Below, in pieces: positions 1 to 64,000 of a stretch of 64,000 nt of DNA. Within the stretch, counting starts at the first letter, position 1. The number at the start of each line of letters is the position of its first letter. Position numbers and translations under genes: made by a program. The notes under the pieces are model-generated. The model was not told where the DNA came from and searched no databases. It was given only the letters and a program-made list of their open reading frames with translations. Source of the DNA: Hymenobacter psoromatis (GTDB lineage: Bacteria > Bacteroidota > Bacteroidia > Cytophagales > Hymenobacteraceae); the NCBI RefSeq assembly GCF_020012125.1, contig NZ_JAIFAG010000001.1, positions 1,178,001 through 1,242,000 on the forward strand, in the 5' to 3' direction.

Positions 1-2551
1 CCTCGTTCAGGTTGGCGAGTTGGCTAGGCGGCGTCTGCACGGCCACGGTGTAGTTCACGCCGTTCTGCGGGTTCAGCCACTGGTTAGGGTTGGTCTGGGT
101 GCTGCTGCTCAGGTTCACGAGCAGGTTGTTAGCAATGTCGCGCTGAGCCAGGCCCGCCTGCTGCGCCCGCACCCGGTCCACGTCGAGCCGCAGCTGGGGC
201 TGGTCAAAGGCTTGGTACACAAAGGCATCGACTACCCCCGAAATATTCTTAATGCGCTTATTAAGCTCGCCTGCTACTCGCTGGTTTACGGCCTTGTCGC
301 GGCCCGTCACCTGAATATCAATGGGGGCAGGCAAGCCAAAGTTTAGGGTTTGGTTCACGATGTCGGCCGGCTGAAAGAACACAATCAGGTCCGGAAACTG
401 CCGGTGCAACTGCCGGCGAATCTGGTCGATGTAGCCAGCCGTGGGGCCGTGGTTTTCCTTCATGCTCACCAGTATCTCGCCGTCGCCGGCCCCAATGGTC
501 GGGTTATCGCTCAGCAGCAAGTTGATGGGTACCACCGGCAAGCCAATATTATCCAGCACCAAATCCAGCTCCTTAGCCGGAATCACCTGCCGGATAACGC
601 CTTCTACCTGCCGGAAGCGCCGCTCCGTTTCCTCGACCCGCGTGCCGGTAGGCACCCGCACGTGCAGGCGCAGCTGGCCGGCATCCACGGTCGGGAAAAA
701 ATTCTCGCCAATCAACGGAAACAGCCCCAGCGAGCCCACGAACAGTACTACGAACGCACTCACTACCAGGCCCCGATGGCCCAGCGCCCAGGCCAGCGCC
801 CCAGCGTAGCCGTGCCGAAATTTCTCGAACCCATGCTCAAAGCCCTCGTGAATGCGCCACACCCAGGTCTTAGTAATGGCTTTGCCGGCCCGGCGCTCGT
901 CGTCGGTAATGCCCTGCTCGGCTTCTTCCTCAGCCGAGCCACTGGGATGCTCGCGCTCAAACTGCTCGCGGTGCAGGCGGGCCAAGTCGCGCTCGCCCTG
1001 CGTCACCTCGCGGCCGTTGCGGAAGTGCGCGCTCGGTACTTCTTCTTCGGCCTGGGCGTGGTAGATGGGCAATTCCTTGCGCAGCAAGTACATAACCATT
1101 GTGGGTACCAGCGTCCGGCTCAGGATATACGAGGCCAACATGGCAAAAATTACGGCCGTGGCCAGCGGCGCGAAGATGGCCGACGCTACCCCTCCCAGAA
1201 AGAACACCGGCACGAACACGATGCAAATCGAGAGGGTAGCCACCAGCGCGGGCGTCGCAATCTGCTGCGCGCCGTCCAGAATGCTACGCCGAAGCAGTTT
1301 TTTCTGGCCCATGTTGCGGTGAATATTCTCGATTTCCACCGTCGCATCGTCCACCAGAATGCCTACCGCTAGTGAGAGGCCGCCCAAGGTCATAATATTC
1401 AGGGTCTGACCCAGAATATTCATCACGATAATGCTGACCAGAATAGAAAGCGGAATGCTGATAGCAATAATCAGCGTGGAGCGCCACGAGCCCAGAAACA
1501 GCAGAATCATGAGCGCCGTGAGTGCCGCCGCAATGCTGGCCTCAATAATGACGCCCTTAATACTGGCCCGCACAAAAAACGACTGGTCAAACAACAGCTT
1601 GATATTCAGGCCGGGCGGCGCGTTAGCCTGAATATTAGGCAGCGCTTTTTTAATCTGGTCGATAACGGCCAGCGTGGAGGCCGCGCCACTCTTCAAAATA
1701 GGAATAATAGCCGTGCGCCGCCCATTCTGGCGCACGATATTTTGCTGCACTGCCGCGCCCTCGTGCACGAAAGCCACGTCGCGGATGTAAGTCGTCACGC
1801 CGTTTACCGTCTTGATGGGCAGGTCATTGAGCGTCGCTACGGCCTCGGGACTGGAATTCAGCTTCACGTCGTACTCGCGGGTGCCAATCTTGGCCGAGCC
1901 GGCCGGAATGATGATGTTCTGGCTCGTGAGAGTGTTTACCACATCGTCAGCGCTCAGGCCTTTGCCGGCCAGCTTCTGTGGGTCGAGGTCCACCATTATC
2001 TGCTTGGGCTTGCCGCCATTGGGCAGTAGCACCGAAGCCCCCTGCACCACCGCCAGCCCCGGCCGGATGAAGGCATTGGCCGCGTCGAAGAGGTCTGACT
2101 CACCCAGCGTTTCCGAACTGAGTGAAGTCTGCGCAATCGGCACGTTAGAAGCCGAGTAGCGGATGATAAGCGGCGGCGTAATGCCCGGCGGCAGCACTCG
2201 CAGCAGCGTCTGGCAAATGGCCGTGAGCTGCGCTACCCCCCCGTCGGGGTTGGTGCCGGGCTGAAAGAACACCTTTATCAGCCCGATGCCTTTTAGGCTC
2301 TGGCTCTCTTGGTGTTCCACGTTACTTACGGTTGTGGTAATGGCGCGCTCCACGGGCACCACCACGCGCTGATTCATCTCCTCGGGTGCAATGCCGGCAT
2401 ACGTCCACACGATGCCCACCACCGGAATCGGGATGTCGGGGAAGATGTCCACCGCCATGCGCTGAATCGTGAGAACCCCGCCAATGAGAATCAGCAGCGC
2501 CATCACCACGAAGGTGTAGGGCCGCGCCAGCGCTAGTCTTACTATCCACAT
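1..2551 (-). CDS. RND efflux transporter permease, 3' end outside window
   Basis: Inner membrane proton-driven efflux pump of the AcrB/HAE-like RND superfamily. The frame opens at the ATG at 2551 and runs 850 codons off the window edge, so the C-terminus is missing. The protein begins MWIVRLALARPYTFVVMALL, a typical first transmembrane helix, followed by the periplasmic porter segment with DIFPDIPIPVV. The RND core motif GILVDDATVEIENI lies near residue 395 in TM4, and the second half restarts with a helix and FPLIGENFFPTVD. A long charged linker (Glu/Arg rich) separates the two halves. Membrane fusion and outer membrane partners would be expected next to it but are not in view. Substrate cannot be told from sequence. 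The family assignment is firm; the sub-family is inference. Confidence 0.93.
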   Translation of the reverse strand, partial: MWIVRLALARPYTFVVMALLILIGGVLTIQRMAVDIFPDIPIPVVGIVWTYAGIAPEEMNQRVVVPVERAITTTVSNVEHQESQSLKGIGLIKVFFQPGTNPDGGVAQLTAICQTLLRVLPPGITPPLIIRYSASNVPIAQTSLSSETLGESDLFDAANAFIRPGLAVVQGASVLLPNGGKPKQIMVDLDPQKLAGKGLSADDVVNTLTSQNIIIPAGSAKIGTREYDVKLNSSPEAVATLNDLPIKTVNGVTTYIRDVAFVHEGAAVQQNIVRQNGRRTAIIPILKSGAASTLAVIDQIKKALPNIQANAPPGLNIKLLFDQSFFVRASIKGVIIEASIAAALTALMILLFLGSWRSTLIIAISIPLSILVSIIVMNILGQTLNIMTLGGLSLAVGILVDDATVEIENIHRNMGQKKLLRRSILDGAQQIATPALVATLSICIVFVPVFFLGGVASAIFAPLATAVIFAMLASYILSRTLVPTMVMYLLRKELPIYHAQAEEEVPSAHFRNGREVTQGERDLARLHREQFEREHPSGSAEEEAEQGITDDERRAGKAITKTWVWRIHEGFEHGFEKFRHGYAGALAWALGHRGLVVSAFVVLFVGSLGLFPLIGENFFPTVDAGQLRLHVRVPTGTRVEETERRFRQVEGVIRQVIPAKELDLVLDNIGLPVVPINLLLSDNPTIGAGDGEILVSMKENHGPTAGYIDQIRRQLHRQFPDLIVFFQPADIVNQTLNFGLPAPIDIQVTGRDKAVNQRVAGELNKRIKNISGVVDAFVYQAFDQPQLRLDVDRVRAQQAGLAQRDIANNLLVNLSSSTQTNPNQWLNPQNGVNYTVAVQTPPSQLANLNE

Positions 2552-2861
2552 ATTATATCACAAGCTATTGCCCGGCCTATGCTAGGCACATGCACTCAAT
2601 ATTGATTATCCAGCCGACTGCTCAGGCTGCGCTCCGTGCAAAAACCGTTTTACTTCAGAATGGTTGCACGCACGGAGCTTCAAAAGCAAATAGCTAAAGC
2701 CTTCATCGATAATTCATTATTGAAAATAAAACGGACCCCACCGCCATGTCATTCAGGCATAAGTAAGTAGGAGCTGCAAACCGTTGGGTAGGGCCACCAC
2801 TTATTCTTGGTTCACTCGTCGGGTGCGCGTCCGCGATGCCACGGCTGCGGTAGCCGCATCC
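2552..2861. other. intergenic region upstream of the RND pump
   Basis: About 310 bases with no gene. It should hold the promoter of the RND gene, but I cannot pick a convincing box. A hairpin with 9-bp arms GCTCCGTGC / GCACGGAGC (2631-2639 and 2670-2678) and further inner pairing (GTGCAA / TTGCAC) could be a structured leader; no known riboswitch is recognised. Confidence 0.4.
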
Positions 2862-2891
2862 AAAAAAGCCTCTCCCAGGCGGGAGAGGCTT
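2862..2891 (-). terminator. intrinsic terminator of the stress protein gene
   Basis: Perfect 11-bp stem AAGCCTCTCCC / GGGAGAGGCTT with a 4-base loop, followed on the minus strand by six T, 26 bases after the stop codon of the gene at 2918-3676. Confidence 0.85.
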
Positions 2892-2917
2892 TCCTCTAAG
2901 TAAAGGCTGTCAGCTAC

Positions 2918-3676
2918 TTAGTAGCGGTATACCTTGTCAGCATTGCTGTTCTTGAACTGCTCTTCAAAATACTGGGCATCCTCGGCGTTGCGGGGCTTTA
3001 CGCCCATCACAATACCACCGTTCTTGATACCCTGCTCGTACTCAGCAGCGTGCTCCTCGGGAATGCCCGAGCCTACCAGCGCGCCAACCAGACCGCCCGT
3101 GAGGCCACCCGCGCCGGCACCCGCCAAAGCGGCAGCCAGTGGGCCCGCGATAATCAGGCCCAAGCCCGGCAGAGCTACCGACGTGCCAATGGCCGCGATA
3201 GCACCGATTATGGCACCTGCCGTACCGCCGATGGCCGAGCCTACGCCGGCACCTTCCATTGCCTTGTCGCCCAGCTCGGTACGCTGCGCATCGTATTGGT
3301 CGTTGAACTGGCTCTTGCGCGTGTCATCCGACATCATCAGGTTCACGTCGTCTTTGCCGTAACCGCGCTCGTGTAGTGACTGGTACGCCTTCTCGGCGCT
3401 GCTACGGTCACGGAAAATACCGCTTGTAGTGCTACCCTCGCTGTAGCTGCCCGCAGTCGTAGACATGGGCGAGTTCGAAGTGGCGTCCATTGAGGTAGCA
3501 TCCGAAGAAGTCGAGCCGCCGCTGGCGCTGCTGTAGTCGGTGCCGGCCGCGTAGCTCGTACTCTCGTTGCTAAGGATACCGCTGTTGCCGAGGCCGGTGC
3601 CCGTGTTGCTGCTACCGTAGTTAGCGCCCGCGCCGGTGCCAGAATTCATCGGGTTATTCGCATCGTTGGTGTTCAT
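2918..3676 (-). CDS. general stress protein, YflT-like domain with glycine-zipper
   Basis: A 252-residue protein. Residues 1-80 are low-complexity Ser/Thr/Gly/Asn repeats. Residues 84-120 (SGIFRDRSSAEKAYQSLHER, then GYGKDDVNLMMSDD) resemble the general stress protein 17M / YflT domain, a small fold found in heat- and salt-induced proteins. Residues 140-205 are a Gly/Ala-rich hydrophobic stretch of glycine-zipper type, and the tail IKNGGIVMGVKPRN belongs to the same fold. Biochemical role is unknown; family members are induced by osmotic or oxidative stress. It stands alone with its own terminator. The start at 3676 is the first ATG of the frame. What it does in this organism is not shown by the sequence. 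Confidence 0.85.
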   Translation of the reverse strand: MNTNDANNPMNSGTGAGANYGSSNTGTGLGNSGILSNESTSYAAGTDYSSASGGSTSSDATSMDATSNSPMSTTAGSYSEGSTTSGIFRDRSSAEKAYQSLHERGYGKDDVNLMMSDDTRKSQFNDQYDAQRTELGDKAMEGAGVGSAIGGTAGAIIGAIAAIGTSVALPGLGLIIAGPLAAALAGAGAGGLTGGLVGALVGSGIPEEHAAEYEQGIKNGGIVMGVKPRNAEDAQYFEEQFKNSNADKVYRY

Positions 3677-3800
3677 CGGAAAAGGGGGAAAAGTTGAGCA
3701 AAATGAAGCCAGTACCGGAATGGTTAGCTTCTGCTGAGCTTAACGGGGTAGGGCTGGCGTGGGTTGCGCCAGCTTATGCTACCTAGCTGCGCAAAGGCCA

Positions 3801-3827
3801 AAAAAAGCCCCGGCTGGGCCGGGGCTT
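3801..3827 (-). terminator. intrinsic terminator
   Basis: Ten-bp stem AAGCCCCGGC / GCCGGGGCTT with a 3-base loop, followed by a T run on the minus strand. It lies 39 bases after the end of the small gene at 3866-4246. Confidence 0.8.
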
Positions 3828-3865
3828 CTGGTAAAAAAGGATGGGCCGCGGCGCGGCAGTTCGCC

Positions 3866-4246
3866 TCACAAGGCATAGTGGGCAAATTGTGCGTAGTTGG
3901 CCTCCTCCTGCCAGAACTCGCGGCAATCTTTTATCAGGTCCTTCAAAAACTGTTCATTTTGTTTCAAGCTGCGCCACTCGCCCATGCCCAGCCGCTCACA
4001 AAGCTTGTAAAAGTTATCGCCTTGTCCCTTCGAGCCTGGTACCCGCACCAAGCAACTAAGCAACGGCCGCCCCGCCGCGTGCTCTTCGGTAGAGATTTCG
4101 GCCAGAATCTCGTTCAGACGCGATTTTTCGTGCGAAATATCCAGGTTGAGGCCTAGCTCAGCTTCCTGCACCAAGGTGAGGTAGCTGACCGTGCCGGCCT
4201 GCTGACGGGCGTAGCGGATAAGATATTGGCGAAGGCGAGTAATCAT
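3866..4246 (-). CDS. small protein of unknown function
   Basis: 126 residues if started at the ATG at 4246 (MITRLRQYLIRYARQQ). The frame stays open for 70 further codons upstream, but that part is Arg/Trp-rich and looks non-coding, so I prefer the internal start. The protein is soluble and mostly helical, with the phrase GRPLLSCLVRVPGSKGQGDN in the middle, a pattern I associate with small winged-helix-like hypothetical proteins but cannot name. No signal peptide. It is a single-gene unit between the stress protein and proline dehydrogenase, closed by its own terminator. Function is unknown. Confidence 0.75.
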   Translation of the reverse strand: MITRLRQYLIRYARQQAGTVSYLTLVQEAELGLNLDISHEKSRLNEILAEISTEEHAAGRPLLSCLVRVPGSKGQGDNFYKLCERLGMGEWRSLKQNEQFLKDLIKDCREFWQEEANYAQFAHYAL

Positions 4247-4471
4247 AGAAAAAGCTAAGAATGAGCATGCGGGGCACCCACGCGGCCACGCCCCGGCTTT
4301 ATAGTTTACGAAGGATAGCGCAAAAGCGGTTTGCCAGCCGCCCCGGTGGGCTGCGAACGCGGCGCGCCGGCTGGTTCTCCCCCAAGGAAGAGACCAAAAA
4401 CCGCGCCGACGTTGCACCCTAACGCACGCGCTAGCCGAAAATTTTGCGCCCCTCACGCCCTACCCCCGGCC

Positions 4472-5668
4472 TTATCGCCGACGCAGCTCCTTCTGAATAA
4501 GCAAAAACTCGCGGCTGCTCTGGCCCGCGATGGCCGTGTTCTCGTTGGCGCGGCGCAGCAGGTAAGGCATCACGGCTTCTACAGGGCCGTAAGGCACGTA
4601 TTTGGCGGTGTGGTAGCCGGCGTGGGCCAGGTTATAGCTCAGATTGTCGCTCATGCCATAGAGCTGCGCGAACCACACCCGCTCGTCCTGGGGGGGTAGG
4701 CCGGCCTGGGCCATGAGCTGGGTGAGCAGCAGTGAGCTAGCTTCATTGTGGGTACCCGCGCACAGGCTGATGCGGTCCACATGCTGCACGCAGTAGCGCA
4801 GGGCCTCGTCGTAGAGGTCGTCGGTGGCCTGCTTGCTGGGGTTGATGGGGGTAGCGAGGCCGCGCTGCCGGGCCACGCGGGCCTCCTTCTCCATGTAGGC
4901 CCCGCGCACCAGCTTCACGCCCAGGTAGTAGGCTTGGCCGGCGCGCTGGTGGGCGGCTTGCAGGGCCTCCAGGCGGTCGTGGCGGTAAAGTTGGTACGTG
5001 TTCCAGACGATGGCGCGCTCCTGGTTGTACTGGCGCATCATGGCCTCGGCCAGGTCGTCGATGGTTTGCTGAAACCAGCTTTCCTCGGCGTCCACGAACA
5101 GGCGCACGCCGTGCTGGTGGGCACTGGCACAGAGTGCGTCGAGCCGCGCCTGGCCGCGCTCGAAAGCCGCCTGCTCGGCGGCGCTGAGGGTGGTGCCGGC
5201 CTGCGTTTTTTCCAGCAAGATGGTGGGCATAAGGCCCGTCACCTTAAACACCGAAAACGGAATATTAGGCGTGGTGGCGGCCAGCGCAATGGTAGCCAGA
5301 ATCTCGTCGCGGGTGCGGTCAAAGCTGCGGTCGTCGCCCGCGCCCTCCACCGAATAGTCTAGGATGGTGCCGATGCGGTAGCGGCCCAGCTCGGCAATTA
5401 CCGGCTTGCACTCCTGGATAGTTTCGCCGCCGCAAAACTGCTTGAAAATACTGTGCTTGATGAGAAACTTGGTGCCCGGAAAGCCAATTTTCAGGGCCGA
5501 CTGCATGAGGCCGCTGCCCATTTTGACCAGGCCGCCGTTGTTCATGGCCGCAAACAGGGCATACATCTGGCGCAACTCGCCGTCTGTCTTCGCCTCGAAG
5601 GCAATGCGGGTGTCTTCGAAGGAGATAGGGGCTGCGGGCGGCGCGGGCACGGCGGAAGTAGCAGACAT
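4472..5668 (-). CDS. putA: proline dehydrogenase
   Basis: Monofunctional FAD-dependent proline dehydrogenase of 398 residues, oxidising proline to pyrroline-5-carboxylate at the inner face of the membrane. Family signatures are all present: LFVDAEESWFQ, YYLGVKLVRGAYMEKEA, CAGTHNEASS, QLYGMSDNLSYNL, and the C-terminal YVPYGPVEAVMPYLLRRANE, which lines the substrate and FAD pocket. The ATG at 5668 (MSATSAVPAPPAAP) is chosen; 48 more upstream codons are open but atypical, and a CCCTACCCCC tract sits there. It is divergently transcribed from the DAHP synthase gene with a 178-base shared spacer. The pyrroline-5-carboxylate dehydrogenase half of bifunctional PutA is absent, as is usual in Bacteroidota. 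The symbol is by function. Confidence 0.93.
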   Translation of the reverse strand: MSATSAVPAPPAAPISFEDTRIAFEAKTDGELRQMYALFAAMNNGGLVKMGSGLMQSALKIGFPGTKFLIKHSIFKQFCGGETIQECKPVIAELGRYRIGTILDYSVEGAGDDRSFDRTRDEILATIALAATTPNIPFSVFKVTGLMPTILLEKTQAGTTLSAAEQAAFERGQARLDALCASAHQHGVRLFVDAEESWFQQTIDDLAEAMMRQYNQERAIVWNTYQLYRHDRLEALQAAHQRAGQAYYLGVKLVRGAYMEKEARVARQRGLATPINPSKQATDDLYDEALRYCVQHVDRISLCAGTHNEASSLLLTQLMAQAGLPPQDERVWFAQLYGMSDNLSYNLAHAGYHTAKYVPYGPVEAVMPYLLRRANENTAIAGQSSREFLLIQKELRRR

Positions 5669-5846
5669 AAAAACGGACGGGCGGGTGAGGGGAGACGAAG
5701 GGGGTAGGGCGAAGATAACGCGCTCCGGTAAAACCGCGTTCGGGGGGTAGAGGTTACTTTTAGGTCCTAAAATGGCGCGGGCTCGGTGAGTTCGCGCCCC
5801 AAACCGACTCACACGCGGCCTCTAGCGAGCCCGCGCTACCCCTCGC

Positions 5847-6980
5847 ATGGAACCCGCTACCGCTGCTACCCCTACCTATTTCACCCGCCTGCTGGCGGCC
5901 AAAGGCCAGCCCATCATCATCGCCGGCCCCTGCTCGGCCGAGTCGGAGGAGCAGGTCCTGACCGTGGCCCGCGCCCTGAAGGCCGCTGGCCAGGCCGATA
6001 TGTACCGCGCTGGCATCTGGAAGCCGCGCACCAAGCCCGGCGGCTTTGAGGGCCGCGGCACCGCCGCGCTGCCCTGGCTGCAAGCCGCCCGTCAGGAAAC
6101 GGGCCTGCCGATGTGCATCGAAGTGGCTACCCCCAAGCACGTGGAGGAGGCCCTGAAGCACGACATCGACGTGCTCTGGATTGGGGCGCGCACCACCGTT
6201 AACCCCTTCGCCGTGCAGGAGCTGGCCGACGCGCTGGCCGGCACCGGCAAGCCCGTGATGGTGAAGAATCCCGTCAACCCCGACCTGGCGCTTTGGATTG
6301 GGGCGCTGGAGCGGCTGGAGCGGGCCGGTATCACCGATTTGGCAGCTATCCACCGGGGGTTCAGCACGTTTGCGCCCTCGCGCTACCGCAATGAGCCCAC
6401 CTGGGCCATCCCCATTGAGCTGAAAACGCGCTACCCTAAACTGCCGCTCCTCAACGACCCCAGCCACATTGGCGGCCGGCGCGATTTGCTGCTGCCCATC
6501 GCCCAAAAGGCCCTCGACCTCGACTACGACGGCCTCATTATCGAAACCCACCCCGACCCCGACCACGCCCTAAGCGATGCCGCCCAACAGGTGACGCCCG
6601 CCCGGTTGCAGGAGATTTTGAGCGAGCTGAAGTACCGCTACCGCAGCTCCGACAACGCCGACTACCGCAACAAGGCCGAGGAGCTGCGCCAGAAAATGGA
6701 CACTGCCGACCACGAAATCCTCGAAATGCTGGCCCGGCGCATGGCCCTTATCCAGGAGCTGGCCGAGTATAAGAAGGAGAATAACGTGAAGATTCTGCAG
6801 CTCGAACGCTGGCAGGAAATTTTCAAAACCCGCCCCGAGTGGGGCAAAAAGCTGAATATCGACGAGCACTTCGTGGGCGAGCTCTACAAGCTCATCCACA
6901 TCGAAAGCATTCGCCGCCAGACCGAAGTGCTCAACGGCCGCCCCGTGGACGGGCCGGTGAACCTGGGACCGGGGCTCTAG
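5847..6980 (+). CDS. bifunctional DAHP synthase / chorismate mutase
   Basis: 377 residues. Residues 15-255 form a KDOP-synthase-like (AroG beta type) DAHP synthase: AGPCSAESEEQ, MYRAGIWKPRTKPGGFEG, WIGARTTVNPFAVQELADAL, MVKNPVNPD and HRGFSTF, with NDPSHIGGRRDLLLP. It condenses phosphoenolpyruvate with erythrose-4-phosphate. Residues 265-355 form an AroQ-type chorismate mutase helix bundle (EELRQKMDTADHEILEMLAR, then RMALIQELAEYKKENN), which converts chorismate to prephenate and probably makes the first step feedback-sensitive. This fusion is standard in Bacteroidota. With aroB and aroA downstream on the same strand it forms a shikimate cluster, although two opposite-strand lipoprotein genes lie between it and aroB, so it is not one operon. 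Confidence 0.95.
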   Translation: MEPATAATPTYFTRLLAAKGQPIIIAGPCSAESEEQVLTVARALKAAGQADMYRAGIWKPRTKPGGFEGRGTAALPWLQAARQETGLPMCIEVATPKHVEEALKHDIDVLWIGARTTVNPFAVQELADALAGTGKPVMVKNPVNPDLALWIGALERLERAGITDLAAIHRGFSTFAPSRYRNEPTWAIPIELKTRYPKLPLLNDPSHIGGRRDLLLPIAQKALDLDYDGLIIETHPDPDHALSDAAQQVTPARLQEILSELKYRYRSSDNADYRNKAEELRQKMDTADHEILEMLARRMALIQELAEYKKENNVKILQLERWQEIFKTRPEWGKKLNIDEHFVGELYKLIHIESIRRQTEVLNGRPVDGPVNLGPGL

Positions 6981-6994
6981 GTGGGGGTAGGGCG

Positions 6995-7396
6995 CTACTG
7001 GCGCTGGTAGGTGTAGGCGGGGCCATCGACCGCCACGCACTGCGTGATGCTGAGCGTGTTGCTTTGTATTCCGTAAACGCCGCTGGGGCCAACGCCGCCC
7101 ATCGTCGTGGTGAGTTGCAGGTAGGGCTCCACCGGGCCGCCGGTGCAAGCTGAGCCCGTGGTAATAACGTAGGTACCCTGGGCGGCCAAGCGGCCGTCGC
7201 GCGTCAGGCGGAATTACTGGTCGCTACTCAGGATAAGAATTTCTACGACTTTGGGGTCGTAGGCACAGTAGCACATCATATTGGTTAGCCGCCAGCTACC
7301 CGCTAGCCCATCAGCGGGCGCGGGCGAGTCACTATCGTGGCGGCAACTGCCGAGGCTGGCGGCTAGTAAGAGGCTGGCGTAGAGTAGCTTATTCAT
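6995..7396 (-). pseudogene. small lipoprotein gene broken by an in-frame TAA
   Basis: The frame starts at the ATG at 7396 with a lipoprotein signal (MNKLLYASLLLAASLGSC, lipobox cysteine 18), and continues GLAGSWRLTNMMCYCAYDPK to ILILSSDQ, then meets TAA at 7214-7216. The same frame continues without another stop for 72 codons (FRLTRDGRL, AAQGTYVITTGSACTGG, NTLSITQC) to 6995. The two halves read together as one lipocalin-like secreted protein of about 133 residues; a single C-to-T change from CAA (Gln) gives the stop. Alternatives are a sequencing error or a truncated 60-residue product. The neighbouring gene at 7423 has a similar lipoprotein start and may be a distant paralogue. Function is unknown. 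Confidence 0.75.
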
Positions 7397-7422
7397 AAAA
7401 AGAGGGGGGGTAGAGACGGTAG

Positions 7423-7914
7423 TTATTCGGCAACCCAGTGGTACGTCTCATATGCCCCACCATCCCCGCAGGCCGCTTCGCCAGTGATGTAGAGCCCCTG
7501 CTGACCGTTTTGCTGGACCAGAGAGTAAGTTCTGCGTTCGTTGTTAGGTAGCTTTTCCTCGTTGGTGGAGTACGTGATAATGGGAAAGCTCTTCTGGCTG
7601 GTGCCGCAGAGCGGCAAGGTGCCCATCGAAAGCTGGTAGGTGGTGCGGTAGTCGGGCTGGCTGCCTTGATGCAGCAATAGGCCGGTGCGGCGCAGCAGCA
7701 GCTGCCCACCTGCACCAAATACCAGCTGGCGGCGGTAGCCCTCGGTGCTAGGGTCACGTTTGCCGGATTGGTAGCCTGTGTAGTCCCATTCCCAGTGCCC
7801 GGTACCCAGCGCCAATTCGTCGTAGTTGGCGGGCCGAATGTCGGCGTCGTGCTGGCAGCCGGCTGCCAGCTGCGACGTAGCCAGCAGGGCCGCATAGAGC
7901 AAAAGTCTGTTCAT
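7423..7914 (-). CDS. small lipoprotein of unknown function
   Basis: 163 residues with a signal peptide and lipobox (MNRLLLYAALLATSQLAAGC, Cys20). The mature part begins QHDADIRPANYDELALGTGH and has alternating beta-like segments (GHWEWDYTGYQ, GYRRQLVFGAGGQLLLRRTG, GQQGLYITGEAACGDGG), suggesting a small beta-barrel or lipocalin-like fold. It lies 26 bases upstream of the broken lipoprotein gene and probably shares its transcript. Both read against the flanking aromatic-amino-acid genes. No function can be assigned. Confidence 0.75.
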   Translation of the reverse strand: MNRLLLYAALLATSQLAAGCQHDADIRPANYDELALGTGHWEWDYTGYQSGKRDPSTEGYRRQLVFGAGGQLLLRRTGLLLHQGSQPDYRTTYQLSMGTLPLCGTSQKSFPIITYSTNEEKLPNNERRTYSLVQQNGQQGLYITGEAACGDGGAYETYHWVAE

Positions 7915-8069
7915 AAGAAACCGGGAGAAGGCAAGGAGCGCACGGGATACTTATTAACAGAGCGCCGCCGGCCGAAAATCGTTGCACGGCGCACCACCAA
8001 AAATGCTTGGGCCGGCCCGCTGTTTATTTGCACCTGCTTACTGTTTAGCTCACCCGCGCCGTTTTTGCC

Positions 8070-9113
8070 TTGAACAACCCGCCTATCATTGGCCCTGCGG
8101 CCCTGCCCGCCCTGGCCGAGCTGCTGCGCCAAACGCCGCCGAGCCGCCTATTTGTGCTGGCCGATGCCAACACGGCCCGCGACTGCTACCCCCGCCTACG
8201 CCCCCACCTGCCGGCGCACGAGCTGCTGACCATCGCGGCCGGCGAAGCGCATAAAACGCTGGCTACTTGCACGGAAGTATGGGCCTGGCTAACGGCACAC
8301 CACGCCGACCGCCACGCCCTGCTGCTATGCCTGGGCGGGGGGGTAGTGACGGACCTGGGTGGCTTCTGCGCCGCCACTTACAAGCGCGGCCTGCGCTGCG
8401 TGGGCGTGCCCACCACCCTGCTGGCCCAGGTCGATGCGGCCGTGGGCGGCAAAACGGGCGTTGATTTTCAGGGTTTTAAGAACCACATCGGCGTGTTTCA
8501 GGAGCCGGAAGCAGTGTTTATGGAGCCCGCCTTTTTGGCCACGCTGCCGCCCGGCGAGCTGCGCTCGGGCTACGCTGAGGTTATCAAGCACGCGCTAATT
8601 GCCGACGCGGCGGCTTTTACTGGCTTGCGTGGCCTGCGCGTGGCCGCCGTGCCCGATTGGACGCCTGTCATCCGCCATTCGGTGGCCATTAAAGAGGCCA
8701 TTGTGGCCCAGGACCCGCACGAAAGCGGCCCGCGCAAGCTGCTCAACTTTGGCCACACCGTGGGCCATGCCCTCGAAAGCTACCTGCTGGCCCGGCCCGG
8801 CCGCGCCGTGCGCCACGGCGAAGCCGTGGCGGCGGGCATGGTCTGCGAAAGCTGGCTCTCGGCCCAGCGCGGCTTGCTCGCAGCCGCCGAGCTGGCCCAG
8901 GTAGAAGAGGTGGTTAACTCATCGTTTGAAAGGCTGCAATTTGCTGAGGACGAGCTGGCTGATATTGCCGCTTACGCGCTGCACGATAAGAAAAACCGGG
9001 GCGACGAGATTAAGTGCACGCTGCTGCGCGGGTTGGGCCACGGCATTTTCGACCAGGCCGTGACCGTGGCGGATGTGGCCGCGTCGTTGCGGGCGTATCG
9101 GAATGTAATGTAA
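8070..9113 (+). CDS. aroB: 3-dehydroquinate synthase
   Basis: 347 residues; converts DAHP to 3-dehydroquinate, second step of the shikimate pathway, using NAD and a divalent metal. The sequence shows the NAD-binding LCLGGGVVTDLGGFCAATYK, the substrate loop PTTLLAQVDAAVGGKTGV, NHIGVFQEP, the metal-ligand region GYAEVIKHALI and LNFGHTVGHALE with the zinc histidines, plus the lysine-rich DKKNRGDEI. The first usable start is TTG at 8070 (LNNPPIIGPAALPALAELL); no ATG is available upstream in frame. The length fits the family. It lies 88 bases upstream of aroA on the same strand. Confidence 0.95.
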   Translation: MNNPPIIGPAALPALAELLRQTPPSRLFVLADANTARDCYPRLRPHLPAHELLTIAAGEAHKTLATCTEVWAWLTAHHADRHALLLCLGGGVVTDLGGFCAATYKRGLRCVGVPTTLLAQVDAAVGGKTGVDFQGFKNHIGVFQEPEAVFMEPAFLATLPPGELRSGYAEVIKHALIADAAAFTGLRGLRVAAVPDWTPVIRHSVAIKEAIVAQDPHESGPRKLLNFGHTVGHALESYLLARPGRAVRHGEAVAAGMVCESWLSAQRGLLAAAELAQVEEVVNSSFERLQFAEDELADIAAYALHDKKNRGDEIKCTLLRGLGHGIFDQAVTVADVAASLRAYRNVM

Positions 9114-9201
9114 GCTTCAGCGTGCCGCAAGTAGTTAAAAAATAACTAATTAGTAGAAATATTTTATAATCCGGCAAGCTAAAGCTTCCCGCACTTTTGC
9201 C

Positions 9202-10452
9202 ATGACCATTCAAAACCTCCGCTGGCCAGGCGGGCCGCTGCGCGGCACGGCCCAGCTGCCGGCCTCCAAGAGCGAAGCCAACCGCGCCCTGCTGCTCCAG
9301 CGGCTGGCCGGCGGCGGCACGCTCACTAACCTCTCCGAAGCCCACGATACCGTGCTGATGCAGCGCCTGCTAACCCAGGCCGCCGATACCGACCAGCTCG
9401 ATGCCGAGGATGCTGGCACCGTGATGCGCTTTATGACGGCCTACCTGGCCGTGAGCGGCTGGCGCGGCACCCTCACCGGCGCGGCCCGCATGAAGCAGCG
9501 GCCCATCGGCATTCTGGTCGATGCGCTGCTCACGCTCGGGGCTGGGATGGAGTACGTTGAAAAGGAAGGCTATCCGCCGCTACGCTTCACCGGGGGGGGT
9601 AGGGTAGGGGCGGGGCCGGCCGAGCTGGTAGTACGCGGCGACATTAGCAGCCAGTATATTTCGGCGCTGCTGATGGTGGGGCCTATCCTGCCCGGCGGCC
9701 TGCGCCTGCGCCTAACCGGCGACATCGGCTCGCGGCCATATATTAGCTTGACGTTGAATCTGATGCGGCACTTCGGGGCAACGGCTACCGAGGGGCCGGG
9801 CGAGGTGATTGAGGTAGCGCCCGGCGGCTACCGCCCAGCCGACTACGCGGTGGAGAGCGACTGGTCGGCGGCCAGCTACTGGTACGCGCTGGTGGCGTTG
9901 GGAGCCCCCGGCTCGGCCATTACGCTGCCGGGGCTGCGGCAACGGTCGTGGCAGGGCGACCACGTAATTCAGCACCTGATGCGGCCGCTGGGGGTAGCCA
10001 CTGATTTTCTGACCAATGGCGGCGGCGCGCACCTCTCGCAAGTCGCGCCCGCACTATTTGACCCCGCCGCGCCGCGCCTCGATTTCACCGACTGCCCCGA
10101 CCTGGCCCAGACCGTGGCCGTGGTGGCCGCCGCCCTGGGCCGCCCACTGCGCCTGCGCGGCCTGCACAGCCTGCGCATCAAGGAAACCGACCGTATCGCG
10201 GCCCTGCAAGCCGAGCTGCGCAAGTTCGGGGCTGACATGCCGGAGATTACGCCCGGCGTGTTTGAGGTGCAGCCGGGCGCGTTTAAAGTGGAGGGCCAGG
10301 AGATTGATACGTACGAAGACCACCGCATGGCAATGGCCTTCGCGCCGCTGGCCATGCGCGGGCCGCTGGTCGTGCGCGAGCCGCAGGTGGTGCGCAAGTC
10401 CTACCCCAGCTTCTGGCGGGCGCTGGCCGCGGCGGGAATGATGGTAGAATAG
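9202..10452 (+). CDS. aroA: 3-phosphoshikimate 1-carboxyvinyltransferase (EPSP synthase)
   Basis: 416 residues; transfers enolpyruvyl from PEP to shikimate-3-phosphate. Recognisable elements: the N-terminal LPASKSEANRALLLQRLAGG with its catalytic Lys, DAGTVMRFMTAYLA, the RPIG motif (here MKQRPIGILVDAL), GDISSQYISALLM, and the C-terminal RIKETDRIAALQAELRKFG and DHRMAMAFAPLA. At about 9590 the coding sequence contains GGGTAGGGTAGGGG, coding for Gly/Arg/Val residues in a variable loop. The ATG at 9202 follows CACTTTTGCC, close to the Bacteroidota -7 box. A hairpin repeat follows the gene at 10463-10499. Confidence 0.95.
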   Translation: MTIQNLRWPGGPLRGTAQLPASKSEANRALLLQRLAGGGTLTNLSEAHDTVLMQRLLTQAADTDQLDAEDAGTVMRFMTAYLAVSGWRGTLTGAARMKQRPIGILVDALLTLGAGMEYVEKEGYPPLRFTGGGRVGAGPAELVVRGDISSQYISALLMVGPILPGGLRLRLTGDIGSRPYISLTLNLMRHFGATATEGPGEVIEVAPGGYRPADYAVESDWSAASYWYALVALGAPGSAITLPGLRQRSWQGDHVIQHLMRPLGVATDFLTNGGGAHLSQVAPALFDPAAPRLDFTDCPDLAQTVAVVAAALGRPLRLRGLHSLRIKETDRIAALQAELRKFGADMPEITPGVFEVQPGAFKVEGQEIDTYEDHRMAMAFAPLAMRGPLVVREPQVVRKSYPSFWRALAAAGMMVE

Positions 10453-10462
10453 AGTAAATATG

Positions 10463-10499
10463 CGGTTGTCATTGCTTCGCAGGCTCGCAATGACAACCG
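10463..10499. repeat. palindromic repeat, copy 1
   Basis: Perfect 13-bp arms CGGTTGTCATTGC / GCAATGACAACCG around an 11-base loop, after aroA and 28 bases before the six-hairpin glycosidase gene. A degenerate copy lies on the other side of that gene at 13248-13272. No T run follows, so it is not a standard terminator. Confidence 0.7.
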
Positions 10500-10526
10500 A
10501 TTTGTATGTAATAATTTTCTCTAAAA

Positions 10527-13238
10527 ATGAATTACGAAGTCGCCGCCCTGTTGCTCACCAGCGGCCTGCTGCTGGCCAGCTGCCAGGCTAAGCCCGATGC
10601 CGCCGAAACCGCCGGGCAAGCCGTGTGGCACTCCGACGCTTACTCGCTGTACCACGACAGCGTGGCGCAGGGCACTAACCACGCCCGCGCCCTGTCGGCC
10701 ACCGAGCTGACCTCGAACTACCGCAGCCCGGCCAACGAGACGCAGAGCCCGCTTATCACCTTCAAATTCAGCCTCAACGGCCAGGATAACGAGCTGCCGC
10801 CCGGCCAAGATAATACCTTCCTGGCCCTACCCCCCGCGCCCGGCACAACGCTCGCAACGCCGGTTATCGTGTTTGGCCAGCGCTCGGTGAATGCGCGGCC
10901 GGTGCCGGCCGCTACCTACCTGGCCCCAAACACGCAGCTGAAAATCAGGCTCGATATGCGGCCCGTACTGGCGGCGTTTCAAAAACAGGGCTTTTATACC
11001 ACATATAAAGGCGAAAAGCTTTATAAACAAGATTTTAAGGGAGTATTCGTAGCCGGCGCGCCCGCCCCGTTGAGTTGGGATTTTGACAACTTGGCCAACA
11101 AAAAAAACCTGGAACTGCATGACCCCGACGGCGATGGCATCTACGAGGTGACGCTTAACGCCCCTGCTGACGCTAAAACGACCGCCCAGTGCTGGCAGAA
11201 AACCCTCACTACCAACGACTTTCCGCAGTATACCTCCGACTACCCGCTGGCCGACGCGCTCTACAACCTGGCCCTGGAAGAGGCCCGCCGCGCCGTGGAG
11301 CCCGACAGCACCTTCCGCACAGGGAAGGAGTGGGCGGGCGTCTGGACGCGTGATGTTAGCTATTCTATCATCTTGGCCCAGGCTACGTTGCAGCCGCGGG
11401 TAGGCATGAAAAGCCTCTTGCGCAAGGTGTCGCCCGCGGGCCGCATCATTCAGGATACGGGCACGGGCGGGGCCTACCCCTGCTCCACCGACCGGGTTAT
11501 CTGGGCGGTGGCGGCCTGGGAAATTTACAAGGTGACCGGCGACGAAAGCTGGTTGCGCAAGGTGTACCCGATTATCAAAAGCTCGCTGGCCGATGATGCG
11601 CAGAATGTGTACGACCCCGCCACTGGCTTGGCGCGGGGCGAGTCGTCGTTTCTGGACTGGCGCGAGCAGACCTACCCCCGCTGGATGCAGCCAGCCGACA
11701 TCTACGAAAGTGAAAACCTGGGAACTAACGCCGTTCATTTTCAGGCCAATACCGTGCTGGCGCTGATGGCCCGGCAGCTGGGCGAAGCCGCCGTGGCCAT
11801 GCAGCATGCGCAAACGGCCGCTCGCCTAAAAGCCGCTATCAACGAGCATCTGTGGCAAGAAAAAGCGGGCTACTACGCGCAGTACCGCTACGGCCGGTTG
11901 TTTCCGGTGCGCTCGCCGCGGGCCGAGGCGCTGGGCGAGGCGCTGAGCGTGTATTTCGGCGTGGCCGAGGGGGGTAGGGCGCGCGCGGTAGTGGCCAAAA
12001 CGCCCACCGTGCCCTTCGGCATCTCGTGCATTTACCCCCAAATTCCGGGTATCCCACCCTACCACAACGACGCAGTATGGCCCTTCGTGCAGAGCTTCTG
12101 GGCACTGGCTGCCGCCGAGGTCGGCAACGAGGCTTCGCTCACGGAAAGCATTGCCGCTATCTACCGCCCGGCGGCGTTATTTTTGACTGATAAAGAGAAC
12201 TTTGTGGCCGGTAACGGTGACTTCGCGGGTACGCAGGTTAATTCCTCCAATATGCTCTGGAGCCTGTCGGGCAGCCTAGCGCTGGTGTATAAAATCTTGT
12301 TCGGAATGCACTACGAAACCGACCGGCTAGTGTTCCGGCCCTTCGTGCCACGGGCGTTTCAGGGCGCGCGCAAACTTACTAATTTCAAGTATCGGAAAGC
12401 CGTGCTGGATATTGATTTGCAAGGCTTTGGTAATGAAATCAAAACTATTACCCTCGATGGAAAGGCCCTACCCAGCGCGGCCGTGCCGGCCACGCTCACC
12501 GGCCGCCACCAGCTGCGCATTGTGCTGAGCAGCCAAGCCCCGGCCAAGGCCGCGGTCAACCGCGTCGCCAACGCCTTTTCGCCCGAAACGCCGCAAGTCA
12601 CCTTCGCCGCCGGTCAGCTGCATTGGCCGGCTGTCCAAAACGCCCAAACGTACCGCGTGCTGCGCAACGGCCAGCCCGTGAACGCCAGCGGCGCGCTCAG
12701 CTACGCCGTACCGGCCGGTGGTCCCGCCTACGCCGAGTATCAGGTTATTGCCATTGATAACCAGGGCCTGGAGTCCTTCGCCAGCGAGCCGCTGGCGGTG
12801 GCCGCACCCACTACCGAGGTGCAGCTCGAAACCGTAGCCCCGGCCGCCACCTCCGCCTACAAAGGCTTCAGCGGCAAGGGCTTCGTAGAAACAAGCACCA
12901 GCAAGAATACCGTCATCCACATTCCGGTAACGGTGACCGAGGCGGGTATTTATGTGTTGGATTTTCGCTACGCGAACGGCAACGGCCCCATCAATACCAA
13001 TAATAAGTGCGCTATCCGCACGCTGCGTAATGGCCCTGCGCTGCTCGGTACCATCGTGCTACCGCAGCGCGGCGCGGATGAGTGGGGCAACTGGGGCTTC
13101 ACCAACGCCGTGCGGGTGCATTTGCCAAAAGGTATAACAACCCTCACGCTCGCCTACGAGCCGGCCAACGCTAACATGAACGGGGCCGTGAACCAGGCCA
13201 TGCTAGATTACCTGCGAGTGCGCAAGCTGGCAAATTAA
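10527..13238 (+). CDS. six-hairpin glycosidase-like lipoprotein with C-terminal binding module
   Basis: 903 residues with a lipobox (ALLLTSGLLLASC, Cys19), so it is exported and membrane-anchored. Residues 230-620 look like an (alpha/alpha)6 barrel glycosidase: GKEWAGVWTRDVSYSIILAQ, GGAYPCSTDRVIWAVAAWEI, SSFLDWREQTYPRWMQPADI, NTVLALMARQLG, and NSSNMLWSLSGSLALVYKI. WTRD and the SFLDWREQ acid residues are plausible catalytic elements, but I cannot assign a CAZy family; it is related in general shape to amylo-glucosidase/rhamnosidase-type barrels. The last 200 residues contain a fibronectin-like segment and a CBM6/35-like beta-sandwich ending MLDYLRVRKL. It stands alone, flanked on both sides by copies of one palindromic repeat, and is well separated from the mannan locus. 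Substrate unknown. Confidence 0.8.
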   Translation: MNYEVAALLLTSGLLLASCQAKPDAAETAGQAVWHSDAYSLYHDSVAQGTNHARALSATELTSNYRSPANETQSPLITFKFSLNGQDNELPPGQDNTFLALPPAPGTTLATPVIVFGQRSVNARPVPAATYLAPNTQLKIRLDMRPVLAAFQKQGFYTTYKGEKLYKQDFKGVFVAGAPAPLSWDFDNLANKKNLELHDPDGDGIYEVTLNAPADAKTTAQCWQKTLTTNDFPQYTSDYPLADALYNLALEEARRAVEPDSTFRTGKEWAGVWTRDVSYSIILAQATLQPRVGMKSLLRKVSPAGRIIQDTGTGGAYPCSTDRVIWAVAAWEIYKVTGDESWLRKVYPIIKSSLADDAQNVYDPATGLARGESSFLDWREQTYPRWMQPADIYESENLGTNAVHFQANTVLALMARQLGEAAVAMQHAQTAARLKAAINEHLWQEKAGYYAQYRYGRLFPVRSPRAEALGEALSVYFGVAEGGRARAVVAKTPTVPFGISCIYPQIPGIPPYHNDAVWPFVQSFWALAAAEVGNEASLTESIAAIYRPAALFLTDKENFVAGNGDFAGTQVNSSNMLWSLSGSLALVYKILFGMHYETDRLVFRPFVPRAFQGARKLTNFKYRKAVLDIDLQGFGNEIKTITLDGKALPSAAVPATLTGRHQLRIVLSSQAPAKAAVNRVANAFSPETPQVTFAAGQLHWPAVQNAQTYRVLRNGQPVNASGALSYAVPAGGPAYAEYQVIAIDNQGLESFASEPLAVAAPTTEVQLETVAPAATSAYKGFSGKGFVETSTSKNTVIHIPVTVTEAGIYVLDFRYANGNGPINTNNKCAIRTLRNGPALLGTIVLPQRGADEWGNWGFTNAVRVHLPKGITTLTLAYEPANANMNGAVNQAMLDYLRVRKLAN

Positions 13239-13247
13239 TCGTCCGCC

Positions 13248-13272
13248 ATTGCTTCGCGCTGCTCGCCATGAC
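13248..13272. repeat. palindromic repeat, degenerate copy 2
   Basis: ATTGCTTCGCGCTGCTCGCC followed by ATGAC matches the 10471-10494 copy (ATTGCTTCGCAGGCTCGCAA then TGAC) nearly base for base, but its arms no longer pair perfectly. It sits directly after the six-hairpin gene. Confidence 0.6.
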
Positions 13273-13286
13273 GGGCGCTTCGTTCC

Positions 13287-13294
13287 TACTTTTG
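13287..13294 (+). promoter_or_regulatory. candidate -7 box (TAnnTTTG)
   Basis: TACTTTTG, an exact match to the Bacteroidota sigma-A -7 consensus, ends 6 bases before the ATG at 13301. No clear TTTG at -33. The transcript would be almost leaderless. Confidence 0.5.
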
Positions 13295-13300
13295 CGAACC

Positions 13301-13558
13301 ATGACGGACCCTGAATTTGACCTGCTCGATGAGCTATATTTCGTGACCCCTTTTCGGGTCTTACGCGAGAAAACCGGGCTGCCCCCCGCCGAGCTGCTGC
13401 CGCTGCTGGGCGGCCTGCTGGAGCGCGGCTTGGTGCGCTACTACTGGCCCGACCCCGACACCGAGCTGGCCTACGAGCCGACTTCCTTCGGGGCGCTGGG
13501 CCAGGATGCCAGCTACCTGGCCTCCAAGGAAGGGCTATTGCAGCACAATACCCGCTAG
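13301..13558 (+). CDS. small conserved-looking protein coupled to an ABC permease
   Basis: 85 residues (MTDPEFDLLDELYFVTPFRV), soluble, helical N-terminal half followed by LLPLLGGLLERGLVRYYWPD. The pattern of two helices followed by a beta-turn resembles a small winged-helix unit, but this is inference. Eleven upstream codons are open; I start at the ATG at 13301 because a TACTTTTG box sits just before it. The stop codon is two bases before the GTG start of the permease gene, so translation is probably coupled. No known family is recognised. Confidence 0.65.
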   Translation: MTDPEFDLLDELYFVTPFRVLREKTGLPPAELLPLLGGLLERGLVRYYWPDPDTELAYEPTSFGALGQDASYLASKEGLLQHNTR

Positions 13559-13560
13559 CC

Positions 13561-14673
13561 GTGGCCGCCGCGCCTACCCCCGCCGCCGTCGACTACGACC
13601 CCGAGGCCGTGCCCGGCGGCCTCGATTCGGCGGTGGTGGTGCCGCCCCCAACGCGCACGCCCGGCTACTACGTGCGCCAGCGCCTGTGGGCCAATCAGCC
13701 CGCCGTGGCCGGGCTGGGCTTCATTTGCCTGTGCGCGCTGGTAGCGCTGCTTGGCTATTGGGTGTTGCCCGACAACTCGCCTGATGCCAACAACGGCCTG
13801 GTGCAGCTGCAAAAGCAGCCGCCCGGCTTCGTGGCGGCCATCCGCCAGCGGCCCGACCCGAACGCCCTACCCCCCGGCAACGCCCTGGAGGTGTGGCTGC
13901 ACGGCCGCCCCCCGCAGCTCAAAGACGAGGTAGCTATCCCAAGCCCGAACCCAAAAACCAGGAGCCAGGAACCAGGGACTACTACCCGCCGCTACTGGCT
14001 GGGCACCGACAAAGCCGGGCGCGACGAGCTAAGCCGGCTGCTGCTGGGCACGCGCATCTCGCTGGGCATCGGGCTGGTGGCGGTGCTCATCTCGTTGGCG
14101 CTGGGGGTGGGGGTAGGGGCCGTGGCCGGCTACTTCGGCGGCTGGCTCGATAGTATTTTGCTGGGGTTGATGACGGTGGTGTGGAGCATTCCGGGCATTA
14201 TGCTGGTGATTGGTATTTCGCTGGCGCTGGATAGTAAGGGCGTGTGGGTCAGCTTTTTGGCGGTGGGCCTGACGATGTGGGTGGATGTGGCGCGGGTAGT
14301 GCGCGGGCAGGTGCTGGGGCTGCGCTCGGCCACGTTCATCGAGGCCGGGCGGGTGCTGGGGCTGCCCACCAGCCGACTGATTTTTGTGCACTTGCTACCC
14401 AACTTGCGCGGGCCGCTCATCGTGCTGGCTACCAGTAACTTCGCGGCCGCTATTCTGCTCGAAGCCGGCCTGAGCTTTCTGGGCCTGGGCGTGCAGCCGC
14501 CCGCCCCCAGCTGGGGCCTCATGGTGAAGGAGGGCTACGACCTGCTGGGTACCCAGGCCGGCCTGTGGCTCACGGCACTGCCGGGCCTGGCCATCAGCTT
14601 ATTAGTACTGAGCTTTAACGTGCTGGGTAACGGCCTGCGCGATGCTTTCGACCCCAAAACGCCGCTCACCTGA
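13561..14673 (+). CDS. ABC transporter permease, DppC/OppC type
   Basis: 370 residues from a GTG start. Inner membrane permease of the peptide/nickel ABC importer family. TM1 is around residues 42-62; the BPD domain carries YWLGTDKAGRDELSRLLLGT, typical of DppC, GIGLVAVLISLALGVGVGA, the EAA-like loop VLGLPTSRLIFVHLLPNLRG, and LLEAGLSFLGLGVQPPAPSW with WGLMVKEGYDLL. The segment of residues 125-140 (PNPKTRSQEPGTTTR) comes from a CCAGG-rich mini-repeat and looks like a recent insertion in a periplasmic loop. The partner DppB, ATPase and binding protein genes are not nearby, so the complete transporter must be assembled from elsewhere. Substrate unknown. Confidence 0.9.
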   Translation: MAAAPTPAAVDYDPEAVPGGLDSAVVVPPPTRTPGYYVRQRLWANQPAVAGLGFICLCALVALLGYWVLPDNSPDANNGLVQLQKQPPGFVAAIRQRPDPNALPPGNALEVWLHGRPPQLKDEVAIPSPNPKTRSQEPGTTTRRYWLGTDKAGRDELSRLLLGTRISLGIGLVAVLISLALGVGVGAVAGYFGGWLDSILLGLMTVVWSIPGIMLVIGISLALDSKGVWVSFLAVGLTMWVDVARVVRGQVLGLRSATFIEAGRVLGLPTSRLIFVHLLPNLRGPLIVLATSNFAAAILLEAGLSFLGLGVQPPAPSWGLMVKEGYDLLGTQAGLWLTALPGLAISLLVLSFNVLGNGLRDAFDPKTPLT

Positions 14674-14777
14674 AACGGTGGTACGGAAGTTGGGCAGCCG
14701 GGCGTATTATTGTAGCTACCGCTGGGTTGCCAGCCGCCCTGCCTATTTTTCCACCACTACCTAGCCTTTCTGCTTTT

Positions 14778-16028
14778 ATGCCCCAAACCGCTGAAGTCGC
14801 GGGTCTCGAAAAGCGCCTTTTTCTGAAGGAGCGCGAGCTGGGCGCGCTGTTGGAAATCACGCAGGCCATTACCCAGGACTCGGCCGAGGCTGACCTGTAT
14901 AAAATATACCAGTTCACGCTTATCGGGCAGCTGGGCGTGCGGCGGCTGGCGCTCTACGTACTGGAAGAAGGAGCGTTCCAGCTGAAGATAAACTTCAGCA
15001 CTGCCCTACCCCCCGATGCGCGCTTCACGCCGGCCGAGGTGGCGCGCTTCTGCCCCGATGGGCCGTGCCCGGTGCGGGAGCTGGGCCTGGGACCGACCGG
15101 CCAGCAGTTTGAGTTGCTGGTGCCGGTGCGGCAGCGCGAGGTGGTGCAGGCGCTGGTGTTTGTGGGCACGATGCAGGGCGACTACGCCAGCCGCGAGGCC
15201 CTCGCGTTTCTGGAAACGCTGAGCAATATCCTACTCGGAGCCGTGGCCAACCTGCGCCTCGCCCACCAGCGCGAAACCCTGCTGATGGCCGAGGCCGCTG
15301 GGCACCGCGAAATCGAGATTGCGCAACAAGTGCAGCAGCTGCTTTTTCCGCAAAAACTACCCAACAATGCGCACTACGCCCTGCACGCTACCTACCAGCC
15401 CCACACCGAAGTGGGCGGCGACTACTACGACGTGGTGGAAATTGACCAGTACCGCCTGCTGGTGTGCGTGGCCGACGTGAGCGGCAAGGGCGTGCCGGCT
15501 TCGCTGCTGATGTCCAATTTCCAGGCCGGGCTGCGCACGCTGTTGCGCCAGCAGGCCAACCTGGCCACCACCGTGCGCGAGCTGAATTATTTGCTGTTTC
15601 GCAACTCGGGCGGCGAGAAGTTCATTACCGCCTTTTTGGCCATCTACGACCGCCGCACCCAGGTGCTCGAATACGTGAACGCCGGCCATAACGACCCGCT
15701 GCTGCTGCCCGACTGCGGCCCGCCCCACCTCCTGCACGACGGCACCATCATGCTCGGCATTATGGAGGAGCTGCCCATGCTGCGGGTGGGCCTGGCCACC
15801 ATGCCGCCCCGCTCGCTGCTCTTCGCCTACACCGACGGCCTGACGGAAGTTTTCAATGCCCAACAGGAAGAGTTTGGCGAAGCCGGCGTGCTGCGTGCCC
15901 TCACCCGCAACCGCTACCTACCCCTGCCCGGCCTGCACCAAGAATTGCTGCGCTGCATCCACGAGTTTAGTACCGAAGGCGACCGCTTCGCCGACGACGT
16001 AACCATGTTGAGCCTGCGGGTGAAGTAA
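14778..16028 (+). CDS. PP2C/SpoIIE-type serine phosphatase with N-terminal sensory domain
   Basis: 416 residues started at the ATG at 14778 (MPQTAEVAGLEKRLFLKERE). Residues 1-35 are a predicted coiled coil, residues 35-180 a GAF-like sensory domain (DLYKIYQFTLIGQLGVRRLA), and residues 195-415 a SpoIIE/RsbU phosphatase: QQVQQLLFPQKLP, GGDYYDVVEID with the metal-binding aspartates, VADVSGKGVPASLLMS, NAGHNDPLLL, LLFAYTDGLTEVFN and DRFADDVTMLSLRV. Such proteins dephosphorylate anti-sigma-antagonists in partner-switching pathways. No anti-sigma or antagonist gene is adjacent. A strong hairpin follows. Confidence 0.9.
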   Translation: MPQTAEVAGLEKRLFLKERELGALLEITQAITQDSAEADLYKIYQFTLIGQLGVRRLALYVLEEGAFQLKINFSTALPPDARFTPAEVARFCPDGPCPVRELGLGPTGQQFELLVPVRQREVVQALVFVGTMQGDYASREALAFLETLSNILLGAVANLRLAHQRETLLMAEAAGHREIEIAQQVQQLLFPQKLPNNAHYALHATYQPHTEVGGDYYDVVEIDQYRLLVCVADVSGKGVPASLLMSNFQAGLRTLLRQQANLATTVRELNYLLFRNSGGEKFITAFLAIYDRRTQVLEYVNAGHNDPLLLPDCGPPHLLHDGTIMLGIMEELPMLRVGLATMPPRSLLFAYTDGLTEVFNAQQEEFGEAGVLRALTRNRYLPLPGLHQELLRCIHEFSTEGDRFADDVTMLSLRVK

Positions 16029-16068
16029 TGAATGAATAAGTGACGGCGCGCCGTGGGTAAAGCGGCTT

Positions 16069-16110
16069 GGGGGTAGGAGCGCGATTTGTAAAAATCGCGC
16101 TCCTACCCCC
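16069..16110. terminator. bidirectional terminator
   Basis: A 19-bp perfect stem (GGGGGTAGGAGCGCGATTT and its complement) with loop GTAA between the convergent phosphatase gene and lpxA. T-runs are short on both sides, so efficiency is uncertain. Both arms end in the CCTACCCC-type motif. Confidence 0.6.
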
Positions 16111-16154
16111 TGCGTAATGTCAGTGGCTGCTGGCAGGCCAAACGTCGGCGGCTC

Positions 16155-16961
16155 TTAATCCAGTCCTTCTTCCGGTAACACGCCGCGGCTGGGGCCCTTG
16201 ATGATACCACGCGCAGCAGCCCGCACAAAGGTCACCATTTGCTCGCGCTCGGTCGAGGCGGGTAGTTCGGCTTCGATGCGGTTCAGGGCTTCAAACAGGG
16301 GTAGGCCGCTGAGGTAGAGGATGCGATACAGCTCGTGTATTTCGTTGACCTGCTGCTCATTGTAGCCACGTCGGCGTAGTCCCACCGAGTTCACGCCCGC
16401 GTAGGTTAGCGGCTCGCGGGCGGCCTTCACGAAGGGCGGCACGTCTTTGCGCACCAGTGAGCCCCCCGCAATGAACGCGTGCGCTCCGATGTTGGTAAAC
16501 TGCTGAATGGCTGAGGTGCCTCCGATAATGGCCCAGTCGCCCACCTGCACGTGGCCCGCCATCTGGGTGGCGTTCGAAATCACACAGTGGTTGCCCACCA
16601 GGCAGTCGTGGGCAATGTGCACGTAGGCTTGCAGCAGGCAGTGGCTGCCCACCACAGTGCGGCCCCGGTCCACGGTGCCGCGGTTCACGGTCACGCATTC
16701 GCGCAGCACGGTATAGTCGCCCACGTGGGCCGTAGTTATCTCCCCCACAAACTTCAAATCCTGCGGAACGCCCGACACCACGGCCCCCGGAAAAATCTGG
16801 CAGTGCGCCCCGATGCGCGCGCCGTCCATTATTGTCACGTTGGGCCCAATCCAGGTGTTTTCGCCAATCTCCACGTCGCCGTAAATGGTTGTGAACGGCT
16901 CAACGATAACTCCCGGCGCGAGCCGGGCAGCGGGGTGGATATGGGCGAGGGGAGAAATCAT
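16155..16961 (-). CDS. lpxA: UDP-N-acetylglucosamine O-acyltransferase
   Basis: 268 residues from MISPLAHIHPAARL at 16961, the usual LpxA N-terminus; five upstream codons are also open. Cytoplasmic trimer that transfers a 3-hydroxyacyl chain from ACP to UDP-GlcNAc, first step of lipid A synthesis. Left-handed beta-helix hexapeptide repeats run through residues 10-190 (PGVIVEPFTTIYGDVEIGEN, IGAHCQIFPGAVVSGVPQDL), with catalytic His in YVHIAHDCLVGNHCVISN and the C-terminal helical domain VGLRRRGYNEQQVNEIHELY. It is the last gene of an lpxD - lpxC/fabZ - lpxA set. Confidence 0.96.
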   Translation of the reverse strand: MISPLAHIHPAARLAPGVIVEPFTTIYGDVEIGENTWIGPNVTIMDGARIGAHCQIFPGAVVSGVPQDLKFVGEITTAHVGDYTVLRECVTVNRGTVDRGRTVVGSHCLLQAYVHIAHDCLVGNHCVISNATQMAGHVQVGDWAIIGGTSAIQQFTNIGAHAFIAGGSLVRKDVPPFVKAAREPLTYAGVNSVGLRRRGYNEQQVNEIHELYRILYLSGLPLFEALNRIEAELPASTEREQMVTFVRAAARGIIKGPSRGVLPEEGLD

Positions 16962-16969
16962 TTCTTCAA

Positions 16970-17078
16970 TTAACAATTAACAGTTAACATTTAACAATTC
17001 TTAAAAAAACATTCAGCATTGTCCAGAAAGCAAAGCAAACAGAACAGTTATTAAATGTTGATTGATAAATGTTAAATG
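16970..17078. repeat. AT-rich tandem/inverted repeat spacer in the lpx operon
   Basis: Between lpxC-fabZ and lpxA. One side has four near-copies of a TTAACA word (16970-16999), the other side the complementary TTAAATGTT words (17049-17078); CATTTAACA (16988-16996) pairs with TGTTAAATG (17070-17078). A strong contrast to the surrounding GC-rich DNA. Confidence 0.6.
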
Positions 17079-17079
17079 A

Positions 17080-18477
17080 TTATACGTTGTCTTTTCGCAC
17101 GATGGCAGCACTCATTTCGGCATCGCACACCACCTTGCCGTTGACGAACGCCTGGCCTTTCATCTTGGCGATACCGCGCTTGATGGGGGCCGTGAGCTGA
17201 CAGTGAAAGACGATGGTATCGCCGGGTAGTACTTTTTTGCGAAAGCGGGCATTTTCGATGCCCAGAAAATATTGCCAGTAGTTTTCGGGGTCGGGCACGG
17301 TGTTCATCACCAGAATGCCGCCGGTCTGGGCCATTGCCTCAATCTGCATTACGCCGGGCATCACGGGGTTGCCCGGAAAGTGGCCCTGAAAGAAGGGCTC
17401 ATTCATCGTGATATTCTTGACGGCCGTCACCGACGTCGCATCCAGGTGAATCACCTTATCGAGTAGCAGGAAGGGGTAGCGGTGGGGTAGCACCTGCATA
17501 ATGCGGTTGATGTCCATCACCGGCTCGCGGGCGGGGTCGTACATCGGCACGGGGCTGGTGCGGTCTTCTAGCATCTTCTTCTTGATGCGCTTGGCGAAGG
17601 CTACGTTGGCGGCGTGGCCGGGGCGGGCGGCCAGAATCTGACCCTTCAGCGGGCGGCCCACGAGGGCCAAGTCGCCCACTAGGTCGAGCAGCTTGTGGCG
17701 GGCAGGCTCATTTTTGTGGCGTAGGTCCACGTTGTTGAGAATGCCTTCCTTCTTCACCGATACCTTGGGCTTGCCCAGCATGGCGGCCAGCTCGTCCAGC
17801 TCGTGCTCGCCCACCACGCGGTCCACTACCACGATGGCGTTGGAGAGGTCGCCGCCTTTAATCAAATTTGACTTATACAGGTGCTCCAGCTCGTGCAAAA
17901 AGCAAAACGTGCGCGAGCTGGCAATCTCGTGCTCAAACTGCGCAATGTCGGTGAGCGTGGCGTGCTGCGAGCCCAGCACCGGCGAGTTATAATCGACCAT
18001 CACCGTGAGGCGGTAGTCGGCCAGGGGTAGGGCCGCGATTTCGACGCCCCGCGCATTGTCCAGGTAGCGGATGGTGTCGGGTATCTCGTAGTAGTTGCGC
18101 CGCGCGTTCTGCTCCTCGAAGCCCACCGTGTGCAGGGCTTTGATAAACTCAGCCGCCGAGCCGTCCATAATCGGCGGCTCGGGGCCGCTGAGCTGAATAA
18201 GTACATTATCCAGCTGCAAGCCTACCAGCGCGGCCAGCGTGTGCTCCACGGTGTTCACGCGCGCGCCGTTCTGCTCAATGGTCGTGCCCCGCGAGAGGTC
18301 CACCACGTTGTCTACGTCGGCATCTACCAAGGGCTGACCGGGCAGGTCCACGCGCTGAAACTTGTAGCCGTGGCCCACCGGGGCGGGGCAAAACGTCATG
18401 GTGGCTTCCGCGCCGGTGTGCAGCCCTACCCCCCGCACCGTGACGGGAGCCTTAATCGTGTGTTGTTTATCGTTCAT
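17080..18477 (-). CDS. lpxC-fabZ: bifunctional LpxC deacetylase / FabZ dehydratase
   Basis: 465 residues. Residues 1-305 are UDP-3-O-acyl-GlcNAc deacetylase, the committed zinc-dependent step of lipid A synthesis: [38 protein letters not shown] with a zinc His, [12 protein letters not shown], and [20 protein letters not shown]. Residues 315-465 are 3-hydroxyacyl-ACP dehydratase: [20 protein letters not shown] with the active-site His, and [20 protein letters not shown]. This fusion is characteristic of Bacteroidota and couples lipid A and fatty acid metabolism. Start at 18477 is the first ATG. The 5' spacer to lpxD holds an AT-rich inverted repeat. Confidence 0.96.
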
Positions 18478-18490
18478 TAGTTGGTTGTTG

Positions 18491-18601
18491 ATTGTTGATT
18501 GTCAATAGGTATCGCTGGATTATTCTCAACCGGAAATGGGCCGGCTAGCTCAGGCTGCGGGTAAGTATCCCGTTAGCGAGCAATAATCAGCAATCAACAA
18601 T
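18491..18601. repeat. inverted repeat spacer between lpxD and lpxC-fabZ
   Basis: Repeated TTGTTGATTG words right upstream of lpxC (18485-18501) face complementary CAATCAACAATCAGCAA words right after lpxD (18591-18607); ATTGTTGATTG (18491-18501) pairs exactly with CAATCAACAAT (18591-18601). Same architecture as the lpxC-lpxA spacer but different sequence. Confidence 0.6.
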
Positions 18602-18623
18602 CAGCAATTACGCCGCCGCAAAG

Positions 18624-19664
18624 CTACATCTTATCCGGCGCTAGCGGGTTTTTTTCGAGGGCAGTGAGGCGGCGCTCCAATTCGGGTAGGCGGCGGTACA
18701 CGGCGGCGGCCCGTAGGTTGTCTTTGAGGTTGAAGGCGGGGTAGCCCTGGAGTACTTGCCCCTCCTCGCGCACCGATTTCTGCACGCCGCTTTGGGCGGC
18801 CAGGGTGGTGCGGTTGGCCAGCACAATGTGGCCCACCAGCCCTACCTGCCCGGCCAGCACGCAGTAGTCGCCTACCTTGGAGGAACCCGAAATTCCCGTT
18901 TGGGCCGCGATAACGGTGTGCCGCCCAACCTCTACGTTGTGGGCCAGCTGCACCAGATTGTCGATTTTAGCGCCCTGGCGCACCAGCGTGCTGCCCATTG
19001 TGGCGCAGTCCACGGTGGCATTGGCCCCGATGCTCACGTCGTCTTCCAGCATCACGTTGCCAATCTGCGGAATGGCCTTATAAGAGCCATCGGGCTGCGG
19101 GGCGAAGCCGAAGCCGTCGGTGCCCACCACCGCCCCGGCCTTAATGACGCACCGCTGGCCGATAACCGTATCCGCATAAACTCTGGCCCCGGCGTGGATA
19201 ACGGAATTATCACCGATGCGCACCCGGTCGCCGACGTAGGCGTGCGGAAAAATCAGCACGTTCTCGCCCAGCACGCAGTTTTCGCCGATGTACGAAAATG
19301 CCCCCCGGTAGTGCCCGGCCCCAATAGTGGAGCCCGCACCCAGAAAGCTGGGCTGTTCCACGCCGCGCCGGCCCGTGCGGGTCGTTTGCTGGTAAAATTC
19401 GAGTAGCTTGGTAAAAGCCGAGTATGGGTCGGCTACCCGGATGAGGGCGGCCCCTACCGGCTGCCGCAGCACCAGCTCGGGGCTCACGATAAGGGCCGTG
19501 GCGCGCGTGGTGTACAGGAAGGGCTCGTACTTCGCGTTGGCCAGGAAGGCGAGCGCGCCGGGGCCGGCTTCCTCAATCTTGGCCAGGGTCGAAACGGTAG
19601 CGGCGGAATCGCCCTCCACGGTGCCGCCCACAACCTGGGCAATCTGGGTAACGGTAAACTTCAT
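18624..19664 (-). CDS. lpxD: UDP-3-O-(3-hydroxyacyl)glucosamine N-acyltransferase
   Basis: 346 residues from MKFTVTQIAQVVGGTVEGD at 19664. Third step of lipid A synthesis, acylating the freed amine made by LpxC. The N-terminal uridine-binding domain covers residues 1-100; hexapeptide repeats follow (GAGSTIGAGHYRGAFSYIGE, NCVLGENVLIFPHAYVGDRV, IGDNSVIHAGARVYADTVIG). GTDGFGFAPQPDGSYKAIPQ is the family signature, and NLVQLAHNVEVGRHTVIAAQ contains the catalytic His. Fifteen further codons are open upstream, but a TACTTTTG promoter box overlaps them, so the internal ATG is chosen. First gene of the lpx operon. Confidence 0.96.
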   Translation of the reverse strand: MKFTVTQIAQVVGGTVEGDSAATVSTLAKIEEAGPGALAFLANAKYEPFLYTTRATALIVSPELVLRQPVGAALIRVADPYSAFTKLLEFYQQTTRTGRRGVEQPSFLGAGSTIGAGHYRGAFSYIGENCVLGENVLIFPHAYVGDRVRIGDNSVIHAGARVYADTVIGQRCVIKAGAVVGTDGFGFAPQPDGSYKAIPQIGNVMLEDDVSIGANATVDCATMGSTLVRQGAKIDNLVQLAHNVEVGRHTVIAAQTGISGSSKVGDYCVLAGQVGLVGHIVLANRTTLAAQSGVQKSVREEGQVLQGYPAFNLKDNLRAAAVYRRLPELERRLTALEKNPLAPDKM

Positions 19665-19670
19665 AAGGAG

Positions 19671-19678
19671 CAAAAGTA
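19671..19678 (-). promoter_or_regulatory. candidate -7 box of the lpx operon
   Basis: TACTTTTG on the minus strand, six bases before the lpxD ATG. Exact match to TAnnTTTG; no TTTG is clear at -33. Confidence 0.5.
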
Positions 19679-19690
19679 CGGGCGCGCGCG

Positions 19691-19846
19691 TTACCCTATA
19701 GTAGCCCATTCGGGACCCTGATAACCGGCCAGCCTTGCCCGTAGTAGCGCCACCAGTGCGGGGTTCTGGAAGGGGTAATTATCGGGAATACGCAGGTTGA
19801 TAAGCGGCTTGCCTTGCAGGGCCGGCCCAAACTTGGCCTGCTGGCG
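19691..19846 (-). pseudogene. C-terminal remnant of a low-molecular-weight tyrosine phosphatase-like protein
   Basis: About 50 coding-looking residues end at a stop at 19691: RQQAKFGPALQGKPLINLRI then PDNYPFQNPALVALLRARL. From memory this matches the end of the small protein tyrosine phosphatase family of Bacteroidota (consensus like RFGPLLAGK, LDIPDEYxFMDPELVxxL). The catalytic N-terminal CxxxxxR loop is missing, there is no ATG, and upstream the DNA turns AT-rich. The 5' border of the conserved part coincides with a CCCTACCCCCCTCCCCC tract. I read it as a gene remnant left by deletion or rearrangement. The rest of the 362-base gap (19665-20026) shows no gene. Confidence 0.5.
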
Positions 19847-20026
19847 GGGGAGGGGGGTAGGGCTGGGCAAGGGCAATTGGATTTTATTGCAAGAAAAGGG
19901 TAAATTTCTATTATCGCCAATGCTTTGATTAGATTACTTTTACTGAAGTATCTGGCTAAAACGATGGCCGGATTCTACCAATCGGAAAGGCTTGGCCTTT
20001 AGTAATTTATCCCACCTACACGTTGC

Positions 20027-22210
20027 ATGCTTATGTATAGTTCTTACTTTTCCACTCCACAACTGCCTGCTCGCTGGCTAGCCGCGCTCGCGCTGCTGCT
20101 GGCTATGTTGGTGCCCGGCCGGGGCTGGGGCCAGGCGGCCACCACCATTCACCTCGAAGCCGAGAGCGCCCTGCTCTACGGTCCCACACTCTCGACCGCT
20201 ACCGCCGGCTACATGGGTACCGGCTACGTGGAGGATTTCTCGAATGGCGGCGATAGCATCGTCTTCAAGTTTCCCGCGCAGGCCAGCCGCTACAACCTGA
20301 CCATTCGCTACGTTGCGCCCGGCACTACCCGCCTGACGACGGTGCAGGTCAACAGCGCCCCTGCGGCCAGCAAGAGCCTGCCCGTGTCGGCAACCTTCGC
20401 CTCTACCTCGGTGGGAGGCTACCAGCTGGTAGCTGGTCAGAACAAGGTAGTTATCAGCGCTAATCAAGGCTATTATGGCATTGACTATATCGAGCTAACG
20501 CCGGTAGTTGTTACCCTGGTGCCCCTGGTGAACAATCGCCTCGAAGCCGAGCTTGGCGACCGGGCGGGTGCCACAACCGTAGCCACTACTCCCACCGGCT
20601 TTTCGGGCACCGGCTTCGTGACGGGCTTCACCAACAGCGACGCGGATAACGTGAGCATCAACTTCAACCTGTCCACGGCGGGGCTCTACCAGGTGACTGT
20701 CGGTTACACCTCGCCCTACGGCCCGAAAGTGGCCAATGTGACGATAGACGATTCGAAATCGACGGTGGCCTTCACGGGCACGACCAGCGGGGCCGACTTC
20801 AACTCGGCCGATGGCGGGAAGGTGCTGCTGTCGGTGGGCATGCACACGATTGTTATCGGGGGTAACTACGGCTATTATGGCATCGACTACGTGCAGCTGA
20901 CCCCCACTATGGTGTCGCTGCCCGCCAAACCCCCTAAGCAGCTTACCGACCCGCTGGCCACGCCCACGGCCAAAGCGCTGCACTCGTATCTCGTTGATTT
21001 ATACGGTACTAAAACCCTATCGGGCCAGCAAGATGACCAGTATGGCAACAGTGGCTCGGAAGTGAAGTACGTGCTGGCTACTACCGGCAAGGAGCCGGCC
21101 ATTGTGAGCATGGACCTGCTCAACTACGCCTCGGCAGCCGTAGCGAAGTACGGGCCGGCTACTGACGCCGAGCGCTACCTCACCTGGAGCCCGAGTGGCA
21201 ATGGTCGCGGCATCACCGCCCTGATTTGGCACTGGCGCGCGCCCGCCGACAACGTGACCTCCGCCAACCCGAACGGTGACCCAGGCGGGGCTTTTTACAC
21301 CGTCAATACGGCCTTCAACTTCAAGGCCGCTCTGGCCGACACAACTAGTGTAAACTACCACTTGCTGCTGCACGACATGGACTTGATTTCTGTGCAGCTC
21401 CAGAAATTCCAGGCGGCAGGTATTCCGGTGCTGTGGCGGCCGCTACACGAAACGCCCGGCACGTTCTTCTGGTGGGGCAACCAGGGCCCTGATGCGTTCA
21501 AGCAGCTCTGGCAGCTCCTGTACAACCGCCTGACGGTGCACAACCACCTGCACAACCTGATTTGGGTGTACTGCGCCAACGCCATGCCCGACCCGACCTG
21601 GTACCCAGGCGACGCCTACGTAGACGTAGCCGGCGACGACATCTACCAATCCAGCGCGACGCCCGACCCCAACGTGAACATCTCGGGCAACTGGACCGCG
21701 ATGCAGGCCATGGCCCCCAACAAGCTGATTGCCCTCACCGAAACCGAGAGTCTGGTGAACCCCGACCAGGAGCGCGGGTACGCTACGTGGTGGTCGTGGT
21801 TCTGCGCCTGGCAGGGTAGCTACATCCGCAACCAGCCAGTGGCCTTCCTCAAAAGCTTGTACACTGATGCTGATATCATCACTAAGGACAAGCTAATCGA
21901 CTGGACCAGTGCGGCACCATTAGCTGCTCGCAGCGGCGCGGCCGCCACGGCCGCCGGCCTCAGCGTGTACCCCAACCCCAGCCAGGGCAGCAACCTCAAC
22001 GTGCGCCTGAATATGGCTACCGCCCAGGAAGCCGGTGTGGAGCTGATTAACCCCCTGGGCCAGCGCGTATTGAGCCTGCATACCCGCCTGCAAGCCGGCG
22101 ACAACCAGTTGCAGCTACCCTTGGTAGGTGTGGCGGCCGGAATTTACCAGCTGGTAGTGCGGCCGGCCGGCCAAGCCACCCTCAGCCAGCGCGTGATGGT
22201 AACTAACTAG
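20027..22210 (+). CDS. secreted GH26 beta-mannanase with two CBM35-like modules and T9SS tail
   Basis: 727 residues. Signal peptide about residues 1-36 (WLAALALLLAMLVPGRGWGQ). Two beta-sandwich modules of CBM35 type follow (residues 40-165 and 172-298), each opening with an EAE box and ending GYYGIDYIELTP or GYYGIDYVQLTP. The GH26 domain covers residues 310-625, with IWHWRAP, acid/base Glu475 in LWRPLHETPG and nucleophile Glu572 in ALTETES. The last 80 residues (LSVYPNPSQGS to LSQRVMVTN) are a type A sorting domain for type IX secretion. It hydrolyses internal beta-1,4-mannosidic bonds outside the cell or at the surface. The start at 20027 is followed by another ATG at 20033. A terminator follows the gene. 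Confidence 0.93.
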   Translation: MLMYSSYFSTPQLPARWLAALALLLAMLVPGRGWGQAATTIHLEAESALLYGPTLSTATAGYMGTGYVEDFSNGGDSIVFKFPAQASRYNLTIRYVAPGTTRLTTVQVNSAPAASKSLPVSATFASTSVGGYQLVAGQNKVVISANQGYYGIDYIELTPVVVTLVPLVNNRLEAELGDRAGATTVATTPTGFSGTGFVTGFTNSDADNVSINFNLSTAGLYQVTVGYTSPYGPKVANVTIDDSKSTVAFTGTTSGADFNSADGGKVLLSVGMHTIVIGGNYGYYGIDYVQLTPTMVSLPAKPPKQLTDPLATPTAKALHSYLVDLYGTKTLSGQQDDQYGNSGSEVKYVLATTGKEPAIVSMDLLNYASAAVAKYGPATDAERYLTWSPSGNGRGITALIWHWRAPADNVTSANPNGDPGGAFYTVNTAFNFKAALADTTSVNYHLLLHDMDLISVQLQKFQAAGIPVLWRPLHETPGTFFWWGNQGPDAFKQLWQLLYNRLTVHNHLHNLIWVYCANAMPDPTWYPGDAYVDVAGDDIYQSSATPDPNVNISGNWTAMQAMAPNKLIALTETESLVNPDQERGYATWWSWFCAWQGSYIRNQPVAFLKSLYTDADIITKDKLIDWTSAAPLAARSGAAATAAGLSVYPNPSQGSNLNVRLNMATAQEAGVELINPLGQRVLSLHTRLQAGDNQLQLPLVGVAAGIYQLVVRPAGQATLSQRVMVTN

Positions 22211-22232
22211 TAAACAGAACATTATTATTTGA

Positions 22233-22271
22233 AAAACCCGTTAGGAGACTAGTTTTCCTAACGGGTTTTTT
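22233..22271 (+). terminator. intrinsic terminator
   Basis: 14-bp stem AAAACCCGTTAGGA / TCCTAACGGGTTTT followed by more T, 23 bases after the GH26 stop codon. Confidence 0.85.
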
Positions 22272-22458
22272 CATGATGTTAGTACTCAAGAAGATACTTT
22301 TAGGCAAGAAAATGTTAATTTTCTATTACTCTTAACAAGCTGATTGCCATAATTTTACTACCAGAAATCAGCATCATTCTGTCTGAATTACATCAGACGA
22401 AGGCCCTGTATTCTAAGTAGTTAACTAAGTACTCCATTTACCTTTTAACCCCACCCCC

Positions 22459-23742
22459 ATGTTGCACACCTACTCCCGCGCTTCGGCGCACACTTTGCTC
22501 AAGGCTACCTTGGGCACCCTCGGCTTTTGCGGTGCGCTGCTGGCCACCTCGACGGCCCATGCGCAAGGTTCAACTATTAAGATTGAAGCAGAAGCCGCAA
22601 CCAATACCATTGCTGGCGCTGGTCTTACGGTGGATATGACGTTGACCCCATATTCAGGCACGGGCTACCTTAATTTTAATGGCAATTCTCCCGCTAATAG
22701 CCTGAAAGTGACGATTCCTGTGACTGTTACGACGGGCGGAGCTTACAATCTGGTTATTCGTTACGAATCACAGTACGGCACTACCCAGGCAGGCTACGGT
22801 AAAGTTGGGGCCTACACCGTTAATGGTGGCCCACTTAATCAGGTGTACTTTAACGGGACGGCTCCGGGTATTGGGACGGCTAATTTCAAAAGCACTTCCG
22901 CTATTCAGATAGCGCTTAATTCCGGGGCTAATAGTATTGTAATCTCAGATAACGGTTTTGGCTACTTTGGTGTCGATTATATCACGCTGACCCCGGTTAC
23001 GGCAACAGCGCCCCTCATCCCTAGCACAGCCGGGCGAGTAGAAGCAGAAGCCGGCCAACTGAGTTACTTACAGTCCCTGGTACATGACGATGAGACGAGT
23101 CCTTATTCGGGAACAGGATATGTATCGACCTTTTCAACAGCTAATCCTTCGCCCAGCGCCATTGTACTACCCGTTACCGTAGCTACCGCTGGCCTGTACC
23201 AGGTTGCCGTGGGGGCCCGAGGCCAATTTGGTGGTAAAAGCTTCGACACGCAGGTGGCAACCACTGCCTCACCCGGAAGCAAGCTGACTACCCCGCTCCA
23301 ACTGACTGACCCTGCCGCCGGTAGCCCCAATCCTTTCGTCTCTTACGTAGTAGGAAAGTATATGATGATAGCTGGTACTAACACAATTACCCTCTCCAGT
23401 CAGACCAGCTACCTCGATATAGACTACGTGGACATCACGGCGACTACCGGCGTAGCCACCGCTGCCCGCGCCAGCGCCGATGCCCAGAAGGCCCTCTCGG
23501 CCTACCCCAACCCGACCAACGGTCAGGCCCTGAATGTGAGCTTGGAGCTAGCTAATGCTCAGGAGACCACCTTCGACCTGGTGAATACCTTGGGCCAGCG
23601 CGTGAGCACCACTACCCGCAGCCTGCGCGCCGGTTCCAACCAACTGCAACTGCCCACCGCGGGCGTAGCCGGCGGCCTCTACCAACTGGTAGTGCGTAGC
23701 GGCGACCAGCCTACCCTGGTGCAGCGCGTAGTAGTAAACTAA
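22459..23742 (+). CDS. secreted carbohydrate-binding protein with two CBM modules and T9SS tail, no catalytic domain
   Basis: 427 residues. Signal peptide to about residue 35 (CGALLATSTAHAQ). Two CBM35/CBM6-like sandwiches (EAEAATNTIAGAGLTV to GYFGVDYITLTP, and VEAEAGQLSYLQSLVHDDE to TSYLDIDYVDITAT), then a type A sorting tail ALSAYPNPTNGQ to LVQRVVVN, 80 residues, closely similar to that of the GH26 gene before it. There is no hydrolase domain, so it is likely a surface glycan-binding or scaffold protein for mannan. Base composition of the two CBM parts (22560-23430) is visibly more AT-rich than that of its neighbours, while the tail returns to the local style, which suggests domain acquisition in front of a resident sorting tail. 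Confidence 0.85.
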   Translation: MLHTYSRASAHTLLKATLGTLGFCGALLATSTAHAQGSTIKIEAEAATNTIAGAGLTVDMTLTPYSGTGYLNFNGNSPANSLKVTIPVTVTTGGAYNLVIRYESQYGTTQAGYGKVGAYTVNGGPLNQVYFNGTAPGIGTANFKSTSAIQIALNSGANSIVISDNGFGYFGVDYITLTPVTATAPLIPSTAGRVEAEAGQLSYLQSLVHDDETSPYSGTGYVSTFSTANPSPSAIVLPVTVATAGLYQVAVGARGQFGGKSFDTQVATTASPGSKLTTPLQLTDPAAGSPNPFVSYVVGKYMMIAGTNTITLSSQTSYLDIDYVDITATTGVATAARASADAQKALSAYPNPTNGQALNVSLELANAQETTFDLVNTLGQRVSTTTRSLRAGSNQLQLPTAGVAGGLYQLVVRSGDQPTLVQRVVVN

Positions 23743-23759
23743 GCGCCACCTGCTCAAGT

Positions 23760-23797
23760 AAAAAGAGGTCCCCGGCTGATGCCGGGGACCTCTTTTT
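23760..23797 (+). terminator. strong intrinsic terminator
   Basis: 17-bp stem AAAAAGAGGTCCCCGGC with its complement around loop TGAT, followed by TTTTT G TTT. It has A and T runs on both sides and may work both ways. Confidence 0.9.
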
Positions 23798-23841
23798 GTT
23801 TCGGGGGTAGGGTAGTAAAAGCGTGGCACCGTTTAGGATGT

Positions 23842-23915
23842 AGAGACGCGACCCTTCGCGGCTCTCGTCGCGTGAATGAACCCTGATGCCGAGACACGTG
23901 AAGGGTCGCGTCTCT
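23842..23915. repeat. nested palindromic repeat
   Basis: AGAGACGCGACCCTTC (23842-23857) pairs with GAAGGGTCGCGTCTCT (23900-23915); overlapping it, ACCCTGATGCCGAGA (23880-23894) pairs with TCTCGGCACCAGGGT (23912-23926) with one mismatch. The two hairpins exclude each other. It lies between the two convergent mannan genes, just after the terminator. Confidence 0.65.
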
Positions 23916-23934
23916 CGGCACCAGGGTTCCCAAC

Positions 23935-25101
23935 CTACTGAACCTGGTAGAGCTGCGGCTTATCGCTCTCAAAAATTGTCAGTGGGTCTTGGTAGAAGCT
24001 TAGGAAGCCGGGCACGCTGGCATGGCCGGGGTAGGGGGCGTAGAAGTGACCGGTGTGGGCATTGCGCCACACCATGAGGTAGGCAATGCGGCGGGCCTGC
24101 GGGTCGGCTTTAAGCTGACCTAGCAGGTTGGTATCGAACCAGTCGGGTACGGTCAGCTTCTCCAGGCCGGCCTCGGTGAGCGCCGGAATTTTATGGCGCT
24201 TATCGGCCTCGCCCACAATGGCCGCCAGCGTCGTCACGCCCTTGTTGGGGGTCTTCACGGTGTTGAAGTCGCCGTAGTCATCGAAGCCCAGCACGTCCAC
24301 GTAGCCATCGCCGGGGTAGCGCTCGAAGTAGGCGGCCATGTCGGGCACGCGGTCGGGCGAGTAGGCAAAGAGCAGGTTATGCACCTGTTTGGTATCGCGC
24401 AAGTACTTGATGGTGAATTGCCAGAGCTGCGTAAACTCGGCCGTGGTGCAGTGCCGCCGGCCCCACCAGAACCAAGAGCCCGTGTGCTCATGAAACGGCC
24501 GGAAGATGATGGGCACCGCCGTGCCATCGGGCGTTTGCAGACCTTTGAAATAGTCGGCCGCGATATCAAGCGCCTTCAGGTAGGCCGCGTGGTGGCTACC
24601 TCCCGGCAAGATGGCCGATACCACGGCCGTGGTGTCGTAGAAGTTCTTGCCGGTCACGAAGTTGTCCATGTGCCAGCAATAGGTATTGAGGCCGCCGCGC
24701 TGGTAGGCATCGAGCACCAGTTGGCGGTGGCGGCGCAGGGTGGTGTCGGTGGCGGCGTTGCGGCCGCGCAGGGTGGCGTTCACCACTTCGGCCACGTCCC
24801 AGCCGTACACCTCCGGGTTCGAGCCGCACACGCTTTTTACGTCGCTGCGGTCGGGCTCGTCGTGCCAGCCGATGCCGTACTGGGTAGCATCCTGCTGCCC
24901 GAACAGGATGCCCTGGCCCTGCAAGCGGCGCAGGTTGTAAAACAGTGCCTTGGTTTGAAAAGTAGCTTGCTTGTCAACTACTTGCACGGGGTAGGGAAAG
25001 CGACGGCCGGCGGCCGGCTGGCCCGTGCGGGCGGTGCCGCAGCCGGCCAGCGCCAGCGGCGCGGCCAGTAGCAGCGCTGCCCAGCCAGGATAATTTTTCA
25101 T
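23935..25101 (-). CDS. GH26 beta-mannanase lipoprotein
   Basis: 388 residues. Lipobox signal peptide MKNYPGWAALLLAAPLALAG then Cys21. GH26 domain from residue 40: LRRLQGQGILFGQQDATQYG, CGSNPEVYGWDVAEV, YCWHMDNFVTG, acid/base Glu205 in IIFRPFHEHTGSWFWWG, YPGDGYVDVLGFDDYGDF and nucleophile Glu310 in IPALTEAGLEKL. This is the typical Bacteroidota endo- or exo-mannanase (mannobiose-producing) type, likely surface- or periplasm-anchored. Start at 25101 is three bases after the GH43 gene stop, so the two are co-transcribed. A second GH26 of the same architecture but with a signal peptidase I site is at 47152. Confidence 0.93.
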   Translation of the reverse strand: MKNYPGWAALLLAAPLALAGCGTARTGQPAAGRRFPYPVQVVDKQATFQTKALFYNLRRLQGQGILFGQQDATQYGIGWHDEPDRSDVKSVCGSNPEVYGWDVAEVVNATLRGRNAATDTTLRRHRQLVLDAYQRGGLNTYCWHMDNFVTGKNFYDTTAVVSAILPGGSHHAAYLKALDIAADYFKGLQTPDGTAVPIIFRPFHEHTGSWFWWGRRHCTTAEFTQLWQFTIKYLRDTKQVHNLLFAYSPDRVPDMAAYFERYPGDGYVDVLGFDDYGDFNTVKTPNKGVTTLAAIVGEADKRHKIPALTEAGLEKLTVPDWFDTNLLGQLKADPQARRIAYLMVWRNAHTGHFYAPYPGHASVPGFLSFYQDPLTIFESDKPQLYQVQ

Positions 25102-25104
25102 GCG

Positions 25105-26169
25105 TTACGGATTGGTGGTCAGCTTGGAAAGGAGCTCGGCGCGCACGCCTTTATTGGTCATTTTCACGGGCAGAATATCGCCGTTCTTCGCAAAGTGCAT
25201 TTCATCCAGGCACACCTCGCGGTGGTTACCCTCTTTGTCGCCGAGCGGGTGGCGGTGATACACGATGTACCAGCGGTCGGTGCCCGGCACGTTCAGCACC
25301 GAGTGGTGGCCCGCGCCGGTGCCCACCCGCAAATCCTGCTGCAACACCTTACCTACCCGCCGGAACGGCCCGAAGGGAGAATCACCCACGGCGTAGGCTA
25401 CCGAGTAGTCGGCCCCCATCCAGTCGCCCTCGCTCCACATGAAATAATACTTGCCTTGGCGGCGGAACATCATCGGCCCCTCCACGTAGCCCTGGGGCGT
25501 AATGGACTTGAAAACCGTGCCGTTGACAGCGGGTACGAAGCCCGTGAAATCGTCCTTGAGCCGCGCGATGTTGCAGTGCCGCCAGCCGCCGTACACGAGG
25601 TAGTACTTGCCGTCTTTATCCTTAAATACGAATTGGTCGATGGGCTGTGCGCCGTTCTCAAACTTGCCCACCAGCGGGTGGCCCAGGTAGTCTTTAAATG
25701 GCCCAGCCGGGTTATCGGCTACCGCTACCCCGATGCCGCCGCGCTGCTGATTATTCTGGATATCATTAGCCCCAAAAAACAGGTAGTATTTGCCGCCTTT
25801 GGCCACGATGGCCGGGGCCCACACGGCCCGGCGCGCCCACTTCACGTTGGCCGTGTCAAGCACGTGCTGGTGCTTGGTCCAGTGCACGAGGTCGGGCGAG
25901 GAAAAGGCATCCAGGTACACCTGCTGGGCGTAGGCTTTGCGCACGCCCACTGGCTCGCTGGCCGGGTAGGTGTCGCCCACTACCGCCGACAAGGTGGGAT
26001 AAATCCAGTATTGCGACCCAAAAATGGCGGCTTCCGGGTCGGCGTACCAGCCGGGGAAAATAGGGTTGCCCGAAGTAGCGGGGGTAGGGGCCGGCCTGGC
26101 ACTCTGCGCCACGACCGCGCCGGGACCGGCCAGCAGGGACAGCGCGAGGAAAAGCGGCTTTGTTTTCAT
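25105..26169 (-). CDS. glycoside hydrolase family 43-type protein
   Basis: 354 residues with signal peptide MKTKPLFLALSLLAGPGAVV-AQ. Five-bladed beta-propeller glycosidase: catalytic base Asp44 in GWYADPEAAIF, pKa-modulating Asp178 in GAQPIDQFVF, and acid Glu230 in YVEGPMMFRR, with HHSVLNV as the conserved His at the barrel centre. GH43 enzymes usually remove arabinose, xylose or galactose; here, inside a mannan locus, it probably trims side chains or acts on mannan itself. The substrate is inference. It is followed three bases later by GH26 and preceded, after a 23-bp perfect inverted repeat, by the sugar transporter gene. Confidence 0.88.
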   Translation of the reverse strand: MKTKPLFLALSLLAGPGAVVAQSARPAPTPATSGNPIFPGWYADPEAAIFGSQYWIYPTLSAVVGDTYPASEPVGVRKAYAQQVYLDAFSSPDLVHWTKHQHVLDTANVKWARRAVWAPAIVAKGGKYYLFFGANDIQNNQQRGGIGVAVADNPAGPFKDYLGHPLVGKFENGAQPIDQFVFKDKDGKYYLVYGGWRHCNIARLKDDFTGFVPAVNGTVFKSITPQGYVEGPMMFRRQGKYYFMWSEGDWMGADYSVAYAVGDSPFGPFRRVGKVLQQDLRVGTGAGHHSVLNVPGTDRWYIVYHRHPLGDKEGNHREVCLDEMHFAKNGDILPVKMTNKGVRAELLSKLTTNP

Positions 26170-26202
26170 GCTTTATGTAAGCTTCAGACGAATAATAAGT
26201 TG

Positions 26203-26258
26203 GGCTTCAGTAGAACGGTCATGCTGACGACAGGAAGCATGACCGTTCTACTGAAGCC
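26203..26258. repeat. perfect 23-bp inverted repeat
   Basis: GGCTTCAGTAGAACGGTCAT plus GCT (26203-26225) pairs perfectly with 26236-26258 around a 10-base loop. It sits between the transporter gene and GH43 within one transcription unit. Either a REP-type mobile palindrome or an attenuator/processing site; no T run follows. Confidence 0.75.
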
Positions 26259-26271
26259 ATCCCACCACCAA

Positions 26272-27636
26272 TTACACCAGCGTTACGGGCGGCGTCACGA
26301 GCGCTCCTACCGGCTGGCTGCCGCGCGTGCCGTACCAGGCCACGTAGGCGTAGCAAACCACGGGTAGCGCCAGCGCCCAGCGCAGGCCCGGCCCGTCGGC
26401 CACCGCCCCGAAGAGCAGCGGTACCAGCGCCCCGCCCACAATGGCCGTGCACAGCAGCCCCGACGCCTGCTCGGTGTGGCGGCCCAGCCCGGCCACCGCC
26501 AGCGTGAAAATGGTGGGGTACATAATCGAGTTCATCAGGCCCACCGCCAGCAGCGTCCACATGGCTACCGAGCCGGTCGTGCCCACCGAGATGCCGATGA
26601 GTAGTATTGCGCCCAACGCAGTGAAAGCTAGTAGCTTACCGGGAGAAAATTTATTTAGCAAATACACCCCGGCGAAGCGGCCCACCATTGCGCCAAACCA
26701 ATAGAAGAATACCATTATTCCGGCAGCAGATTGCTTGTTTTGCAGAATAATAAGTTTTTGCAGACCAACACTCGCTATCATCTTTTGGACGTAAGAAAGT
26801 AGGTTCAGCATGACACTATCCATACTAATATAACTAACTAGGTGCGAGCCAATGGCTACCTCAGCTCCCACGTACATGAAAATGCCTAGTACGCCTAGCA
26901 GCAGGTGGCGATATTGCCAAGCGCTAGCACGGGTAGTAGCGGTAGTGTCGTCCTCGGCAGGCTCTATCTGTGGCAGGTTTACCCGGCTCAGCAATAAGCT
27001 AATAAGCAGCAATATGCCGCCGATAAATAGGTAGGGCACCTGCACGGCCCGCACGTCAATGCTGGCGGCCGTAGTAGCATCTGTCAGCGCGGGCAGGCTG
27101 CTTAGCAAAAATAAGCTGCCCAGCACCGGTGCCAGCGCAGTCCCAAACGAGTTGAAAGCCTGCGTGAGCGAAAGCCGCGCCGAGGCTGACCGCGGCGGCC
27201 CCAGAATAGCCACGTAAGGATTAGCCGCCACTTGCAGCAGCGTAATACCCGAAGCCAGCACAAACAGCGCCCCCAGAAACAGCCCGTAGGCGCGCTGCTC
27301 GGCGGCGGGGTAAAACAGGAAAGCCCCGAGGGCCGCCACCACGAAGCCCAGCAGCATGCCGCGCTTGTAGCCCACGCGCGCCACCAGGCTGCCCGCCGGA
27401 ACGCTCATCAGAAAATACGCCCCGAAAAAGCACAGGTTAATCAGGTTGGCCTGGGTGTAGCTGAGCTGAAAAATGGCTTTCAGGTACGGAATGAGGATGT
27501 CATTCAGCGACGTGATAAAGCCCCACAGAAAAAACAGGGTGGTAACGGCGGCCAGGGCCGAGCCGTAGCGGGGGGTAGGGGAGAGGTCCGTACCGGCGGC
27601 AGACCGGGACGGAACGGCGGAAATAGGAACGGCCAT
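26272..27636 (-). CDS. FucP-like sugar:proton symporter (MFS)
   Basis: 454 residues, about 12 transmembrane helices. Family marks of the FucP/GluP group: TLFFLWGFITSLNDILIPYL, NLCFFGAYFLMSVPAG, GYKRGMLLGFVVAALGAFLF, ITLLQVAANPYVAILG, and RLSLTQAFNSFGTALAPVLG. In the mannan context the likely cargo is mannose or another monosaccharide released by GH92 or GH43; this is inference. The middle segment (residues 260-310, DSVMLNLLSYVQKMIASVGL) is longer and more AT-rich than usual in the family. Its gene precedes GH43 and GH26 on the minus strand and is divergent from the acetylesterase gene. Confidence 0.9.
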   Translation of the reverse strand: MAVPISAVPSRSAAGTDLSPTPRYGSALAAVTTLFFLWGFITSLNDILIPYLKAIFQLSYTQANLINLCFFGAYFLMSVPAGSLVARVGYKRGMLLGFVVAALGAFLFYPAAEQRAYGLFLGALFVLASGITLLQVAANPYVAILGPPRSASARLSLTQAFNSFGTALAPVLGSLFLLSSLPALTDATTAASIDVRAVQVPYLFIGGILLLISLLLSRVNLPQIEPAEDDTTATTRASAWQYRHLLLGVLGIFMYVGAEVAIGSHLVSYISMDSVMLNLLSYVQKMIASVGLQKLIILQNKQSAAGIMVFFYWFGAMVGRFAGVYLLNKFSPGKLLAFTALGAILLIGISVGTTGSVAMWTLLAVGLMNSIMYPTIFTLAVAGLGRHTEQASGLLCTAIVGGALVPLLFGAVADGPGLRWALALPVVCYAYVAWYGTRGSQPVGALVTPPVTLV

Positions 27637-27801
27637 TGATGGGTGGGGAGGGTAAACTGGCCCCTAAGATATCCGCTACCGGCTCGCCACTCTCGCGGGA
27701 GGCCGGGGAAGTATTCGTTTTTGTTGGGAAAATACCAGAACTGACCCGTGCTTAGGCCCGACCTTCGCGTTGGCGGAAGCCACTTTTCCCCCTCTTTGCT
27801 C

Positions 27802-29796
27802 ATGCGTATTCTTTTCTTGCTCCCGCTGGCCGCGCCGCTGGCTTTGGCCGCGCCGGCCGCCCAGGCCACCGTGCGCCTGCCCGCGCTGGTGGGCAGCCAC
27901 ATGGTGCTGCAGCGCGACCGCCCGGTGCCCGTGTGGGGCTGGGCCGCGCCCGGCGAGGCCGTTAGCGTCACGTTTCGGGGCCAGGCCTACCCCGCCTCGG
28001 CCCCCGATGCCAGCGGCCGCTGGCAGGCCACGCTGCCGCCTACCCCCGCCGGCGGCCCCTACGAGCTGGTGGTGAAGGGCCAGAATACCCTTGAGCTGAC
28101 CGACGTGCTGGTGGGCGACGTGTGGCTGGCCTCGGGGCAGTCCAATATGCAGTTTAAGGTGAAGGACTCGTATCCGGGGGGCTACCAGCCGGTGCAGGAT
28201 GCCGACCAGGAAATAGCGGCCGCCAACTGGCCCCGCATCCGGTTCTTTACCGTCAATCAGGCCGCGGCCTATCGGCCCCAGGCCGAGGCGGCGGGTACTG
28301 GCTGGCAGGTGTGCAGCCCCGCCACGGTAGCCGGATTTTCGGCGGTGGCGTACTTTTTTAGCCGCGGCTTGTACCAGCAGTACCAGGTGCCGGTGGGCGT
28401 GGTGGTGAGCAACTGGGGCGGCACCCCTGCCGAAGCCTGGGTGAGCGCCGAGGGCCTGCGCGAGCTGCCCGAGTTTGGGGCGCGGCTGGCCGCTTTTGCC
28501 GCCAAAACCACCAGCCTGAGCGACGACCAGCACGCCTACGACACCCAGCGCCGCGAGCGGCTGGACAACAGCCGCCGCTACGATAAAGGCTACCTGCTTG
28601 GCGGTCAGACCTGGGCCGCGCCCGACTTCGATGCCCGCGCCTGGCCCACCATGCCGCTGCCCGGCCCCTGGGAAACCCAGCCCGGCTTGGCGACCTACGA
28701 CGGCGTAGTGTGGTTTCGGAAGGAAATTGACCTGTCCGCCCGCTTGGCTGGGCAGCCGCTCACGTTGACGCTGGGCAAGGTAGAAGATGCCGACAGCACG
28801 TATTTCAACGGCGTGAAGGTGGGTAGCGGCCACGACCGCGACCAGCCGCGCAGCTACGTGGTGCCGGCCGGGCTGGTGCGCGCCGGCCGCAACGTTATTG
28901 TGGTGCGGGTGCTGGATAGGGGGGGTAGTGGCGGTATCGGGGGCGAGCCCGCGCAGTTGGCTTTGAGCGGCGCGGGCCAGACGCTGCCGCTGGCCGGCCC
29001 CTGGCAGTACCAGGTGGGCCTACCCCCCCAGGACCAGCCGGTGCCGCCCGTGCCCGGCGGGGCGCAGATGGCCCCGGCCACGCTCTACAACGCCATGATA
29101 GCGCCGCTCCAGCCCTTTGCCTTCAAGGGCGTTATCTGGTACCAGGGCGAAACTAACGTGGAGCGGGCCGCACAGTACCGCACCCTGTTTCCGGCGCTCA
29201 TCACCGATTGGCGGCAGCATTGGGGCAGCGAGTTGCCCTTCCTGTTCGTGCAGCTGGCTAATTTTCAGGCTGCCCTACCCCAGCCCGCCGAGTCGGACTG
29301 GGCCGAGCTGCGCGAGGCGCAGGCCGGGGCGCTCCGGCTGCCCCGTACGGGCATGGCCACAGCCATCGACATCGGTAATCCCGATGACATTCATCCCCAC
29401 AACAAACAGGAGGTAGGCCGCCGCCTGGTCCTGGCCGCCCGCCACGTCGCCTACGGCGATAACCAGCTGACGTACAGCGGCCCCACCTACGCCAGCATGA
29501 CGGTGGTCGGCGCGGCCGTGCGCCTGAAATTTACGCATCTTGGCACGGGACTAGATGTGAAAGGCCCAACGCTGCACGGCTTCGCCGTGGCCGGGGCCGA
29601 CCATCAGTTTCACTGGGCCACGGCCCGCATAGTGGGCAAAGAAGTGGAGGTGCAGAGCCCCGAAGTGCCCCGCCCCGTGGCCGTGCGCTACGACTGGGCC
29701 AGCAACCCCGACGGCAACCTCGCCAACCGCGCCGGCCTGCCCGCCCCGCCCTTCCGCACCGATACCTGGCCGGGTATCACGGAAGGCAAGAAGTAG
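27802..29796 (+). CDS. sialate O-acetylesterase-family (SGNH) carbohydrate acetylesterase
   Basis: 664 residues from MRILFLLPLAAPLALAAPAA at 27802, a clear signal peptide; 18 more codons upstream are open. Starts like all SASA-family proteins with LPALVGSHMVLQRDRPVPVW. The SGNH blocks are WLASGQSNMQFKVKD (nucleophile Ser), VVSNWGGTPAEAWVS, VIWYQGETNVERA and, near the end, NPDDIHPHNKQEVGRRL with the catalytic Asp-x-x-His. A beta-sandwich insertion (residues 240-330) is usual. The family removes O-acetyl groups from sugars; in a mannan locus it probably deacetylates acetylated glucomannan, which is inference. Confidence 0.9.
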   Translation: MRILFLLPLAAPLALAAPAAQATVRLPALVGSHMVLQRDRPVPVWGWAAPGEAVSVTFRGQAYPASAPDASGRWQATLPPTPAGGPYELVVKGQNTLELTDVLVGDVWLASGQSNMQFKVKDSYPGGYQPVQDADQEIAAANWPRIRFFTVNQAAAYRPQAEAAGTGWQVCSPATVAGFSAVAYFFSRGLYQQYQVPVGVVVSNWGGTPAEAWVSAEGLRELPEFGARLAAFAAKTTSLSDDQHAYDTQRRERLDNSRRYDKGYLLGGQTWAAPDFDARAWPTMPLPGPWETQPGLATYDGVVWFRKEIDLSARLAGQPLTLTLGKVEDADSTYFNGVKVGSGHDRDQPRSYVVPAGLVRAGRNVIVVRVLDRGGSGGIGGEPAQLALSGAGQTLPLAGPWQYQVGLPPQDQPVPPVPGGAQMAPATLYNAMIAPLQPFAFKGVIWYQGETNVERAAQYRTLFPALITDWRQHWGSELPFLFVQLANFQAALPQPAESDWAELREAQAGALRLPRTGMATAIDIGNPDDIHPHNKQEVGRRLVLAARHVAYGDNQLTYSGPTYASMTVVGAAVRLKFTHLGTGLDVKGPTLHGFAVAGADHQFHWATARIVGKEVEVQSPEVPRPVAVRYDWASNPDGNLANRAGLPAPPFRTDTWPGITEGKK

Positions 29797-29808
29797 GGTG
29801 CGGGGCTC

Positions 29809-29860
29809 GCCCCCGCCCGTCAACGGTGCGTGCCTGTTTCGTTCAACGCCGGGCGGGGGC
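29809..29860. terminator. palindrome between convergent genes
   Basis: GCCCCCGCCCG (29809-29819) pairs with CGGGCGGGGGC (29850-29860), extended by CGGGG / CCCCG. The right arm lies inside the 3' end of the PAP2 gene and encodes its last residues. No T run, so termination is only possible, not sure. Confidence 0.45.
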
Positions 29861-30850
29861 AAACCCCGTATCCGACCGCGCTATAACCTGACTAGGCTTC
29901 TCTGGGAGTGTTATAGCCCGTAGGTAAGCCGCTATAAACCGCTGGAACAGGGCGCTTTTAGCCAGCAGCAGCTGAAAGAGGAAGATACTCGTCAGCGCCG
30001 TGGTAATGCCGGCCAGCACATCCAGCACGTAGTGGTGGCTGTTGTAGACGGCCGCGAACCAGATGCCCAGCATTACGGTCACAAAAAACAGGTTGAACCA
30101 GCCCAGGCGGCTCTTGATGGCGTAGTACAGCACCAGTACCGGGTAGGCCGAATGCATGGAGGGCATGGCCGCGAAAACGTTGGAATTCTTCTTATAGAGC
30201 GCCTCAAATAAGCTGATGCCGAAGTACTTATCGAAGCCGGCCAGGCCAGCCGTGCTGCCCACCGTGAGGGGCTGAAACCGCAGGCCATACTGCTGCACGT
30301 ACCACGGCGGCGCGGCCGGGTGCAGGTAATAAAGGACGAACCCGAACAGATTGGCCAGCAAGAAAGTCAGGGCAAACTCCAGAAACAGTCCGCGCCGGGT
30401 AAAATACAAATAGCCCGCGAAGAGTATCGGCACGGGTATCCAGCAGAGGTAGAAGGCCCCGGCCACCACGTCGAGCAGCGCAGACTTGTGTAAGAGCCAG
30501 AACTCGTTGGGTGTCAGGACCTGGCCGTGGTAGGAAATTCCGAACAGGCTTTTCTCCGTGAAATAAAGCGGGGCCACGTCCACCGCCCGGAAGGCGTAAT
30601 TGGGAAGCACCTTCATGTAATCGTACAAGACCCAATAAACCAGGAAGATGGAATACCCGGTGATGAGCCGCCGCGTGACGCCGGACGCGAAGTAGCAGCC
30701 ATTGACCAGCACTACCAGTACCAACTGCTCGGAGTGGAAGCCCAGCAGCCGGTAGGAAAGCAGCGCGTAGGCCAGCGTAAAGGCCGGCACGAGCCAGGTA
30801 GCAGCGGTGCGACGGGCGGGGCGGGTCGCGTCGGGGGGGGTAGCAAGCAT
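29843..30850 (-). CDS. PAP2-superfamily membrane protein, Aur1-like (candidate inositol phosphorylceramide synthase)
   Basis: 335 residues, about eight transmembrane helices. PAP2 motifs are C2 MPSMHSAYP (229-237, His233) and C3 YNSHHYVLD (269-277, His273, Asp277); the segment YYLHPAAPPWYVQQYG before them is typical of the PAP2_3/Aur1 group, which moves a phosphoinositol head group from phosphatidylinositol to ceramide in eukaryotes. Bacteroidota make sphingolipids, so inositol phosphorylceramide is a plausible product. It is the last gene of the inositol-lipid operon, 32 bases after the CDP-alcohol phosphotransferase gene. A simple lipid phosphatase role is the main alternative. The fold is sure; the substrate is inference from context. 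Confidence 0.82.
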   Translation of the reverse strand: MLATPPDATRPARRTAATWLVPAFTLAYALLSYRLLGFHSEQLVLVVLVNGCYFASGVTRRLITGYSIFLVYWVLYDYMKVLPNYAFRAVDVAPLYFTEKSLFGISYHGQVLTPNEFWLLHKSALLDVVAGAFYLCWIPVPILFAGYLYFTRRGLFLEFALTFLLANLFGFVLYYLHPAAPPWYVQQYGLRFQPLTVGSTAGLAGFDKYFGISLFEALYKKNSNVFAAMPSMHSAYPVLVLYYAIKSRLGWFNLFFVTVMLGIWFAAVYNSHHYVLDVLAGITTALTSIFLFQLLLAKSALFQRFIAAYLRAITLPEKPSQVIARSDTGFAPARR

Positions 30851-30882
30851 AAGCAGCGAAAGGGGGGTAGGGCCGGGCGGCG

Positions 30883-32166
30883 CTACACGGTCAGGCGCTT
30901 GGACACGGGCGCGTGGGTGGCGGTATTCAGCCCTTGCAGCTCAATGTAGCGGACATTGGGTACCCAGAACGTGCCACCCTCGATGCGCAGGTACACGCGC
31001 TCCAGCTGAATCTGGGTGTTGGCCACGGTCACGAACACGTGAAAGGTGTTGTCGGAGCCGGACTTCATGAGGTAGAGCGGTATTTTGCCATAGGCGGCAA
31101 ATTTAAGCTCGTATTTATTTGGAGCTAACTTCTTGGAAGTAAAACCGTAGGCAAAGTGGCGCTGAATAAAATTCAGCGGCTTGCGCTGGCCCTGCTCCTG
31201 GTAGCGCAGCCAGAAAATGTTGATGGGCTCGTCCTCGTTTAGCTGCCCGGCCTCGTTCACATTCAGCTGGTAAACCACCGTGTTGGTATTGGGGTCGCGC
31301 TGCAAATAAAAGAGCTGGTGCGCAATGCCGCTGGGCACCGGAAACGTGAGCATGGGCTGCGGCTGCTGCGGAGCCGCTTCCAGCGCTAAGCTGCTGCACA
31401 GCAAGCCAATAAGTAGTGCCGCCGCCGCCTGGGAGGGGGGTAGGGATACGGCCGCCGCGGCTTCCCGTGCGTGTAGCGCTTGCTTGGCCTGGCGCAGGCG
31501 CGCTACGGCCGTGATGTTGGCCAGCAGGGCCAGCACCGCAATCGGAAATGTCAGAATCGACATCGTTTCAAACACGTGAAACGGGATGCCCGGCACGAAC
31601 AGCTTGTAGTCGCCGCCCAGCCAGGCCGAGCTAACGCCGCAGGCCAACGCGCTCACACCCAGCAAAACAACCCGCTCGGGGCGCTGCATCAGGCCGCCCT
31701 TGCACTCCACGCCCAGGCCTTCGGCGCGGGCGCGGGTGTAGCTCACCATCATCGAGCCGATGAGGGCAATGAACGCGCACAGCGAGCCCAGCAAGTAGTG
31801 ATGCGCCACCAGGTAGTAGCAGATACCCATGAAGGTAAATAGCTCGCTATACCGGTCCAGTACCGAGTCGAACAGCGCGCCGTACGTGCTTTTCATGTTG
31901 CCGAGCCGTGCCACCTGCCCATCGAGCATATCGAACAAGCCCGCGAACAGGATGAGTGCGCCGCCCCAACCCACGTAGCGCAGGTCGCCGCGGTTGCCCT
32001 CCTCGCCACCCACGATAAACAGCACTGCTACCCCCACATTCAGCCCAAAGCCGGTAAGCGTCACCGCGTTGGGTGTGAAGCCCAGCCGAATCAGCAGCCG
32101 CACAAACGGATTGATAATCTTATAGATACCGCCTTGCAGCGCGGTGCGGAGGGCATCGAATGTCAT
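30883..32166 (-). CDS. CDP-alcohol phosphotransferase fused to a DUF4833-like domain (candidate phosphatidylinositol-phosphate synthase)
   Basis: 427 residues from the ATG at 32166 (MTFDALRTALQGGIYKI); a TTG start 8 codons upstream would overlap the previous gene. Residues 5-230 are a membrane CDP-alcohol phosphotransferase with the full motif: Asp79, Asp82-Gly83, Ala86-Arg87, Gly96, Asp100 and Asp104 (DMLDGQVARLG, YGALFDSVLDR). After a Leu-rich signal-like stretch (residues 247-264, AAAALLIGLLCSSLALEA), residues 275-427 form a second domain, LFYLQRDPNTNTVVYQLNVN, INIFWLRYQEQGQRKPLNFI, FAYGFTS, which I recognise as DUF4833-like. That domain would be periplasmic. With inositol-3-phosphate synthase in the operon, the likely reaction is CDP-diacylglycerol plus inositol-3-phosphate to phosphatidylinositol phosphate. 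The domain junction carries CCCTACCCCCC. Confidence 0.85.
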   Translation of the reverse strand: MTFDALRTALQGGIYKIINPFVRLLIRLGFTPNAVTLTGFGLNVGVAVLFIVGGEEGNRGDLRYVGWGGALILFAGLFDMLDGQVARLGNMKSTYGALFDSVLDRYSELFTFMGICYYLVAHHYLLGSLCAFIALIGSMMVSYTRARAEGLGVECKGGLMQRPERVVLLGVSALACGVSSAWLGGDYKLFVPGIPFHVFETMSILTFPIAVLALLANITAVARLRQAKQALHAREAAAAVSLPPSQAAAALLIGLLCSSLALEAAPQQPQPMLTFPVPSGIAHQLFYLQRDPNTNTVVYQLNVNEAGQLNEDEPINIFWLRYQEQGQRKPLNFIQRHFAYGFTSKKLAPNKYELKFAAYGKIPLYLMKSGSDNTFHVFVTVANTQIQLERVYLRIEGGTFWVPNVRYIELQGLNTATHAPVSKRLTV

Positions 32167-32179
32167 GCAAATCAGCGCG

Positions 32180-34750
32180 TTAAAAATCAAACTTAAACCG
32201 GCCCCGGATGCCCCACTCCGCCACGTTGGGGTTGTCCAGGTACGTGAGGCGGCGCACCAGGTCCACCCGAAACAGCTTAAAAATATTAGCCAAACCTACG
32301 CTGGCCTCGGCGTAGGGCTGGCTGCCCAGCGAGAACGCGATGGGCTGGCCCCGGCCCAGGTCGGCGCGCAGGAACTCGAATAGCTCGGGGTGCAGGGCGG
32401 GGTTGTTCTGGTCGCGCAGGCCACCGTAGAGCAGCTTCAGGGAGGCTACTTCGCGCAGCTTGAGCCGCCGCAGCAGGGGTAGCTTATTGAAGATGAAGCC
32501 GTTGAAATTATGGTCCAGGAACAGGCTGGCGTAGTGGTCGCTCGAAAACTCCAGAAAGTTCATCAGGTTGTACGACTGGAGCTGGTACGAAAACGTTTGG
32601 TTGGCGCGGTGAATGTCGAGCAATGGAAACGGCACCTGCCCGAACAGGTTACCTGCTTCAAACGTCACGTCGGTGTGGCCTAGCTGCGAGAAGTAAAACC
32701 GCTTGCTGAAGTTGAAAACCAGGTTTTGATACGTATACTCGCCGCCCAGCACACCCTTAAAACCCGCGTTGAGAACGAGGGTATAAATGGGCGCGGGGCT
32801 GATAATGGGCGTGCGGTAAAGCTTGCCCTGGTAAAATTTCTCGCGCGGGGCCCAGCGTAGCGTCAGGCCCAGCTCGGTGGTGCGCAGGCCACTAATCACG
32901 TGCTCCTCCCCACCCACGTAGTTGCGAAAATACAGGCCGCCAGCCGGGCTTTGCAGCCAGTTTTTGAAGCCCAGCGCGTAGGAAAAATGGTTGTTGAACT
33001 CGTGCAGGTAATCGAGGCGCGCAATATCGTTGTACAAATACTTGTCATTCAGCCCGCGCTTGAAGGAAAGCAGGAAGTTATCCTCCTGCACGAATTGCAG
33101 CTCCTGCCCCGGAATCTTGGTGTCGCGCTGAAAACTAGCTCGGATAAAGTTCTGCGGAAACGTGTAAATCGACTTATTATTAAGCGAATACGTCGAGCTG
33201 AAGAAGTACTTCCACTTCTCGTCTTTAAAGCCGTAGGCCCCGTAGGTTTCGAAATAAATGCGCTTGCTGAAGTCCGGTGTCGTCCTACCCCCCACCCGCA
33301 GCCGGAAGCCCTCCACCGGGTTGAAGCTGTAAAAAGTATTGGACGGCCCCACGTCAATCGGCCCGAACGCCTTATAGCCCGAAAACAGGAACGTAGCCAG
33401 CGTGAGCGTGCGCTGAAACGACTTGATAGTCTGGAGGGTATCGATGTTTTTGTAAATCGTGCGCTCGGTCAGCGTCAGGCTATCGGGCCGGTTGCGCTGC
33501 CAGTAGGCCAGGCCGCGGCCGGCGCTACTATCGGCCACCACCACCGCCGGGCCGGCGTAGAGGCTATCCGGCTCAGGCTGCCCAATGCGGTACTTCTCAT
33601 AGATGACCGTGCGCTCGCCAAAAAAGCCGGAGCCCTTCTGCGTCAGGCCAAACTCAATGTCGAGCACGCTCTTGCGCAGGTGGTAGCGCCGGTCGGGGTT
33701 CAGGGCAAACTCCAGGCTGGCACTGAAGTTCTTTACCAGGTTGAGGTTGATGCGCTTATCTACCCCCAACTCGGCGCGCTGCACGGCGTAGTTGCCATCC
33801 ATTGTCACGTAGAGCTTGCCTGTGAAGAGCAAATCGCCGCGGTTACGCGGCCCAAAGCTCAGCTCGATGAGTTGCGGCACATGCTCCTTGAGCGTGTCGG
33901 TGATGTAGTACTGGTAAAACGTGGGGCCGCCGTTGGCAATCGGGCTCAGCAGCTGGTTGCCGAGCAGGCTCACGTTATTATCGTAGATGTTGATGTCCTG
34001 ATACATCCGGTTGAAGTAGGTGCTCAGGCCATCATTATCAATAAAATGCTTGTCGAATTGCACCTGCTTGCTACCCAGCACCACGGTTTTGAGCGCGGGT
34101 GGGTCCTTGCGGTAGTACTCCCGCGCCAGCTTTTCTTCCAGGTACACCGGCAAAATGTTCACCCCGCCCACCGCCGTTGAGTCCTGCTGCTTGAACAGGA
34201 ACTGGTAGTTGCGAAATATCTTCTTATTCTTAAATTTCTCGGATAAGTTGCTGAAGGAGAAGGCCATCTTCTCGTATTTCTCATATTCTACGTAGGGGTA
34301 GCTCTCGGGCTGGTTTTCGGCGCGGTGGGCAATAATCTGCCGGATAAGCTCCACGGCGGGGTTATCCTTGTTCTTGTAGCGCGGCGGCTTGATACCCTTG
34401 ATAACCACCTCGTTGAGCTGCGCCGAGGTGGTCGCCAGCTGCACGCTCAATTCTACCGGTGCGCCGGGCACGAAGGTGCGCGTCACCGGCCGGTAGCCCA
34501 GGTAGGTAAAAATCAGGGTGTTGTACTGCGCCGGCACTTGCAGCGTGAAGCGCCCTTGCTCGTCAGTATTAACCCCAATGGTAGTTTGCGGCACGGCCAC
34601 GCTCACGAAGGGTAGCTTCTCTTTCGTCCGGGCATCGGTCACTACTCCCCGCACGGTAGTCGTCTGGGCCAGGATTGGTCCCGCCAGCAGCAGCAATAGC
34701 CCGAGCAGCCCCACCGGCCCCCAAAGGTCACTATGCCAACGCCTTATCAT
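32180..34750 (-). CDS. large outer membrane protein with carboxypeptidase-regulatory-like and DUF5686 domains
   Basis: 856 residues. Signal peptide to about residue 28 (LLGLLLLLAGPILAQ). Residues 30-115 are a CarboxypepD_reg-like beta-sandwich (TTVRGVVTDARTKEKLPFVS, GVNTDEQGRFTL). The rest is the DUF5686 region, with a C-terminal beta-barrel rich in alternating aromatic strands and ending WGIRGRFKFDF, the C-terminal Phe of outer membrane proteins. The ATG overlaps the GtrA stop codon by 4 bases, and its end is 13 bases before the CDP-alcohol phosphotransferase ATG, so it is firmly inside the operon. Function is unknown; a role in placing or exporting inositol lipids in the outer membrane is a guess from context. 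Confidence 0.88.
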   Translation of the reverse strand: MIRRWHSDLWGPVGLLGLLLLLAGPILAQTTTVRGVVTDARTKEKLPFVSVAVPQTTIGVNTDEQGRFTLQVPAQYNTLIFTYLGYRPVTRTFVPGAPVELSVQLATTSAQLNEVVIKGIKPPRYKNKDNPAVELIRQIIAHRAENQPESYPYVEYEKYEKMAFSFSNLSEKFKNKKIFRNYQFLFKQQDSTAVGGVNILPVYLEEKLAREYYRKDPPALKTVVLGSKQVQFDKHFIDNDGLSTYFNRMYQDINIYDNNVSLLGNQLLSPIANGGPTFYQYYITDTLKEHVPQLIELSFGPRNRGDLLFTGKLYVTMDGNYAVQRAELGVDKRINLNLVKNFSASLEFALNPDRRYHLRKSVLDIEFGLTQKGSGFFGERTVIYEKYRIGQPEPDSLYAGPAVVVADSSAGRGLAYWQRNRPDSLTLTERTIYKNIDTLQTIKSFQRTLTLATFLFSGYKAFGPIDVGPSNTFYSFNPVEGFRLRVGGRTTPDFSKRIYFETYGAYGFKDEKWKYFFSSTYSLNNKSIYTFPQNFIRASFQRDTKIPGQELQFVQEDNFLLSFKRGLNDKYLYNDIARLDYLHEFNNHFSYALGFKNWLQSPAGGLYFRNYVGGEEHVISGLRTTELGLTLRWAPREKFYQGKLYRTPIISPAPIYTLVLNAGFKGVLGGEYTYQNLVFNFSKRFYFSQLGHTDVTFEAGNLFGQVPFPLLDIHRANQTFSYQLQSYNLMNFLEFSSDHYASLFLDHNFNGFIFNKLPLLRRLKLREVASLKLLYGGLRDQNNPALHPELFEFLRADLGRGQPIAFSLGSQPYAEASVGLANIFKLFRVDLVRRLTYLDNPNVAEWGIRGRFKFDF

Positions 34751-35130
34751 TTTCTAAATACAAAATAGAGCTGCAAAAAATAGTTAAACCCGATGCCTAC
34801 CACCAGCGATACCAGCACTTTGCTAGCCAGGTAATTGACGTGCAATCCTTGGGTAAACACATAAACGCCCCCGGCGTTCAATCCCATACTGCCTAGCCAC
34901 ACTAAAAAATAGCGCCCGCCCTGCGCTGACGCCTGCTGGTTCGGGGCCTGAAACACATAGTGCCGCCCCAGGTAAAAATTAACCAGGCCCCCGGCCGCGT
35001 TGCCCAGCGCCGTGGCCAGCAAATACCAGCTGTGCAGCCCCTCCACCAGCGCGACGGTGACCAGGAAATCGACGGCCGTGCCGGTCGCGGCGGCGGCCTG
35101 CGCCCGCAAAAACCGATGGGTGCCCGCCAC
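34747..35130 (-). CDS. GtrA-family membrane protein
   Basis: 127 residues, four transmembrane helices, GTG start (VAGTHRFLRAQAAAATGTAV). GtrA signatures: VDFLVTVALVEGL, LGNAAGGLVNFYLGRHYVF and the end GIGFNYFLQLYFVFRK. Family members are thought to take part in transfer of polyprenyl-linked sugars across the inner membrane. In this operon it could help add or flip a sugar on an inositol lipid; this is inference. It begins 4 bases after the PgpA stop and overlaps the next gene by ATGA. Confidence 0.88.
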   Translation of the reverse strand: MAGTHRFLRAQAAAATGTAVDFLVTVALVEGLHSWYLLATALGNAAGGLVNFYLGRHYVFQAPNQQASAQGGRYFLVWLGSMGLNAGGVYVFTQGLHVNYLASKVLVSLVVGIGFNYFLQLYFVFRK

Positions 35131-35134
35131 GCGC

Positions 35135-35584
35135 CTAGAGGTAGCCCCGCCGCACGCCGGCCCGTAGCAGCAGGTTAGTATAGAGGCCGGCCAGCACGTC
35201 GTCCATCATCACGCCCGCGCCGCCCGGCAGCTTCTCCATATCTCTGATAAATAAGGGTTTGGCGATATCAAAATACCGAAAAAGCACTAGCCCGGCCAGC
35301 AGGCGCAGTCCCGTCACGGGTACGCCCAGCATACTCACCCACATCCCCGCCACTTCGTCAAGCACGACCCGCGAGCTGTCTTTGCCCCACTCGGGCTCCA
35401 CGCGCTCGGCCGCCAGCGTGCCGCCGGCCAGCAGAGCCAGCGTAAGGCCGGCCGCCGGCCAGGGCCGGTGCGTGGAGCCGCTGGCGCGGCTCAGGTACAG
35501 GGCCAGGCCGCAGGCCGCCGCCGCTACTGTGCCGCCGCCCTTCACGTACCCGATGCCCAGCACGCTGGCAAATTGCTTGAACAC
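35135..35584 (-). CDS. pgpA: PgpA-family phosphatase (candidate phosphatidylinositol-phosphate phosphatase)
   Basis: 149 residues with a GTG start. PgpA motifs: GIGYVKGGGTVAA, VVLDEVAGMW (Asp76, Glu77), FRYFDIAKPLF (Asp106, Lys109) and GGAGVMMDDVLAGLY (Asp128, Asp129). PgpA normally removes the phosphate of phosphatidylglycerophosphate in the inner membrane. Its place between inositol-3-phosphate synthase and GtrA suggests it acts on phosphatidylinositol phosphate instead, as has been reported for a PgpA homologue in Bacteroides thetaiotaomicron; the substrate here is inference. Symbol by homology only. Confidence 0.88.
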   Translation of the reverse strand: MFKQFASVLGIGYVKGGGTVAAAACGLALYLSRASGSTHRPWPAAGLTLALLAGGTLAAERVEPEWGKDSSRVVLDEVAGMWVSMLGVPVTGLRLLAGLVLFRYFDIAKPLFIRDMEKLPGGAGVMMDDVLAGLYTNLLLRAGVRRGYL

Positions 35585-35705
35585 TTGGTTGATGATTAGA
35601 AGGGTTTGGGGGTAGGAGGATGGGAGGGTAGGGGAGCCGCCGGTAAGAGAAAGGACTTTTTAACTGAATTTTTCTACCTCCCCCTTTCCCTGCTACCTCC
35701 AAACC

Positions 35706-37025
35706 CTACGCTGCTGGGCCATCTTGGTACGCCTCCTCGCTGGCGGCGGTCACGGGCTCCTCGCCCATGAGCAGGCGCAGGGTGTTGTGCAAGGTCACGT
35801 ACTGCTTGAAAATGTCGTGCTCGGGCCGCAGGCCGGGCTCGGTTTGGGGTGATTTGAGGTAGAACGAGAGCCATTCCTGCACGCCCGACATGCCAGCGCG
35901 CTTGGCCAAATCCATAAACAAGGCTAGGTCGAGCACCAGCGGGGCGGCCAGGATGGAATCGCGGCAGAGGAAGTTAATCTTAATCTGCATGGGGTAGCCC
36001 AGCCAGCCAAAGATGTCGATATTGTCCCAGCTCTCCTTGTTGTCGCCGGCGGGGGGGTAGTAGTTGATGCGCACCTTGTGGTACATATCGCCGTACAGCT
36101 CCGGGTTTTCCTCGGGGTGAAACACGCTGTCGAGCACGCTCAGCTTCGACACTTCCTTGGTACGGAAGTTATCGGGGTCGTCCAGCACCAGGCCGTCGCG
36201 GTTACCCAAAATATTAGTGGAAAACCAGCCCTTCACGCCCAGCGAGCGCACGCTCAGGCCGGGGGCCAGAATGGTTTTCATCAGCGTCTGGCCGGTTTTG
36301 AAGTCCTTGCCGGCCACCGGCGTGCCAGTAGTAGCGGCCAGCTCCAGCAGGGCGGGCACGTCCACGGTCAGGTTGGGCGCGCCGTTCACGTAGGGCACGC
36401 CCTCGCGCAGGGCGGCGTAGGCGTATATCATGCTCGGCGCAATGTCGGCCGCATTGGCCTTCAGGCCCGCCTCAAAGTTGGCCAGCGTGCGGTGCGTGTC
36501 GCTCAGCTCATGGTAGATTTCCGTCGAGCCGCACCACACCATCACCAGGCGGCTGCAACTGCGGGTGGCCTTGAATTGCCGGATATCGGCGATAACCTGC
36601 TCGGCCAGGTCGAGCTTGGTAGTGTAGGACTTCACGTGCGTTCCGTCCAGGTTTTTCACGTAGCGCGGGTCGAAGGCAGCCTTCATCGGTACCAGCGCCT
36701 CCATCTCGGCGCGCACGGGCTGCAAGGTCTTGTAATCCAGCACCCCGGCCTTCATCGCTGCCTCGTACACGTTGTCCTCATACACGTCCCAGCCCCCAAA
36801 CTCAATGTCATCGAGGCTCGGCAGCGGCACAAAGTCCTTGATTTTAAGATTACCGGTCGCGGTGCGGATTTTACCCATCTGCGTGAGCGAGCCGATAGGC
36901 TGGCCGCTGCCTTTGCGCACGGCTAGCACGCCCGCAATTAGCGTCGTAGCTACGGCTCCCATGCCGGGCAGCAGGATACCAAGTTTGCCTTCGGCCGGCG
37001 CGAGCGGTGCTTTTTGTTCTCTCAT
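35706..37025 (-). CDS. ino1: inositol-3-phosphate synthase
   Basis: 439 residues, the usual length of the bacterial type. NAD-dependent cyclisation of glucose-6-phosphate to 1L-myo-inositol 3-phosphate in the cytoplasm. Sequence marks: NAD-binding GKLGILLPGMGAVATTLIAG (13-32), LVMVWCGSTEIYHE, PYVNGAPNLTVDVPALLELA, the catalytic Lys block VAGKDFKTGQTLMKT (Lys240, Lys243), GWFSTNILGNRDG, and KINFLCRDSILAAPLVLDLA. First gene of the six-gene minus-strand operon, 121 bases before pgpA. Divergent from the GH92 gene. It supplies the head group for the downstream lipid enzymes. No inositol-catabolism genes are nearby, supporting a biosynthetic role. Confidence 0.95.
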   Translation of the reverse strand: MREQKAPLAPAEGKLGILLPGMGAVATTLIAGVLAVRKGSGQPIGSLTQMGKIRTATGNLKIKDFVPLPSLDDIEFGGWDVYEDNVYEAAMKAGVLDYKTLQPVRAEMEALVPMKAAFDPRYVKNLDGTHVKSYTTKLDLAEQVIADIRQFKATRSCSRLVMVWCGSTEIYHELSDTHRTLANFEAGLKANAADIAPSMIYAYAALREGVPYVNGAPNLTVDVPALLELAATTGTPVAGKDFKTGQTLMKTILAPGLSVRSLGVKGWFSTNILGNRDGLVLDDPDNFRTKEVSKLSVLDSVFHPEENPELYGDMYHKVRINYYPPAGDNKESWDNIDIFGWLGYPMQIKINFLCRDSILAAPLVLDLALFMDLAKRAGMSGVQEWLSFYLKSPQTEPGLRPEHDIFKQYVTLHNTLRLLMGEEPVTAASEEAYQDGPAA

Positions 37026-37346
37026 GTTGAAGTGGTATGCGGTGCTGCGTGCAGCAGGGTGGGGTTATGGCTACCGATTTGGTGCAAAAAGACGGATAAA
37101 AATCAGAATTACCTCATCCGCGTCAGAAGCATATAACCAATTCGGGGCGCAAAGTTATCTGGAAGGCCGCATTTAACCCGTCGCGGCCGGAGCTGGCCGA
37201 CTGGCCCCGGAGCCGGCGACCTGCGCGGGTCGCCCGCCCGTGAGCGCCCGTAACCGTTATTTGGGCCGGCAAGAACCCGCGCGAGGCCCCGGCGGCGGCC
37301 TGGCAGGGGGCTTTGTTGGAATTATTGAAAAATTTTAGCTTCAGTT
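37026..37346. promoter_or_regulatory. divergent control region between the inositol-lipid operon and GH92
   Basis: 321 bases without a gene. On the minus strand TAACTTTG (37150-37157) matches the -7 consensus TAnnTTTG exactly and would give a leader of about 118 bases before the inositol-3-phosphate synthase ATG. On the plus strand TTTG at 37313-37316 could be a -33 element for GH92, with a poor -7 match. No operator is recognised. Confidence 0.45.
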
Positions 37347-39647
37347 ATGATAAATCTAGTCAAACCAGCGGCGCTGTGGGTGGGTATGAGCGGCTTTGGC
37401 GCAGTCGCGCTGGCCCAGGCTCCCGGCCCTACCCCCCCCACGCCCGCCGACCTGGTGAACCCGCTGATGGGCACCGACTCGAAGCCCGATTTCTCGAATG
37501 GCAATACCTACCCGGCCATTGCCCGGCCCTGGGGCATGAATTGCTGGCTGCCCCAAACCGGCAAAATGGGCAACGGCTGGGCCTACCAGTACGAGGCTAA
37601 TAAAATCCGAGGCTTCAAGCAAACGCACCAGCCCTCGCCCTGGATGAACGACTACGGCCAGTTTGCCCTGATGCCCGGCACGGGTAAAATAAAAGTGAGC
37701 GAGGAAGCCCGCGCCAGCTGGTTTTCGCACAAAAGCGAGGTGGCCCGGCCCTACTACTACAGCGTGTACCTGGCCGACTATGACCTGACCACCGAACTAG
37801 CGCCCACCGAGCGGGCGGCCCGCTTCCGCTTCACCTTCCCGCGCACCGATAGCGCCTGGGTAGTGCTCGATGCGCTGGATAAGGGCTCGATGGTGAAGGT
37901 GCTGCCGGCCGAGCGCAAAATCATCGGCTACACGACTAAGAACAGCGGCGGTGTGCCGGCCAACTTTAAAAACTACTTCGTGGTAATATTCGACCAGCCC
38001 TTCACGGCCAGCCACGTGTATGTGGATGAGCAGGAAGTTGCTGGTGTGCAGGAGGCCAGCGCTGCGCATACCGGCGCGGCCGTGAGCTTCCGCACCCGCC
38101 GCGGTGAGCAGGTACAGGCGCGGGTAGCTTCCTCGTTTATCAGCGCCGAGCAGGCCGAGCGCAACTTGCAGGAGCTGGGCACCGATGATTTTGATACCGT
38201 AAAGGAAAAAGGCCGCCAAGCCTGGAACCAGGCCCTGGGCCGGGTCGAAATAGAGGGCGGCAGCGAGGCCCAGCGCCAAACGTTTTACTCGTGCCTATAC
38301 CGGGCGCTGCTGTTTCCGCGGCGGTTCTACGAGCTGGACGCGGCCGGCCAGCCGGTGCATTACAGCCCATTCAACGGCGAAACGCCGCCCGGCTTTCTCT
38401 ACACCGATACCGGGTTCTGGGACACGTTTCGGGCCTTGTTTCCGCTCCTCAACCTGCTCTACCCCGAGGAAAGCGCCCAAATGCAGGCCGGCCTCGCCAA
38501 CGACTACCGCGAGGGCGGCTGGCTGCCCGAGTGGGCCAGCCCCGGCTACCGCAACGTGATGGTGGGCAACAACTCAGCCTCGGTGGTGGCCGAAGCCTAC
38601 CTCAAGGGCGCGCGCGGCTACGATATCGAAACGCTCTACCAAGCCCTGACCCACGATGCCAATAACGCCGGCCCGCTATCGGCCGTGGGCCGCGCCGGGG
38701 TAGCCTACTACAACAAGCTCGGCTACGTGCCCTGCGACGTGAAAATCAACGAAAACGCCGCCCGCACCCTCGAATATGCCTACGACGACTTTGCCATCTC
38801 GGAGCTGGCTAAGGCCCTGAAAAAGCCGCGCAAGGAAATTGACCTCTACGCCCGCCGCGCCCAGAACTACCGCCGGCTGTTTGACAAGCAAACCGGCCTG
38901 ATGCGCGGCCGTAACCAGGACGGCTCTTTTCAGGTCCCCTTCAACCCTTTCAAGTGGGGCGATGCCTTCACCGAAGGCAACAGCTGGCAGTACACCTGGT
39001 CGGTGTTTCACGACGTGCAGGGCCTGATGAACCTGATGGGGGGTAGGGCGCGGTTCGTGGCCAAGCTCGACACGCTGTTCACCCTGCCGCCCACTTTCGA
39101 CTACTCGTACTATGGCGAGGTGATTCACGAAATCCGGGAGATGCAGGTGGCCAACATGGGCCAGTATGCCCACGGCAACCAGCCGGCCCAGCACATTATC
39201 TACCTCTACAACTACGCCGGCCAGCCCTGGAAGGCGCAGTACTGGGTGCGCGAGGTGCTCGACCGCCTCTACCGCCCTACCCCCGATGGCTACTGCGGCG
39301 ACGAGGACAACGGCCAGACGTCGGCCTGGTACGTGTTTTCGGCCCTGGGCTTCTACCCCGTGTGCCCGGCCAGCGACCAGTACGTGCTCGGCGCGCCGCT
39401 CTTCCCGAAGGCTACCCTGCACCTGCCCGGCGGCCACGATGTGGTGTTGCGCGCGCCCGCCAACTCGGCTACCAATCGCTATGTCAACCAGCTGAAAGTC
39501 AACGGCCAGCCGTATTCGCGCAACTATATCAGCCACGCCGCACTGCTGAAGGGCGCGACCTTGGACTTCGAGATGAGCGCCCAGCCCAACCAGACGCGCG
39601 GCACGGGGGTAGGGGATGCGCCTTTTTCGGTGTCGAAGCCGCAGTGA
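37347..39647 (+). CDS. GH92 alpha-mannosidase
   Basis: 766 residues, signal peptide to about residue 24 (GFGAVALAQ). Calcium-dependent exo-alpha-mannosidase (commonly alpha-1,2) with N-terminal beta-sandwich (DLVNPLMGTDSKPDFSNGNT, YPAIARPWGMN) and (alpha/alpha)6 domain. Family blocks: FYSCLYRALLFPRRF, TGFWDTFRALFPLL, GWLPEWASPGYRNVMVGNNS, EGNSWQYTWSVFHD, HGNQPAQHIIYLYNYAGQPW, and GDEDNGQTSAWYVFSALGF with the catalytic Glu/Asp. It acts on alpha-mannosides, unlike the beta-mannan enzymes around it, which hints at mixed mannan or mannoprotein use. Start ATG at 37347. Followed by an imperfect palindrome. Confidence 0.94.
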   Translation: MINLVKPAALWVGMSGFGAVALAQAPGPTPPTPADLVNPLMGTDSKPDFSNGNTYPAIARPWGMNCWLPQTGKMGNGWAYQYEANKIRGFKQTHQPSPWMNDYGQFALMPGTGKIKVSEEARASWFSHKSEVARPYYYSVYLADYDLTTELAPTERAARFRFTFPRTDSAWVVLDALDKGSMVKVLPAERKIIGYTTKNSGGVPANFKNYFVVIFDQPFTASHVYVDEQEVAGVQEASAAHTGAAVSFRTRRGEQVQARVASSFISAEQAERNLQELGTDDFDTVKEKGRQAWNQALGRVEIEGGSEAQRQTFYSCLYRALLFPRRFYELDAAGQPVHYSPFNGETPPGFLYTDTGFWDTFRALFPLLNLLYPEESAQMQAGLANDYREGGWLPEWASPGYRNVMVGNNSASVVAEAYLKGARGYDIETLYQALTHDANNAGPLSAVGRAGVAYYNKLGYVPCDVKINENAARTLEYAYDDFAISELAKALKKPRKEIDLYARRAQNYRRLFDKQTGLMRGRNQDGSFQVPFNPFKWGDAFTEGNSWQYTWSVFHDVQGLMNLMGGRARFVAKLDTLFTLPPTFDYSYYGEVIHEIREMQVANMGQYAHGNQPAQHIIYLYNYAGQPWKAQYWVREVLDRLYRPTPDGYCGDEDNGQTSAWYVFSALGFYPVCPASDQYVLGAPLFPKATLHLPGGHDVVLRAPANSATNRYVNQLKVNGQPYSRNYISHAALLKGATLDFEMSAQPNQTRGTGVGDAPFSVSKPQ

Positions 39648-39658
39648 ATTTTAATCGT

Positions 39659-39713
39659 CTGTCTTTGCGAGCATGTTGCCCTTGCTTGCTGCGCAACATA
39701 CTCGCAAGGACAG
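39659..39713. repeat. imperfect palindrome after GH92
   Basis: 21-base arms CTGTCTTTGCGAGCATGTTGC and its near-complement (39693-39713) with two mismatches, loop 13 bases. Between convergent GH92 and AraC genes; may act as terminator or be a REP-type element. Confidence 0.55.
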
Positions 39714-39730
39714 GGCTCAGCTAGTGCCCG

Positions 39731-40606
39731 CTAGATAAATATCCGGTTACCCGAAAAATTACCCCGGAACTCCTTGGGCGTGCAGCCCTTGCGTTTCTTA
39801 AACGTGCGGTTGAAGTTGGAAATGTTGTTGAAGCCGCATTTGTAGGCCACCTCGGCCACGTTGTGAGTGGTATCAATCAGCATCCGGGTGGCGTGGCCCA
39901 GGCGAATTTCGTTGAGGCTGTCGATAAAGGTGCTGCCGATGCGCTTTTTGATAAAGCGGCTGAACGATGCCTCCGGCATGTTGGCCACCTTGGCCACTTC
40001 GGTGAGCGTGATGGGCCGGCTGTAGTTGGTGTTCATGTACTCAAATACCTTCTCAATGCGCCGGCTGTTGTAGTTAAATTGCTCATTATCAGAAGACGAG
40101 TCGGAAAGCGTGCGCATATTGCGCGACGTAGACAGGTCGTGCAGAATGGAGAGTAGTTCCAGCACCGAGTCGAAGCCGTTTTTCTGCTCCAGCTGTAGCA
40201 GCCGGGGCCGCAGGCGCTCAATCGTGTCGGGCGAGAACAGGATGCCGCGCTGCGCCTTATCAAACATGGTTTTGATGAAGCTGAGCTGATTGCGGCGCAG
40301 CAGCCGGTCCTCAAACAGGTCCTTGTGAAACTGGATAGTCAGCTCCGTAATATGCTCATTCTGACACTTATGCGTAAACCAGGCGTGATACAGATTGGGC
40401 CCTACTAGTACCAGTTCGGCGGACTCAATAACTTCAATATTATCGCCTACGATGCGCTTAGCCCCAGACGCGTTCAGGATGAGGTTCAACTCATATTCCT
40501 CGTGGTAGTGCAGCGGGAAATCGAATTTTTTCTTAACCCGCGAGAAGAGCGTGAAGCAGTCGCTTTGAGTAAGCGGCGTGATTTCGCGCATGATGTCCTG
40601 TTTCAT
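39731..40606 (-). CDS. AraC-family transcriptional regulator
   Basis: 291 residues from the ATG at 40606 (MKQDIMREITPLTQ); 18 upstream codons are open. The N-terminal cupin-like sensor (residues 1-150) has FDFPLHYHEEYELNLILNAS. The C-terminal double helix-turn-helix has VFEYMNTNYSRPITLTEVAK, VANMPEASFSRFIKKRIGST and the AraC signature ATRMLIDTTHNVAEVAYKCG with GFNNISNFNRTFKKRKGCTP. It is divergent from susC with a 255-base spacer, so it is the likely regulator of the mannan locus, sensing a mannose oligosaccharide or mannose. The cognate ligand is inference. Confidence 0.92.
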   Translation of the reverse strand: MKQDIMREITPLTQSDCFTLFSRVKKKFDFPLHYHEEYELNLILNASGAKRIVGDNIEVIESAELVLVGPNLYHAWFTHKCQNEHITELTIQFHKDLFEDRLLRRNQLSFIKTMFDKAQRGILFSPDTIERLRPRLLQLEQKNGFDSVLELLSILHDLSTSRNMRTLSDSSSDNEQFNYNSRRIEKVFEYMNTNYSRPITLTEVAKVANMPEASFSRFIKKRIGSTFIDSLNEIRLGHATRMLIDTTHNVAEVAYKCGFNNISNFNRTFKKRKGCTPKEFRGNFSGNRIFI

Positions 40607-40861
40607 GGGTGGGAAAGGGGATAAATAGTTTGAGTCAATAAAAGTACACTTTTTAGGCAAAATGCTATCAGCCGCCAGTGAACCGTTATTTAGACGCTAT
40701 TTACAAAATTTAGCCTGATAAGCAAGCAATTGGCGTATAAAAAATTCATAATTACTTAATAATGCGCAAATCTGCTACAAGCAAAAGTCAGAATAGTATT
40801 ACCAGGGAGGTGTCTTTCTCAGGACCTTTGTCTCGTTACATTCCCACCTAAATCAAATTTT

Positions 40862-43800
40862 ATGAGAGCATCGTTACTCACGACAGTAGTCGTGCCCGCT
40901 ATGCTATGCGCGTCGTTGCAGGCAGCGGCACAGGCCCAGGGCCGCGTAGTGCAGGGCACGGTTCGCGATATCAAGGGCGAGCCGCTGATTGGGGCCGGCA
41001 TTCGGGTCAAGAATACGCAGATTGGGACTACGGCCGACGCCAACGGCCACTATTCCATCACGGTGCCCGCGGGCAGCGACGCGCTGGTAATCAACTTTAT
41101 CGGCACCTCACCGCAGGAAGTCACCATCGGCGACCGCAGCACGATTGATGTGACGCTGCGCCAGGATGGGCAGAGCCTGAACGACGTGGTGGTGGTGGGC
41201 TACGGCTCGGTGAAGAAAAGCGACCTCACCGGCTCGGTAGCTTCCATCAAGGCCGATGAGCTGCAAATCGGGCGGCCGCTATCCTTCGACCGCGGCTTGC
41301 AGGGCAAGGTGGCCGGCGTGCAGGTGACCCAGAACGACGGCGCGCCAGGCGCGGGCATCAACATCCAGATTCGGGGCATCAACTCGTTTGGTACCAACTC
41401 GCAGCCGCTCTACGTGATTGACGGCGTGCCGCTGCAAGTTAATAACGACTCCTCTACCCCCAGCGGGGCCACCAGCAGCAGCGACAACGCGGTGCAAACC
41501 ACCAACGCGCTCAACTTCCTGCGGCCCAGCGATATCGAGAGCATCGAAATCCTGAAGGACGCTTCGGCCACGGCCATCTACGGCTCGCGCGGAGCCAACG
41601 GCGTGGTTATCGTGACTACCAAGCGCGGCCAGAGCGGCCAAGACCGGGTAGACGTGTCGTTCCGCACGGGCTTTGACAAGATACGCAAGCAAATCAAGGT
41701 GCTCGACGCGCAAACCTACGCGACCTACCTCAACGAGAAGTTTACCAACTACAACAAATACTACGCGGGCAGCGACACCACGCAGTACTACGCCCTGCCG
41801 TTTTCGGGTCGCCTCGACCCGCTGACCGGGCTGCGCTCGGCTATCCCGTCGGACTTTGCGAATTACAACACTAACTGGCAGGACGTAATTTTCCACAATG
41901 GTCCGGTGAACGAGGCCTCGGTATTGTTTTCGGGAGGCGGCGGCGACAAGGGTAGCTTCGCCATCTCGGCCAACTATGTTAAGCAGAGCGGCATCGTCAG
42001 CAACTCCAACTTTGAGCAAGGCAACCTGCGTCTCAACGTGACGCGCAACGTGACGAAGTGGCTGACCTTTGAGACGAGCACCCAAGTGAGCCGCTCGCTC
42101 AACAAACTGGTGAAAACGGCCTCGTCCAATAGTGAGGGCAACGCGGGCGTTATCTACTCGGCCCTGCGCTACGCGCCGACGGCACAGGTTGGCAACGACT
42201 CGCTAAAATTTGCCGGGGGGCGCTACGTTACACCGCCCGACCAGGTGACGACCACCAACCCGCTGAGCTACATCCAAGACGTGAAAAACCAGAACCTGGT
42301 TAACTCCATCTTCTCGTCTAACTCACTGGTTTTTAATATACTACCGGGTTTGCAATTTCGTAGCCGCCTGGGTCTGAACTACTACGCCTCAACCCGCAAC
42401 GTGTACTACCCCCGCAACACCTACGAAGGTGGGGCACTGATGGGCGTGGCCACCGTTTCGACCTACAACGAGTTCGATATCACGTCGGAAAACATCGCTA
42501 CCTACACCCACAAGTTCAACGAAAAGCACGACCTGACGGCGGTAGCGGGCTTTACCTATACCGACAATAACTACAATAACAACAGCATCAACGCCTACGG
42601 TTTTCTGAACGACGTGCTTCAGGACAACAACCTGGGTGCGGCGACCAACCGCCTGCTGACATCGGGCCGCAGCGAAACCAAGCTGATTTCGTACCTGGGC
42701 CGCGTTAACTATAATTTTCTGGGCCGCTACCTCTTCACCCTTACGGGCCGGGTAGACGGAGCCAGCCAGTTCGCGCCCAGTCATAAGTACGCGCCGTTCG
42801 CGGCCGGTGCCTTCGCTTGGCGCGCCATTGACGAAGAGTTTTTGAAGAACTCCAACGTATTCAGCGACCTTAAACTGCGCCTGAGTTATGGCTCGTCGGG
42901 CAACCAGGCCATTGGGGCTTACCAGTCGCTGGCCCGCCTCACACCCAACTCCTACGTCTTCAACGGCCAGCTAGTCAACGGCTTCTACGTTAGCTCGCTA
43001 CCTAGCCCCAACTTGACCTGGGAAACTACTTACCAGGGCGACGCCGGCGTGGACATTGGCTTTCTGAAAGGCCGCCTCAACCTGACGGTGGACGTGTACG
43101 ATAAGCAAACCAAGAACCTGCTGCAACAGCTGCCGCTGCCTCCTGACACGGGCTTTGGCACCGGCCAGATAAACGCCGGCCAGGTGCAGAACCGTGGCCT
43201 GGAAATCTCGGCCACCGTGCGGGCCATCGATTCGGACAAGTTTAAGTGGACGCCCTCGGGCAACATTTCCTTCAACCGGAACAAGATTATTGACCTGGGC
43301 GCGAATAAAACCGTCGCTTTCTCACCGCGTATTTCTACCGGTCCCGAAGTGTTACCCTTCATCTTGCAGGCCGGGCAGTCGCTGGGCCGGGTGTATGGCT
43401 ACCAGGAAGAAGCTATTTTTAAGAATGATGCCGACGTGCAGACTCACGCCAAGCAACAAGGCGCGGCACCCGGCGAAATCAAGTATAAAGACATAAACGG
43501 GGATGGTGTAATTGACTCGAATGACCAGCAGGTTATCGGCAATGTGAACCCGAAGTATGTATTTGGCTTCAACAACACGTTCAACTACGCGAGTTTCGAC
43601 CTGACGGTATTCTTTCAGGGTAGTGTGGGCAACGACATCGTGAACTTTACGCGGGTAACTTCCGAAAACCTGGGTACGACCCGCAGCAACAACATTACCC
43701 AGGAAGCCTGGGATAACCGCTGGACGCCCCAGAACCCGAACGGTACCAACCGTAAGGCTGTATATTCGGACGAGGTACCCTTCCTATTCAGCAATCGCTT

Positions 43801-44047
43801 TATTGAGGATGGCTCCTATGTACGCCTCAAGAACGCGACGCTGGGCTACAATTTCGACTTCAAGCAGTATGGCATACGCAGTGTGCGCGTCTACGTCAGT
43901 GCCACCAACCTCGTGACCTGGACGCACTACAAGGGCTACGACCCGGAGGTGAACGCCTACGGCCAGAACCCGGCCCTGCGCGGCGTAGACCTAGGTAACT
44001 ACCCCACCTCCCGGCAGTTCTCGGCTGGGGTCAACGTCGGCTTCTAA
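40862..44047 (+). CDS. susC: SusC/RagA TonB-dependent outer membrane transporter
   Basis: 1061 residues. Signal peptide to about residue 26 (MLCASLQAAAQAQG). CarboxypepD_reg-like domain (VVQGTVRDIKGEPLIGAGIR), a TonB-box-like stretch DVVVVGYGSVKKSDLTGSVA, the plug domain (GINSFGTNSQPLYVIDGVPL, SIEILKDASATAIYGSRGAN) and a 22-strand barrel ending SAGVNVGF with C-terminal Phe. Imports manno-oligosaccharides captured by SusD. A weak promoter GACCTTTG lies at 40823-40830. Followed 18 bases later by susD. Confidence 0.95.
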   Translation: MRASLLTTVVVPAMLCASLQAAAQAQGRVVQGTVRDIKGEPLIGAGIRVKNTQIGTTADANGHYSITVPAGSDALVINFIGTSPQEVTIGDRSTIDVTLRQDGQSLNDVVVVGYGSVKKSDLTGSVASIKADELQIGRPLSFDRGLQGKVAGVQVTQNDGAPGAGINIQIRGINSFGTNSQPLYVIDGVPLQVNNDSSTPSGATSSSDNAVQTTNALNFLRPSDIESIEILKDASATAIYGSRGANGVVIVTTKRGQSGQDRVDVSFRTGFDKIRKQIKVLDAQTYATYLNEKFTNYNKYYAGSDTTQYYALPFSGRLDPLTGLRSAIPSDFANYNTNWQDVIFHNGPVNEASVLFSGGGGDKGSFAISANYVKQSGIVSNSNFEQGNLRLNVTRNVTKWLTFETSTQVSRSLNKLVKTASSNSEGNAGVIYSALRYAPTAQVGNDSLKFAGGRYVTPPDQVTTTNPLSYIQDVKNQNLVNSIFSSNSLVFNILPGLQFRSRLGLNYYASTRNVYYPRNTYEGGALMGVATVSTYNEFDITSENIATYTHKFNEKHDLTAVAGFTYTDNNYNNNSINAYGFLNDVLQDNNLGAATNRLLTSGRSETKLISYLGRVNYNFLGRYLFTLTGRVDGASQFAPSHKYAPFAAGAFAWRAIDEEFLKNSNVFSDLKLRLSYGSSGNQAIGAYQSLARLTPNSYVFNGQLVNGFYVSSLPSPNLTWETTYQGDAGVDIGFLKGRLNLTVDVYDKQTKNLLQQLPLPPDTGFGTGQINAGQVQNRGLEISATVRAIDSDKFKWTPSGNISFNRNKIIDLGANKTVAFSPRISTGPEVLPFILQAGQSLGRVYGYQEEAIFKNDADVQTHAKQQGAAPGEIKYKDINGDGVIDSNDQQVIGNVNPKYVFGFNNTFNYASFDLTVFFQGSVGNDIVNFTRVTSENLGTTRSNNITQEAWDNRWTPQNPNGTNRKAVYSDEVPFLFSNRFIEDGSYVRLKNATLGYNFDFKQYGIRSVRVYVSATNLVTWTHYKGYDPEVNAYGQNPALRGVDLGNYPTSRQFSAGVNVGF

Positions 44048-44065
44048 CCTCTTACCCCACCCGAT

Positions 44066-45751
44066 ATGCATACCTTTAATAAACTACTGCTGGGCGCAGG
44101 TGCGGCGCTGCTGCTAACCGCTACCGGCTGCAAAAAGACGCTCGACGAGGTACCTTACGACTTCTACGCCCCCGAAAACGTGTATAAGTCGGCTGATGAC
44201 GCCGAGGCGGCCATCGCGGGCGTATACTCCGACTTCAACTCCTACGACTGGTTTACCAAGCCGTACTGGGAATTCCTATCGGAAGACGACGACCATATTG
44301 CCGGGGCCAGCTTCGCGCTCACCGGCATTGGATCGGGCAACTACCTCGGCGATTATAAAACGCCCATCATGTTTACCGGGCCCTACGCCGTGATTGCTCG
44401 CGCCAACACGGTGCTGGAGCGCGTGCCGGCCATCACGATGGATAAAACGCAGCAGAACCGTATTCTGGGCGAAGCCCACTTCTTGCGCGCGTTCAGCTAC
44501 TTTACCCTAGTCAAGCTCTTCGGGCCAGTGCCGCTGCGCACGGCCTCGGTTACGTCCATCACCGACACCAATATTCCACGCTCGTCGGTGTCCGACGTGT
44601 ATAAGCAGATTATCGACGACCTGCAACAAGGCGAAACCCTGATGCCCTACCAGGGCGACCCCGGCTCGGGTGCGCTGGGCCACGTCAACAAAGGCGCGGC
44701 GCAGGGTCTGCTGGCCAAGGTCTATGCTACCATCGGCTCGGCCTCGCTGAAAGGCGCGCAGATGACGGTCCAGGGCGGTAAAGACAACGGTTTCTACACC
44801 TACAATAAGGACGTGGTAGCCGGCTACGAAGGCTTCGACAGCAAGCAGTACTACCAACTGGCTAAGGATGAGGCTGGTAAGCTCATCACCAGCGGTAAGT
44901 ACTCGCTGTTTCCGAACTACATGGACCTGTGGAAAAAGTCGAACGATAATTTGGTGGAGCACATGTTCATGGAGCAGACGTTGGCCGGCAATACCATCCA
45001 CTCCAACTTCGTGAACAACTACTTCACCTCGGGCGACCTAGGGGGTAGGGGCTACCTCTGGATGGATACCAACTTCTACCAGCAGTTCAGCCCCCTCGAC
45101 GACCGGATAACCAAGGATGTGACGCACTTCTGGTTCGAGGACTACGGCAATGGTCCCTTCTACTATTTCTACCCCCGCACCGATTCGCTGAAGTACTACA
45201 TCGTATCCGTCAATACCAAGACGGGAGCTAAGCCGGCCAAGGGCGATACCACCTTCGCACGCTACCAGAACAAGGCGCAGATTCTCAAGTACTACGTCCC
45301 CGGCAAGCCTATTGCTCCCAACAACAGCGACGGCAACTTTGGAGCCACCAACTACCCACTGCTGCGCTACGCCGACGTGCTACTCGTGTATGCGGAGGCC
45401 GAAAACGAGCTGAACGGGAATACTCCCGATGCCCGCAAATATTATCTGCAAGTACGCGTTCGCTCGAACCAAACCGCGACCGCGGCCCAGGACCCGCTGC
45501 TTGACCCTTCAAATCTCAACCAGTTGCAAATGCGCAGCGCCATCTTCGCTGAGCGGGGCCAAGAGCTGGCCTTTGAGTCGGACCGCCGCTACGACCTCCA
45601 GCGCTGGGGCGTGTACTTGCAGACGATGAACCAGATTGGCTTGTCCAAGCAGAATGTGCTCAAGAGCCGCGACCAGCGTACCCTACTCGTGCCGCTGCCC
45701 GTGGCCGAAGTATTAGCCAACCCCTCGGTGACCCAGAACGCCGGCTGGTAA
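44066..45751 (+). CDS. susD: SusD/RagB surface glycan-binding lipoprotein
   Basis: 561 residues. Lipobox at LLLTATGCKKTLDE (Cys22). Tetratricopeptide-like helical SusD fold: YDFYAPENVYKSADDAEAAI, the RILGEAHFLRAFSYFTLVKL block with FGPVPL, and the C-terminal RYADVLLVYAEAENELNG and AIFAERGQELAFESDRRYDL QRWG. It forms the lid of the SusC channel at the cell surface and binds manno-oligosaccharides. Directly downstream of susC; a hairpin at 45775-45823 separates it from the GH5 gene. Confidence 0.95.
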   Translation: MHTFNKLLLGAGAALLLTATGCKKTLDEVPYDFYAPENVYKSADDAEAAIAGVYSDFNSYDWFTKPYWEFLSEDDDHIAGASFALTGIGSGNYLGDYKTPIMFTGPYAVIARANTVLERVPAITMDKTQQNRILGEAHFLRAFSYFTLVKLFGPVPLRTASVTSITDTNIPRSSVSDVYKQIIDDLQQGETLMPYQGDPGSGALGHVNKGAAQGLLAKVYATIGSASLKGAQMTVQGGKDNGFYTYNKDVVAGYEGFDSKQYYQLAKDEAGKLITSGKYSLFPNYMDLWKKSNDNLVEHMFMEQTLAGNTIHSNFVNNYFTSGDLGGRGYLWMDTNFYQQFSPLDDRITKDVTHFWFEDYGNGPFYYFYPRTDSLKYYIVSVNTKTGAKPAKGDTTFARYQNKAQILKYYVPGKPIAPNNSDGNFGATNYPLLRYADVLLVYAEAENELNGNTPDARKYYLQVRVRSNQTATAAQDPLLDPSNLNQLQMRSAIFAERGQELAFESDRRYDLQRWGVYLQTMNQIGLSKQNVLKSRDQRTLLVPLPVAEVLANPSVTQNAGW

Positions 45752-45774
45752 GCAGCTGGTCAACTAACGCTCCA

Positions 45775-45823
45775 GAGGCCGTTCCTGCCGGGTGGCTACT
45801 TGCCACAGACCAGGAACGGCCTC
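45775..45823 (+). promoter_or_regulatory. hairpin between susD and GH5 (possible partial terminator)
   Basis: GAGGCCGTTCCTG pairs with CAGGAACGGCCTC around a 23-base loop. No clear T run, so probably a partial terminator or RNA stability element that sets SusCD above enzyme levels. Confidence 0.5.
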
Positions 45824-45861
45824 GTTGCTTTCGAGGAGTACTACACCATGCGTACATATTT

Positions 45862-47148
45862 ATGAAAACCATTCTGTCGCGCTCGCTGCTATTGGCCGCG
45901 CTGGCCTTGGGGTGCACCCAGGCTTTTGCCCAGCCTGCCGGCTTCGTGCGGCGGCAGGGTACTGGTTTCACGCTCGATGGCAAGCCCTACCGCTACATCG
46001 GGGCCAACTACTGGTACGGGGGCCTGCTGGCTACTCAGGGTGAGGCTGGCAAAGCCCGCCTCGTCAAGGAGCTAGATTTTTTGAAAAAGCAGGGCGTTAC
46101 TAACCTGCGCGTAATGGTAGGAGCCGAGGGGCTGAGCCACGGCTATCAGTACCGCGTACTTCAGCCCCTGCAAACTGAGCCGGGTAAGTTTGACGAAAAT
46201 ATTGCTCGTGGCCTCGACTACCTACTGGCCGAACTGGACAAGCGCCAGATGAAGGCCGTGCTGCACTTTACCAATACCTGGGAATGGAGTGGCGGCTTAA
46301 GCCAGTACCTGGAATGGAATGGCTATCCCAACCAGCCCCTGCCTAAAGACCCGGATTTTAATTGGAATAAGTTTCAGCAGTATATCGCGCAGTTTTACAC
46401 TTGCGAGCCCTGCAAACAGCAAGTTGCCGGCTACATCCGCTACGTGCTGGGCCGTACCAATACCCTGACCAAGAAGCCCTACGTGCAGGACCCGGCCATC
46501 ATGGCCTGGGAAATTATCAATGAGCCCCGGCCAATGACGGCCGCCGCCACGCCAGCCTTTGAGACCTGGATGCAGCAAACCGCCTCCTTGGTTAAGTCAT
46601 TGGATAAAAACCACTTGCTGACGACTGGTAGCGAGGGCGACATCGCCACCGATAATAACATGGCCGTGTACGAGCGCGTGCACGCCGACCCCAATATCGA
46701 CTATCTCACCATCCACATCTGGCCCAAGAACTGGGGCTGGTTCCGCGACACGGCCACGGCTAAAGGAATGCCCGCCGTAATTGCCAGAGCCACGGCCTAC
46801 GTGGACAAGCACGCGGCCGAGGCCCAGAAGCTGGGCAAGCCGCTGGTGATAGAGGAGTTTGGCCTGCCGCGCGACGGCCAGGTATTCACCCTTGCCGCCA
46901 GCACCACGTTGCGCGACGAGTACTACAACGCCTTATTTGGAATGATGAAGCAGCATCCGATTATTGCGGGCTACAACTTCTGGGCCTTCGGGGGCTCGGC
47001 TCGGCCCGTGCCGGGCCAGGTGTTCTGGAAGGCTGGCGATGCCTACATGGGCGACCCCGGCGGCGAAGAGCAGGGCTTGAATTCGGTATTCGACGTGGAC
47101 AAATCTACCTGGGCCGTTATTGGCAAGTACCTTAAAACCATAAAATAA
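45862..47148 (+). CDS. GH5 endo-beta-1,4-mannanase (GH5_7-like)
   Basis: 428 residues with signal peptide MKTILSRSLLLAALALGCTQ-AFAQ. TIM barrel glycosidase: GKPYRYIGANYWYGGLL, LKKQGVTNLRVMVGAEG, HFTNTWEWSGGLSQYLEWNG, acid/base Glu221 in AWEIINEPRPM, LTIHIWPKNWGWF and nucleophile Glu332 in LVIEEFGLPRDGQ, then YNFWAFGGSARP. These fit the mannanase subfamily 7. It cleaves mannan chains at the periplasm or surface. Three bases separate its stop from the ATG of the following GH26 gene, so the two are one operon. Confidence 0.93.
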   Translation: MKTILSRSLLLAALALGCTQAFAQPAGFVRRQGTGFTLDGKPYRYIGANYWYGGLLATQGEAGKARLVKELDFLKKQGVTNLRVMVGAEGLSHGYQYRVLQPLQTEPGKFDENIARGLDYLLAELDKRQMKAVLHFTNTWEWSGGLSQYLEWNGYPNQPLPKDPDFNWNKFQQYIAQFYTCEPCKQQVAGYIRYVLGRTNTLTKKPYVQDPAIMAWEIINEPRPMTAAATPAFETWMQQTASLVKSLDKNHLLTTGSEGDIATDNNMAVYERVHADPNIDYLTIHIWPKNWGWFRDTATAKGMPAVIARATAYVDKHAAEAQKLGKPLVIEEFGLPRDGQVFTLAASTTLRDEYYNALFGMMKQHPIIAGYNFWAFGGSARPVPGQVFWKAGDAYMGDPGGEEQGLNSVFDVDKSTWAVIGKYLKTIK

Positions 47149-47151
47149 GCC

Positions 47152-48276
47152 ATGAATTTTCGTAAGCTCACGCTGGGCCTGGCGCTGGCCGCCACCACGC
47201 TGGCCGGCCGCGCGCATGCCCAGGCTGCCCCCTCCTCCGACCCCGCCGCCACCCCCGAAACCAAGCTGTTGCTGGCTAACCTCCACCGCTTGGTAAGCAA
47301 GGGCACTATGTTTGGGCACCAGGATGCGCTGGCCTACGGCATCAGCCAGGGCCAGATGTGGAAGGGCGATGCCAACCGCGCCGACGTGAAAACCGTGAGC
47401 GGCTCCTACCCCGCCGTTTTTGGCTGGGAGCTGGGGCACATCGAGCTGGACAGCGCCCGTAATCTCGACGGCGTGCCGTTTGACCGCATGAGGGGCTACA
47501 TCAAGCAGGGCTACGAGCAGGGCGCGGTTATCACCATTAGCTGGCACCTTAACAACCCGCACGATGGCAAAACGGCCTGGGATACCACGCGCACCGTCCC
47601 CTACATCCTGCCCGGCGGTGCGGACCATGCCAAGTACGTGAGCTACCTCGACCGCGTGGCGACTTTCCTGGGCAGCCTGAAGGGCAGCAAAGGCGAGGCC
47701 ATTCCGGTGATTTTCCGGCCGTTTCACGAGCATACGGGCTCCTGGTTCTGGTGGGGTAAGAAGGAGTGCACCCCGGAGGAGTTCAAGACCCTCTGGCAGT
47801 TCAGTGTCAACTACTTACGCAAGGATAAGAAGCTGCACAATCTGATTATCGCCTACTCGGCGGCCGATTTCAAAGACGAGGCCGACTACCTGGAGCGCTA
47901 CCCCGGCGATGCCTATGTGGACGTGATGGGCTTTGATGATTATTGCAACAACGTACCCAAGTTCCGGCAGGAAATGGAGCGCAAGCTGGCCGCGCTGCTC
48001 ACCATCAGCCAAGCTCATCACAAGCTGCCCGCCCTCACCGAGTTTGGCTACGAAAGCCTGCCCGACCCCACCTGGTGGACCGGCACCATGCTACCCCTGC
48101 TGGAGAAGTACCCGGTTTCCTACGCCCTCACCTGGCGCAATGGCGACCCGAAGCACTACTTCGCGCCTTTTCCGGGCCAGCCCAGCGCCGCCAATTTCAA
48201 GCAATTTACCCAGAATGGTAAAATTCTGCTGGAGAAGCAGATAGCGCCACTGCATCTGTACACCAAGACGTTATAA
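47152..48276 (+). CDS. GH26 beta-mannanase
   Basis: 374 residues, signal peptide MNFRKLTLGLALAATTLAGRAHAQ. GH26 blocks: LVSKGTMFGHQDALAYGI, YPAVFGWELGHIELD, VITISWHLNNPHDG, acid/base Glu193 in IFRPFHEHTGSWFWWG, YPGDAYVDVMGFDDY, and nucleophile Glu297 in PALTEFGYESL, then YALTWRNGD. Related in order and motifs to the lipoprotein GH26 at 23935. Likely a mannobiose-forming mannanase (as known for Bacteroides ManA), feeding the symporter that follows 46 bases downstream. Product specificity is inference. Confidence 0.94.
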   Translation: MNFRKLTLGLALAATTLAGRAHAQAAPSSDPAATPETKLLLANLHRLVSKGTMFGHQDALAYGISQGQMWKGDANRADVKTVSGSYPAVFGWELGHIELDSARNLDGVPFDRMRGYIKQGYEQGAVITISWHLNNPHDGKTAWDTTRTVPYILPGGADHAKYVSYLDRVATFLGSLKGSKGEAIPVIFRPFHEHTGSWFWWGKKECTPEEFKTLWQFSVNYLRKDKKLHNLIIAYSAADFKDEADYLERYPGDAYVDVMGFDDYCNNVPKFRQEMERKLAALLTISQAHHKLPALTEFGYESLPDPTWWTGTMLPLLEKYPVSYALTWRNGDPKHYFAPFPGQPSAANFKQFTQNGKILLEKQIAPLHLYTKTL

Positions 48277-48322
48277 TCCCTGTTAGTCCCCTTTCCCAGG
48301 GGCCACCCTCCCTACCCCCCGC

Positions 48323-50155
48323 ATGAAGCTTCATCTTATCGACCTGCTCATCATCGCTACCTACTTGCTAGCGACGGTGGGTATCGGCCTTTACTACCGC
48401 AAAAAATCGAGCCAAGACAAGGATAGCTATATGCTGGGCGGCCGCACGCTGCCTTGGTACAAGCTGGGCCTGAGCGATGCCTCGGACATGTTCGACATCA
48501 GCGGTACGATGTGGATGGTGAGCCTGTGCTTCGTGTACGGCATGAAAAGCATCTGGATTCCCTGGCTCTGGCCGGTGTTCAACCAGGTGTTTCTGATGAT
48601 GTACCTCTCGCGCTGGCTGCGGCGCTCGGGGGCCAGCACCGGGGCCGAGTGGCTGGCCACGCGCTTCGGGCAGAAGGGGCCGGGCGTGTGGGCCTCGCAT
48701 CAGGTCGTCATCGCGTTTGCCCTGCTGAGCTGCCTGGGTTTCCTGGCCTACGGCTTCGTGGGGCTGGGTAAGTTCATTGAGATATTTATTCCCTGGAACC
48801 TCGTAAGCGGCTACATTCCCTTCCACGTGGCCCCACAATACGTGCCGCACGTGTACGGCATCGTATTCACGCTCTTCGCCATGTTCTACTCCATCATTGG
48901 CGGCATGCACAGCATTGTGCTGGGTGATATTATCAAATACTGCATCATGACGGTGGCTTGCATCGCCATTGCCATCATTGCCTACATCAACCTGCAAGGC
49001 CACGAGTTGGCGGTACCGCAGGGCTGGTTCAATCCATTCTTTGGTTGGCGGCTGGGGCTCGACTGGTCGAAACTCATCCCCGAAGTCAACAGTAAAATCT
49101 CCAGTGACGGGTACTCGCTATTCGGTATTTTCTTCATGATGATGGCCTTCAAGGGCATTTTCGCCTCGCTGGCCGGCCCCGCGCCGAACTACGATATGCA
49201 GAAAATCCTGAGCACCCGCTCGCCCGAGGAAGCCAGCAAGATGAGCGGCTTCGTCTCGATTATTCTGCTACCCATCCGCTACGCCCTCATCATCGGCCTC
49301 ACCATTCTGGGCCTGCTCTACTACCACCAGATGGACCTGCGCACCGCCACCGGGTCCATTGACTTCGAGCGCATTTTGCCCGCCACCATCAACAACTTTC
49401 TGCCGGCCGGGCTGGCCGGGCTGGTACTTACCGGCCTGCTGGGGGCATTTATGGGTACTTTCAGTGGCACCGTGAACGCGGCGCAGGCGTACGTGGTAAA
49501 TGACATTTACCTCAAATACGTGAACCCGCAGGCCAGCACCAGCCGCATCATGTCCATGAACTACGTGGTGGGCGTATTGGTCGTGGCTACCGGGGTAGTG
49601 CTGGGTTTCTTGGCCAAGGACGTGAACACGGTGTTGCAGTTCATCGTGTCGGCGCTCTACGGCGGCTACATCGCTTCCAACGTGCTCAAGTGGCATTGGT
49701 GGCGCTTCAACGCCACGGGCTTTTTCGTGGGCATGACCACGGGCATTGTGGCGGCGGGTTTTTTCGGCTTTTTCATCGAGTCTGGCAATTTGCTCTACTG
49801 GTTTCCGCTGCTATTTGGCATCTCGCTGGCGGGTTCCATCATCGGCACCTACCTCTCGCCGCCCACCGAGGCGGCCGTGCTGCATAATTTCTACAAAACG
49901 GTGCGGCCCTGGGGCTTCTGGGGCCCGGTGCTGGCCGAAGTGCAGGCCCTGGACCCTACGTTTCAGCCCAACCGCAACTTCAAGCGCAACGCCTTCAACA
50001 TCGTGCTGGGCATTATCGCGCAGCTCTGCCTCACCATCCTACCCATGTATTTGTTGCTGAGCCAGCACGTGCCGCTGGCGGTGGTAATAGTCATTCTAAT
50101 TATCGTGGGCACCATCCTGAAAAAAACTTGGTGGAACCGCCTAAGCGACGACTAG
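48323..50155 (+). CDS. sodium:solute symporter family protein (probable manno-oligosaccharide importer)
   Basis: 610 residues, about 14 transmembrane helices, SSS family: LIDLLIIATYLLATVGIGLY, KDSYMLGGRTLPWYKLGLSD, DMFDISGTMWMVSL, GASTGAEWLATRFG, and FMGTFSGTVNAAQAYVVNDI, with the Na-site helix. Its place between GH26 and GH130 matches the mannobiose pathway described in Bacteroides, where a symporter takes mannobiose across the inner membrane. CCCTACCCCCC lies 9-16 bases before its ATG. Confidence 0.9.
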   Translation: MKLHLIDLLIIATYLLATVGIGLYYRKKSSQDKDSYMLGGRTLPWYKLGLSDASDMFDISGTMWMVSLCFVYGMKSIWIPWLWPVFNQVFLMMYLSRWLRRSGASTGAEWLATRFGQKGPGVWASHQVVIAFALLSCLGFLAYGFVGLGKFIEIFIPWNLVSGYIPFHVAPQYVPHVYGIVFTLFAMFYSIIGGMHSIVLGDIIKYCIMTVACIAIAIIAYINLQGHELAVPQGWFNPFFGWRLGLDWSKLIPEVNSKISSDGYSLFGIFFMMMAFKGIFASLAGPAPNYDMQKILSTRSPEEASKMSGFVSIILLPIRYALIIGLTILGLLYYHQMDLRTATGSIDFERILPATINNFLPAGLAGLVLTGLLGAFMGTFSGTVNAAQAYVVNDIYLKYVNPQASTSRIMSMNYVVGVLVVATGVVLGFLAKDVNTVLQFIVSALYGGYIASNVLKWHWWRFNATGFFVGMTTGIVAAGFFGFFIESGNLLYWFPLLFGISLAGSIIGTYLSPPTEAAVLHNFYKTVRPWGFWGPVLAEVQALDPTFQPNRNFKRNAFNIVLGIIAQLCLTILPMYLLLSQHVPLAVVIVILIIVGTILKKTWWNRLSDD

Positions 50156-50169
50156 TTTCTTCCTAAGCG

Positions 50170-50266
50170 CTGAGCTGCTAGCAAGTAGCGTTTCTTTCCA
50201 GAGTGCCTTACTATTCTTCAATTATCAAACAAGCTAATAGCTAGCAGCTTACAGCTAGCAGCTCAG
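50170..50266. repeat. inverted repeat before GH130
   Basis: CTGAGCTGCTAGC (50170-50182) pairs with GCTAGCAGCTCAG (50254-50266), with extra AGCTAGCAGCTTACAGC-type words next to the right arm. It fills most of the 116-base spacer between symporter and phosphorylase genes. Confidence 0.6.
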
Positions 50267-50271
50267 AAACT

Positions 50272-51513
50272 ATGTCTTCCGTATTCAACCGCCGCCTGCA
50301 CCTGTTGCAAACTAAGCACGACCAGCTGCTTCACCTGCCCAACGCGAAAGAAGAGGTCGGTAACGGCATTTTCGACCGCTACGTGCACCCGGTGCTCACG
50401 GCCGCCCACGCGCCGCTGACCTGGAAATATGACCTCAACCCGGCCACCAATCCCTTCCTGATGGAGCGTATCGGCATCAATGCCACGCTCAACGCGGGAG
50501 CCATCAAGTGGCAGGGTAAATACGTGCTGGTGGCCCGCGTGGAGGGTAACGACCGCAAGTCGTTCTTCGCCGTGGCCGAGAGCGAAAACGGTATCGACGG
50601 CTTCCGGTTCTGGGACCGCCCCATCACGCTGCCCGAAACCGAGGACCCCGATACCAACGTGTATGATATGCGCTTGGTGCGGCACGAAGACGGCTGGATT
50701 TATGGCCTCTTCTGCACCGAGCGCCGCGACCCCGCTGCCTCGGACGCCGACCAGTCGGCCGCGCTGGCCAAGTGCGGCATCGCCCGCACCAAGGACCTGG
50801 TGGCCTGGGAGCGCCTGCCTGACCTCACCACCGGCTCGGCCCAGCAGCGCAACGTGGTGCTACACCCCGAGTTCGTGAATGGCCAGTACGCCTTCTACAC
50901 CCGCCCGCAGGACGGATTCATCGATGCCGGCAAGGGCGGCGGCATCGGCTTTGGCTTGTCGGAAAGCATCAATCCGGCGCGGGTCATGCAGGAGGTTATC
51001 GTGGATAAGAAGCAGTACCACACCATTTCGGAGCTGAAAAACGGCCTCGGCCCGACCCCGATTAAAACCGAAAAAGGCTGGCTACATTTGGCCCACGGCG
51101 TGCGTAACACCGCCGCCGGCCTGCGCTATGTGCTCTACTTATTCATGACCGACCTGCACGACCTTACCAAAATTACGCACAAGCCGGCCGGCTATTTTCT
51201 GGCTCCGGAAGGGAAAGAGCGGGTCGGTGACGTGTCGAACGTGGCCTTCGGCAACGGCTGGATTGCCGACGACGACGGCCGGGTATTCATCTACTACGCC
51301 TCGTCCGATACTCGCATGCACGTGGCTACCTCGACTATTGAGCAACTACTTGATTACGCCATAAATACGCCCGAAGATGGCCTGCGCTCGGCACTATCGG
51401 TGCAGGCAATTAACGCGCTGATTGACCGCAATCTAACCGCCCCTACCCCCTCGGTAGGGGAGCGCGTAGCGAGTGCCGTGAGCTCAAATGGGGTTACGGG
51501 AAATTTGAATTAA
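50272..51513 (+). CDS. GH130 4-O-beta-D-mannosyl-D-glucose phosphorylase
   Basis: 413 residues, no signal peptide, so cytoplasmic. Phosphorolyses mannosylglucose to mannose-1-phosphate and glucose. Five-bladed propeller with the GH130 marks [20 protein letters not shown], the general acid Asp132 in [54 protein letters not shown], and [19 protein letters not shown]. The partner epimerase lies directly downstream, as in the Bacteroides fragilis pathway. The last 20 residues ([16 protein letters not shown]) come from a CCCTACCCCCTCGGTAGGGG palindrome and look added on. Confidence 0.93.
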
Positions 51514-51527
51514 AAATCAAAAGTGAC

Positions 51528-51590
51528 AAATTAAAAATTGGGGTTGGGAGGGAAATTAATTCATTTCCTTCCCTCCCCAATTTTTAATTT
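51528..51590. repeat. AT-rich palindrome before the epimerase gene
   Basis: AAATTAAAAATTGGGG (51528-51543) pairs perfectly with CCCCAATTTTTAATTT (51575-51590), and the inner GGGAGGGAAA / TTTCCTTCCC also pairs almost fully. Further TTTTTAAT words follow to 51610. Fills the whole spacer between GH130 and epimerase genes. Confidence 0.65.
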
Positions 51591-51614
51591 TTAATTCAAA
51601 ATTTTTAATCAAAA

Positions 51615-52802
51615 ATGATGTTACAAGCTGCTGAATTTCAGACGGAACTAGATAATATTCTCACTTATTGGCGCACCTATGCGCCGGACAAAGTCGAGGG
51701 CGGCTTTTTTGGGAAAATTGACAACGAAAATCGTCCTACCACCATCGCGCCGAAGGGGGCGGTGCTACACGCCCGCATTCTGTGGACGTTTGCGGCGGCC
51801 TGCAACCACCAGCCTAGCGTCGAAAACCTGGCCGTGGCCCGGCGCGCCTACGAGTATATAATCGCGCATTTTCTGGATGCGGAGCACGGCGGCGTGTACT
51901 GGTCCGTGGATTACCAGGGCCAGCCACTCGATACCAAGAAGCAGATTTACGCGCTGGCTTTTACCATTTATGGTCTGAGTGAATACCACCGCGCCAGCGG
52001 CGATGCGGTAGCTTTGGCACACGCGCAGGCGCTGTTCCGCACCATCGAAGCGCATAGCTTCGACCCCGCGGAAGGTGGCTACCTCGAAGCTTTTGCCCGC
52101 GACTGGCAGCCGCTCGGCGACCTGCGCCTGAGCGCCAAGGACGCCAACGAGAAGAAGACTATGAATACGCACCTGCATATTTTGGAGGCGTATGCTAACC
52201 TCTACCGCGAGTGGCCCGACGAGCACTTGCGCCAGCAGATAGATTCCCTTTTGCTGGACTTCACGGACCATATTATTGACCAGGAAACCGGCCACCTCAC
52301 CTTGTTTTTGGATGAGCACTGGCAGCCCCGGCCCGATGCTGTTTCCTACGGCCACGACGTAGAGGCGGCTTGGCTGCTGCTGGAGGCCGCTGAAGTGCTG
52401 CACGAACCCGACCTCGTTGCCCATTTTCAGCAAACGGCCGTGCAACTGGCCCACGCCGCCGCCGAGGGGGTAGGGCCCGATGGGGGCCTGACCTACGAGC
52501 TGCACCCCGGCGGCCACCTCGATGCCGACCGCCACTGGTGGGTGCAGGCCGAGGCCATGGTGGGCTTCTACAACGCCTATCAGGTGAGCGGCGACATGCA
52601 CTTTCGAGCCTTGGCCGAGGGCGCGTGGCGCTTTACGCAGCAGCACATTCTGGATAAAGAAAACGGCGAGTGGTTCTGGGGCGTGCACGCCGACGGCTCG
52701 CTGATGACCGGCGAGGACAAGGCCGGCTTTTGGAAATGCCCTTACCACAACGGCCGCGCCTGCCTCGAAATGCTGCGCCGGCTGAACACCCCGCACCCGT
52801 AA
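51615..52802 (+). CDS. cellobiose 2-epimerase (AGE family)
   Basis: 395 residues, cytoplasmic, (alpha/alpha)6 barrel. Epimerises the reducing-end mannose of mannobiose to glucose, giving mannosylglucose for the GH130 enzyme. Sequence marks: VLHARILWTFAAAC, NTHLHILEAYANLY with His186 and His188, AVSYGHDVEAAWLLLEAAE with His247, HWWVQAEAMVGFYNAYQ, and FWKCPYHNGRACLEML with a late His. The length is typical. The ATG at 51615 is directly followed by a second ATG. It sits 15 bases upstream of GH43. Confidence 0.93.
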   Translation: MMLQAAEFQTELDNILTYWRTYAPDKVEGGFFGKIDNENRPTTIAPKGAVLHARILWTFAAACNHQPSVENLAVARRAYEYIIAHFLDAEHGGVYWSVDYQGQPLDTKKQIYALAFTIYGLSEYHRASGDAVALAHAQALFRTIEAHSFDPAEGGYLEAFARDWQPLGDLRLSAKDANEKKTMNTHLHILEAYANLYREWPDEHLRQQIDSLLLDFTDHIIDQETGHLTLFLDEHWQPRPDAVSYGHDVEAAWLLLEAAEVLHEPDLVAHFQQTAVQLAHAAAEGVGPDGGLTYELHPGGHLDADRHWWVQAEAMVGFYNAYQVSGDMHFRALAEGAWRFTQQHILDKENGEWFWGVHADGSLMTGEDKAGFWKCPYHNGRACLEMLRRLNTPHP

Positions 52803-52817
52803 CTCTGCTCTATTCGT

Positions 52818-54155
52818 ATGAATAGTCGCCTTTTCCTACCCCCCCGCTGGCTGGTCGCCCTCCTGCTGCTGGCTGGGCTGGCATTGCCCCGGCTGGGGTG
52901 GGCCCAAAACCCGCTGCTGCCGGGGTATTTCGCCGACCCCAGCATCAAGAAGTTTGGCGATAAATACTACCTGTACGTGACCACCGACGGCTACCAACCT
53001 TATGGTAACCTGGGGCTTACGTTCGTCTGGACGTCGACCAACCTCAGCGATTGGCAGCCGGAGGTGATGGAGGGCCTACCCTACAAATCGGTGTGGGCGC
53101 CGGCCGTGGTGCAGGGCAAAAACAACAAGTACTACCTCTTCTGCCAAAGCTCGGTGGACTACACCGGCTACGTGTACGTGGGCGACACGCCGACGGGGCC
53201 TTTCAAGAAGGTGAATCAATTGGAGGGTTTTGATTTAGAGCCGTTTACCGACCCCGTATCGGGTAAGATATTCGTGGTGTCGGCCTCGCAGGAAATCTTC
53301 GAGATGGACAACGACCCGGCTTCCCCCACCTACCTGACCAAAATTACCAACCGCATCTCGGTAAAGGGCCGCTTCGACTTCACCGAAGGGCCCTATCTGT
53401 TTTACCGCAAGGGCCTGTACTACCTCATGTGGGCGGGCGGCCGCTGCTGGCAGAAAAGCTACAACGTGCGCTACGCCACGGCAAAATCGCTGGCCGGGCC
53501 CTTTGTAGATGCGCCCGCGCCGCTGCTCCAGAACGACGAAGCGCACGGCGTGTTCGGACCGGGCCACAACTCGATGCTGGAAGTGGATGGGCGCACGTTT
53601 ATCCTCTACCACCGGCAGGATGCGGAGCGCGCGCCCACCTGCGGCTTCCGCTTCACCTGCGCCAGCGAAGTGGCCTTTAACTCTGATGGCAGCCTGAAAT
53701 TCGTGCGCTACGTGGATGACCTGGGGGCCACCCTGGGCCACAAAAGCCCCTACGTGAACCTGGCCCTGAACAAGCCGGTATTTGCCAACACCGAGGAGAC
53801 GACCCACCGCGCCCCGCAGGCCGTAGACGGCCGCAACGATACGCGCTGGAGTACCGGCCCCAACGAGAAGGGCACGCTCACGATTGATTTGCTCCGCGAG
53901 CAAGCCGTGAAGCGGGTGGAAATGGACTTCGAATATCCCGATAAGCTGCTGACTTTCAAGGTAGAATATTCTTTGGATAACCTGAGTTGGACTACCTTGG
54001 CCGACCATTCTAAAGAGGCCATCATGGCCTACCAGGCGCGGACTGTGGACCAGGATTTCCGGGCCCGCTACGTGCGCCTGAGCGTGCTGAACTCCGAAGA
54101 CCGCAACGCCTCAGTATGGGAGCTGCGGGTACTCGGCCCGAATGCCGGCCGTTAG
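52818..54155 (+). CDS. GH43 glycosidase with C-terminal F5/8-type (CBM32) domain
   Basis: 445 residues, signal peptide to about residue 29 (LLLLAGLALPRLGWAQ). Beta-propeller with Asp40 in GYFADPSIKKF (base), Asp139 in GFDLEPFTDP (pKa modulator) and Glu190 in FDFTEGPYLFYRKG (acid), then HNSMLEVDGRTFILYHRQDA. Residues 315-440 are a discoidin/CBM32 sandwich (NLALNKPVFANTEETTHRAP, AVDGRNDTRWSTGPNE, RYVRLSVLNSEDRNASVWEL). Probably removes side-chain sugars from mannan; the substrate is inference. Distinct from the GH43 at 25105, which lacks the extra domain. Confidence 0.9.
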   Translation: MNSRLFLPPRWLVALLLLAGLALPRLGWAQNPLLPGYFADPSIKKFGDKYYLYVTTDGYQPYGNLGLTFVWTSTNLSDWQPEVMEGLPYKSVWAPAVVQGKNNKYYLFCQSSVDYTGYVYVGDTPTGPFKKVNQLEGFDLEPFTDPVSGKIFVVSASQEIFEMDNDPASPTYLTKITNRISVKGRFDFTEGPYLFYRKGLYYLMWAGGRCWQKSYNVRYATAKSLAGPFVDAPAPLLQNDEAHGVFGPGHNSMLEVDGRTFILYHRQDAERAPTCGFRFTCASEVAFNSDGSLKFVRYVDDLGATLGHKSPYVNLALNKPVFANTEETTHRAPQAVDGRNDTRWSTGPNEKGTLTIDLLREQAVKRVEMDFEYPDKLLTFKVEYSLDNLSWTTLADHSKEAIMAYQARTVDQDFRARYVRLSVLNSEDRNASVWELRVLGPNAGR

Positions 54156-54182
54156 GCGGCACTACTTACTTCATTTTCCGCC

Positions 54183-55850
54183 ATGCAAAGACGTCGCTTC
54201 CTAACCCTCTCGGGTGCCTCGCTCGCCAGCCTGCTGGTGCTGGATGCCGCGGCGGCTGGCGGGCGGGCCCTGGTGCGCCCGCCCGCCAAGGTGCGCGTGC
54301 GCCTGGCCGACGGCACCCACGAGCTGACTTCGGCCGATAAGCTCACCTGGCACTACCGCGACTGTACGGTGCGGCTATTGCCGCAGGGTACGGCGCTGGC
54401 CGTGCGGGTGCAATGCCCGAGCGCCCCGCTGCGCGCCGTGGAGCTGGAATGGAAGTATGATACCCAGCCCACCGCGCTCGTGCTGGGCGATGCCTGGGAG
54501 CGCACCTACGGCGACGTGCAGTTTGAGCCGGCCCGCTTCGGCCGCCAGCTGCCCTGGTACTTCGTGCAGCACGGCGCGCGCCCGGCCGATACGGTGTGCT
54601 TCGGGGTCCAGACGGGGGGTAGTACGTTCTGCTACTGGCAGGTAGGCGAGGGGCGAATGCAGCTGACGCTGGATGCCAGCAGTGCGGGGGTAGGGGTGGA
54701 GCTGGGCCCGCGCGAGCTGGCGGCGGCTACCATCGTGGCCACCGCCGGTCAAAAGAGTGAGGATACCTTTGCCACCGCCCGGCGCTTTTGCGGCATCATG
54801 TGCCCTACCCCCCGCCTGCCGCGCCAACCGGTGTACGGCATCAACGACTGGTATTTTGCCTACGGCAACAACTCGGCCGACCTCATCTTGCAGCACACCC
54901 GCCTGCTGGCCGACCTGATGCCGGCCGGTGACAACCGGCCGTTTTCGGTCATTGATGCGGGCTGGGCCGCCTACGCGCCCGCGCTACCCGGCGATTGCTG
55001 CTGGCAGGACGACTTCTCGCGGCCCAACGCCAAGTTTCCTGATATGGCCCGACTCGGCGGCGAAATTCGCCAGCTTGGGATGCGGCCGGGGCTATGGACG
55101 CGCCCACTCTGCGCGCCCCACGACACCTCGGCCAGCCGGCTCCTACCCCCCATTGCTGGTCGCAACGACCCAAAGAAGCCAGTACTCGACCCCACCATTG
55201 CCGAAAATATCGCGCTCATCCAGCGCAATTTCGCCACCTATCAAAGCTGGGGCTATGAGCTGGTGAAGCACGATTTTAGTACCTACGACCTCTTGGGCCG
55301 CTGGGGCTTTGAGATGGGCGACGGCTTCACCGCGCCCGGCTGGCGCTTCCACGACAATACCCGCACTACGGCCGAGGTTATCTTGGATTTGTACCGTGCC
55401 ATTCGGCAGGCGGCGGGGCCGGCATACCTCATTGGGTGCGACACAGTAGGCCACCTGGCGGCCGGCTTGTTTGAGCTGAACCGCATCGGCGACGATACCA
55501 GCGGCCTGGAATGGGACCGCACCCGCAAAATGGGCGTTAATACGCTGGGTTTTAGATTGGTGCAGCATAACAAATTCTTCGCGGCCGACGGCGACTGCGT
55601 GGGCCTCACCCCGAAAGTGCCGTGGGCCCAGAACGAGCAATGGCTGCGCCTACTAGCCGGTAGCGGCGCGCCGTTGCTCGTCTCGGCCCAGCCCGAAGCG
55701 GTAGGCACGGCGCAGAAAGCGGCCTTGAAAACGGCCTTCGCCCAAGCCGCCAAAGTACAGCCCGTCGGCGAGCCACTCGATTGGCTTACTACCTTGCGGC
55801 CCACCAAATGGCGGCTTGACGGTCAGGCAGTTAATTTTGATTGGAGCTAA
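54183..55850 (+). CDS. GH36/GH27-like alpha-galactosidase with Tat signal
   Basis: 555 residues beginning MQRRRFLTLSGASLASLLVL, a twin-arginine signal with RRRFL. An N-terminal beta-sandwich (residues 40-210) precedes a TIM barrel (YGINDWYFAYGNNSADLILQ, RPFSVIDAGWAAYAPA, LGGEIRQLGMRPGLWTRPLC). Candidate nucleophile Asp364 in GYELVKHDFSTYDLL and acid/base Asp437 or Asp438 in RIGDDTSGLEWDRTRK fit clan GH-D. In this locus it would remove alpha-1,6-galactose from galactomannan. It lies 27 bases after the GH43 gene. I recognise the clan with confidence, the exact family less so. Confidence 0.8.
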   Translation: MQRRRFLTLSGASLASLLVLDAAAAGGRALVRPPAKVRVRLADGTHELTSADKLTWHYRDCTVRLLPQGTALAVRVQCPSAPLRAVELEWKYDTQPTALVLGDAWERTYGDVQFEPARFGRQLPWYFVQHGARPADTVCFGVQTGGSTFCYWQVGEGRMQLTLDASSAGVGVELGPRELAAATIVATAGQKSEDTFATARRFCGIMCPTPRLPRQPVYGINDWYFAYGNNSADLILQHTRLLADLMPAGDNRPFSVIDAGWAAYAPALPGDCCWQDDFSRPNAKFPDMARLGGEIRQLGMRPGLWTRPLCAPHDTSASRLLPPIAGRNDPKKPVLDPTIAENIALIQRNFATYQSWGYELVKHDFSTYDLLGRWGFEMGDGFTAPGWRFHDNTRTTAEVILDLYRAIRQAAGPAYLIGCDTVGHLAAGLFELNRIGDDTSGLEWDRTRKMGVNTLGFRLVQHNKFFAADGDCVGLTPKVPWAQNEQWLRLLAGSGAPLLVSAQPEAVGTAQKAALKTAFAQAAKVQPVGEPLDWLTTLRPTKWRLDGQAVNFDWS

Positions 55851-55887
55851 CCGCCGCTCCGCATTTTTCGTCCTAATTACCCCACTC

Positions 55888-57432
55888 ATGTCTAAGTTTC
55901 TGCTACTGGCGGCCACGCTAACCTTTTCTGCCAGTGCCGCGCTGGCCCAAACCTATTCTGTGCGCGCCTATGGCGCGGTGGCCGACGGCCGCACCGTAAC
56001 TACCGCCGCCATTCAGAAGGCTGTGGATGCCTGCACCAAGGCCGGTGGCGGCACGGTGGAAGTGCCGGCCGGTATCTACCTCACCGGCACCATCAACCTG
56101 AAAACCAACGTTAACCTGCACCTCGATGACGGAGCCGTCCTCAAGGGTAGCCCTATCCTGAGTGACTACCAGACTTACTCCGTACCTGGGTTCGGCACCA
56201 ACCACTACGGCATTTTGTACTCAGTACACGCCGACAACGTGTCCTTGACCGGGCCCGGTACCGTGGACGGCAATAACGAGGTATTCTACGACTTTACCCA
56301 GGCCAAGACGCTCGATACCGCTACTACCCGCTACACCCGCCAAAAGAATAACTACCGCCACGTGGCCAGCGGCATCGGCGACGGGCCGGTAGTGCCCAAG
56401 GACCGCCCCCGGCAAATGGTGATTTTTTCGCAATGTACCCACGTGCGCGTCATCGACGTGTCGCTGCTCAACTCGCCGTTCTGGACCATGCACTTTGCCG
56501 ACTGCGACGCGGTGAACGTGGACGGCATCCGGCTATGGTCGGGCCTGCTGGTACCCAACGCCGACGGCATCGACGTGTCGAGCAGCAGCAACGTAACCAT
56601 TGAAAATTGTGACATTCGCTCAGGCGACGACGCGCTGGCCATCGTGGGCTATGACCATCACTTCGAAATTGCCGGCTTCAGCGGCCTAAAGCACCCCTGC
56701 GAAAACATCAATATCAGTAATTGCAACCTGCAATCGTATTCGAGCGGTATCCGCATCGGCTTTCTGGACCAAAACACCGTGCGCAACGTCAACGTGAGCA
56801 ATTGTAACATTACCAATTCGACACGCGGTATAAATATCTCGCTACGCGACGAAGGCTCTCTAGAAAATCTGACGTTCGATAATATTCGCATTGAAACCAA
56901 GCTGCGCACCGGCGATTGGTGGGGCAACGGCGAGCCGATTCACATCTCGGCCATTCGCGGCAACGCGGATAAAAGCGTGAAAATGGGCCGCATCAAAAAC
57001 GTGCGTTTCAGTAATATCACCTGCCGGGGCGAAAACGGTATCCTGCTCTACGGCACCGCCGAAAGCCCCCTGCAAGACGTGCAATTTCACAATATCACCT
57101 TCGACTTCGTAGATAGTCCCCTCAACAGCGTGGCCGGCGGCAACGTGGACCTACGCGGCAACCTCGACCCTAAGCTCGGCCTCTTCGCCCGCGACATTCC
57201 CGGCTTCCTGGCCGAGCACATCAATGGCCTAACGGTGGATAACTTCAAGCTGAACTGGGACGGCGCAAAAGCACCATTTCTGTCGAACGGTCTTGAAGTC
57301 AATCACTTCACTGGCCTGCGCATCCGTGACTTCCAGGGTACCGGCGCGCCCGGCAACGCTAAGGCCCAGCCGATTTCTTTGCAGGACGGTGCCGAGGCAA
57401 TGGTGGACGGCAAGCTGAGAAAGGCGAAGTAA
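55888..57432 (+). CDS. GH28-type right-handed beta-helix glycosidase
   Basis: 514 residues from MSKFLLLAATLTFSASAALA at 55888, a clear signal peptide. Starts with YSVRAYGAVADGRTVTTAAI, typical of polygalacturonase-like proteins. Catalytic aspartates are seen at Asp226/Asp229 in PNADGIDVSSSSNV and Asp247/Asp248 in SGDDALAIVG. The GHG motif of true polygalacturonases is not seen (SSGIRIGF in its place), so the substrate is probably not polygalacturonate. In a mannan locus its job is unclear; it may act on pectic side chains attached to hemicellulose. Last gene of the locus; its TAA lies inside a long palindrome shared with the convergent helicase gene. Confidence 0.85.
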   Translation: MSKFLLLAATLTFSASAALAQTYSVRAYGAVADGRTVTTAAIQKAVDACTKAGGGTVEVPAGIYLTGTINLKTNVNLHLDDGAVLKGSPILSDYQTYSVPGFGTNHYGILYSVHADNVSLTGPGTVDGNNEVFYDFTQAKTLDTATTRYTRQKNNYRHVASGIGDGPVVPKDRPRQMVIFSQCTHVRVIDVSLLNSPFWTMHFADCDAVNVDGIRLWSGLLVPNADGIDVSSSSNVTIENCDIRSGDDALAIVGYDHHFEIAGFSGLKHPCENINISNCNLQSYSSGIRIGFLDQNTVRNVNVSNCNITNSTRGINISLRDEGSLENLTFDNIRIETKLRTGDWWGNGEPIHISAIRGNADKSVKMGRIKNVRFSNITCRGENGILLYGTAESPLQDVQFHNITFDFVDSPLNSVAGGNVDLRGNLDPKLGLFARDIPGFLAEHINGLTVDNFKLNWDGAKAPFLSNGLEVNHFTGLRIRDFQGTGAPGNAKAQPISLQDGAEAMVDGKLRKAK

Positions 57433-57489
57433 ACAACGATTTACCCCTACTCCCCTTTAGGAGGGGGGTAGGGGTAAATCGTTGTTTAC
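57429..57489. terminator. symmetrical bidirectional terminator containing both stop codons
   Basis: 22-bp perfect arms beginning GTAAACAACGATTTACCCCT (57429-57450) and its complement (57468-57489), with CCCC/GGGG pairing inward. The TAA of GH28 (57430-57432) and the TAA of the helicase gene (57486-57488) are each in an arm. Confidence 0.75.
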
Positions 57490-58922
57490 GCCACTTCCGT
57501 GACGCGCACTTTCACGCCTTTCACTTTCGCGCCGTTCAGCTTTTCGAGGATTTCGGCTGCTTGTTTGCGCGGCACGGCCACGTAGGAATAAAAATCGAAC
57601 ACCTCAATGCGGCCCACGGTATGGCGCTCTAAGCCACCGACGTTGACGAAGGCGCCAACCAGGTCGTGGGCGCTGACCTTATGCTTCTTACCGGCCGTGA
57701 CGTGCAGCGTGATTGTTTCGGGGCGGGGCAGCTTGTTAGCGGCGTTGGCGGGTGGCATGGCCGGGGGTACCAGGCGTTTCCACTGCGCGCCCTGGGCCGA
57801 GGGCCAGGCCTGCACGCGGGCCTGCTCGGGGGGGGTAGCCAGCAGGTGGGCGGTGCCGGCTACGCCGGCCCGCGCCGTGCGGCCGGCTCGGTGCTGGAAG
57901 GTTTCGGCATCGTGCGGCAGGTCGTACTGAATAACGGTGTCGAGAGCGGGCACGTCGAGGCCGCGGGCGGCTACATCGGTGGCTACCAGGGCCTGGGCCG
58001 AGTTATTGCGCAGCTTCATCAGGGCTTTGTCGCGCTCGGGCTGAGGTAGCTTGCCGTGCAGCACCTCGGCCGCTACGCCGCGGCCGCGCAGGAACTGGGC
58101 CAGTTCCTCCACCTTGTCGCGGGTGTTGGCGAAGATGAGCGTCTGGCCGGTTTCGGGCTGTTGCAGCAGGTGGTAGAGGGCGGCGGGCTTATCCTCTACG
58201 GCGTTGAGGACGTGGCCGCGCAGCGTGAGCGAGGTGGGCAGGGCCGCGCCGGTTATCTCGCCATTGATGCCGCCAGCAGCGGTGAGCATGCGGGGGCGGG
58301 TGAGGTAGTCGCGCACCAGGGCCATCACCTTATCGGGCATAGTAGCCGAAAATAGGAGCGTCTGCCGGCGGCGCGGCAAGCGGCTGATGATGGTCGCCAT
58401 TTCTTCCTGAAATTTCAGGTCGAGCAGCTTATCGGCCTCATCCAACACCAACACTTTCAGCTGGTTAGGGATAATATTACGCTTCTCCAGGTGGTCGAGC
58501 AGGCGGCCGGGGGTAGCGACTACCACGTGCGGCGTTTGCTGCAAACTCAGCACTTCGTCGCGCATGGCGTGGCCGCCGTAGAGGGCCGCCACGCGCAAGC
58601 CGGGTGCTGGCATGTACTTGCCCAGCGCCTTGAGTGCGTCGCGCACTTGCAGCGCCAGCTCGCGGGCCGGCACCAGCACGATGGCCTGTACCGCCTTGGC
58701 GGCGGGGTCTACCTGGGCTAGGATGGCGAGGCCGTAGGCGGCGGTTTTGCCCGAGCCGGTGGGGGCCTGGCCAGCCACGTCCTGCCCGTCGAGGGCGGGC
58801 TGGAGTACCAGCGCCTGCACGGGAGTAGGGTGAATAAAATTCAGTTCAGCCACGCCTTGCAGCAGCTCGGGCGAGAGGTTGAAGTCGGAAAACGAGGCCG
58901 GAGCGGCGGGGTCAGCTTGCAT
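57486..58922 (-). CDS. dbpA: DbpA-type DEAD-box RNA helicase
   Basis: 478 residues from MQADPAAPASFSDFNL at 58922. ATP-dependent RNA helicase for 50S ribosome assembly in the DbpA family. Motifs: Q motif FIHPTPVQA, Walker A APTGSGKT (53-60), PARELALQV, TPGRLLDHL, DEAD, SAT, RGLDVPALDT and HRAGRTARAG. The last 75 residues (TITLHVTAGKKHKVSAHDLV, FDFYSYVAVPRKQAAEILEK) are the DbpA RNA-binding domain that recognises 23S rRNA hairpin 92. The frame is open for 202 more codons upstream, but those are antisense to nothing known and Ala/Gly/Arg-rich; TACCTTTG four bases before the chosen ATG decides the start. Confidence 0.93.
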   Translation of the reverse strand: MQADPAAPASFSDFNLSPELLQGVAELNFIHPTPVQALVLQPALDGQDVAGQAPTGSGKTAAYGLAILAQVDPAAKAVQAIVLVPARELALQVRDALKALGKYMPAPGLRVAALYGGHAMRDEVLSLQQTPHVVVATPGRLLDHLEKRNIIPNQLKVLVLDEADKLLDLKFQEEMATIISRLPRRRQTLLFSATMPDKVMALVRDYLTRPRMLTAAGGINGEITGAALPTSLTLRGHVLNAVEDKPAALYHLLQQPETGQTLIFANTRDKVEELAQFLRGRGVAAEVLHGKLPQPERDKALMKLRNNSAQALVATDVAARGLDVPALDTVIQYDLPHDAETFQHRAGRTARAGVAGTAHLLATPPEQARVQAWPSAQGAQWKRLVPPAMPPANAANKLPRPETITLHVTAGKKHKVSAHDLVGAFVNVGGLERHTVGRIEVFDFYSYVAVPRKQAAEILEKLNGAKVKGVKVRVTEVA

Positions 58923-58926
58923 CCGG

Positions 58927-58934
58927 CAAAGGTA
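58927..58934 (-). promoter_or_regulatory. candidate -7 box of the helicase gene
   Basis: TACCTTTG on the minus strand, four bases before the ATG; exact TAnnTTTG match. Confidence 0.5.
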
Positions 58935-58984
58935 CGGCTTGGGGTAATGGGTAGTAAGCAACAATAAACGATTACCCACCACGC

Positions 58985-59932
58985 TCATTCTTCCACATTC
59001 ACCAGCCGGTACCGCACAGCCGTTTTCTTGGGCTTGATATCCAGCCCCACGTGGTGCGCGTAGGCTTTGGTGAAGGCCGCGCCGAAATAGAAAATCATCG
59101 CCGAATAGAATACGAATAGCAGTACCAGTACCGTGCTGGCCGCCGGGCCGTAGATGGGCCCGAGGTCGCGGCCCACGAGCAGCAGGCCCAGCACCCGCTC
59201 GCCCGCACCAATGAGCAGGGCCGTCAGCACTGCTCCGCGCCGCACTGCCCGCCAGGGCACTTTGGCCGCGCTCAGGATGCGAAATACGAACCCGCACCAC
59301 ACGGTCATAATCAGCAGGCTTATCAGTGCATTGAGTACCTGCACTGCGTAATGGGCAAAGGTGGCGTCGAAGCCGGCTATCGCATCGGCAAAAATGCCCA
59401 GCAGCGCATCGGCCGAAAAGGCCAGCATGGAGAGTACCGCCGTGGCCAGCAGCACGCCCGCCGAGCGCACGCGCTCGCGCAGGGCCACCGCTACCTGGCT
59501 CACCTGCCGCCGCGGCCGCACCTGCCACAACTGGTTGAGGGAGTGCTGGATAACGGTGAATAACGTGGTGGCTACGAACACCAGAAACGCGAAGCCCAGC
59601 CAGGTAATAAGCCGGTTGCGGCTCGCGTGGCCCACGTTGTGCACGGTTTGCTCCACCATGCTCGTGGCCGTGGTGCCGATAATCTGGCCGAGCTTGGTGA
59701 GTAGCATCCGGCGCGCGCCCCGCGCCGAATACACTGAGCCCAGCAGCTGCACCAGGATGATGACAATGGGTGGCAGCGCAAACGAGGTAAAGAACGCCGT
59801 GGCCGCGCCCAGCCGCAGCGGGTCGTTGGCGGCCAGCTCACGGGCGGCGCGGCGCAGCAGCCACCACTGCTCTATCCACCAGGGCCAGTGGTGCGCGGGG
59901 GGGGTAGGGGCCGGAGCAGAAGGGGTAGACAT
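58985..59932 (-). CDS. YihY/BrkB-family inner membrane protein
   Basis: 315 residues from MSTPSAPAPTPPAHHW at 59932; 38 upstream codons are open but unlikely. Six to seven transmembrane helices. Family blocks: RLGAATAFFTSFALPPIVII, SRNRLITWLGFAFLVFVATT, SLNQLWQVRPRR and IYGPAASTVLVLLFVFYSAM-type C-terminal helix with FYFGAAFTKAYA. The family was once called ribonuclease BN by mistake; its function is unknown, perhaps transport. It lies 62 bases upstream of the helicase gene on the same strand and diverges from the DUF2062 gene. Confidence 0.9.
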   Translation of the reverse strand: MSTPSAPAPTPPAHHWPWWIEQWWLLRRAARELAANDPLRLGAATAFFTSFALPPIVIILVQLLGSVYSARGARRMLLTKLGQIIGTTATSMVEQTVHNVGHASRNRLITWLGFAFLVFVATTLFTVIQHSLNQLWQVRPRRQVSQVAVALRERVRSAGVLLATAVLSMLAFSADALLGIFADAIAGFDATFAHYAVQVLNALISLLIMTVWCGFVFRILSAAKVPWRAVRRGAVLTALLIGAGERVLGLLLVGRDLGPIYGPAASTVLVLLFVFYSAMIFYFGAAFTKAYAHHVGLDIKPKKTAVRYRLVNVEE

Positions 59933-60068
59933 GAGAAACTTAACGCTGGCCCGACAACATTTTAGGCTCAATCGGGTACAAAAGGGCAGCCGCCAATAAG
60001 CCTGAACTTTACGCGCCAGCCCGGCGGCGGGTCGCGTTCCTAACAACGGTTCTGCTGGCTAGTTACGC

Positions 60069-60611
60069 ATGACAGTTACGACCATTTCCGCCACTGGCGT
60101 GCGGACCGCACCCGAAGCCCCGCCCCGCACCTGGATGCAGCGCCGGCTGGTAGACCCGTTCATCAGTCTGCTCAAGGCAGGGCTTTCGCCTGGTAGCCTG
60201 GCTCTTACGGCCGGGCTGGGGGTAGCGTTCGGGCTGGCTCCCATATTTGGCCTTACCACCATTATCAGCACGGCTACTGCCCTGCGGCTGCGGCTCAACG
60301 TGGCGGCCATGCAGCTGGTATGCCACGTGCTGAGCCCATTGCAGCTGCTCTTGCTGCTGCCGCTTTTGCGCTGGGGCGCTACCCTGCTCGGCCAGGGCCA
60401 GCTGGTGGCCAACCTCAGCCTAACCCAAATCAGGCACATGGCCAAGGCCGACGGCTGGGGTAGCGTGCTGCACCTGCTATGGCGCGCCGAGCTGGGTGCG
60501 CTGCTCATCTGGGCGGTGGCCGCCGTGCCAGTGGTATTAGGGCTCTATGTGGGCCTACAGCCCGTTTTCAAGCGCTTTATCTCGCGCCACGAAGCAGAAA
60601 GTGTGGGGTAG
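60069..60611 (+). CDS. DUF2062-family membrane protein
   Basis: 180 residues with three to four transmembrane helices. DUF2062 pattern: PFISLLKAGLSPGSLALTAG, LGVAFGLAPIFGLTTIISTA and NVAAMQLVCHVLSPLQLLLL. Function of the family is unknown; it is often found beside glycosyltransferases or alone. The stop codon TAG lies inside the hairpin at 60598-60633. Divergent from the YihY gene. Confidence 0.88.
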   Translation: MTVTTISATGVRTAPEAPPRTWMQRRLVDPFISLLKAGLSPGSLALTAGLGVAFGLAPIFGLTTIISTATALRLRLNVAAMQLVCHVLSPLQLLLLLPLLRWGATLLGQGQLVANLSLTQIRHMAKADGWGSVLHLLWRAELGALLIWAVAAVPVVLGLYVGLQPVFKRFISRHEAESVG

Positions 60612-60633
60612 GTTTTATCCTACCCCACACTTT
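60598..60633. terminator. bidirectional terminator
   Basis: 15-bp stem AAAGTGTGGGGTAGG with its complement around loop TTTTAT, between the convergent DUF2062 and SseB-like genes. The stem contains the DUF2062 stop codon. Confidence 0.75.
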
Positions 60634-60635
60634 AC

Positions 60636-61574
60636 TTATACTTCGTACACGGGCCGCACGTCGGGCTGGCGGAAATATGGGTTCACGCCTTCGTCCGAGC
60701 TGGGGTCAATCAGCATCAGGTCCACATGCTGGAAATCGCCAGTGCGGCCTTCCAGCGCTGGGCCCAGCTGCTGCATGAAAGTGGGGTCTTGGTCCAGGGT
60801 CTCGAAACCCAGCAACAGGCGCGGCGGCTGGCTTTCATCGCCCGTCAGCTGCATTTGGGCCAGGAAAATCTTCGTAACGGCCGGGTTGCCCGCCCCAAAA
60901 TCGGCCAGCGACTCGGCCAGGCCCTCGGGCAGCTGCGCGGGGGCGGAAAGGGTTACCTGCGCATCAGGGGGTAGGCCGTTGCCAGAGGTGAGTTGCCCGC
61001 CGAGCAGGGCCTGAATCTCGGCCGCCGGCAGCAGCTTGCCCGCCGCCGAAAAGGGGTTCAGCACGCAGTCCTGCCCCTGCGTCATGCCAAAAAATGCCTG
61101 GCCCGGAATAGCTACCCACGCCACGCCGGTGGTATTCATGCCGCCATCGCTGAGGCGCGCCTCGGAGGTAAAGATGGGCAGGCGGCCATCCTGCAATACT
61201 TGCAGCTGAATCTGCTGGCCTTCTGCGAGTTGCACTTCGCCGGTGCCCACGTTCTCATCCGGGGCCAACACCATCAGGATATTCTCCTGCAATAAAGCCT
61301 GATAAAAGGCCGGGCGGGCGTTTTCGTCCACCGGGGCCAGCAGCAGCAGGTGCTCCAGCACGTTCTGGGGCTCGTAGGGAAACTCCGACGCGGGCGGTGG
61401 GGCCAGCGGAGCGGGCGTGGCTGGTACCGGCGCGGCCGGGGCCACGTGCTGCGAGCCCTGGTAGCGGGGCCCTCCTTTGGGAGTGGGGGTAGGCGTGGAA
61501 GCCGGGTCAGCCGCCGGGGTGGGGGTAGGGGCTGGGGTCGCGTCGGGTTTTTTCAGAAAGTCAAAGAGACCCAT
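60636..61574 (-). CDS. SseB-like protein
   Basis: 312 residues from MGLFDFLKKPDATPAP at 61574; a TTG start 12 codons upstream is possible. Residues 10-70 are a Pro/Ala/Thr-rich linker coded partly by CCTACCCC-type tracts. Residues 75-190 match the SseB N-terminal domain (NVLEHLLLLAPVDENARPAF, CVLNPFSAAGKLLPAAEIQA) and residues 200-305 the SseB C-terminal part (FLAQMQLTGDESQPPRLLLG, VDLMLIDPSSDEGVNPYF). SseB is named for serine sensitivity in E. coli; its biochemical role is unknown. A TACCTTTG box at 61612-61619 is its likely promoter. Confidence 0.85.
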   Translation of the reverse strand: MGLFDFLKKPDATPAPTPTPAADPASTPTPTPKGGPRYQGSQHVAPAAPVPATPAPLAPPPASEFPYEPQNVLEHLLLLAPVDENARPAFYQALLQENILMVLAPDENVGTGEVQLAEGQQIQLQVLQDGRLPIFTSEARLSDGGMNTTGVAWVAIPGQAFFGMTQGQDCVLNPFSAAGKLLPAAEIQALLGGQLTSGNGLPPDAQVTLSAPAQLPEGLAESLADFGAGNPAVTKIFLAQMQLTGDESQPPRLLLGFETLDQDPTFMQQLGPALEGRTGDFQHVDLMLIDPSSDEGVNPYFRQPDVRPVYEV

Positions 61575-61611
61575 ATGAATGGAGAAAATAAACGAGGTAA
61601 GCGGATGCAAA

Positions 61612-61619
61612 CAAAGGTA
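61612..61619 (-). promoter_or_regulatory. candidate -7 box of the SseB-like gene
   Basis: TACCTTTG on the minus strand, 37 bases before the chosen ATG; exact TAnnTTTG match. Confidence 0.45.
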
Positions 61620-61643
61620 ATGAGCGAACCGGCCTTGGGAAAC

Positions 61644-62087
61644 TCATTGCTGGCCGCAGGCGCGCAACTCGGCCTCGGTGCCCGCGATGGTGCGCACGCC
61701 GGCCGGACCGGGGTGGTTGCCCCAGTGGCTTTCCAGAAAATTAAGCAGATTAGTCACCTGCGCCGGCGAGAGATGGTGGTGCGAGGCCGTATCCTGCACG
61801 CCCAGCATCTGCTGGTTGTAGGCCACGCCATTAACCACAATCGGCCCGCGCAGCCCCCAGCGGACGATGCAGGCTAGTTCGTATGAATGTTGGGCCAGAT
61901 AATCGGAGCCCGCCAGCGGCGGAATGAGCTGTCCCAGGCCCTGGCCCTGCTCGCCGTGGCAGCTGGCGCAGTGCTGCCCGTAGAGGCGCTCACCCTGGTT
62001 GCGGTTATTAGTGAAGCAGCCGGGCAGCGTGAGCAGCCCGGCCACCAGGGTAAGATGCAGATAAAACCGAACGGGCAACACCAGCAT
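61644..62087 (-). CDS. c-type cytochrome lipoprotein
   Basis: 147 residues. Lipobox at LLTLPGCFTNN (Cys24). Haem-binding CASCH at Cys40, Cys43, His44 (LYGQHCASCHGEQGQGLGQL), with Met94 in YNQQMLGV as the probable sixth ligand. Small electron carrier anchored in the periplasm. It begins 17 bases after the SCO gene on the same strand, so both are co-transcribed and probably serve cytochrome oxidase. Confidence 0.92.
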   Translation of the reverse strand: MLVLPVRFYLHLTLVAGLLTLPGCFTNNRNQGERLYGQHCASCHGEQGQGLGQLIPPLAGSDYLAQHSYELACIVRWGLRGPIVVNGVAYNQQMLGVQDTASHHHLSPAQVTNLLNFLESHWGNHPGPAGVRTIAGTEAELRACGQQ

Positions 62088-62104
62088 AGTAGGCCGCTAA
62101 GTGA

Positions 62105-62794
62105 TTAAGGCTGAGCGGCTACGGGCTGGCCCTGCCGGGTCTTAGCTTCGGCCAGCAGCACGGGTAGCTCTTTTTGCAGGCGGGATACTTCCTGCGGGTT
62201 CAGGCTATCGTAAAGGCCGCGCACGTGGCCCTGGTCGTCTACCAGCGCGAAGGTGCCGCTGTGGGCAATGCCGCCGGGGGCCGCTTTATCGGGCATGGCG
62301 CCGGTGAAGTAGGCCGCCGCCAGGGTAAAGGCCGTGTCGCGGCTGGCCCGCACGAAGCGCCAGCTGCTGCCGGGCGTGCCTACCCCCAGCCGGCGGGCGT
62401 AGTCGCGCAGCACGGCCAGGCTATCGTGGTCGGGGTCAATGGTTTCGGAGATGAATGCCACCTTCGGGTTGGTGCCGAACTGCTTGTACACCTTCAGCAT
62501 CTCGCTCTGCATTTTGGGGCAAATGCCGGGGCAGGTGGCAAAGAAAAAGTCGGTGAGATAGACCTTGCCCGCCAAGCTCTGGTTCGTGACGAGGTGGCCG
62601 TCCTGGTCGTGCAGCCGGAAGGGCGGCACCTTGGTGGGGGCCGCCGTTGCGCCCTGGCCAGCCCCGTCGGTCGGCTCCGTGTTGCCCACGTAGGGCAGGG
62701 TAGCGGGAGTATCGGTATCGGCGCTGCCACCGGCTGCCCCGCAGCCCGCCAGCGCCAGCAAGGCAGCCAGGGGCAAATATTTCAAACGCATCAT
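62105..62794 (-). CDS. SCO family copper chaperone/thioredoxin-like lipoprotein
   Basis: 229 residues from the ATG at 62794 (MMRLKYLPLAALLALAGC, lipobox Cys18). Thioredoxin fold with the copper-binding Cys88 and Cys92 in FFFATCPGICPKMQSEM and the third ligand His in GIAHSGTFALVDDQG, plus FISETIDPDHDSLAVL. SCO proteins deliver copper to the CuA centre of cytochrome c oxidase in the periplasm. Followed by the cytochrome c gene; an upstream lipoprotein gene on the same strand is 100 bases away. Confidence 0.92.
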   Translation of the reverse strand: MMRLKYLPLAALLALAGCGAAGGSADTDTPATLPYVGNTEPTDGAGQGATAAPTKVPPFRLHDQDGHLVTNQSLAGKVYLTDFFFATCPGICPKMQSEMLKVYKQFGTNPKVAFISETIDPDHDSLAVLRDYARRLGVGTPGSSWRFVRASRDTAFTLAAAYFTGAMPDKAAPGGIAHSGTFALVDDQGHVRGLYDSLNPQEVSRLQKELPVLLAEAKTRQGQPVAAQP

Positions 62795-62894
62795 GAGCAA
62801 GCTAACTAAATGCGGCGGGCCAGATGGTGCCCGTCAGTAAAGGATAAACCGCGAAACGCCGCGGGTCGTTCGCGGCGAGGGGGGTAGGGTGCTC

Positions 62895-63329
62895 CTACCG
62901 CCCGGCCCGGCGCAACGTCGCCTGGGCCGAGTCAATGGCCACGCGCAGCTGCTGCTCGATGCCGCTGAGCTGCTTTTCCTGGTCTTGCAGGTAAGTGAGG
63001 CGCTGGGGCGCGGGAGCGGTGCTGTCGGGGGCCTGGTACTGGTGCATCCACTCCATCATGGCATGGTCGGCGGTTTGCATCTGGCTGAGCACGGGGGCAG
63101 TAGCCGGCGTTTTGGCGGCCGTTAACTGGGCCTTGAGCGCGAAGAGCTGCTCCGTCTGGCCCATTGCGCGCTCGTGCTGGGCCATCAGGGTGTCTTCGAG
63201 GGCGCGGGCCTGGCCGGTGGGCGCGGTGGCTTCGGTAGTGGCGGTGGTGGTCTGGGTTCCGCAGCCCGGCAGGCCCAGGCTCAGCAGGCCCAGGAGCGCG
63301 CCGGCGGGCAATAGCAGCAGTTTTTTCAT
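62895..63329 (-). CDS. helical lipoprotein of unknown function
   Basis: 144 residues. Lipobox signal peptide MKKLLLLPAGALLGLLSLGL then PGC (Cys23). The mature part is Thr/Ala-rich, then a predicted helical hairpin (LEDTLMAQHERAMGQTEQLF, MQTADHAMMEWMHQYQAPDS) and a coiled coil to the end. Met/His content (MAQHERAM, HAMMEWMHQY) could bind metal, which would fit the SCO gene downstream, but this is speculation. TACCTTTG ends four bases before the ATG. Confidence 0.8.
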   Translation of the reverse strand: MKKLLLLPAGALLGLLSLGLPGCGTQTTTATTEATAPTGQARALEDTLMAQHERAMGQTEQLFALKAQLTAAKTPATAPVLSQMQTADHAMMEWMHQYQAPDSTAPAPQRLTYLQDQEKQLSGIEQQLRVAIDSAQATLRRAGR

Positions 63330-63333
63330 GCCG

Positions 63334-63341
63334 CAAAGGTA
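63334..63341 (-). promoter_or_regulatory. candidate -7 box
   Basis: TACCTTTG on the minus strand four bases before the lipoprotein ATG at 63329; exact TAnnTTTG match. Confidence 0.5.
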
Positions 63342-63518
63342 AGGCTGCTGTCGGGGGGTAGGAAGGGTAGAACGGTGGAAGGGTGAGGGGTAGAAGGGCG
63401 GGGAGGTGGCTAAAAGTCAGAAAATACGTAGAACGGTTGCCACGCAAAACAAATAACTCCTACTCTCAACCCGCTTACCCGCGCACCTTCAACCCCCTTA
63501 CCCTATCCCTACCCCCAC

Positions 63519-64000
63519 ATGCAAACCCGCCAACTCGGCCGCTCCGGCCCTACTGTTTCTGCCCTCGGCCTCGGCTGCATGGGTATGTCTGACTTCTACG
63601 GCCAGCCCGACGATGCTGAAAGCCTGCGCACCCTGGCCCGCGCCCTGGAGCTGGGTGTGAATTTTCTGGATACCGCTGATATGTACGGCCCCTACACCAA
63701 TGAGGAGCTACTGGGCCGCTTCTTGCAGGAAGATAAAACCCGCCGCGCTAAAGTACTACTGGCTACCAAGTTCGGTATCGTGCGCGACCCAAGCAACCCC
63801 GCTAAGCGCAGCGTTAGCGGCCGGCCCGAGTACGTGCGCCAGGCAGCCGAGGGTAGCCTGAAACGCCTCGGCACTGACCACCTCGACCTATACTACCAGC
63901 ATCGCGTAGACCCGCAGGTGCCCATCGAGGAAACCGTGGGGGCCATGAGTCGCCTCGTGGAAGAGGGTAAAGTGCGCTTCCTGGGCCTCAGCGAAGCCGG
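63519..64000 (+). CDS. aldo/keto reductase, 3' end outside window
   Basis: The first 160 residues of an NADPH-dependent aldo/keto reductase, starting [20 protein letters not shown] at the ATG at 63519 and open to the window end. Marks: [32 protein letters not shown] with catalytic Asp and Tyr, [14 protein letters not shown] with the catalytic Lys, [20 protein letters not shown] with the active-site His, and [13 protein letters not shown]. The group resembles AKR13-type reductases. Substrate unknown. CCCTACCCCC lies 4 bases before the ATG. Confidence 0.93.

What the first reader, a model, noticed from the sequence alone, without database searches (positions are those of the whole stretch)
29843..37025. 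Six-gene operon for inositol (sphingo)lipid synthesis inside a mannan locus
Seen: inositol-3-phosphate synthase, PgpA-like phosphatase, GtrA, DUF5686 outer membrane protein, CDP-alcohol phosphotransferase and Aur1-like PAP2 follow each other on one strand with overlaps or gaps of at most 121 bases. Known: inositol-3-phosphate synthase, a phosphatidylinositol-phosphate synthase and its phosphatase form a gene cluster for inositol lipids in Bacteroides thetaiotaomicron. Inference: this organism makes phosphatidylinositol and perhaps inositol phosphorylceramide, with two extra genes (GtrA, DUF5686) adding modification or outer membrane placement.
Basis: partly seen in the sequence, partly recalled or inferred. 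Interest (0 to 1): 0.88.

Follow-up and report, generated by a model that had tools for sequence, protein, structure and literature searches.

The report
Inositol-lipid operon without ceramide genes
A Hymenobacter bacterium carries a six-gene operon that likely makes phosphatidylinositol and is predicted to pass inositol lipids on towards its outer membrane, while searches of its genome found no serine palmitoyltransferase, the usual first enzyme on the way to the ceramide that the operon's last enzyme would be expected to use.

Summary
The six genes are real, contiguous and on one strand. Five are the known Bacteroides thetaiotaomicron BT1522-1526 set in the same order, so GtrA is not an extra gene; the sixth is DUF5686. 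20 of 120 genomes of the genus carry the PIP synthase; in 8 of 11 loci mapped the block lies outside the mannan setting, which is therefore incidental. In 80 loci chosen by likeness of the PIP synthase, DUF5686 is in 77 and DUF4833 in 73, so both belong to the system. DUF5686's barrel models as Omp85-like. In 74 non-Hymenobacter carriers the fetched stretch also holds serine palmitoyltransferase (53), a GNAT enzyme (51), an SDR (43) and a fatty-acid hydroxylase (52), all four together in 35: an apparently complete inositol-sphingolipid cluster. None of 120 Hymenobacter genomes, the window's included, has that palmitoyltransferase; yet the AUR1-like enzyme keeps its active-site motifs. So phosphatidylinositol is well supported, home-made inositol phosphorylceramide is not, and the last enzyme's acceptor is open. 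Known kind, new variant.

The parts
35706..37025 (-). inositol-3-phosphate synthase (MIPS), 439 aa, likely first gene of the operon
   Evidence: Pfam NAD_binding_5 332 bits and Inos-1-P_synth 112 bits; best solved relative 7nwr, 570 bits; only Inos-1-P_synth match in the genome
35135..35584 (-). PgpA-family phosphatase, 149 aa, likely PIP-DAG phosphatase as proposed for BT_1525
   Evidence: PF04608 117 bits; function by position and by the BT_1525 mutant (PMC9246714 section 6)
34747..35130 (-). GtrA-family membrane protein, 127 aa, position of BT_1524; possible flippase or partner, role unknown
   Evidence: PF04138 65.7 bits
32180..34750 (-). CarboxypepD_reg-like plus DUF5686 protein, 856 aa, predicted outer-membrane protein
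   Evidence: PF13715 66 bits, PF18939 167 bits; AlphaFold mean pLDDT 78.5
32186..33367 (-). part of DUF5686 (residues 462-855) modelled as an Omp85-like barrel
30883..32190 (-). PIP synthase fused to DUF4833, 435 aa
   Evidence: NF052561 384.8 bits over cut-off 350; DUF4833 155.9 bits; model mean pLDDT 89.0
31459..32148 (-). PIP-synthase domain (residues 15-244) with motif D87xxDGxxAR...G104xxxDxxxD112
31375..31428 (-). hydrophobic segment (about residues 255-272) between the two domains; predicted extra membrane helix or internal signal peptide
   Evidence: such a segment (15-residue mean hydropathy at least 1.6) in 46 of 48 fused rows, duplicates not removed
30895..31311 (-). DUF4833 domain (residues 294-432), predicted periplasmic beta domain
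   Evidence: PF16117; mostly strands in the model, block pLDDT 87-98 from residue 291 on
29843..30850 (-). AUR1-like PAP2_3 phosphoinositol transferase, 335 aa
   Evidence: PF14378 84 bits; solved AUR1 chains E 1.5e-16 and 2.2e-16; NF052609 322.6 bits, below its cut-off 480; PSMHS and HHYVLD motifs present

Best explanation
The six genes form one conserved block that likely makes phosphatidylinositol in the inner membrane and is predicted to modify and export inositol lipids, in a genome where searches found no serine palmitoyltransferase and so no known start of the route to the ceramide its last enzyme would be expected to use. [quoted passage not shown] the PIP synthase joins it to CDP-diacylglycerol; the PgpA-type enzyme removes the extra phosphate, as proposed from the BT_1525 mutant. 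The AUR1-like PAP2 enzyme would then move phosphoinositol from phosphatidylinositol onto a second lipid. In most other carriers that acceptor is probably ceramide, because ceramide genes sit in the same stretch. In Hymenobacter it must be imported ceramide, ceramide from an unrecognised enzyme, or another lipid. DUF4833 (placed in the periplasm by its segment) and DUF5686 (Omp85-like barrel) would form the route to the outer membrane, with GtrA a likely inner-membrane helper. Shown here: the genes, their order, the fusion, their conservation as a unit, the ceramide-gene pattern and the intact motifs. Not shown: any lipid product or any transport.
For: Same order as BT1522-1526. PIP-synthase cut-off passed and motif invariant in ten relatives; PIP synthases are the top structural matches. 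The six genes lie as a block in 11 Hymenobacter loci, 8 of them with none of the window's flanking genes (in L058 the PIP synthase is split and MIPS short). DUF5686 in 77 of 80 and DUF4833 in 73 of 80 related loci. SPT over the curated cut-off in 65 of 74 distinct non-Hymenobacter genomes with the PIP-synthase locus, in 53 of these 65 inside the same fetched stretch, against 0 of 120 Hymenobacter genomes. FA_hydroxylase gene in the stretch in 51 of the 65 with SPT and 1 of the 9 without. The window genome's two nearest SPT look-alikes are a glycine C-acetyltransferase (704.8 bits, cut-off 493) and a SulA/cysteate acyltransferase-like protein (580 bits to 7u7h, 240 to SPT 3a2b; Lys where five SPTs have Ala). 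Omp85-like barrel.
Against: No lipid data for this strain. NF052609 cut-off not met by the window's AUR1-like protein. GNAT and SDR absences rest on scores and are less sharp than the SPT absence (SPT-less G577 has a 169-bit GNAT hit, in the range of SPT carriers; SPT carriers G379 and G518 also lack the SDR). Six of the nine SPT-less non-Hymenobacter genomes are MAGs, where a gene may simply be missing from the assembly (titles). Omp85 signature motif missing in 50 of 51 DUF5686 sequences. Deleting GtrA in B. theta had no TLC effect in one study and lowered IPC in another. No solved match tells what DUF4833 binds. DUF4833 also occurs alone, away from inositol genes.
Confidence: 0.7

Rival explanations
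1. The strain makes inositol phosphorylceramide as B. theta does, with ceramide taken from its surroundings or made by an unrecognised enzyme.
For: The AUR1-like protein keeps the motifs seen in SPT carriers (24 of 24 SPT-less rows, 63 of 64 SPT rows), and only 3 alignment columns separate the two sets at the 70% level; in the AUR1 tree the Hymenobacter rows nest beside SPT carriers (branches 92-94, not starred).
Against: No SPT over cut-off in any of 120 Hymenobacter genomes; in the window's genome the best GNAT and SDR matches are weak (98.9 and 38.8 bits), and the nearest fatty-acid hydroxylase is 30% identical against 57-67% for four operon copies.
Confidence: 0.25
2. Only phosphatidylinositol is made; the AUR1-like gene is a passenger kept because the block was acquired whole.
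For: SPT missing and other ceramide genes weak or missing; the block is patchy in the genus (20 of 120) with changing flanks.
Against: Active-site motifs are intact in 24 of 24 SPT-less rows, and an AUR1-like gene is kept in the 11 Hymenobacter loci mapped and in the 8 SPT-less loci from other lineages used in the tree.
Confidence: 0.2
3. The operon serves the neighbouring mannan locus, for example an inositol-containing glycan.
For: GH26, GH43-type, GH92 and SusC-like genes flank it; inositol was found in B. theta capsule (PMC9246714 passage).
Against: Only the window and L052 share both flanks and L053 one flank (its other side is off the contig); the other 8 of 11 Hymenobacter loci lie elsewhere.
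Confidence: 0.05
4. DUF5686 is an assembly factor for one outer-membrane protein, not a lipid exporter.
For: BamA, Sam50 and TamA are the nearest solved folds, and the first two are protein insertases (recalled).
Against: In the gene maps its steady neighbours are lipid enzymes; other outer-membrane protein genes were not systematically looked for.
Confidence: 0.3

Closest known systems
B. thetaiotaomicron BT1522-1526 inositol-lipid operon (PMC9246714, PMC8791184)
   Same: MIPS, PgpA-type phosphatase, GtrA, PIP synthase and AUR1-like gene in the same order
   Different: DUF5686 between GtrA and PIP synthase; DUF4833 fused to the PIP synthase; no SPT found in the genome; AUR1-like protein below the NF052609 cut-off
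SPT-bearing inositol loci of Pontibacter, Pedobacter, Mucilaginibacter, Dyadobacter, Chitinophagaceae and others (found here)
   Same: same inositol core with DUF5686 and usually DUF4833
   Different: they add SPT, GNAT, often an SDR and usually a fatty-acid hydroxylase; three also a desaturase; some lack PgpA or MIPS in the stretch
Actinobacterial PIP synthases (5d92, 6h5a, 6wmv)
   Same: fold and catalytic motif; 31-33% identity over about 200 residues
   Different: no DUF4833 match in solved chains
Omp85 superfamily (BamA, TamA, Sam50)
   Different: signature RG(F/Y/W) motif not found in 50 of 51; CarboxypepD_reg-like domain at the N-terminus; POTRA repeats not shown

Membership tests
BT1522-1526 type inositol-lipid operon | MIPS, PgpA, GtrA, PIP synthase, AUR1-like in this order | tested here: met
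   one extra gene (DUF5686) inserted
BT1522-1526 type inositol-lipid operon | PIP synthase of the BT_1523 equivalog with DX2DGX2AR...GX3DX3D | tested here: met
   384.8 bits, cut-off 350; motif
BT1522-1526 type inositol-lipid operon | AUR1-like protein over the NF052609 phosphoinositol dihydroceramide synthase cut-off | tested here: not met
   322.6 bits, cut-off 480; L084 passes with 570.8
BT1522-1526 type inositol-lipid operon | serine palmitoyltransferase in the genome | tested here: not met
   best 353.7 bits, cut-off 640; 0 of 120 in the genus
Inositol phosphorylceramide synthase (AUR1) | PAP2-type His/His/Asp active-site motifs (motif names recalled) | tested here: met
   NVFAAMPSMHS and HHYVLD aligned with the same motifs in SPT carriers and in L083, L084
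Inositol phosphorylceramide synthase (AUR1) | ceramide as acceptor | not testable with these tools
   needs lipid analysis or an enzyme assay
PIP synthase | uses inositol-3-phosphate and CDP-diacylglycerol | not testable with these tools
   sequence and model favour it over PgsA and PssA
Omp85 superfamily | Omp85-type beta-barrel | tested here: met
   predicted model only; all 50 rows shown are Omp85-type or their complexes
Omp85 superfamily | (V/I/L)RG(F/Y/W) signature in the barrel region (motif recalled) | tested here: not met
   1 of 51 sequences; so it is not filed as a member, only as Omp85-like
Omp85 superfamily | periplasmic POTRA repeats | tested here: inconclusive
   rows mostly cover residues 462-855

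The most novel reading that the evidence does not exclude
The operon is a dedicated assembly line across the cell envelope: a PIP synthase that carries its own periplasmic DUF4833 domain hands inositol lipids to DUF5686, an Omp85-like lipid insertase of the outer membrane; in Hymenobacter, which lost or never had the ceramide genes, the AUR1-like enzyme puts phosphoinositol on a non-sphingoid acceptor and so makes an unknown class of inositol lipid.
Probability: 0.22. Interest if true: 0.88.

Novelty: new variant of a known kind. Interest (0 to 1): 0.62.

Why it matters
How Bacteroidota move sphingo- and inositol lipids to the outer membrane is, to my knowledge, unknown (recalled). Two uncharacterised families, DUF5686 and DUF4833, are nearly constant partners of the PIP synthase in the 80 loci mapped (77 and 73), which gives direct candidates to delete. 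The extended loci put serine palmitoyltransferase, candidate ceramide synthase and reductase, hydroxylase, in three cases a desaturase, and the IPC-synthase-like gene in one place, where a paper (PMC11334938, passage) says spt, bCerS and cerR were observed not to be in close proximity in sphingolipid-producing Bacteroidota. The SPT-less version asks what an IPC-synthase-like enzyme does without home-made ceramide.

Tried and rejected
Standalone DUF4833 as a guide to function: in the 13 Hymenobacter loci mapped it sits in settings with none of the inositol genes, so context gave no role. A solved relative of DUF4833: none by sequence at E 1 or less; Foldseek and VIA lists for the fused model are filled by the PIP-synthase part, so its fold stays untested. 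Distinct acceptor specificity of SPT-less AUR1-like proteins: only three conservative column differences and no single SPT-less clade (6 changes on the tree). BT_1527 as DUF5686: PMC9246714 calls it carboxypeptidase-regulatory-like; I did not fetch that locus, and two loci with the plain five-gene order, L083 and L084, lack DUF5686 in the cluster, so this is unsettled. GNAT as ceramide synthase: only PF00583, 32 bits, no NCBIfam match at 1e-10 and no PDB match; it was not compared with a characterised bCerS and stays a candidate. Promoters and terminators: promoter-like sites not above shuffles; terminator-like sites 16 against 9.6 +/- 4.0, and I read no operon end from them. Papers, searched in one open-access library: DUF4833 0, DUF5686 0; Hymenobacter with sphingolipid 11 listed, none on its lipids by title; Hymenobacter with phosphatidylinositol and polar lipids 1, on Olivibacter; other listings and passages (PMC10056535; PMC12724326) gave background only.
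Full report
What is there. Six ORFs run on the minus strand from 37025 down to 29843 with gaps of 121, 4 and 32 bases and overlaps of 4 and 11. Pfam and NCBIfam identify MIPS, PgpA, GtrA, CarboxypepD_reg-like plus DUF5686, CDP-alcohol phosphotransferase, and PAP2_3. The window lies in a 5.15 Mb, 99.96% complete genome. Its genus holds H. setariae: G461, labelled same genus, and L093 (Hymenobacter setariae) share a 1,598,499-base contig and the locus position, so the organism is a Hymenobacter by that grouping.

The known core. Heaver et al. (PMC9246714; outline, section 6 and passages seen) and Sartorio et al. (PMC8791184; passages seen) describe BT1522-1526 as AUR1-like, PIP synthase, GtrA, PgpA-type PIP phosphatase and MIPS, with mutants. 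Five of the six window genes are this set in this order. So GtrA is not an addition. Its mutant had unchanged inositol lipids by TLC in one paper, and less IPC and more PI in the other.

The fusion. In 35 of 80 related loci PIP synthase and DUF4833 are one ORF; in 38 more DUF4833 is a separate gene, as a rule the next one; in 7 it was not found. The linkers hold a hydrophobic stretch (46 of 48 fused rows at mean hydropathy 1.6 or more, lowest 1.57), and separate DUF4833 proteins have one near their start (54 of 57 at that level, lowest 1.45). Since the termini of CDP-alcohol phosphotransferases face the cytoplasm (recalled), this segment would place DUF4833 in the periplasm. In the genus, 22 further genomes have only a stand-alone DUF4833, in settings without the inositol genes in the 13 loci mapped, so the domain is not confined to inositol lipids.

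A mobile block. PIP synthase occurs in 20 of 120 genomes of the genus, fused to DUF4833 in one ORF in 19 and split over two frames in G509. In the 11 Hymenobacter loci mapped the six genes form one block, while flanking genes differ: the window and L052 share both sides of the mannan setting and L053 one side, its other side being off the contig; 8 of 11 share none of it. In the AUR1 tree the 16 Hymenobacter rows form one group (99, starred) beside L109 (92) and Arcticibacter-type Sphingobacteriaceae (94), away from Pontibacter and Rufibacter of the same family. This suggests horizontal arrival; those two branches are not starred.

The ceramide module. In many non-Hymenobacter loci more genes stand around the core on the same strand. 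Upstream of MIPS or PgpA stand SPT, a GNAT protein (54 of 56 loci with both ends seen) and an SDR (43 of 56). Between DUF4833 and the AUR1-like gene stands an FA_hydroxylase (50 loci; PF04116, 69-72 bits in three tested), and in L111, L118 and L122 also a desaturase, which in L111 and L122 (the two tested) carries the sphingolipid Delta4-desaturase domain PF08557. Over 74 distinct non-Hymenobacter genomes with the PIP-synthase locus, 65 have SPT above the curated cut-off and 9 do not; six of the nine are MAGs. In the fetched stretch SPT is found in 53 of the 74, GNAT in 51, SDR in 43, the hydroxylase in 52, and all four in 35, contig ends included among the misses. The hydroxylase is in 51 of the 65 with SPT and in 1 of the 9 without; that one, L155, is a MAG contig that begins inside MIPS. 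In G383 and G033 SPT, GNAT and SDR form a separate cluster, which supports their link with one another. Their roles as ceramide synthase and reductase are inferred from position and fold family. PMC11334938 (passages) states that the three genes were observed not to be close together in sphingolipid-producing Bacteroidota. Pedobacter species are treated as sphingolipid producers in PMC12724326 (passages).

What the window lacks. No Hymenobacter genome of 120 passes the SPT cut-off; the same search rings in Bacteroides ihuae among the controls and in 28 of 34 and 39 of 50 carrier genomes. The window genome's two nearest proteins are glycine C-acetyltransferase (704.8 bits, cut-off 493) and a SulA-like cysteate acyltransferase (580 bits to 7u7h; Lys in place of the SPT Ala; the residue rule is from the abstract of PMC9304779 and its passages, where SulA did not use serine). 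Its GNAT and SDR best hits are 98.9 and 38.8 bits. The 12 SPT carriers in those calls score 165-847 for GNAT, and 206-727 for SDR in 10 of 12 (G379 and G518 lack it). SPT-less carriers reach 169 bits for GNAT (G577), so that test is not sharp everywhere. Nearest fatty-acid hydroxylase: 30% identity. Yet the AUR1-like protein keeps both active-site motifs, as do all 24 SPT-less rows and 63 of 64 SPT rows (the miss is a split ORF, L133). A sulfonolipid has a sulfonate in place of the headgroup hydroxyl, so it is not an obvious acceptor (established chemistry).

Verdict. Phosphatidylinositol synthesis: likely. Inositol phosphorylceramide from home-made ceramide: not supported. DUF4833 and DUF5686 are steady partners of inositol-lipid synthesis in the Bacteroidota loci mapped, and export to the outer membrane is the most economical role, untested.

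Noticed in passing
L111:9911-10885, L118:6405-7382, L122:10890-11894: Desaturase next to the hydroxylase in three inositol-sphingolipid loci; the two tested (L111, L122) carry the sphingolipid Delta4-desaturase domain PF08557 (52.7 bits, cut-off 23).
   Followed up: partly
L125, L128, L131, L136, L141, L155, L156, L159, L160, L161: Mucilaginibacter loci without PgpA in the operon, so another enzyme would have to remove the PIP phosphate.
   Followed up: no
L145, L162, L166: Dyadobacter loci keep SPT, GNAT, SDR, PgpA and the rest but no MIPS was found in the stretch, as if inositol phosphate came from elsewhere.
   Followed up: no
L058:7920-9208: In one Hymenobacter (G509) the PIP-synthase-DUF4833 gene is split over two frames.
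   Followed up: no
L085, L086, L087: A two-gene version in one family (f27): a distant PIP synthase overlapping MIPS, without the other genes in the stretch.
   Followed up: no
L062-L071, L089-L091: Stand-alone secreted-looking DUF4833 genes, mostly in two recurrent settings of Hymenobacter without the inositol genes.
   Followed up: partly
L179 (G000:C1:1730111-1731244): SulA-like cysteate acyltransferase: the strain probably makes sulfonolipids.
   Followed up: partly
L083, L084: Plain five-gene loci without DUF5686 and DUF4833; L084's AUR1-like protein passes NF052609 (570.8 bits).
   Followed up: partly
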